A stretch of 32,589 bases of DNA from Coriobacteriales bacterium (GTDB lineage Bacteria; Actinomycetota; Coriobacteriia; Coriobacteriales; UBA8131): positions 1-32,589 of the forward strand of contig JAISGO010000006.1 of assembly GCA_031263025.1 (NCBI GenBank). The letters are read 5' to 3'. Numbering within the stretch: the stretch's first letter is position 1; every line of letters starts with the position of its first letter. The notes under the pieces were generated by a model. It saw only the letters and a program-made list of their open reading frames with translations, made no database searches and was not told the DNA's origin. Positions 1-32,589 of this stretch are shown one piece after another. The translations under genes and the position numbers were made by a program.

Positions 1-2
1 AC

Positions 3-992
3 GGGATTTCCACGGAGCTGTGGTCAAGCTTGCTTGACAAGAAATCTTCTTATCCTCTGACCAATCGGGCGGTCTCCGGGGTCTATCCGGCAGCTTCCAC
101 TTTCAAGGCCTTCTCCAGTATGGCTGGCCTGCAGTTCGGTATCATCGGGCCGGATACCACGCACGACTGCAAGGGTTATTGGGATGCCTATGGCAAACAG
201 TGGGGCCAGAAGTGCTGGATCTATCCCGGCCATCACGGCGTCCTTGGCCTGGAGGAAGCGATCAAGCATTCCTGTGATATCTACTTCTATAATGTCGGTG
301 CCGACTTCTACAAGGCCTGGCAGGCCGAACCTGCCCAGGCGCGTGTCGATGATTACCAGAACTACGTGAAGACCTGGGGTTTTGGCAGTGTTTCCGGGAT
401 TGATCTACCTGGTGAGGCCTCTGGACGTATCCCCGATGCAGCCTGGAAGGCCCAGACTTTCGTTGACACCCCAGAAGAAGCCCAGTGGCAGCCTGGCGAT
501 ATGACCAACATGTGTATCGGACAGGGCGATATCCTGGTCACGCCGTTGCAGATCTGCAACGGCTACGCTGCGATCGCCCGTCGTCAGATGCTTACCCCAC
601 ATCTCTTCAAGTCGGCCTTGGACTCTGACGCGGCCCCCGTGGTGACCTATACCCCGATCCCGCCGACGACCACTCCAGAGGTGGTTCCCGAACATGTCAA
701 GCGGGTCGAGAGGGGTTGCGAGATGGTGGTTACCCAGACTAATCTCTTTGATGACCTACCGATCAAGGTCGCCGGGAAGAGCGGCACCGGTGAAGTTTCG
801 GGTAAAGACGACATCAGCTGGTATGTCGCCTATGGACCGGTCGAAAAGCCCAAATATTGCGTGGTCTGCGTGGTCGAGCAAGGCGGCGGTGGCTCGACTA
901 CCGCCATCCAGGGAGTGGCCCAGACTTTCGCCAAGCTCTATGACACTTCAGCAGGCTCGATCACCTTGCGTAGCGCCACCAATGAGCGCTAA
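3..992 (+). CDS. mrdA: Penicillin-binding protein 2 / peptidoglycan D,D-transpeptidase, C-terminal part (5' end outside window)
   Basis: Frame is open to the window start (GISTELWSSLLDKKSSYPLTNRAVSGVYPAASTFK). Contains the SxxK motif STFK and the KSGTGE active-site motif of PBPs. Stop overlaps the ruvC start. Confidence 0.85.
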   Translation, partial: GISTELWSSLLDKKSSYPLTNRAVSGVYPAASTFKAFSSMAGLQFGIIGPDTTHDCKGYWDAYGKQWGQKCWIYPGHHGVLGLEEAIKHSCDIYFYNVGADFYKAWQAEPAQARVDDYQNYVKTWGFGSVSGIDLPGEASGRIPDAAWKAQTFVDTPEEAQWQPGDMTNMCIGQGDILVTPLQICNGYAAIARRQMLTPHLFKSALDSDAAPVVTYTPIPPTTTPEVVPEHVKRVERGCEMVVTQTNLFDDLPIKVAGKSGTGEVSGKDDISWYVAYGPVEKPKYCVVCVVEQGGGGSTTAIQGVAQTFAKLYDTSAGSITLRSATNER

Positions 993-1530
993 ACCCACAC
1001 TTGCCAATCCGCCCTTACGGATCTTCGGCCTTGACCCCGGCCTTGCCCACACTGGTTGGGGCGTGCTCGAACAGTCCGGTAGCCGTCTGCGTGCGATTGC
1101 CTACGGTTGTGTCGTGACTGGCCCCGAAACCGAGATCAGCCTGCGTCTGCACCAGATCTTCAGCGAGGTCTCTGCCGCTATCGAGCGCTATGCTGCGCGG
1201 GAGTTCGCGATTGAGACGGTCTATCACAAGGGCAACGACCGTTCGGCTATCGCCACCGCTGAGGCTCGTGGGGCCGCCTTGGTCGCGGCCGGGGAGGCCG
1301 GTCTTAAGGTCGGCGAATATGCCCCGGCCAAGATCAAGAGTGCTGTTTGTGGTAACGGCCGGGCCGACAAGCGTCAGGTGCAGTTCATGGTGGCACGCCT
1401 GCTCGGCTTACAGCAGGAGATTAAGCCCGATCATTGCGCCGATGCCTTGGCGGCGGCGATTTGCCATGCCCATCTCCGCCATGCGCATGATTTATTGGAA
1501 CCGCCCCAACCGAGCGCGGGGCCACATTGA
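982..1530 (+). CDS. ruvC: Crossover junction endodeoxyribonuclease RuvC
   Basis: MSAKPTLANPPLRIFGLDPGLAHTGWGVLE... with FGLDPGLAHTGWG, AIETVYHKGNDRSA and DHCADALAAAICH typical of RuvC. The track ORF (694..1530) starts too early; ATG at 982 fits homology. Confidence 0.93.
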   Translation: MSAKPTLANPPLRIFGLDPGLAHTGWGVLEQSGSRLRAIAYGCVVTGPETEISLRLHQIFSEVSAAIERYAAREFAIETVYHKGNDRSAIATAEARGAALVAAGEAGLKVGEYAPAKIKSAVCGNGRADKRQVQFMVARLLGLQQEIKPDHCADALAAAICHAHLRHAHDLLEPPQPSAGPH

Positions 1531-1545
1531 GCGCTGCTCGCAGGT

Positions 1546-1574
1546 TTGACATTAACGAACAAATGTTCTATAAT
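1546..1574 (+). promoter_or_regulatory. Consensus sigma70-type promoter of ruvAB with embedded LexA (Cheo-type) SOS box
   Basis: TTGACA (1546-1551), 17-nt spacer, TATAAT (1569-1574). CGAACAAATGTTCT (1556-1569) lies between the hexamers and matches CGAAC-N4-GTTC. Confidence 0.85.
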
Positions 1575-1603
1575 AATCCTGATAGCGGAGAAGTGAGGTC
1601 GTC

Positions 1604-2185
1604 ATGATTGCCCAGTTGAGCGGGCGCCTACTGTTAAAGGATAAATCCAGCTGCGTGCTTGAAGTGGGCGGAGTCGGATTCGAGTTACAGATGTCAGCGA
1701 GCGCCTTGGCTGCTCTGCCAGCCTTGGATGCGCCGCTTACCCTTTTGACTTACCTACAGGTAAGCGACGATGCCTTGACTTTATACGGCTTTCTCAGCGA
1801 CGCTGAGAGGCATCTTTTCCGCGAGTTGATCGGCGTCTCCAAGGTCGGCTCCAAGCTTGCTTTGGGCGTGCTCTCGGCTTTTCCTCCTGATCAGCTGCAG
1901 GCGATCTTGGCTGCTGCCGACGCCAAGCGTTTGGCCGAGGCTCCCGGCATCGGCAAGAAGACGGCCGAACGCATCGTCTTGGAATTAGCGGATAAATTGG
2001 CGAGCGCCGAAAACGATGCGAAAACGCTGGCTAGTGGCACAGAGAGCGTCCAAAGCGAGGCCCACCGGGCCCTGGCCCAGATGGGTTTCAGTGAGACTGA
2101 GATCGACTTGGCCCTGCGTGACCAAAGCGGTAGCGTCGAGCAGGTCTTGACGGCTGCCCTGCAAAGCCTTGGTGGGCACCTATGA
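1604..2185 (+). CDS. ruvA: Holliday junction branch migration protein RuvA
   Basis: [31 protein letters not shown]...; [15 protein letters not shown] and [16 protein letters not shown] HhH motifs. Confidence 0.95.
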
Positions 2186-3252
2186 TATGGGAAGCTGACC
2201 AGGATATGGCCAAGGCCGCCAATAATCAGCCTCAAGCTGGCCAGTCTGCCATACTCGACCCCGGTCTGAGTAGCGAGGATCTCGGTTTTGACCGTTCCCT
2301 GCGGCCGACTCTTTTGGCGGATTATTGTGGTCAGACCAAGGTTAAAGAGAACCTCCAAGTCTTGATCGAAGCCGCCAGGAGCCGGGGTGACGTACTCGAC
2401 CATATCCTTTTCTCTGGCCCCCCGGGCCTGGGTAAGACCACCCTTTCCACCATCATCGCCAATGAGCTGGGAGTCCAGATCAAGACTACCTCAGGGCCGG
2501 CAATCGCTCGCACGGGCGATTTAGCGGCGATCCTGACCAACCTTGAGCCGGGCGACGTGCTCTTCATTGATGAGATACATCGTCTCAACCATGCAGTTGA
2601 GGAGGTCCTCTATCCGGCGATGGAGGACTTCGCTTTGGATATCGTGATCGGGGAGGGGCCGGCGGCGCGTTCGATCCGCTTGGATGTGCCACATTTCACC
2701 TTGGTGGGCGCGACCACCAGGACCGGTCTTTTGACTGGGCCCCTGCGTGATCGTTTCGGCATTGCTTTCCGCCTTGATTATTACAGCAGCGATGAGTTGA
2801 CACAGATCGTGACTCGTTCAGCTGGGCTCCTCTCGGTGGATATAGACCAGGCTGGCGCTGTTGAGATTGCTAGCCGCAGCCGAGGTACGCCGCGTCTGGC
2901 TAATCGTCTCCTTAAAAGAGTGAGGGATTTTGCCCAGGTCAAGGCCAAGGGGCAGATCGATGAAGCGGTGGCCCGGGCGGCCCTTAGCTTTTTCGAGGTC
3001 GACGAGTTGGGTTTAGATAAGACCGATCGCCGCATCCTTAGCCTGCTCACCACCACTTTCGCAGGAGATGCCGTCGGACTTTCCACGATCGCATCGGCCC
3101 TTGGCGAGAGCGCTGATGCCCTTGAGGATGTCTACGAGCCTTACCTGCTCCAATGCGGTTTGATCAAGCGCACTCCGCGCGGTCGTGTGGCCACCGCTGC
3201 AGCCTACGCCCATCTTGGCTTAGCCGCTCCGGATGCAGTTGAAGAGCCATAA
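2182..3252 (+). CDS. ruvB: Holliday junction branch migration DNA helicase RuvB
   Basis: [19 protein letters not shown], Walker [50 protein letters not shown]; overlaps ruvA by 4 nt. A downstream start is possible. Confidence 0.96.
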
Positions 3253-3350
3253 GTCCCGCTGCGCCTTGCTTTAAGCCGGCCAACTACCGAGATCACGACC
3301 TTGGCTTTAATATCCGTTACAATCTGTTACAGTCGAAGGAAAGGGCTAAG

Positions 3351-3803
3351 ATGTTCCAACGTGACTACCTGATGCGCATGATAGCCGAATTGATTGATGC
3401 GGTCATCCGCTCAATCAAGCGCCAGTATCCTGACGCTAAAGCGGCAATCCAGGGTATCGAGGGCGAGATCGGACGGGTCACGGATAGCGACCACAACCTC
3501 CTGCTCTCGATGGCGCCTGACTCCATGGTGGCCTACCTTGATCTAGGACATTTCCAGGCCGATAGCGCCGAGTACGTGGTGCGTTCTCTTTATTATCTAA
3601 GCGATCTCTATGCCAAGCAAGGCGACCACAGCAGTGCGAACCTACGCGCTCTCCAGGCCGACAAGCTAAGTGCGCGCTATCAGCTGGGCATCGACGCGAG
3701 CTCGGCTAGTGCAGACCAGCTGGAGAAGTTCTTCGCCTCCCCTGATGATCCTTCGGTAGAGCCCGATCCGCAGCTTTCCGCTTCGTCTTCGCAGGCGGAT
3801 TAA
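3351..3803 (+). CDS. Small hypothetical protein (resembles DUF6483-type proteins; tentative)
   Basis: 150-aa ORF preceded by an AAGGAAAGGGC SD-like tract; sequence MFQRDYLMRMIAELIDAVIRSIKRQYP... No catalytic motif recognised. Confidence 0.65.
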   Translation: MFQRDYLMRMIAELIDAVIRSIKRQYPDAKAAIQGIEGEIGRVTDSDHNLLLSMAPDSMVAYLDLGHFQADSAEYVVRSLYYLSDLYAKQGDHSSANLRALQADKLSARYQLGIDASSASADQLEKFFASPDDPSVEPDPQLSASSSQAD

Positions 3804-4317
3804 CTGCTGGCTCGAGGTGATGTGCTTGCTCTGATGGAGTGGTCTGGTCTTTGCGCTTATTGATGCGTTTGCGTGCTTCCGGGCGCACGGTATAGATGTA
3901 GCCGGTACCGAGTTTGGAAGTGCAATGGGGGCAGCGTGTCGCCTGGGCGGGGATCTCGGTGGCACAATAGGGGCAGGTCTTGATGCTAGGATCGCCATGT
4001 TGGGGCTTGCGCAGCTTGTTAATGCCCTTAATCATGAAGAAGACCACCAGGGCGATTACGAAGAAATTGATGATTGCCTGGACCAGCAGGCCGTAGTTGA
4101 AAGTGGCAGCGTCGCTGCCGATGCCCCAGGTCACTTTGAGGGTCGAGAAGTCAACCCCGCGGGTAAACAGCGAGATGAAGGGGGTGAGCAGGTTATTGAC
4201 GACGGAATTCACGATGGCGGTGAAAGCTCCGCCGACCACGATGCCGATGGAGAGGTCGATCACATTGCCACGATTGATGAAATCGCGGAACTCTCCGAGC
4301 CATTTTGGTTTTCGCAT
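3706..4317 (-). CDS. mscL: Large-conductance mechanosensitive channel MscL with C-terminal zinc ribbon
   Basis: MRKPKWLGEFRDFINRGNVIDLSIGIVVGGAFTAIVNSVVNNLLTPFISL is the MscL TM1 signature; CPYCATEIPAQATRCPHC is a zinc ribbon. Start at 4317 chosen because GGAGGGA lies just upstream (track start 4332). Confidence 0.92.
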   Translation of the reverse strand: MRKPKWLGEFRDFINRGNVIDLSIGIVVGGAFTAIVNSVVNNLLTPFISLFTRGVDFSTLKVTWGIGSDAATFNYGLLVQAIINFFVIALVVFFMIKGINKLRKPQHGDPSIKTCPYCATEIPAQATRCPHCTSKLGTGYIYTVRPEARKRINKRKDQTTPSEQAHHLEPAVNPPAKTKRKAADRALPKDHQGRRRTSPAGLH

Positions 4318-4517
4318 ATGCTTTCCCTCCATCTCGAGAAGTGAACGCAGACAAGCTACGGGTAGGCTATCTATTTTATCTTAGTGACAAAGCATGGGTC
4401 GGGGTGGATTGCGAAAGCAGCAGGCTTGCGCTCGCTTAGTGTTACAATAATCTTCTCTGTGGTGCTATTGACAGGCTACGGACGATCTGTTCAAACCTCG
4501 AGAAGAAAGTGCAAAGC

Positions 4518-6263
4518 ATGGACCATCTACTGAGCAAGTTTTGCCCGCGCATAGACTTTGATTCCTATGAGGACTTCTTCGTTAATTTTAAGATCAAGGT
4601 TCCCCAGGATTTCAATTTCGGCTATGACGTCGTCGATGAATGGGCGGCAGTCGAACCGGACAAGGTTGCTCTGGTATGGTGCGATGATGAATGCAAGACG
4701 CCGGGAGAGGGGGCGCCACATGAACGTGTCTTCACTTTCAGCGATGTCTCCCGTCTCTCCAACCAAATGGTAAACGTCTTGCGTGGCCAGGGCATCAAGA
4801 AAGGCGATGTCTGCATGGTCATGCTGCGCCAGCGCTATGAATACTGGATCTGTGCGGTCGCCTTGCATAAATTGGGCGCGACCATCATTCCCGCTACTAC
4901 CCAGCTCTCGGCCAAAGACATCGTCTACCGGGCCAACGCTTCGGGCGCTAAGCTGATCATCGCCCATGATGACCCCTATGTCCATGAGCAGATCGAGTGT
5001 GCCCGCAACCAGGCCGAGGGCCTGCAGTTGGTAATCGGCGTTGATTCCCCCGACGGCCTGATTAACGGGGGCGATGGCTGTTTGAAAGACGGCTGGCTTG
5101 ATTTCGACCAGCTTATGGCAGGTGCCTCCGAGCAGTGGCAGCGCCCGGCGTCGGATTCGCCTGATGCGGTGCACAATGACGACATTATGTTGATATATTT
5201 CACCAGCGGGACGACTGGTCTAGCCAAGATGGTGATGCACAGCTTCACCCATCCTTTGGGCCACATCATGACCGCCAAATACTGGCAGCAGGTCCAAGAG
5301 AACAAATTGCACATGAGCGTCAGTGACTCTGGTTGGGCGAAGTTCGGTTGGGGCAAGATCTACGGTCAGTGGATTTGTGGTGCGGCGGTCTTCGCCTATG
5401 ACAATGTCAAGTTCCATGCCACCGAGCTGTTACAGAAAGTGCAGGACTACCAAGTCACGACTTTCTGTGTGCCACCGACTATGTACCGCTTCATGCTTCA
5501 AGAGGATCTCTCTAAGTTCGACCTTTCCTGTGTGCAGAACTTCACCACGGCGGGCGAGCCGCTTAATGCCGACGTCTCCCTGCGCTGGGAGAAGTTCACT
5601 GGCAAGAAGATCCGTGAGGGCCTTGGCCAGAGCGAGGGGCCGGTGTTGATCGCCACCCAGCCCTGGCTTGAGCCCAAGCCAGGATCGACCGGCAAGCCTA
5701 TGCCCTTGCTCGGGATCAAACTCCTTGATAACGATGGCCACGAGGTCGACGAAGGCGAGGAAGGCAATATTTGCGTGACGGGGCTGCGCCAGCACTATCC
5801 GCCTGGACTTTTCGTAGGCTATTACAAAGACGCAGCTAAGACCGCCGAAGCCGTCGGCGGAGAATATTACAACCTACACGACGTTGCCTGGTTCGACTCC
5901 GAGGGCTACTTCCATTTCGTGGGGCGTTCTGACGATGTGATCAAGTGCTCTGGCTATCGCATCTCGCCTTTCGAGGTAGAGTCGGTCTTGGTCGAGCATC
6001 CAGCGGTGCTGGAGTGCGCGGTGACCGCTGCGCCTGACCCAGTGCGCGGCAAAGTAGTCAAGGCCACCATCCAGCTGTCCCGCGGCTATTCGGCTTCTGA
6101 CGAGCTCAAGAAAGAGCTGCAAGATTATGTCAAACATACCACGGCCCCCTACAAGTACCCCAGGATCGTGGAATTCGTCGATGAGCTGCCCAAGACCATC
6201 GGTGGCAAGATCAAACGGGCGAAGATACGCACTGAGGACGAAGGTGGTACTTTTGACGAGTGA
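4518..6263 (+). CDS. AMP-forming acyl-CoA synthetase (acetyl/medium-chain acyl-CoA synthetase-like)
   Basis: Adenylate-forming motifs YFTSGTTGLAKMVMH, GQSEGPV, and C-terminal GRSDDVIKCSGYRISPFEVE and KTIGGKIKRAKIR. ATG at 4518 (MDHLL) preferred over 4509. Confidence 0.88.
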   Translation: MDHLLSKFCPRIDFDSYEDFFVNFKIKVPQDFNFGYDVVDEWAAVEPDKVALVWCDDECKTPGEGAPHERVFTFSDVSRLSNQMVNVLRGQGIKKGDVCMVMLRQRYEYWICAVALHKLGATIIPATTQLSAKDIVYRANASGAKLIIAHDDPYVHEQIECARNQAEGLQLVIGVDSPDGLINGGDGCLKDGWLDFDQLMAGASEQWQRPASDSPDAVHNDDIMLIYFTSGTTGLAKMVMHSFTHPLGHIMTAKYWQQVQENKLHMSVSDSGWAKFGWGKIYGQWICGAAVFAYDNVKFHATELLQKVQDYQVTTFCVPPTMYRFMLQEDLSKFDLSCVQNFTTAGEPLNADVSLRWEKFTGKKIREGLGQSEGPVLIATQPWLEPKPGSTGKPMPLLGIKLLDNDGHEVDEGEEGNICVTGLRQHYPPGLFVGYYKDAAKTAEAVGGEYYNLHDVAWFDSEGYFHFVGRSDDVIKCSGYRISPFEVESVLVEHPAVLECAVTAAPDPVRGKVVKATIQLSRGYSASDELKKELQDYVKHTTAPYKYPRIVEFVDELPKTIGGKIKRAKIRTEDEGGTFDE

Positions 6264-6300
6264 TTTTTGATTGAGGCAGGTGTCTTCGCGTCTTTCTATA

Positions 6301-6376
6301 CCGGGAACACTTAAAATTGCCTCGCTTCTGCTTACGAATGCATATATCACCTCAAGGCAATTTTAAGTGTTCCCGA
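6301..6376. repeat. 76-bp TA-flanked inverted-repeat element (MITE-like or bidirectional hairpin)
   Basis: CGGGAACACTTAAAATTGCC (6302-6321) and its exact reverse complement GGCAATTTTAAGTGTTCCCG (6356-6375), plus one more inner pair (6322/6355). TA at 6299-6300 and 6377-6378. Confidence 0.8.
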
Positions 6377-6437
6377 TAGGGGTTGGGCTATATAAGGTGT
6401 CCCTGCCGTGCGTGGCACAGGCATGAGGCAAGACTGC

Positions 6438-7298
6438 TTAGTAGGGGAGCTCCTCACCGGTGAGCATCCGGTAGACTTGCTTGTACTTATTGGTGGTCTC
6501 GGTGATGACCGCATCGGGTAATACCGGCGGCTGGCCCTGACGATCCCAGTTAGCGTCTAGCCAATCACGTACGTACTGTTTATCAAAAGAAGGTTGGCTC
6601 AGGCCGACCTGATATTGCTGGGCTGGCCAAAAGCGGGAAGAGTCAGGGGTAAGAACCTCGTCGGCCAAGACCACCTTGCCCTCCTCGTCCAGACCGAACT
6701 CGAACTTAGTATCGGCGATGATGATACCCTTGTCGGCCGCATAATCGGCGGCCGTCTGATAGATCTTAAGGGTCAGGTCACGTACTTGGCTGGCATAGTC
6801 TGCGCCCAGCAGCTCTACCGAGCGTTGGTAGTTGATGTTCTCATCGTGTTCGCCGATCTCGGCTTTGGTCGAAGGAGTGTAGATCGGCTGGGGGAGCTTG
6901 GCGGAGTTCTCCAGCCCGGCGACTAGCTCGATGCCGCAGACGCTGCCGCTGCGTTGATATTCTTTAAGGGCGCTGCCGGCGAGGTAGCCGCGCACGATGC
7001 ATTCCACCGGAAGCATCTTCAACTTCTTCACGATCATGAAGCGCCCCGCCAAGGCAGCCTTGTCTGCAGCGAATTCTGCCGGCAGGTCAGTCGGGTCAGT
7101 GGAGATCAGGTGGTTGGGCACGTCTTTCAAAAGCTTAAACCAAAACAGGGAAAGCTGGGTCAGGACTTGGCCCTTGGCGGGAATCAGGCTGGGTAGGATG
7201 TAGTCGAAAGCGCTGATCCGATCGGTTGCCTCGAAAAGCAAACGGTCTCCCAAATCGTAGATGTTGCGCACTTTACCTTGGGCGGATGGTTTAAGCAT
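6438..7298 (-). CDS. purC: Phosphoribosylaminoimidazole-succinocarboxamide synthase
   Basis: GKVRNIYDLGDRLLFEATDRISAFDYILPSLIPAKGQVL, VECIVRGYLAGSALKEY, IIADTKFEFG, LADEVLTPDSSRFW are PurC signatures. Confidence 0.96.
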   Translation of the reverse strand: MLKPSAQGKVRNIYDLGDRLLFEATDRISAFDYILPSLIPAKGQVLTQLSLFWFKLLKDVPNHLISTDPTDLPAEFAADKAALAGRFMIVKKLKMLPVECIVRGYLAGSALKEYQRSGSVCGIELVAGLENSAKLPQPIYTPSTKAEIGEHDENINYQRSVELLGADYASQVRDLTLKIYQTAADYAADKGIIIADTKFEFGLDEEGKVVLADEVLTPDSSRFWPAQQYQVGLSQPSFDKQYVRDWLDANWDRQGQPPVLPDAVITETTNKYKQVYRMLTGEELPY

Positions 7299-8529
7299 GA
7301 TTGAAGATCCTTACTAGTGTATAGTCCTTATCGACGATGTTAGTATACAGCACCAGGTTATCGAAATTTTGAGTGGAAGCCAAGCAATCCCCATAAGAGG
7401 CCGCGCCTTCGGGAGCGGCAATCACGAAAGCTGTTGCCTTGGCTAGGTTGTAGCCAACGATGTTCTTGCTCGATTTGCCGATCAATGATCCGTTCCAGAG
7501 TAGGGGCAGGCCGGCGGGTTGTTTGTTGACGTAGAAGTAGTTGGCGCCGTTTTCGAGGTAACTACCGAACTTTCCCAGGTTGTCGATGTTGGCATAAGTT
7601 GCGTCCACTGTCCAGATGAAGCCGCTCGGCGTGTAGCTGGCCGCTGACGGTTTGTAGCCGCTGGGCAGAACTTGTATCTCAGTGGGGGTCAAGGTTTGGG
7701 CGGAGAGCGCGGTTAGTTGGTAGAGCACACTTGTGCTGTCGGCGCGTGGAATGATGGTGACGAAGTCACCGTTGATGTTGACTTCGCCGAGCATCCGGCC
7801 GTGCGAGGTATAGGCGATTTGGGGGCTGGAACCAAGCTGGCAAGCCTTTAGCAGCGAATCTTGTTTGGTGGCGTTGCCGCTGAGGGAGGGCATCACCGTC
7901 CAGAACAAGGTAGACCCCCAAGCCGCGATGGTGGGCGGGTCCCAGTTGACATCGCCACTGTCTAATTTTTGGGTCATAACGAGTCCGCTTGAGGGATACT
8001 GCGTGGTCGCACTGCGCACCTGCGCGGCGAATACCGCCCAAGCGCCGGATTCGAGGTTCTGCTCCACCCAAATCAGGTCGGCACCTGCACCGGCCACATC
8101 ATAGATGGTATAACCTTGGCTGGCCAAGGTGGCTTGGGGAAGCAGGCTCTCTAAGGCACCGTTTTGCAGATTAAGGCAGGAAAGTTGGGTCAGGATGTCA
8201 GGGCTTGCCCCAGGGTGGAGTACGAAAGCGGTATGGTCGCCTGTCTGGGTGACCAAGGACCCAGCAGGGAGCTTGCAGCTTTGCGATAACTGTAGGTAAT
8301 AACCGGTCTGGTCTGAGGCAAAATCGGTTGAATAGAGCAGTTTGGCGTTATCTGGGTCGAGTTGGCTGACTTGGGCGGTGGGGAAATCCGCTTTGATCTG
8401 GGCGAGCGGATCCTTACTGTCGCCGCTTTGTTTGCCGCCGCTCGAACACCCGCTTAAAGCTAAGGCAACGCCGCCGAGCATGGTCATCTGGAGCAGCCTT
8501 CGCCGGCTTATCTTGATAGAAGATATCAT
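7291..8529 (-). CDS. Predicted Tat-exported lipoprotein of unknown function
   Basis: MISSIKISRRRLLQMTMLGGVALALSGCSSGG: twin-arginine-like signal plus lipobox LSGC. Start at 8529 instead of track 8691; stop overlaps the purC start (ATGCTTAA). Confidence 0.78.
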   Translation of the reverse strand: MISSIKISRRRLLQMTMLGGVALALSGCSSGGKQSGDSKDPLAQIKADFPTAQVSQLDPDNAKLLYSTDFASDQTGYYLQLSQSCKLPAGSLVTQTGDHTAFVLHPGASPDILTQLSCLNLQNGALESLLPQATLASQGYTIYDVAGAGADLIWVEQNLESGAWAVFAAQVRSATTQYPSSGLVMTQKLDSGDVNWDPPTIAAWGSTLFWTVMPSLSGNATKQDSLLKACQLGSSPQIAYTSHGRMLGEVNINGDFVTIIPRADSTSVLYQLTALSAQTLTPTEIQVLPSGYKPSAASYTPSGFIWTVDATYANIDNLGKFGSYLENGANYFYVNKQPAGLPLLWNGSLIGKSSKNIVGYNLAKATAFVIAAPEGAASYGDCLASTQNFDNLVLYTNIVDKDYTLVRIFNHA

Positions 8530-8533
8530 TTTG

Positions 8534-8551
8534 TCGTATAGTATTATACGA
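8534..8551. promoter_or_regulatory. Palindrome in divergent promoter region
   Basis: TCGTATA-GTAT-TATACGA, 7-bp perfect arms; contains TATAAT on the minus strand (8548-8543). Located in the 36-bp gap between divergent genes. Confidence 0.55.
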
Positions 8552-8565
8552 GGAAAGAAGGATAA

Positions 8566-9171
8566 ATGCCCAAGCAAATCATCACAGTCAATCGCCAATA
8601 TGGATCCGGCGGGCGGGAGATCGGCGCCTTGGTCGCCAAGCAGCTCGGCTATGACTATTACGACAAGAAGCTGATCCAGGAGATCGCCCATGTCGGCGAC
8701 GTCGATGTTGATCTGGTCAATGCCTCTGGCGAGGGACTGATGGGTAAGCTTTCCAACGTCTTCTCACATGTCGGTATGGAAGGCAAGGACATCGACTCCC
8801 TGCCCCTGCCTGATCGTTTGTTCTTGACCCAACGTAAGGTGATCCGTGGTATCGCAGACCAAGGCCCCTGTGTGATCATCGGCCACTTGGCGGACTATTT
8901 CCTGTCCGATCGTAGTGACGTGCTCAATGTCTTCGTCTATGCCCAGTGGGCGGCCCGGGTTAAACGGGTTGGCGAGCGCAATGGCCTTAACGAGGCCGAT
9001 AGCATCCATCGCATCAAAAGGATAGACAAGAACAGGGCGAGTTTCTATGAACAGTATGCCGAGATGAAATTCGGCCGTGCCACCAACTATGACCTTTCGA
9101 TCTCTGCCTCGACTTTCGACCTCGAGCAGGCCGCGCAGCTCATCATCGAGGCTGTCCAACTCGGCCTATGA
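8566..9171 (+). CDS. Cytidylate kinase-like family protein
   Basis: MPKQIITVNRQYGSGGREIGALVAKQLGYDYYDKKLI, typical of cytidylate-kinase-like (AAA_26) proteins; SD GAAAGAAGGA upstream. Confidence 0.85.
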   Translation: MPKQIITVNRQYGSGGREIGALVAKQLGYDYYDKKLIQEIAHVGDVDVDLVNASGEGLMGKLSNVFSHVGMEGKDIDSLPLPDRLFLTQRKVIRGIADQGPCVIIGHLADYFLSDRSDVLNVFVYAQWAARVKRVGERNGLNEADSIHRIKRIDKNRASFYEQYAEMKFGRATNYDLSISASTFDLEQAAQLIIEAVQLGL

Positions 9172-10595
9172 TCAGCTACCTTGACACCCGGGGAGGCGGT
9201 AAGACTCTGAGTTTTTCCGAGGCCGTCTTGCAGGGTCTTGCCCCGAACGGTGGGCTGTATGTGCCAGAGCGCCTACCGAAGCTTGATTGGGCAGCGCGGC
9301 CTTGGGCGGGTACTTATGCCGAGATGGCTACCGCTCTTTACGACGCTTTCGAGACTGGTTTTGACCATGAGCAGATAGCGGAGCGGATGGAATCTGCTTA
9401 CGGTAGGGCTTTCGATGTCCCTGACGCAGTCGCCTTGCACCCGATCAGTCAGCATACCGATGTCTTGGAGCTTTGGCATGGCCCTACCGCAGCTTTTAAG
9501 GACATGGCCCTGCAGTGTCTGCCGCGTTTCTTTGTGCACTCCGACCAGCGTTTGATCTTGGTTGCGACCAGTGGCGATACTGGGTCTGCGGCTTTGGCGG
9601 GTTTTGCCGACCAGCCTGGCGTCAAGGTGATCGTGCTCTACCCGGATGGCGGGGTCTCGCCGACTCAGCTTGCCCAGATGACTTCGATGCCAGGTGCCAA
9701 CCTTTATGTCTGCGCGGTACGCGGTAACTTCGATGATTGCCAACATGCCGTCAAACAGGTCTTCTCCGATAGCGTTTTCGCGCAAGAGCTGAAAGATGAT
9801 TTCCAGGTCAGCTTCTCCTCGGCCAACTCCATCAATTGGGGGCGCCTCCTGCCTCAGGTCGTCTATTACCTGTTCGCCTATGCCCGTCTGCTCGGCGCTG
9901 GCCGTGTCGAATCCGGCGAACCGGTCAATATCTGTGTGCCGACCGGCAATTTCGGGAACATCTTGGCGGCTTGGTACGCTGGCCAGTTGGGTTTGCCCCT
10001 GAAGCGCTTGATTTGCGCTTCCAATAGCAACAATGTCCTCTATGACTTCTTCCACACTGGCAGCTATGACATCACTCAGCGCACTTTCCACTTGACTGCC
10101 TCGCCAGCTATGGATATCCTCGTCTCAAGTAATCTTGAGCGCCTGCTCTTTGAGCTGAATGGGCGTGATAGTGGGCTTTTGGCTAGTTGGATGTCTGACC
10201 TTGATGGCCAAGGCTGTTTTAACGTGGATTCGGCGACTTTCGCCAAGCTGCAGGCCCAGTTCGCGAGCGGCTGGGTTGATGACCAGGCCTGCTTTGCCAC
10301 CATGGCAAAGCTCTATCGTGAGCAAGATTATCTGGTTGATCCGCACACCGCAGTGGCCCTCAATGTAATGGAACAGCTCCACCCTGACGGGCATAGTATC
10401 GTGGCCTCTACTGCCTCTTGGGCGAAGTTTCCCGAGGACGTGGGCCGCGCTTTGGGCGAGAGGCCGGGGGCGGGACGGGTTCCGGCTAGTCTGGCCGATC
10501 TCGCCGAGCGTCCCCGTTGTTTTAGGGACACTATCGATGGCGACCTCGAGACTATCAAGCAGATGATTCGAGGAAGGCTTAAACAATGGATTTAG
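9168..10595 (+). CDS. thrC: Threonine synthase
   Basis: YLDTRGGGKTLSFSEAVLQGLAPNGGLYVPE, ELWHGPTAAFKDMALQ (PLP lysine), VATSGDTGSAALAGF, VPTGNFGNILAAWYA. Confidence 0.96.
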   Translation: MISYLDTRGGGKTLSFSEAVLQGLAPNGGLYVPERLPKLDWAARPWAGTYAEMATALYDAFETGFDHEQIAERMESAYGRAFDVPDAVALHPISQHTDVLELWHGPTAAFKDMALQCLPRFFVHSDQRLILVATSGDTGSAALAGFADQPGVKVIVLYPDGGVSPTQLAQMTSMPGANLYVCAVRGNFDDCQHAVKQVFSDSVFAQELKDDFQVSFSSANSINWGRLLPQVVYYLFAYARLLGAGRVESGEPVNICVPTGNFGNILAAWYAGQLGLPLKRLICASNSNNVLYDFFHTGSYDITQRTFHLTASPAMDILVSSNLERLLFELNGRDSGLLASWMSDLDGQGCFNVDSATFAKLQAQFASGWVDDQACFATMAKLYREQDYLVDPHTAVALNVMEQLHPDGHSIVASTASWAKFPEDVGRALGERPGAGRVPASLADLAERPRCFRDTIDGDLETIKQMIRGRLKQWI

Positions 10596-10927
10596 ACCAT
10601 ATCCAAGTGCAGCCGCGTCTGACCTTGTTCTCCGGGCGGGGCTCGGATAAGCATTCTTTCGGCAAAGGCGTGGCTGACCTGCTCTGCGGAGTGCGTCAAA
10701 GTGGTTCCCTCAATGCCGCCGCCAAGCAGATCATGATGTCCTATTCCAAAGCCTGGCGCATCGTCAACGAAGCCGAGGAGGCGATGGGCTGCAAGCTGAT
10801 CGACCGTGATGGCGCACGTGGCTCGGCCTTGACCGCCGAGGGTGCGCGCTTGCTCGACGCCTATCTTGCCCTGGACGAGTTCTTAAGCAAGGCTGCTCAG
10901 GCGAAGTTTGAGGAGCTCATGCGCTGA
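10586..10927 (+). CDS. ModE-like winged-helix DNA-binding protein (single domain)
   Basis: LLCGVRQSGSLNAAAKQIMMSYSKAWRIVNEAEEAMGCKLIDRDGARGSALTAEGARLLDAY resembles the ModE N-terminal/LysR-type wHTH; no molybdate-binding domain. Confidence 0.82.
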   Translation: MDLDHIQVQPRLTLFSGRGSDKHSFGKGVADLLCGVRQSGSLNAAAKQIMMSYSKAWRIVNEAEEAMGCKLIDRDGARGSALTAEGARLLDAYLALDEFLSKAAQAKFEELMR

Positions 10928-10928
10928 T

Positions 10929-10949
10929 TTAGGCGGTGCTTGCGCCTAA
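10929..10949 (+). terminator. Putative intrinsic terminator hairpin after the ModE-like gene
   Basis: TTAGGCG-GTGCTTG-CGCCTAA, 7-bp perfect stem just after the stop, followed by only a loosely T-rich stretch. Confidence 0.5.
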
Positions 10950-11023
10950 GCATCTTTGATATCCTTTTCTTGGCCCTGGAAAGCCTATAATGATACAGAA
11001 CGTTTCCCTCTTGAAGGAGTCCT

Positions 11024-12235
11024 ATGCTTATCCTGGTAATCAACGCCGGCTCTTCCTCGCTGAAATATCAATTGGTGGACACCGAAGCTAAAAAGGTGAT
11101 GGCTAAGGGGCTTTGTGAACGGGTGGGGGCCTCGGACAGCTTCCACAAGCACGGCATCGACGCTGATGAGCGGGTGATTAGCGAATATCTGCCGGATCAC
11201 CACGCGGCAATCAATTCGGTGCTACGGGCCTTAACCGACGATGATTATGGGGTAATCGATGACTTATCCAAGATCGACGCGGTTGGTCATCGGGTGGTGC
11301 ATGGGGGAGAGTATTTTGATTCCTCGGTGGTAATAGACGAGAAGAACCTTGAGAAGATCGCGGCTTGCTCGAAGCTCGCCCCGCTTCATAATCCAGCTGC
11401 TGTGGAGGGTATCCGGGCCTGTCAGAAGATTATGCCTGAGGTGATGCAGGTGGCTGTCTTTGATACCTCCTTCCATCAGAGTATGCCGCAGAAGGCCTAC
11501 ATGTACCCGCTGCCCTATGAGCTCTATCGCGGTCAAAGCATCCGCAAGTACGGCTTCCACGGTACCTCGCACCGCTACGTCGCAGATCGTGCGGCCCAGT
11601 TTTTGGGCAAGCCGCTCGAGGAGCTCCAGTTGATTACCTGCCATCTCGGCAACGGCTGTTCGCTTGCGGCGATCGATCATGCAAAATCGGTGGATACCAC
11701 GATGGGGTTTACCCCTTTGGACGGTCTAATGATGGGTACCCGTTGCGGTTCGATTGACCCGGCAATCGTGCTTTACCTGATCAACTACGTCGGCTTGACC
11801 TCAGATGAGGTCAACGATATCATGAACAAACAGTCTGGTTTGCTGGGTATCTCTGGTCTTTCCAATGATCTGCGTGATGTCCGCTCCGCTGCTGAGGCTG
11901 GCAACGATCGGGCACAGCTTGCCTATGAGATGTATTCCTACTCGGTGAAGAAGCATATCGGCGCTTATGTCTTCACCATGGCCGGGGTGGACGCCATTAT
12001 CCTCACCGCCGGAGTGGGGGAGAACTGTGACCGGATGCGCCGGATGATCTTCGAGGGACTCGAACCCATGGGTATCAAGATCGACCATGAGCGCAACCTC
12101 CAAAAAAGCGGCGAGCGGGTCATCTCCACCGATGACTCCCGGGTCAAGATATTGGTTATCCCGACTAACGAGGAATATATGATCGCCCAGGACGTGAAGC
12201 ATATCTACCAAGAGCTACATAATGAGGCCGCCTAG
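11024..12235 (+). CDS. ackA: Acetate kinase
   Basis: MLILVINAGSSSLKYQLVD, VGHRVVHGGEYF, FDTSFHQSMPQKAYMYPLPYELY, KYGFHGTSHRYV, TCHLGNGCSLAAI. TATAAT at 10986-10991 and AAGGAG SD upstream. Confidence 0.97.
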   Translation: MLILVINAGSSSLKYQLVDTEAKKVMAKGLCERVGASDSFHKHGIDADERVISEYLPDHHAAINSVLRALTDDDYGVIDDLSKIDAVGHRVVHGGEYFDSSVVIDEKNLEKIAACSKLAPLHNPAAVEGIRACQKIMPEVMQVAVFDTSFHQSMPQKAYMYPLPYELYRGQSIRKYGFHGTSHRYVADRAAQFLGKPLEELQLITCHLGNGCSLAAIDHAKSVDTTMGFTPLDGLMMGTRCGSIDPAIVLYLINYVGLTSDEVNDIMNKQSGLLGISGLSNDLRDVRSAAEAGNDRAQLAYEMYSYSVKKHIGAYVFTMAGVDAIILTAGVGENCDRMRRMIFEGLEPMGIKIDHERNLQKSGERVISTDDSRVKILVIPTNEEYMIAQDVKHIYQELHNEAA

Positions 12236-12823
12236 ATGATGCAGATCAAGCGCTTGGAGATAGCGATCAGCCATGCCCGTGGCCTTGTCACTAATTGTTA
12301 TTTAGTTGAGCTGCCGGACGGAACAGTGATCGTGGATCCGGCTGAGGACGCAGCGCAGATTATCTCTGCCCTGGGCAAAAACCGCCCCCAAGCGGTCATC
12401 TTAACCCATCGCCACGACGACCATCTCCTGGCGGTGCCGGAGTTGGTCGCGCATTACGGTGAGCAACTGCCGGTCTATGTGCATGAGGCAGATTTGGCGG
12501 CAGCGCACGATTCCATTGCTGTGCGACTTGAGCCCCTGCATGGGGGGGAGCGTCTCTGTGGGGTCTTCGAGGTCATCCATACTCCAGGTCATTCCAGCGG
12601 GAGCATCTGCCTCTATGTCCCCGATGAGGGCCTGCTCTTTAGCGGCGACACCCTTTTCGAGGGCACCTGCGGCGCCGTCCATTTCGAGAGCGGATCGCCA
12701 TCCCAGATGCATGATTCCCTGCAACGTTTGGCTAAGCTGCCTAAGGCGACCGTGGTCTTACCTGGTCATGGCAATCCCACCACGATCGGCGAGGAGCTTA
12801 CTGCCGGCCTAGTCGAGATTTAA
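12236..12823 (+). CDS. MBL-fold metallo-hydrolase (glyoxalase II-like)
   Basis: LTHRHDDHLLAVPEL matches HxHxDH-like THRHDDH; HTPGHSSGSICLY, FSGDTLFEGTCGAV, VLPGHGNPTTIGEE. Confidence 0.88.
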   Translation: MMQIKRLEIAISHARGLVTNCYLVELPDGTVIVDPAEDAAQIISALGKNRPQAVILTHRHDDHLLAVPELVAHYGEQLPVYVHEADLAAAHDSIAVRLEPLHGGERLCGVFEVIHTPGHSSGSICLYVPDEGLLFSGDTLFEGTCGAVHFESGSPSQMHDSLQRLAKLPKATVVLPGHGNPTTIGEELTAGLVEI

Positions 12824-12933
12824 AAAAGCTCTATCTTTAAGGAAAAAATAAGCAAAACTTAAGTAATAATTGAGTTTCGTTTAAGGGCGTACGGCTATCC
12901 TACTCGATTGTCAACTGCGAGAAGGAGCCGAAG

Positions 12934-14481
12934 GTGGCCAAGACCCAAAAACTTGCCTTTGTCCAGACCGCGACCCTGCATGGGGTCGAGGCCCTGCCCG
13001 TGACCTGCGAGACGAGCGTGGGGGGTCGTGGCTTGCCGGGGATCTTCATGGTCGGCCTGCCCGATGCGGCGGTGCGCGAGGCCTCTTATCGGGTGCGCCT
13101 TGCGCTGCAAGCAGCTGGCTTTGAGACGCCAAACCAACACATCGTGATTAATTTCGCCCCCTCGGCCTTGCGCAAAAGTGGTTCGGGCTTCGACTTGCCG
13201 ATCGCCTTGGCGATCTTGGTGGCGACCGGCCAGATTGCAGCTGGGCTCACCGATCAGATGCTTTGTGTGGGAGAGCTTTCCATTGACGGGAGGATACGTT
13301 CGGTCAGGGGCTTGCTCGCTTTCGAGCAACTGGCGGTGCAAAGTGGACAGGGCCTGTTGACCGGGCCTGCGCCAGGTGGGGTATATCCACCAGAACAGCT
13401 CGATCATCACTGTCTCGGAAATCTTGCCGACCTGCACGAGATGAGACTCAGCCAACCTTATCAGGCGCAGTCGATTGAGCATGAGATAGAGCAGGATTTC
13501 GCCGAGGTGGCGGGCAGTCAAAGCGCTAAGCGCGCTCTGCAGATCGCTGCCTTGGGTAATCATGCCCTGATGATGGTGGGGCCGCCGGGCTCGGGCAAGT
13601 CGATGCTGGCAGCTCGCTTTCCGACCATTCTACCCAAGCTCAGCGAGACCGAAAAGGTCGAGACGGCGATGGTGCATTCGGTCGCCGGCCTACCTTATGC
13701 CGATATCTTAGCCGGACATAAGCCCTTTCGCGCACCCCACCACAGTGCGAGTCGGGCTGGGCTTTTAGGCGGTGGCTCGCCACCCAGTCCAGGCGAGGTC
13801 TCACTGGCCCATAACGGCGTGCTCTTCTTGGATGAGATGCCTGAATTCGGCTCTGCGGTACTGCAGCTTTTGCGCCAACCCCTTGAGAGTGGGCAGGTCG
13901 CCTTGGCGAGGGCGGGAGGTACGACCGTCTTTCCGGCCCGCTTCCACCTTTTGGCGGCGGCCAATCCCTGCCCCTGTGGCTATCTGGGTGATCCTGAGAA
14001 AAATTGCCGTTGTACCAGTAGCAGCGTGGAACGTTATCAATCCCGTATCGGCGGCCCTTTAATGGATCGTTTCGATTTGGTGATCAGGGTATGGCGCAGC
14101 CCAGCGGCCCAGGTGCTTGCCACCGGTCGGGGCCAAAGTAGTGCACAGATGCGCACAGAGGTGGAAGCCGGCCGTCTTTTCCGGAGCAGTCGGCTTGAGC
14201 AGGATAGCCAGGGCAAGAGCATAGGACAATCGCAAACCGGGCAGCTGCTCATGGAGCTGCCCGGCAAAGGCGCCCAGCTCCTTGCTGAGTGCCAGCTAGG
14301 CCATACAGAACTTGACTTCTTGGAGGCTGCGGCCAACGCCCAGCACTTAAGCGGGCGCAAGATCATGAAGGCTTTGGCGGTTGCGCGTACGATCGCCGAT
14401 CTTGAGCAGTCCGAGCTGGTCGGCGAAGAACATCTGCTAGAAGCGCTCAGTTACCGGGCAGACGTCGGCTTTGAGATCTGA
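12934..14481 (+). CDS. comM: YifB/ComM family Mg-chelatase-like AAA ATPase
   Basis: GTG start with AAGGAG SD. GLPGIFMVGLPDAAVREASYRVRLAL, INFAPSALRKSGSGFDLPIAL, MMVGPPGSGKSMLA, RAPHHSASRAGLLGGG, NPCPCGYLG. Confidence 0.92.
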   Translation: MAKTQKLAFVQTATLHGVEALPVTCETSVGGRGLPGIFMVGLPDAAVREASYRVRLALQAAGFETPNQHIVINFAPSALRKSGSGFDLPIALAILVATGQIAAGLTDQMLCVGELSIDGRIRSVRGLLAFEQLAVQSGQGLLTGPAPGGVYPPEQLDHHCLGNLADLHEMRLSQPYQAQSIEHEIEQDFAEVAGSQSAKRALQIAALGNHALMMVGPPGSGKSMLAARFPTILPKLSETEKVETAMVHSVAGLPYADILAGHKPFRAPHHSASRAGLLGGGSPPSPGEVSLAHNGVLFLDEMPEFGSAVLQLLRQPLESGQVALARAGGTTVFPARFHLLAAANPCPCGYLGDPEKNCRCTSSSVERYQSRIGGPLMDRFDLVIRVWRSPAAQVLATGRGQSSAQMRTEVEAGRLFRSSRLEQDSQGKSIGQSQTGQLLMELPGKGAQLLAECQLGHTELDFLEAAANAQHLSGRKIMKALAVARTIADLEQSELVGEEHLLEALSYRADVGFEI

Positions 14482-15603
14482 GCTCTCATTTGCCTCGTTA
14501 GTATGCATAGAGTTAGGCGCAGGGCTGGCCGGACGCAGCTCAAAGCGGTAGAGGGACGCCTCGGCGAGGTCTTCAAGATCGCAGCCGTCAGCTATGTTGA
14601 TAGCATGGGGGTAGCAGGAATCCTGGCAGAGACGGCAGTTAGTGCAAAGGTAGGGGGCGAAGTCGATGCCCTGGGCGCCATTATCATGGTAAGCGTTGAG
14701 CGCTCCAGTGGGGCAGACTTTGGTGCAGATCTGACAATTCGTGCATTTAAGTAAGTCGATGTCGAGACGACCCCAAAGCCGGCTGGTCGTGGAGTGGCGC
14801 AGATTCTTGAGGTCCATTCGTAGTTGGAGCTGGCGCAGAGGCCGGAATTTCTGATAACGGTCTGGTGCGGGCCTCCTTTGGCGGCCTGTCTCACTTTCTT
14901 TCAATAAAGTCAAAAGGTCAGCCGGGCCTTCTCGCCTGACCGAGGAGAAGGCGGCACGTTTGGCGGCGCCTTCGTCAGTCCTGCGCTGCGTTTTGAGCTC
15001 CCGCGCACTCATCTGCAGCTCTTTTGGCAGACCTTGCTGCAAGCTGATTTTGGCCATTGGCGCCAGCTCGTGGCAATCCGCTAAGACTGCATCAATAGTT
15101 TGGCGGGCAGCGCCTAGCGGGCATTTTTCGCAGTCCGCGCAGAAGAGTCTAACCGGGCTGCCCCAGGGTAGCTTTTCCCGATCTTTGTCAGCGCCTGGCA
15201 CAGGCCGGGCGGCGAGGGTAAGGAGGATAGCCTCGTCCAGTCCGGCCAGACACTCGATCTCCAGACAGCGGTTAGTGGGAAATTCCTGAAGCAGCCGACT
15301 ACAGGCAAAATGTGGCCGGGGCCCGGCGAGGGCCGTTTTGAGGAGCTCCGACGTAGTCGGTGCATGCAGTTTTAAGGCCTGGTTGGGGCAGGTTGTGGCG
15401 CAGGCGCCACAATCGAGGCAGGCGCTGGGTTCGACACTGACGCCATTCTGCTCGAGTTTGATCGCTGCGCTTGGACAGGCGGCCAAGCACAGCTCGCAGT
15501 GGCCGCTGCGATGGCGAAAACGCGTGCAACGAGCCTGTTCGAAGCTAAGGTGCGCTGCTGGCAAGTCAGCCAGGGTGTGAAGGATGCGTCGTGTCAGGGC
15601 CAT
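14437..15603 (-). CDS. Multi-cluster 4Fe-4S ferredoxin-type protein
   Basis: CELCLAACP, CLDCGACATTCP, CTNCQICTKVCP and CTNCRLCQDSCYP ferredoxin motifs plus a central CLEIEC/CADCEKC segment; about 25 Cys by my count. Confidence 0.83.
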   Translation of the reverse strand: MALTRRILHTLADLPAAHLSFEQARCTRFRHRSGHCELCLAACPSAAIKLEQNGVSVEPSACLDCGACATTCPNQALKLHAPTTSELLKTALAGPRPHFACSRLLQEFPTNRCLEIECLAGLDEAILLTLAARPVPGADKDREKLPWGSPVRLFCADCEKCPLGAARQTIDAVLADCHELAPMAKISLQQGLPKELQMSARELKTQRRTDEGAAKRAAFSSVRREGPADLLTLLKESETGRQRRPAPDRYQKFRPLRQLQLRMDLKNLRHSTTSRLWGRLDIDLLKCTNCQICTKVCPTGALNAYHDNGAQGIDFAPYLCTNCRLCQDSCYPHAINIADGCDLEDLAEASLYRFELRPASPAPNSMHTNEANESSDLKADVCPVTERF

Positions 15604-15621
15604 GCGCAGATTGTAGACGGT

Positions 15622-18162
15622 TTAGCCCATCGCTTCTTGGCTAGCGACGGCGAGGCCATCTTGTTTGAAGGTGACGCTGACGTCGCCGCACTGGTCGCTG
15701 CGTAGTACTTGCTGGTCAGCTTCGGCGCAGACCTCTAAGGTAGCGGCAGTAGGGTGGCCATAGCGGTTGTGGGCGCCCACGCTGATCAAGCAGAGCTTGC
15801 TTGAAAGCGTTCTCAGCTGAGCGGCGCTGATATCGTCTGCCGAACCATGGTGGCCAAGCTTGACCACGTCAGCCTGGCGAAGCTTACCTGCCGCCATGCT
15901 CTGGGTGAGTTCTGCTTGCTCAGCGTCGCCGCAAAGCAAGGCCGAGCCCTCGAGCCGGCCGTCTTGTTCTGGGTCATATTCGAGCAGCAGACAGATGCTG
16001 TCGGGGTTGTCGCCACGTTGTGCCGGTTGCAAGGGCCAGACCATGCGTGCGCTCAAAGCTGGGCTGAGCCTTAAACGGTCGTCGATGGAGAGCTCTTGCA
16101 CCTTTTCGGTTCCGACCAAGGCCTTGGCCTTAGCCAGAGCCGGGTGTCCGGCTTGATAGGTAAGCAGGCCTTTTGCGAAGAAGACCGTGTCGACTGTGAC
16201 CAGCCCACGTAATGCAGACAGGGCCCCGACATGGTCACTGTCTAGATGGCTGATCACCACCGCATCGAGGTGGCGTACTCCTTGTCGGGCCAAAGCCGCA
16301 CGCAGGGCGCTTTCGCTGGGGCCGGTGTCGATCAGAATGGCGTGCTGACCCTCGCGGATAAGCAGGCTATCACCTTGACCGACGTCCATCATGACCAATT
16401 GGGGCGGCTGAGCTGGGCTTAGCAGGAGTAATCCGGTCAAGACGATGCAGGAGGCGACGGCGACAAGGCGGTTGGGCCAGCTGGGGTGCAGCAAAGGCCA
16501 GAAATGATAGAGCAAAATTGCGGCAAGTAGGCTCAGGGAAAGGACCAGAAAGGGGTTCGGGCTCAAAGCCACAGCTGCTCCGGGTAGACCGGCCAGGAGC
16601 GTGACTAAGCTGCAGCAGAGGTCGCCGATAATGCTGAGCATGCTCAGGCCGGCGGCGGCGATGGGGGCCAGGGGCGCCATCGGCAGCAAGCAGCAAAGCG
16701 CAATCCCTGCTCCCACTAAGACGATGCTCAAGGGTGTGACCAAGAGATTGGCGAGGGGCGCGACTAAGGGGAGAGTATTAAAGCTAATCAGGCAGAGTGG
16801 GGCTGTCGCAGCTTGGGCGGTTAACGTCAAACTAATGGCTTCAAGTGCGCTTTGCAAGAAAGCGGGAAGCTTACGTCGGGCTTGAAAATCCGGGCGTCCC
16901 TTGCCTAGGCTAACCCCGAGTTGATCCCTTTCTGCTCTCGCTTGCGCGGGCTGCCAGGCGGATGGCAGGCAGAGGCGGATCAGGTTCTCCTGTATCAGCC
17001 CGTTGAAAAGACAGATGCCTAAAACAGCCGCGCCAGAGAGGGCGAGGCCGAGTGAAAAGGCGTTACTAGGATCGAAAGCGAGCATTCCTGTTATAGCAAG
17101 GCAAAGTGCGGATGGTGCATGGCTGCGCCGACCTGCGAAGCAGGAGGAGGATGCAACTAAGGCCATCAGTGCGGCCCGGATCGCCGAGGCCTGAAAGGCG
17201 GTGAGCACGACGTAAGCTGCAAGACAGACTGCAAGTGCAACAAAGGCAAAACGCCTGCTGCTTTTGAGACGCGCCAGGAGCCAGGCTAGGATGCTCGCGA
17301 TTACCGCGAGATGCGAACCGGAGACGGCGATGAGATGGGCAACGCCGCTTGTCTGCCAATCCTGTCTGAGCCCCGACCCGTCCATCGAAGTATCGCTGCC
17401 GAGCACCATGCCGGCCAATAAGGCCGCTCCGGGCCCGTCCAGGGTGGCCAGGAAGTCAAGATTGGCTTGGCGGATTTGATAGAGTGCCGAGAGCGGGGCT
17501 GCCCAGGGCGGCCCGTCTGCTCGTTCGAAACCAAGCAGTTCAAGCTTGCTTAAGCTGGCACTACCACAAAGGCCCTTTCGAAAGAAGTCCTCCTGGCCCG
17601 ACTGCCAGCCTTTGAAAGCAAGGTCGGCCCGGAGATAGCTGCCAAGGGGTGCCGGGTTTTCCTGGGTTGGCCAAAACAGGCGCAGTCTCAGGCCAGGGTA
17701 GCCAGGTTCGCTGATCCGGGCTTCACAAGTGGAGCCCAGCTGTCCTTTTTTGGTCTCGCTCTCGACTTGCAGGGTGATGCCCTTGAGCTCAGCGCTTGTA
17801 AGCTTGCGGGCATCGTCGCTCAGGCTTTGCCAATAGCTCGCACCTTGGCTAAGGCCAAGGGCAAGGGCGCAGACAGCGAGGATGGTGATACGCAGGGCGC
17901 GGGCGCCTTTCTTGAAACTGCCCTTTTTATGGACCCGGTAAAGCCACAAAAAGCTAGGTAGGAGCATAAGCAATGGCCATAAGCCAAGATAGATTCCCCG
18001 CCAGACTAAAACTTCGCTGATGGCCAGAGCCGCCCAGAACAGGGCTAGCGGTAAAAAGAGGAGAGGCAGGAGGGGCCGGACGCAGGTACGCACCTTGCGT
18101 CCTCTGTCCGCTTTGTTTCCTGCGGCCAGCCTGGCGCCGTGATCGAAGAAGCGGCTAAACAC
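15622..18162 (-). CDS. comEC: ComEC/Rec2 family DNA internalization channel
   Basis: Hydrophobic competence domain (GVAHLIAVSGSHLAVIASI) and C-terminal MBL domain (MMDVGQGDSLLIREGQHAILIDTG...SHLDSDHVGAL). GTG at 18162 overlapping the comEA stop is preferred to the track start 18492, which would overlap comEA by ~340 bp. Confidence 0.92.
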   Translation of the reverse strand: MFSRFFDHGARLAAGNKADRGRKVRTCVRPLLPLLFLPLALFWAALAISEVLVWRGIYLGLWPLLMLLPSFLWLYRVHKKGSFKKGARALRITILAVCALALGLSQGASYWQSLSDDARKLTSAELKGITLQVESETKKGQLGSTCEARISEPGYPGLRLRLFWPTQENPAPLGSYLRADLAFKGWQSGQEDFFRKGLCGSASLSKLELLGFERADGPPWAAPLSALYQIRQANLDFLATLDGPGAALLAGMVLGSDTSMDGSGLRQDWQTSGVAHLIAVSGSHLAVIASILAWLLARLKSSRRFAFVALAVCLAAYVVLTAFQASAIRAALMALVASSSCFAGRRSHAPSALCLAITGMLAFDPSNAFSLGLALSGAAVLGICLFNGLIQENLIRLCLPSAWQPAQARAERDQLGVSLGKGRPDFQARRKLPAFLQSALEAISLTLTAQAATAPLCLISFNTLPLVAPLANLLVTPLSIVLVGAGIALCCLLPMAPLAPIAAAGLSMLSIIGDLCCSLVTLLAGLPGAAVALSPNPFLVLSLSLLAAILLYHFWPLLHPSWPNRLVAVASCIVLTGLLLLSPAQPPQLVMMDVGQGDSLLIREGQHAILIDTGPSESALRAALARQGVRHLDAVVISHLDSDHVGALSALRGLVTVDTVFFAKGLLTYQAGHPALAKAKALVGTEKVQELSIDDRLRLSPALSARMVWPLQPAQRGDNPDSICLLLEYDPEQDGRLEGSALLCGDAEQAELTQSMAAGKLRQADVVKLGHHGSADDISAAQLRTLSSKLCLISVGAHNRYGHPTAATLEVCAEADQQVLRSDQCGDVSVTFKQDGLAVASQEAMG

Positions 18163-18895
18163 AGACGGCTGATTCGATGGCAGCGTATTTCTTATCGCCG
18201 ATGCCGCTGACTTTCTTAAGTTCGGCTTTGCTTTTAAAGGGCCCTTGGCTTTGCCGGTAGTCGATGATCTTCTGGGCGATAGCGGGCCCCACTCCGTTAA
18301 GGGCTTGTAGCTCGCTTGAACTGGCTCTATTGATGTTGACGAGTCCACTTTGCCCAGGGCTGGCACCGACTGATCCCGATGTAGCCGGACGGCTGCCCTG
18401 CCCCGGCGCCGTTTTGGATCGCGCGGCGCTTGCGCTGGTGCCGGTGGCGGGATCTTGTTCGCCACCTTTGGGAATGTAGTACTGTAGGCCATCTTGGAGG
18501 GGCTCGGCTAAGTTGACTTGGGCGCTTTGGGCTTTCTTAGTCAAGCCGCCGGCCGCATCAACCGCATCTGCGACGCGCAGGCCCTTGGCAAGGCGATAGA
18601 CGCCGGGTTGCTTGACTGCGCCCTGGATGTCGACCACCACGAGGTCGTGCGCATCGGCGGAGGCCTCAGCCGGGTTTATTGCTTGGGCCTGGGTCGATGA
18701 CGCAGGTTCTAGAGTCATACCTGTTCCAGGGCCTTGTTTGAAGAAGTTCTCGTAACAGATATAGCCGGCGATCACTAAGACGATGAGGGCAGTGATGACG
18801 ATTTTCTTCAACTGTCCTCGGCTGATCGTGAATAAGGCCGATGCCTTGGCGACGTCTTTGGCCGGAGTCTTTTCGGGGGGCTGATGAAGCTGCAT
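18155..18895 (-). CDS. comEA: ComEA family DNA-binding protein (TM + SLBB + helix-hairpin-helix)
   Basis: N-terminal TM segment; VVVDIQGAVKQPGVYRLAKGLRVADAVDAAGG (SLBB); LVNINRASSSELQALNGVGPAIAQKIIDYRQSQGPFKSKAELKKVSGIGDKKYAAIE (HhH). Confidence 0.94.
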   Translation of the reverse strand: MQLHQPPEKTPAKDVAKASALFTISRGQLKKIVITALIVLVIAGYICYENFFKQGPGTGMTLEPASSTQAQAINPAEASADAHDLVVVDIQGAVKQPGVYRLAKGLRVADAVDAAGGLTKKAQSAQVNLAEPLQDGLQYYIPKGGEQDPATGTSASAARSKTAPGQGSRPATSGSVGASPGQSGLVNINRASSSELQALNGVGPAIAQKIIDYRQSQGPFKSKAELKKVSGIGDKKYAAIESAVCV

Positions 18896-18968
18896 TTTCT
18901 ACCTTTCTCGAGGGTCTGCCTGATTTTGCAAAAAACTTCTTAAAACTTTCCAAAACCGCAGCATATGG

Positions 18969-18974
18969 TATAAT
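18969..18974 (+). promoter_or_regulatory. Extended -10 promoter element upstream of gyrB
   Basis: TGGTATAAT (TGn extended -10) 28 nt upstream of the gyrB ATG, in an AT-rich gap. Confidence 0.6.
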
Positions 18975-19002
18975 TAAAGGCAGGTTCGGAAGGAAATCTT
19001 AG

Positions 19003-20991
19003 ATGCCAAAAAACTCTTTGAAGTCCACCTCCTACGATGAGAATGACATTCAAATCTTGGAGGGCTTGGAAGCCGTGCGCAAGCGCCCCGGTATGTATAT
19101 CGGGTCGACCGGTCCGCGCGGTCTACACCATCTGGTCTACGAGGTGGTGGACAACTGTATCGACGAGGCGATGGCCGGCTATGCCACCAAAGTCGACGTC
19201 ACCATCCATCAGGACAATTCGGTGACGGTGATCGACAATGGCCGCGGTATCCCGGTCGGTAAGCACCCCAAGGCCAAGATCCCCACCCTCGAGGTGGTGC
19301 TGACGGTGCTCCATGCTGGCGGTAAGTTCGGCGGCGAGGGCTATAAGGTCTCCGGCGGCCTGCACGGTGTCGGCATCTCGGTGGTCAACGCCCTTTCCAC
19401 CCGGCTCGAGGCCGAGGTCTACCGCGATGGTTATACCTGGAACATCGCCTGTGAGCGCGGTAAGACGGTGGAGAAGATGAGCAAGGGCGCGGCCACTAAG
19501 AAGACTGGTACCAAGATCACTTTCTGGGCCGATCCGGAGATCTTCGAGACTACGGTCTATGACGATGACACCCTCGAGGCGCGCATGCGTGAGATGGCCT
19601 TCCTTAACAAGGGAGTCAAGATCACTTACACCGACGAGCGCAAGGCCGGCGAGGCCGAAGAACGCGACGCCGAGGGCAAGTTGGTGAGTCCCTCGACCAT
19701 GAACAAGGAGGGCTTCTATGAGGAGACATTCCACTTCGAGGGTGGTATCGTCGATTTCGTCAAATACGTCAACGAGGGCCGCGACGTGCTCGACGGCCTC
19801 TCCAAGCCGATCTATTTCGACGGTGTCCAGGAGGGGGTGGGCGAGGTCGAGATGGCCCTACAGTGGAACTCCACCCACTATGAGAGCACCTTGGCTTTCG
19901 CTAACAACATCCACACCACCGAGGGCGGTACCCACGTCGAGGGCTTTCGCACCGGCCTGACCAGCGTGCTCAACAAATACGCCCGGGCCCACGATAAGCT
20001 CAAGGAAAAAGAGGACAACATGTCCGGCGACGACGTGCGCTCCGGGCTTGCCTGTATCCTCTCGGTCAAGCTGCGTGAGCCGCAGTTCGAGGGTCAGACC
20101 AAGACCAAGCTGGGCAACACCTCGATGAAGGCCCTGGTCCAGTCGGCGGTGACCCAGGGCTTGTCCGAGTACCTGGAAGAACACCCCAACCAGGCCAACA
20201 CCATCATCAAGAAGGCCCTGGAGGAGAAACGTGTCCGCGAGGCGGTCAACAAATACAAACAGACCCAGCGCAAAGCCAAGGTCGACGCCGGGCTACCCGG
20301 TAAGTTGGCCAAGTGCACGGTGAAGGATCCGGAGCTGACCGAGGTCTTCATCGTCGAGGGCGACTCGGCTGGCGGCTCGGCCAAGCAGGCCCGCACCAAG
20401 GAGACCCAGGCCATCCTGCCCCTGCGCGGCAAGATCTTGAACATCGAGCGGGTAAACCTGCACCGGGCCCTTTCCAGCGACACCATCAACACTTTGATCA
20501 CCGCTCTCGGCACCGGTATCGGCGAGGACTTCGACATCGAGAAGGCCCGCTATCACAAGGTCATCATCATGACCGATGCCGACGTCGACGGGGCCCACAT
20601 CCGTATCTTGCTGCTCACCTTCTTCTTCCGCTTCATGCCCAAGATGATCGAAGCCGGTTACATCTACATCGCCCAGCCACCGCTCTACCGCCTGCAGGTG
20701 GGTAAGAAGAAGCAGTACCTCTTCTCCGACGCCGCTTTGGCCTCCGAGACCGCAAAGGTCGCAGAAGGTAGCAAGTACACCATCCAGCGTTATAAGGGTC
20801 TGGGTGAGATGGACCCGGAGCAGCTCTGGGAGACCACTATGCAGCCGACTAGCCGCACTCTCCTGCGCGTCACCATGGACGACGCTTTGGCCGCCGAGAA
20901 GGCGGTCTCAGACCTGATGGGCGATTCGGTGCCGGCCCGTAAGAGCTTCATCCAGAAGTACGCCAAAGAAGTTAAGTTCCTGGACGCTTAG
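19003..20991 (+). CDS. gyrB: DNA gyrase subunit B
   Basis: ILEGLEAVRKRPGMYIGSTGPRGLHHLVYEVVDNCIDEAMAG, EVFIVEGDSAGGSAKQARTKETQAILPLRGKILNIERV, MTDADVDGAHIRILLLTFFFR. Confidence 0.97.
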   Translation: MPKNSLKSTSYDENDIQILEGLEAVRKRPGMYIGSTGPRGLHHLVYEVVDNCIDEAMAGYATKVDVTIHQDNSVTVIDNGRGIPVGKHPKAKIPTLEVVLTVLHAGGKFGGEGYKVSGGLHGVGISVVNALSTRLEAEVYRDGYTWNIACERGKTVEKMSKGAATKKTGTKITFWADPEIFETTVYDDDTLEARMREMAFLNKGVKITYTDERKAGEAEERDAEGKLVSPSTMNKEGFYEETFHFEGGIVDFVKYVNEGRDVLDGLSKPIYFDGVQEGVGEVEMALQWNSTHYESTLAFANNIHTTEGGTHVEGFRTGLTSVLNKYARAHDKLKEKEDNMSGDDVRSGLACILSVKLREPQFEGQTKTKLGNTSMKALVQSAVTQGLSEYLEEHPNQANTIIKKALEEKRVREAVNKYKQTQRKAKVDAGLPGKLAKCTVKDPELTEVFIVEGDSAGGSAKQARTKETQAILPLRGKILNIERVNLHRALSSDTINTLITALGTGIGEDFDIEKARYHKVIIMTDADVDGAHIRILLLTFFFRFMPKMIEAGYIYIAQPPLYRLQVGKKKQYLFSDAALASETAKVAEGSKYTIQRYKGLGEMDPEQLWETTMQPTSRTLLRVTMDDALAAEKAVSDLMGDSVPARKSFIQKYAKEVKFLDA

Positions 20992-21030
20992 CGCATAAGC
21001 GGATCCAACGATATTACTTGAGAGGAAAGT

Positions 21031-23925
21031 ATGGCTGACGACAAGCAGAACAACGATAACGGTTTAGGTGAAGAGGGAACTTCTTCCGCTGGTCCTACCT
21101 CTCCGAGCGACAAGGACGTAGAGGATTCTTCGGGGAGTCTCTTTTCTGAGGGCGCATCCCCAGACGAGGGCGATAACGATAGCGCAGCCAGCGAGGAGGA
21201 AGTCGGTATCTCCGAGCAGTCCTTGGAGAACATCCGCGAGGAGATGAACGCCCACGCCCCGGCCAACGACACCTTCGTGTCCTCGGCGATGAGCGCCGAA
21301 GCTGAGATCGATTTCTCCGGCTCTACCATCAAGCCCACCGAGATGGGTACCGAGATGCGGGAGAGCTTCCTTGCCTATGCTATGAGCGTGATCGTGGCCC
21401 GTGCCCTGCCGGACGTGCGTGATGGCTTGAAGCCGGTGCACCGGCGCATCCTCTACGCTATGCATGAGAGCGGCATCACGCCGGGCCGTCCGCACAAGAA
21501 GTCAGCCTGGACGGTCGGCGAAGTGATCGGCAAGTACCACCCTCACGGCGACACTGCGGTCTATGACGCGATGGCCCGCCTGGCCCAGGACTTCTCGATG
21601 CGTGAGCCCTTGGTCGACGGCCATGGTAACTTCGGTTCGGCCGACGGTGACCGTCCGGCGGCGATGCGTTACACCGAGGCCCGGCTCTCCAAACAAGCCA
21701 TGGAAATGTTGCGCGACCTGGACAAGGACACGGTCGACTGGCAACCCAACTATGACGAATCCTTACAGGAGCCGAGCGTCTTACCCAGCCGCTTCCCCAA
21801 CCTCCTAGTCAACGGCGGCCAGGGCATCGCGGTCGGTATGGCCACCAATATCCCCACCCACAACCTGGGCGAGGTGGTCGATGCCGCCTGCACCTATTTA
21901 GACGCCGGCGATGGTATCGTCCCTGGTAGCGCCGAGACAGGCGCTGCCGAGGACGCTGATGCGATCGCCCGTCTGGCAGCTGCGACCCCCGATCCAGCCG
22001 GCCCCCATGAGGCTAGTCTAGAAGAGCTGATGAAAGTCCTGCCCGGGCCGGATTTTCCGGGCGGCGGTTTGATCGTCGGTCATAAGGGTATCAGCGACGC
22101 CTATCAGTCTGGACGTGGTTCTATCACCTTACGTTGCAAGACCAAGTTGGAAGAGACCAAACGGGGCAAGCCGCGCATCGTCGCCTATGAGCTACCCTAT
22201 GGGGTGCAGCCGAGCAAGCTTGAGGTCAAGATCAACGAGCTGATCTCGGACAAGAAGCTGCCCGAGGTCTCTCATGCCCAAGACGAGTCCGACCGCAAGG
22301 GCACCCGTTTCGTGATCGAGCTCAAAGAGGGGGCCGTCCCCCAAGTCGCCCTCAACAAGCTGAACAAGATGACCTCGATGCAGACCACTTTCGGGGTCAA
22401 TACCGTGGCCCTCGTCGACGGCGTGCCGCGTACCCTGAGCTTGGTTGAGATCTTCCGCTATTACTGCAAGCACCAAGAAGAAGTGATCGTCCGTAGGACC
22501 AAGTTCGACCTCAAGAAAGCCCAGGAACGAGCCCATATCCTGGAGGGCCTGACCATCGCGCTGGACAACATCGACGAGGTCATCCAGATCATCAAGTCCT
22601 CCCAGACCGACGATGAGGCGCGCAACCGCCTAATGGAGCGCTTCGGCTTGGACAAGGTGCAGACCGATGCCATCCTGGAGATGAAGCTGCGCCGTCTGAC
22701 CGGGCTCGAGCGTGAGAAGATAGAAAACGAATTGGCCGAGCTCAAGGCTAAGATCGCCTACTATAAGCAGGTTCTGGCCGACCCCAAACTACAGCATCAA
22801 GTGATCAAGGACGAGATGCTGGAAATCAAGCGGCGCTTCAACAGCAAGCGCCGCACCAAGATCGTCGAGGCCCAGCCCGAGCTGACGGTCGAGGACTATG
22901 TGGCCGATGAGGACATGGTGGTGACCATCACCAAGGCCGGTTATGTCAAACGCCTGCCCGCCAGCACCTATCATCAGCAGAAGCGCGGCGGCAAGGGGCT
23001 GCATGGGGTCACCCTCAAGGAGAATGACTTCGTCGAGCATCTCTTCGTCGCCTCTACTCACGACTATGTACTTTTCTTCACCAATCGGGGTAAGCTCTAC
23101 CGGGTCAAGGTCTATGAGCTCCCGGCCGGATCACGCACCGCCAAGGGCTCGGCCATCGTCAATTTTCTACAACTGGCACCAGCCGAGGGCAACCTGCCGG
23201 CCGAGCGGGTCACTGCCGTGCTCAACGTGAAGGACTTCAGCAAGGACGAATACATCTTCTTCGTTACCGCACAAGGCACGGTGAAGAAGACCGCGCTTTA
23301 CGAATACCGTAATGTCAACAAGGGCGGTATCCTGGCGATTGGTTTACATGATGGCGACGCTTTGGTCAACGTCCGGCGTATCAAGGACGGCGACAATGTG
23401 ATCATGGTCTCATCTAAAGGTAAAGCCATCCAGTTCTCCTCGGCCGACGTGCGGGCGATGGGGCGGGGCGCCGGTGGCGTGCGCGGTATGCGCCTTGCTG
23501 CAGATGAGGTGATCATCGGGGGCGAGGTAGTGCCGGCCGCTGCTGTGGACGCCGGTGAGGACGGACGTAGCGCTGGTGGTGACCTCTTGGTGGTGACCGA
23601 CGGTGGCTATGGCAAGCGTACGCCGCTTTCAGAGTACCCGGTGCAGGGCCGCGGTGGCGGCGGTGTCTTCACCATCAAGATGACCGAGAAGAAAGGTCAA
23701 TTGGTGGGGATGAAAGTGGTAGCGCCCGAGCATGAGCTGATGTTAATGAGCGTGAATGGCTTGACCGTGCGGGTTAGTGCGGCTGATATCCGCGAATGCG
23801 GCCGGGCCACCCAGGGCGTCAAGGTGATGACCTTGAATAAAGGCGACCGTGTTTCCGCCAGCACCCGCATCAAGGAGCGGAGTAAACAGGAGGCAAAGGC
23901 GCCCCAGCAGGAGAGCCTACTTTGA
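21031..23925 (+). CDS. gyrA: DNA gyrase subunit A with extended acidic N-terminus
   Basis: [56 protein letters not shown], active-site segment [11 protein letters not shown], GyrA-box-like QKRGGKG. GAGAGGAAAGT SD before ATG 21031. Confidence 0.96.
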
Positions 23926-23931
23926 TAAACG

Positions 23932-23955
23932 GGGGACTGCTTCTAAGTTGTCCCC
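23932..23955. terminator. Putative hairpin between convergent gyrA and murG
   Basis: GGGGAC (23932-23937) and GTCCCC (23950-23955) in the 33-bp convergent gap; poor T-tract. Confidence 0.4.
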
Positions 23956-23958
23956 TCG

Positions 23959-25062
23959 CTATTTTACGATGCGTACGAGTAGGTCGTAAACGTTTTGGGC
24001 AGCGTTTCCGGCTACGAAGTCACGGTAGGCCCTGCGCATTTGTTTGAGACGATCTTGGTGCTGTATAAGGCCAAACAGTTTCTCGCTAAAGGCTTCGCTT
24101 CCGAGATCGGCGTCGGCTATGAAATCGCAGGCGCCGCCCTCGGTTAAGGCCCGGGCGTTGGCGGTTTGGTGGTCGGCGGTGGCATAGGGATAGGGCACGA
24201 GAATCGCCGGTAGTTTGCAGACCGCGAGCTCTGCGAGCGTGCCGGCGCCAGCCCGGCAAAGCGCAAGATCAGCTGTAAGCATCGCTTCTGGCATATGGTC
24301 GCAGTAAGGGAGGAGCTGCCAGGACTCCGGCTGTCCGCCTTGTTCTTCTAGCGCTGCCTGTGCACGCTCGAATTCTCCTGGGCCGGTAACGAGGGTGAGG
24401 GCGACATCTTGGAGGCGGTCGCGCAGGGCGATGACGGCTTGGTTGAGGTGTCTGGCCCCTTGGCTGCCGCCGAAGACCAGCAGATGGCGCCCATCGTGCT
24501 CAGAGGCGAGCTCGCCGCTTGTTACTTTGGCGGTATAAGCCGATACGCTGTCAAGGAACTCCTGGCGCACTGGGTTACCTGTAACCTCGACCAGGGCATC
24601 AGCTTTGGGCTGCATATGGCTGAGCGCATCTTGATAGGTCAAGGCGATTGCTTGGGCTTTCTTGGCGAGGTCGCGATTGGTGATGCCAGGGTAGGAATTC
24701 TGCTCATGTACGAGTAGGGGCAAGCCGATCTGGAGCGCCGCCCGCCCCACGCCGAGGCAGGCGTAGCCACCGAAGGTGCAGACGGCGGTGGCGCCGATTT
24801 GGCGTAGCCAATCTTTGGCCAGACGGGTAGCGTGCAACATCTTGCGGGTGGCGCTGAGCAGGCTGGTTGGCCGGGATCGATCGAAGCCCTGCACGTCAAA
24901 ACCCCTGAAATCAAGCCCGTGGGACTCGGCGAGCTGGGCCTCAGGCCCCTGCAGGCCGCCTGCGAAAGAAATCTGGTTGCCACAGCCGCGTGCTACCTGG
25001 GCAACTGCTAATGCCGGATAGATGTGTCCGCCGGTGCCGCCGGCTGCGATAACAATATGCAT
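23959..25062 (-). CDS. murG: UDP-GlcNAc:lipid I N-acetylglucosaminyltransferase MurG
   Basis: MHIVIAAGGTGGHIYPALAVAQ, HEQNSYPGITNRDLAKKA, VFGGSQGARHLNQAV, CRAGAGTLAELAVCKLPAILVPYPYATADHQTANA. Confidence 0.96.
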   Translation of the reverse strand: MHIVIAAGGTGGHIYPALAVAQVARGCGNQISFAGGLQGPEAQLAESHGLDFRGFDVQGFDRSRPTSLLSATRKMLHATRLAKDWLRQIGATAVCTFGGYACLGVGRAALQIGLPLLVHEQNSYPGITNRDLAKKAQAIALTYQDALSHMQPKADALVEVTGNPVRQEFLDSVSAYTAKVTSGELASEHDGRHLLVFGGSQGARHLNQAVIALRDRLQDVALTLVTGPGEFERAQAALEEQGGQPESWQLLPYCDHMPEAMLTADLALCRAGAGTLAELAVCKLPAILVPYPYATADHQTANARALTEGGACDFIADADLGSEAFSEKLFGLIQHQDRLKQMRRAYRDFVAGNAAQNVYDLLVRIVK

Positions 25063-25064
25063 GA

Positions 25065-26519
25065 TTATTTAGGTTTCTGGTGGGGGTCGACAAGATGGAT
25101 GCTGCGCACACGGCTATTGCCCTTGTTGGCATAAGGGGTTTGGCGGGGTGCTTGCGAACTGTGGTCTTTGCCTTTGTTGGGAGATTTTCCTGCTTTGGAG
25201 CCCGCCTGTGAGGTATCGCGCCCCGGTCGTCCTAACTTGGATTGGACAAGATCTTGGGCTTGTTCTGCGAAGATCGCACTGAAGCTGGGGCGACTGCGCA
25301 GGCCGCCCTTGCCTGCTAGATTTTCATCTCCCGAATAAAGGGCTTCGTTAACATCGAGGATCAAGTCATCGCGCCCGTGTTTGCGGATGGTCTCCGGGTC
25401 GGAATGGCGGGCAACGCTGAGCACCAGTCCGCAGAGCATCATGATGGCGAGCATGGAGGATCCGCCGTAGGAGATGAATGGTAAGGTCTTGCCGGTGACC
25501 GGTAGGATCCCCAGGGTGCAGAAGATGTTCAGGAAAGCCTGCACTCCGATGATCGTGGAGGCACCGCCAGCAATCAGTTTACCCTTGAAATCCGGACAGG
25601 CCAGCGCGATGCGCAGTCCTGACCAGACCAGCCCGAAGAAGAGCAGCACTACCGCTAAAACACCTACTACGCCGGTCTCCTCGCCGATGATGGCAAAGAT
25701 GAAGTCGTTTTGGGCCTGGGTCAGATAGAGCGCTTTCTGTGTTGAGTTGCCGATGCCGCGGCCGAATAGTCCGCCATTGGCAAAGGCGTACCAGGAGTTT
25801 ATTATCTGATAGCCGCTGCCCTGGGGGTCGCTGTAGGGGTTGAACCAAGTTGCGACCCTGCTAATGCGATAAGGCTCGAAAGCGATCATTGTCACCACCA
25901 AAAGGGCCACAGCTGCGATGATCAAGGCGATCCAGCGCAACCTAATACCAGAGAGCCAGAGCATGATCAGTACCATTACCAGGCAAAGCGCGGTGGTGCC
26001 AAGGTCTTTCTCGAGCAACACGAAGACCATTAAGACAGAAAGTATGATGGCGCAGGTGATGCGGCTATAGCTGCCATGCAGATAGAAGCGGGTCAGCTCG
26101 CGGGCCATCACCAGTAGCACGACGATCTTGACGAACTCAGAGGCCTGAAAATTAAGCCCAGAGATATCGGCCCAGCGCTGCGCGCCATAGCTGCTGTTTC
26201 CGGCGACTTGGGTGTAGACCAGACCTACCAATAACAAGGCAAGCAGGGGCAGCAAGACGTAGCGCTTGGTGAAGAAACCGTAGTAGATGAAAGTGATGGC
26301 GACGGCGAAGACCAAGCCCAGCACAAGGAAACCGACTTGGCGCAGCAGATAGAAGTCGAAAGGCTGGTGGTTGCTCATGGTAATGTAAGAAGACGCGCTA
26401 TAGACCATCAATACGCCGAATAAACTGAGGGCAGCGGCGCAGATGATGAAGACAGAGAGCCGCCTGTCCTCAAGCCAGGATTTTAGCCTGATTATTCTGT
26501 CACGGGGGCTAAAGGCCAC
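25065..26519 (-). CDS. ftsW: FtsW/RodA/SpoVE family glycosyltransferase
   Basis: Polytopic SEDS protein: GAQRWADISGLNFQASEFVKI, FGRGIGNSTQKALYLTQAQNDFIFAIIGEETG, LPFISYGGSSMLAIM. GTG 26519 overlapping the murD stop is preferred to track start 26669. Confidence 0.92.
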   Translation of the reverse strand: MAFSPRDRIIRLKSWLEDRRLSVFIICAAALSLFGVLMVYSASSYITMSNHQPFDFYLLRQVGFLVLGLVFAVAITFIYYGFFTKRYVLLPLLALLLVGLVYTQVAGNSSYGAQRWADISGLNFQASEFVKIVVLLVMARELTRFYLHGSYSRITCAIILSVLMVFVLLEKDLGTTALCLVMVLIMLWLSGIRLRWIALIIAAVALLVVTMIAFEPYRISRVATWFNPYSDPQGSGYQIINSWYAFANGGLFGRGIGNSTQKALYLTQAQNDFIFAIIGEETGVVGVLAVVLLFFGLVWSGLRIALACPDFKGKLIAGGASTIIGVQAFLNIFCTLGILPVTGKTLPFISYGGSSMLAIMMLCGLVLSVARHSDPETIRKHGRDDLILDVNEALYSGDENLAGKGGLRSRPSFSAIFAEQAQDLVQSKLGRPGRDTSQAGSKAGKSPNKGKDHSSQAPRQTPYANKGNSRVRSIHLVDPHQKPK

Positions 26520-27693
26520 GGACGAGTTGCTTGAAGGTCTCGCCGCGCATCTCAAAAGAGCTGAACTCATCAAAGGAAGCGCAGGCGGGGGAGAGCAGAA
26601 CGGTGTCCCCGGCGGTAGCGGTTTGACGGGCGAGGGTAAAAGCCTCGAAGAAAGTTGCGACTTGGACACTGTGAGGAAGCTGCTCGTGTAGTCGAGTGCC
26701 GGCTTCGCCGTAGCAGATCACTGATTTACAGACTTTCTCGGCGACCTCGCAAAGTGTGGCGAGAGTGGTGTTCTTGTCGCGTCCGCCTGCCAGCAGTACT
26801 ACCTTAGGCTCCTTAAAGGCACGCAAGGCCATCACCGTGGCCTCCGGGTTAGTGGCTTTGGAATCGTTGATGTATTCGACTCCGGCGCAGGTCGCAACTG
26901 GTTCGAAACGATGTTCAAGTGGTGCAAAGGCGGCCAGCCCAGAGAGGATCTGCTGGTCGGTCAAACCGACGAAGTGGGCCAGCTCGGCCGCACACACCGC
27001 ATTGTCGAAGTTATGGGGGCCCTTGATCTGAAGGGTGGCACTGCGGATCAGGTCGGCGCTGGGCAGTTGTTGGGCTGCGGTAGCGCTGAGGTCGACCCTG
27101 AGGGCGGGCTGTTGGGCGAAGATACGTCGTTTAGCTGTGGCGTAGGCCTCGAAACTGCGGTGCCAACTGATATGGTCCGGGGTGATGTTGAGGAGGGCGG
27201 CTGCATCGGGGCGAAAAGCCTTGGTCGAGTAGAGTTCGTAGGAAGAGGTCTCGCAAACGATCCAGTCATTTTGGCTGCGGCTGCCGATAACGTCAAAGAC
27301 CGGTACGCCGATGTTGCCAGCTAAGTGAGCCCCCGCGATGGCTTGGCCGTCGCGCCCAGGTTGGCCAGCAGCGGCGTTGATCAGGTGGGCGGTCAAGGTG
27401 GTGGTGGTGGTCTTGCCGTTGGTGCCGGTGATGGCAAGCCAATGCTTGGGGGAAAGCCGCCAAGCCAGCTCGACGTCGCCGATTACCTCTCCGCAGCGCT
27501 CCAAGGCACTTGCGTAGAGACGGGTGTGGGGCGCGATGCCGGGGCTTGCCAAGGCTATGTCGAAATTCTTATCGACGAGGTGTGTGTCATCGTAGACGTC
27601 GAGTCCAGTGGCTAGGTCGCTGTGAGCATTGAAATAAGAAATCGCTGCCTGATTGCTCTTACCCAGGCCGAGGAAACAGATAGATTTTGCCAT
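26509..27693 (-). CDS. murD: UDP-N-acetylmuramoylalanine--D-glutamate ligase
   Basis: MAKSICFLGLGKSNQAAISYF, AITGTNGKTTTTTLTAHLI, LNITPDHISWHRSFEAYATAKRRIF, EYINDSKATNPEATVMAL, LLAGGRDK. ATG 27693 matches the usual MurD start better than 27723. Confidence 0.94.
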   Translation of the reverse strand: MAKSICFLGLGKSNQAAISYFNAHSDLATGLDVYDDTHLVDKNFDIALASPGIAPHTRLYASALERCGEVIGDVELAWRLSPKHWLAITGTNGKTTTTTLTAHLINAAAGQPGRDGQAIAGAHLAGNIGVPVFDVIGSRSQNDWIVCETSSYELYSTKAFRPDAAALLNITPDHISWHRSFEAYATAKRRIFAQQPALRVDLSATAAQQLPSADLIRSATLQIKGPHNFDNAVCAAELAHFVGLTDQQILSGLAAFAPLEHRFEPVATCAGVEYINDSKATNPEATVMALRAFKEPKVVLLAGGRDKNTTLATLCEVAEKVCKSVICYGEAGTRLHEQLPHSVQVATFFEAFTLARQTATAGDTVLLSPACASFDEFSSFEMRGETFKQLVRGL

Positions 27694-27748
27694 AGTCAGA
27701 TTATAGCGGGTGGCAGAGGCCATGTGCTATCATAAATAAGGGTTGTAT

Positions 27749-28861
27749 ATGACAATAATCTTCAGCGTTCTTCTGACCATAATCCTCGTGATCCTTAACG
27801 GCTTCTTCGCTATGAGTGAGATGGCCCTGGTCAATGCCAGCCGGGCTGCACTCCAGCTTGAGCTCAAGGATTGCGAGCAAGAGCAAAGCCCCGAACGCGG
27901 TAAGAGGGCCAAACGGGCGCTTGATTTGACTGAACGGCCGGATCGTTTCCTGGCGACTGTGCAGGTCGGCACTACTTTGGTCGGTTTCGGCGCTTCGGCT
28001 GTGGCTGCCTCTACTTTTTCGGTGCCGATTACCGCTTGGTTGCAAAGTTTTAGGCTTGCGTGGCTATCGGCGATTGCGGGGCCGCTTTCGGTGATCGTTA
28101 CGACAATCGTGATCAGCTATGTGACCTTGGTAATTGGCGAATTGGTGCCAAAACGCATCGCCTTGTCTGATCCAGAAAGATCTGCCCTGCGCATCGGTGG
28201 AGTGATCACTGCCATTGAAACGATTACCGCACCGCTGGTCAGCTTCTTGAGTTTGTCCACTAACGCGGTCTCGCGGGTGTTCGGGATCAAGAAGGCCCAA
28301 CCTAGCGACGAGGTGTCCGAAGATGAATTGAAATACATCGTGAGCGAGCAGCCGGGCCTGCTTGAAGACGAGAAGAAAATGATCGGCGAGATCTTCGATT
28401 TGGACGCGACCTCGGCGGCTGAAATCATGACGCCAAGGGTGGATACGATCTGCGTTGAGGATGATATGACGGTCAAACAGACGGTGGAGCGGATGCGAGG
28501 AACCGGCTTTTCGCGTTTGCCGGTCTTTCATGAGACGCCGGATAAGATCATCGGCCTTGCTATGTTGAAAGACCTACTGGTGCCAGTGGTGGACAAACGC
28601 CAAGACGAATTGATTACCGAGTATATGCGCAGCGCCGATTTCGTGCCGGAAAGCCAGGATATCCTCAGTTTACTGAAGGAGATGCGGCGCGACCATATCC
28701 AACTCGTAGTGGTCGAAGACGAACATGGTGGCATCGCCGGCGTGGTCTCGATCGAGGATATCATCGAGGAGATCGTCGGCGAGATCTACGATGAGTATGA
28801 CCGGGCTCCCAAGGGGGAAGCTGCTGCTCAAGCTGCTCCAAACGTCGATGTCTCTAATTAG
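27749..28861 (+). CDS. CNNM/DUF21 and CBS-domain transporter-like protein (hemolysin C/CorC-related)
   Basis: NGFFAMSEMALVNASRAALQ, GELVPKRIALSDPE, EIMTPRVDTICVEDDMTVKQTVERM, HGGIAGVVSIEDIIEEIVGEIYDEYD. Track start is TTG 27743; ATG 27749 is an alternative. Confidence 0.9.
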   Translation: MTIIFSVLLTIILVILNGFFAMSEMALVNASRAALQLELKDCEQEQSPERGKRAKRALDLTERPDRFLATVQVGTTLVGFGASAVAASTFSVPITAWLQSFRLAWLSAIAGPLSVIVTTIVISYVTLVIGELVPKRIALSDPERSALRIGGVITAIETITAPLVSFLSLSTNAVSRVFGIKKAQPSDEVSEDELKYIVSEQPGLLEDEKKMIGEIFDLDATSAAEIMTPRVDTICVEDDMTVKQTVERMRGTGFSRLPVFHETPDKIIGLAMLKDLLVPVVDKRQDELITEYMRSADFVPESQDILSLLKEMRRDHIQLVVVEDEHGGIAGVVSIEDIIEEIVGEIYDEYDRAPKGEAAAQAAPNVDVSN

Positions 28862-28958
28862 ATAGTAATATTTATAAACTTATAAAATTATATGCAATAG
28901 TCATTATCGACTTCCGATATGCTACACTAGTGTCCCTATCTCAAGGAAGGAAGTACCC

Positions 28959-29837
28959 ATGTCCGAAGAACGAAGCCCGATAAAGCCACAGAAACGTGTT
29001 ATCTCGGTGCAGGATATATCCTGCGTAGGCAAGTGTTCGCTGACGGTGGCTTTGCCTATCCTGTCTGCTTGTGGCATCGAGACCTCGATTTTGCCGACGG
29101 CGGTGTTATCTACGCATACCGGAGGTTTTACTGGATATACCTTCCACGATTTGACCAGCGAGATTGAGCCTATTGTGGCGCATTGGCGGATGCTTGGTTT
29201 GAGGGCCGACGCTTTGTATACCGGATACTTGGGCTCGGACGAGCAGCTCGCGTTGATGGGTAAGTTCTTCGACGAGTTTGGTGGTAAGGGTACCATCGTA
29301 ATGGTCGATCCAGCAATGGCGGACGCTGGCAAGCTCTATCCAGCTTTTGATCAGAAGTTTGCCCTAGGCATGCGTGATCTAGTTGCTAAGGCCGATTTGA
29401 CCTGCCCCAATCTCACCGAAGCCAGCTTTATGTTAGAAAAGGAATACCCAGGCGATCAAGCGGGTGACTATGACCAAGCCTATATTGAGCAGATGCTACG
29501 TGACTTGGCGGCGTTGGGCCCCAAGCAGGTGGTGCTAACTGGTGTGACCTTTGAAGAGGGTAAGGTGGGGGCGGCGGCCTACGATGCTCAGGCAAATAGT
29601 TTTGATTATTACTTCACTGAGCGGGTGGAGGGCTATTATCATGGCACGGGGGATATTTATTCTTCGGCATTGTTAGGAGCGATTCTCAATGACAAGTCGC
29701 TCAAAGAGGCCATCAAAGTGGCTTGTGATTTTACCCTAGGGGCAATCAAGCGGACCCAGGCTTTGGGGACTGACCCCAAGTATGGGGTGGACTTTGAGCG
29801 GGAGATTCCGGCTTTGATTAAGGAGCTAGGACTTTAG
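28959..29837 (+). CDS. pdxY: Pyridoxal/pyridoxamine kinase family protein
   Basis: RVISVQDISCVGKCSLTVALPILSACGIETSILPTAVLSTHTGGF, ALYTGYLGSDEQ, TCPNLTEASFML, YHGTGDIYSSALLGAI. Confidence 0.85.
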   Translation: MSEERSPIKPQKRVISVQDISCVGKCSLTVALPILSACGIETSILPTAVLSTHTGGFTGYTFHDLTSEIEPIVAHWRMLGLRADALYTGYLGSDEQLALMGKFFDEFGGKGTIVMVDPAMADAGKLYPAFDQKFALGMRDLVAKADLTCPNLTEASFMLEKEYPGDQAGDYDQAYIEQMLRDLAALGPKQVVLTGVTFEEGKVGAAAYDAQANSFDYYFTERVEGYYHGTGDIYSSALLGAILNDKSLKEAIKVACDFTLGAIKRTQALGTDPKYGVDFEREIPALIKELGL

Positions 29838-29849
29838 AGTCTTCGACGG

Positions 29850-29894
29850 CGCTCCTCTCTATTTTTACTCAGCGAAGTAAAAGGGGAGCGTTTT
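29850..29894 (+). terminator. Intrinsic terminator after pdxY
   Basis: CGCTCC...TTTTACT / AGTAAAA...GGAGCG hairpin followed by TTTT. Confidence 0.7.
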
Positions 29895-29960
29895 CTCCTA
29901 AAGTGGGCGAGTGCTGAGCTCTTTCCGTTATAATAGGAAGCGGTGGATGACGACTCAGAT

Positions 29961-30035
29961 GGGCGATTGGCGCAGCGGTAGCGCAGCTGCTTTACACGCA
30001 GAAGGTCAGCGGTTCAAATCCGTTATCGCCCACCA
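29961..30035 (+). tRNA. tRNA-Val (anticodon TAC), encoded CCA
   Basis: Acceptor GGGCGAT/ATCGCCC, D-stem GCGC/GCGC, anticodon loop TTTACAC, T-arm AGCGG-TTCAAAT-CCGTT, terminal ACCA. Confidence 0.95.
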
Positions 30036-30050
30036 AAAAGCACTGGTCAG

Positions 30051-30074
30051 CGGCTCGCTTGCGAGCCGTTTTTG
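30051..30074 (+). terminator. Intrinsic terminator after tRNA-Val
   Basis: CGGCTCGC TT GCGAGCCG followed by TTTTTGTTTT. Confidence 0.8.
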
Positions 30075-30077
30075 TTT

Positions 30078-30125
30078 TGGTGGCACGAGATTTAGGGTTT
30101 AGTGGCATGGTGGTGGCACGAGTTT
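30078..30125. repeat. Two direct 12-mers TGGTGGCACGAG between tRNA-Val and integrase
   Basis: Exact TGGTGGCACGAG at 30078-30089 and 30111-30122, with a partial related AGTGGCATGG at 30101-30110. Confidence 0.75.
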
Positions 30126-30315
30126 GTCCGAAGTGTCCGCAGTTTGCCCCTGCGATGCCGCTTGAGCTGATATGTTCTGCATGGTAGTTTTTCATCATCT
30201 GTACAAAGGAAGCAATGATTAATTGCAGTTGGCGTGAGAATGAGGCGAAGTTACCTTGGGGTAATGAGCCGAAATTCGAGCGTCAAATGCTTTAATCAGT
30301 GTTTCCGTCACTAAT

Positions 30316-31545
30316 CTATGAAACAGTCTCGACATACATCATCGAATTAAGCTCGGTGGCCATCTGTTTGATGACTACCTCACTTCTGTGGTTGCCGTAG
30401 GTGTTCATTACCACCAGCGGTGATTGTCCGGATATCTGCCCTATTTGGTTAGGCGGGTATCCGCGGTCAAGCAAATGCGTAACGTAGCTGTGCCTGAGCG
30501 AATGCAAGGTGAGGCTCGGGTCAAAGCCATTGTCAATCAAGAACGTCTTACTGAACTTTGACATGTTGCTCGGCTGCATGAACTTACCCGTAGACGTAGC
30601 ACAGACCGGGGTATCATCGCCCTGGTAATAGCCATAATACTCTAGCCGCTTACGTTGCTCTTCCTTTTCTGTAAGTAGATATTCATAGAGAACATCCGGG
30701 ATAGGGATAGAGCGCGTTCCGTTGGCGGTCTTGGGTTTGTCCAGCCAAAGTGTACTTTTCGCGTTGCGGCTTTCAGCCTGGGCTTTAGATATCTGCGTCG
30801 CTGCTTGCACGATGTTCAAGACGTGATGATCAAAATCCACATGCTGCCAGGTAAGAGCACAGGTCTCACCGCGCCGGGTGCCGCAACAAGTGTTTATCAA
30901 CATAGCCGTGGCCTGGTCTTTGCGCGGGTATTCCAAAAGTCTCGCGATAAGACGGTTGACCTCTTCCTCGCTCATGATGGTTTTCTTGGGCTTCTCCACC
31001 TTGAACGGACAGGCGTTAGCGATTGGATTGTACGGGATGAGCTGTAGCTGCACCGCGCGTTTGAACACGGCGTTGGTAAACGTACCGATCTTGCTTACCG
31101 TGTTGGCGCCAAGCGGGCCTCCGTCCTTACCACCGTGGTCTTTCATGTCGCGGTAGAACTGCTCCATGTCGGCGAACGTGATGTCTTTGAGCAACCTACC
31201 GCCCAAAGCACGCTCTGGATAAGCCAATGTTTTCGCATAGCCGTCAATCGTATGCGGCCTGACCTTCTGGGTTTCATCCAAGAAGTCTAGGTACTCGTGT
31301 ATTGCCTCGCCTAGCGTTACTGTATCAGCATTGAGCTTGTTGCCCGTCTTGGCGGCTTGCGCAGCCTGGGCTTCTAGCTCGCTGATCCAGTCACGCAGCT
31401 TGCGCTCGGCTTCACGCTTGCCAGTGGCGTTGACCATCTTTGATGCGCGGACGGGCTTGCCTGTCTCGTCATGGTCAACCACGACACGCAACAGGTACTT
31501 GTCCTTGCCTTTCTTTTCCACAGAACCGTTTCCATAGATTTTCAT
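30316..31545 (-). CDS. Tyrosine-family site-specific integrase
   Basis: GTRRGETCALTWQHVDF, TLHSLRHSYVTHLLDRGYPPNQIGQISGQSPLVVMNTYGN (R...HxxR...Y). Start at 31545 (MKIYGNGSVEKKGKDKYLLRV) supported by GAGAGGGGGTG SD; track start is 31656. Confidence 0.93.
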   Translation of the reverse strand: MKIYGNGSVEKKGKDKYLLRVVVDHDETGKPVRASKMVNATGKREAERKLRDWISELEAQAAQAAKTGNKLNADTVTLGEAIHEYLDFLDETQKVRPHTIDGYAKTLAYPERALGGRLLKDITFADMEQFYRDMKDHGGKDGGPLGANTVSKIGTFTNAVFKRAVQLQLIPYNPIANACPFKVEKPKKTIMSEEEVNRLIARLLEYPRKDQATAMLINTCCGTRRGETCALTWQHVDFDHHVLNIVQAATQISKAQAESRNAKSTLWLDKPKTANGTRSIPIPDVLYEYLLTEKEEQRKRLEYYGYYQGDDTPVCATSTGKFMQPSNMSKFSKTFLIDNGFDPSLTLHSLRHSYVTHLLDRGYPPNQIGQISGQSPLVVMNTYGNHRSEVVIKQMATELNSMMYVETVS

Positions 31546-31664
31546 TATCTTCACCCCCTCTCGTTTTTTCCGATAACCAATAAAACTTATCGTTAGCTCC
31601 ATTAGGAGCAGCGATACCATAGCGGGGGTCGTCTGTTTGAGCTTAATGTTGGTCATAACGGGGA

Positions 31665-32588
31665 TTATTCGTCTGCCTTCGCAGGCTTGTCGTTATCGAG
31701 CACCCGGCAGCTGTTCTTACAGAACACGGCAGGCTTATAACGCTTTCGTGGCTTGTATTCCTTATAGAATTTGAATATCTTGCCGCAATGTTTGCAGGCT
31801 ATCCAATCCTGCTTCGCGGCTAAAACGAAGTCAAGGCTAGATACGATTGCCTCAAGCAGTGAGCCTTCCTCTATCCTGCGGGTATGCTCTTTGAGGATCA
31901 TAGCTATGTCGTTAGCGTTGGCGATGCCACGGATACCGGCGTTTTCGGCTGCGACTACGCTTTTGGTAGCGCTGATATAGTCGCGTGCTAACCTGACGGC
32001 TTTCTCAATCTGTTCGGCTTGCAAGAGCTCCAACCATTCCAGAATCTCCTGGATTTGCTCGTCCGTGGGTTTGCCGCCATAAGCTTCATTGGCCAGCTTG
32101 ATCACTCGTTCTTGCGTGACTGGTAACAAGGCCTCGCTATTGTAATCAAGCCATACGCCGAACATCACGTCGTAACCATGCGACTTGAAATCATTCGGGC
32201 ATTTCTGCTGCATGTGCTTAGAGTTAGCCAGGTATTCCATCAACTCGTTGCCGCGCAGGCCAGCACTATAGGCAGTGAGCAATGTCGTAGCCACTTGTAG
32301 TTGCCTGATAGTGAAAGCCACTTCGCGCACCGATACGATACCACCCAAGTGCTGGTTGGCATAATCGCCGCTTACAACGGCGCCACGCGCGAGGCTTGAA
32401 CCCTCGAACATGTCCACCAGGTAATTAGTAATCTCGCCGTCCACGGTGTCGATCTCCGTGGGGAACTTATAACAATCCCATGCCAGCCCCATCCTCACGC
32501 TCTCGATGCCACGCGAATAGACCGTAGGCCAAAGGTAATCGTCTGATTCCTTGCGGTTGCGGTCATACATGAAGCGCCGGTTGCTGTC
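31665..32588 (-). CDS. Hypothetical protein with C-terminal four-cysteine zinc-finger, 5' end outside window
   Basis: Reading frame stays open to the window edge (…DSNRRFMYDRNRKESDDYLWP). C-terminus CKHCGKIFKFYKEYKPRKRYKPAVFCKNSCRV resembles a treble-clef zinc finger. Confidence 0.72.
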   Translation of the reverse strand, partial: DSNRRFMYDRNRKESDDYLWPTVYSRGIESVRMGLAWDCYKFPTEIDTVDGEITNYLVDMFEGSSLARGAVVSGDYANQHLGGIVSVREVAFTIRQLQVATTLLTAYSAGLRGNELMEYLANSKHMQQKCPNDFKSHGYDVMFGVWLDYNSEALLPVTQERVIKLANEAYGGKPTDEQIQEILEWLELLQAEQIEKAVRLARDYISATKSVVAAENAGIRGIANANDIAMILKEHTRRIEEGSLLEAIVSSLDFVLAAKQDWIACKHCGKIFKFYKEYKPRKRYKPAVFCKNSCRVLDNDKPAKADE

Positions 32589-32589
32589 G

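Follow-up and report, generated by a model that had tools for sequence, protein, structure and literature searches.

We begin by considering the short interval between ruvC and ruvA, where the locus raises the question, "is ruvAB controlled by LexA separately from ruvC?" In the window (the whole stretch of 32,589 nucleotides that was analysed), ruvC (Holliday junction resolvase), ruvA and ruvB all pass curated family models (Table 1). The start of ruvB overlaps the stop of ruvA, and the two genes are therefore placed on the same transcript. An initial sequence-only reading had located ruvC upstream of a consensus promoter for ruvAB, and the coordinates agree with it: ruvC ends at 1530 and the promoter starts at 1546, lying wholly inside the 73-bp gap that separates ruvC and ruvA.

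The same reading had claimed that both promoter hexamers are exact, that a LexA (Cheo) box CGAAC-N4-GTTC sits in the spacer, and that the box has no further match in the window. All of this is borne out. The window reads TTGACATTAACGAACAAATGTTCTATAAT at 1546-1574, that is, TTGACA and TATAAT at exact consensus around a spacer of 17 nucleotides. In a window-wide scan this is the single 12/12 match to TTGACA-N17-TATAAT (two other matches need 2 mismatches), and within 850-3500 no other promoter-like site matches at 12/12. The spacer contains CGAACAAATGTTC at 1556-1568, 35 bp 5' of the ruvA ATG, which is the one exact CGAACN4GTTC in the window. The candidate operator agrees with CGAACNNNNGTTCG at 13 of 14 positions, the 14th base being T in place of G because the -10 hexamer begins at that base. 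When one mismatch is allowed, 7 matches are found in the window against 6.0 expected; since these are at chance level, the information lies only in the exact site and the case rests on it. For scoring we use a 14-bp matrix made from the ruv-locus boxes of other genomes with the window genome left out, its training sites being predicted rather than proven. The site at 1556 scores 21.9 bits and the runner-up in the window 9.7 bits, while no score in 20 Mb of simulated sequence (first-order Markov) equals 21.9 bits. As is expected of an operator, the box overlaps the promoter of ruvA, between the exact -35 and -10.

Table 1. Features of the ruv locus and related sites. Positions with a C prefix are on other contigs of the same genome.
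Feature	Position	Strand	Evidence or remark
mrdA (penicillin-binding protein 2), 3' half	1-992	+	TIGR03423 profile positions 279-591
mrdA, 5' half (inferred)	C53:15035-16148		TIGR03423 profile positions 2-275
ruvC, Holliday junction resolvase	982-1530	+	PF02075 167 bits; TIGR00228 131 bits, above cut-off
-35 hexamer TTGACA	1546-1551	+	promoter pattern scan
LexA (Cheo-type) candidate operator CGAACAAATGTTCT	1556-1569	+	pattern search, matrix score
Palindromic core GAACAAATGTTC of candidate operator	1557-1568	+	
-10 hexamer TATAAT	1569-1574	+	promoter pattern scan
ruvA	1604-2185	+	TIGR00084 182 bits; PF01330; PF14520
ruvB	2182-3252	+	TIGR00635 465 bits; PF05496/PF17864/PF05491
tRNA-Val gene	29961-30035		
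lexA box	C23:4088-4099		
recA box	C5:31101-31112		
dinB box	C40:16844-16855		
TIGR03916 radical-SAM boxes, two	C38:18446-18480		L013/L115

We turn to the genome that would supply the repressor, for which the sequence-only reading had suggested looking for lexA and for the same motif at lexA, recA, dinB and uvrA. The window genome (G000) is a draft of 1.39 Mb in 58 contigs, about 89% complete, with a G+C content of 57%. It encodes one LexA (TIGR00498, 210 bits). In alignment with solved LexA proteins, the Ala-Gly cleavage site (GRIAAGEP) and the catalytic serine (GNSM) and lysine (TVKS) are all conserved, and judged by these residues the protein is of the cleavable type. Its recognition region is SPSTIHNHL, which we take to be of the Gram-positive type. 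Using pattern searches and the scoring of targeted stretches, we find 21 GAACN4GTTC palindromes in the genome. Boxes like that of ruvA lie just 5' of lexA (where a second, weaker box overlaps the first), recA, dinB/pol IV, a TIGR03916 radical-SAM gene, a RhuM gene and a Bro-N/DinD-like ORF; the majority of the remaining palindromes have far lower scores and lie within ORFs. The recA promoter reads TTGACA-TCGAACAAATGTTCTGC-TAATAT, with the box filling the 17-nt spacer, the same architecture as at ruvA. The expected motif is present at lexA, recA and dinB but missing at uvrA, ahead of which no LexA box is found (best 1.2 bits). Of the conditions that the sequence-only reading named as refuting, the two open to computation, a genome without lexA and other SOS genes without the motif, do not apply. 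This set of boxes is that of an ordinary, predicted SOS regulon of the Gram-positive type.

Several members of this predicted regulon have features of their own. The gene annotated "putative DNA modification/repair radical SAM" (TIGR03916, presumably the same family as COG4277) is preceded by LexA boxes, usually two and otherwise one, at each of the 28 family loci with a readable upstream region (loci L090-L117, G000 included). Often one box is inside the -35/-10 spacer and the second about 26 bp downstream, making this gene a more constant predicted SOS target than ruv in the family. In Bacteroidetes, COG4277 is reported to belong to SOS networks (PMC8565304). The RhuM (PF13310) gene at C1:46384 and the Bro-N/DinD-like ORF at C1:49070 (L001, L002) are 2.7 kb apart, the latter being broken by a frameshift; the two have a promoter of roughly 47 bp in common, box GAACAGATGTTC included, which looks like the copying of a single SOS promoter. 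A further site, CGAACAAGCGTTCG at C6:14333-14344 (L006), is followed by TATAAG, and an mraZ-like ORF is found about 210 bp downstream; SOS control of the cell-division cluster via this box is possible. For gut bacteria such control has been reported, and B. subtilis LexA bound rhuM and mraZ sites of the gut SOS meta-regulon in vitro (PMC3998124).

Does ruvC have a box of its own? In an SOS-controlled ruvCAB operon the LexA box would stand ahead of ruvC. No LexA box is found within the 220 bp ahead of ruvC in the window genome, where the best match has 3 mismatches in 8. What lies there is the 3' end of mrdA: its stop codon is at 990-992, and the start codon of ruvC overlaps it (ATGAGCGCTAA, 982-992). 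The window contig starts inside mrdA; contig C53 ends with the N-terminal half that is missing from it, and from these complementary halves we infer that contigs C53 and C33 join through mrdA. A matrix scan of C53 over the 7 kb that run up to mrdA finds no LexA box either (best 5.4 bits), and hence there is no sign of LexA control of ruvC. A LexA-controlled promoter is predicted in the ruvC-ruvA gap of the window genome, with no counterpart ahead of ruvC in the stretches scanned, which is the arrangement of an SOS-regulated ruvAB with ruvC outside the regulon; with an exact box before ruvA and none ahead of ruvC, LexA should control ruvAB and not ruvC.

The relatives offer a comparison for this arrangement. 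RuvA is found in 27/33 genomes of the same family and RuvC in 148/151 genomes of the order sample, and the sequence preceding ruvC can be read in 64 relatives (23 of the same family and 41 of other families). Of these 64, 55 carry a box with no more than one mismatch in the 220 bp before ruvC (16/23 of the same family, 39/41 of the others); the true count is slightly lower, since at least one of them (G011) has a weak box that falls within coding sequence. At the ruv locus of the relatives the same motif adjoins a -10 and, standing ahead of ruvC, would control ruvCAB. Between ruvC and ruvA, none of the 64 carries an exact box and only one has a one-mismatch match. The window genome reverses this pattern, with the exact box ahead of ruvA and at least 3 mismatches ahead of ruvC, and among the compared set it alone has mrdA directly ahead of ruvC. 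The claim that ruvAB could be inducible separately from ruvC is strengthened in this prediction, since no LexA box is seen ahead of ruvC, where most relatives have their only one.

Box placement at the ruvC promoter also differs by family, being just upstream of the -10 in the window's family and tending to be just downstream of it in other families of the order (loci L130-L173 compared with L063-L089). In two genomes of one genus (G024 and G023; loci L066 and L081), TGAACATATGTTTG and TAAACATATGTTTG overlap the ruvA start codon, and no strong box is seen ahead of ruvC in G023, the one of the two where that region can be read. These sites are possibly due to chance or to a second relocation; we do not adopt them as a second relocation, as they have no adjoining promoter and the start-codon context inflates their scores. 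At the other end of the window, past the tRNA-Val gene, a minus-strand ORF (30316-31656) reads by eye like a tyrosine-recombinase integrase, beside an ORF of unassigned family (31665-32570), and this end of the window is probably the edge of an integrated element.

Can the arrangement be explained otherwise? The box might be a chance palindrome in a strong housekeeping promoter, leaving ruvAB constitutive. That one-mismatch matches are at chance level in the window, and that CGAAC and GTTC words are not rare at 57% GC, would suit this explanation, but it must also account for an exact site whose external-matrix score is unreached in the simulated sequence, for the same promoter-box architecture at recA and for the motif ahead of ruvC at orthologous loci; we find it scarcely credible. 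Nor do we give much weight to the idea that the ruvC-[box]-ruvA order is an assembly artefact, which seems very improbable. The genome is a draft, represented here by a single assembly, and the contig starts in mrdA; even so, the overlap of mrdA and ruvC (ATGAGCGCTAA) is tidy, G+C is even across the junction, ruvC and ruvA follow one another in the usual order, and the stretch that holds them and the promoter lies 1 kb in from the contig edge.

A different possibility is that the box is indeed a LexA operator, yet ruvC is co-induced through damage control of its own, other than a recognisable LexA box, so that the two functions are not uncoupled. Because ruvC overlaps the end of mrdA, it has no room for a standard promoter of its own outside coding sequence, and the closest box-like match in front of it has 3 mismatches; co-induction is to us an unlikely outcome. 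In its favor, the scan covered the 220 bp ahead of ruvC and the 7 kb of the inferred mrdA region and would miss weak or non-LexA control, some family members are also without a recognisable ruvC box, and ruvC might have an unseen upstream promoter under some other regulation.

We are highly confident in the reading in which the site at 1556 would be a functional LexA operator, making ruvAB damage-inducible and leaving ruvC basal after the loss of the operator ahead of it. In the undamaged cell, a LexA dimer on CGAACAAATGTTC between the -35 and -10 would block RNA polymerase from the ruvAB promoter. Upon DNA damage, RecA on single-stranded DNA would stimulate the self-cleavage of LexA and the site would be vacated; the freed consensus promoter could then give strong transcription of ruvA and ruvB and more of the RuvAB branch-migration motor. 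Meanwhile ruvC would be read with mrdA from upstream, without a LexA site, and its level would stay basal. The sequence directly shows the motif, the promoter, lexA, the further genes that bear the motif and the different position of the box in relatives; LexA binding, damage induction and basal ruvC at this locus are what we infer from it. In this lineage ruvC would have lost the operator in front of it and ruvA would have gained a promoter-operator, turning the usual SOS ruvCAB operon into one with SOS control of ruvAB only; it is the distribution of boxes in the relatives that points to this direction of change.

It is likely, if less firmly so, that this is a lineage-specific rewiring, in which the operator moved from the front of ruvC to that of ruvA and the mrdA (cell-wall) transcription unit took in ruvC, independently of enterobacteria and vibrios. 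If this is true, the branch migration of Holliday junctions would be damage-inducible while junction cleavage would not. The novelty is the position of the box after ruvC, the ruvAB-only arrangement itself being already known. In a lineage distant from Proteobacteria, ruvC would here have dropped out of the SOS regulon once more, apparently independently, with ruvAB retained. This supports the proposal (PMC3323433) that it is RuvAB (fork rescue), and not RuvC, whose damage control is maintained by selection. Those close relatives that have the ancestral order can readily be compared with it. The promoter itself is a textbook SOS promoter, and the mechanism is ordinary, of mild interest as parallel evolution.

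How does the locus compare with known systems? In E. coli, ruvAB is SOS-regulated and ruvC is unregulated, while the Vibrionaceae have intermediates with boxes ahead of both ruvC and ruvAB and a later loss at ruvC in some Vibrio species (PMC3323433, Sanchez-Alberola et al. 2012). The window resembles these systems in having a ruvAB LexA promoter (predicted here) downstream of ruvC, with ruvC outside LexA control; it differs in that their motif is of the gamma-proteobacterial CTGT-N8-ACAG type and that of the window is CGAAC-N4-GTTCG. Moreover, the split in V. vulnificus and V. parahaemolyticus followed gene insertions, whereas in the window ruvC is joined to mrdA. The resolvase of B. subtilis is RecU, and this species is not known to have a ruvC. 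Its ruvAB operon is SOS-controlled via a CGAACN4GTTCG box (Au et al. 2005, as tabulated in PMC9578287), the same operator sequence with the same target genes, but the window has ruvC directly upstream, outside the controlled unit. The gut SOS meta-regulon (PMC3998124) has LexA sites of the same Firmicutes/Actinobacteria type, including those of mraZ and rhuM, although ruv genes are not mentioned in its text. Finally, in Streptomyces (venezuelae) and Caulobacter LexA controls ruvC-ruvA or ruvCAB as one operon (PMC9380542; PMC9578287). LexA control of Holliday-junction genes is common to these systems and, as predicted, to the window; the difference is that theirs is a single controlled operon, with the LexA site ahead of ruvC in Streptomyces, the arrangement predicted for most of the window genome's relatives.
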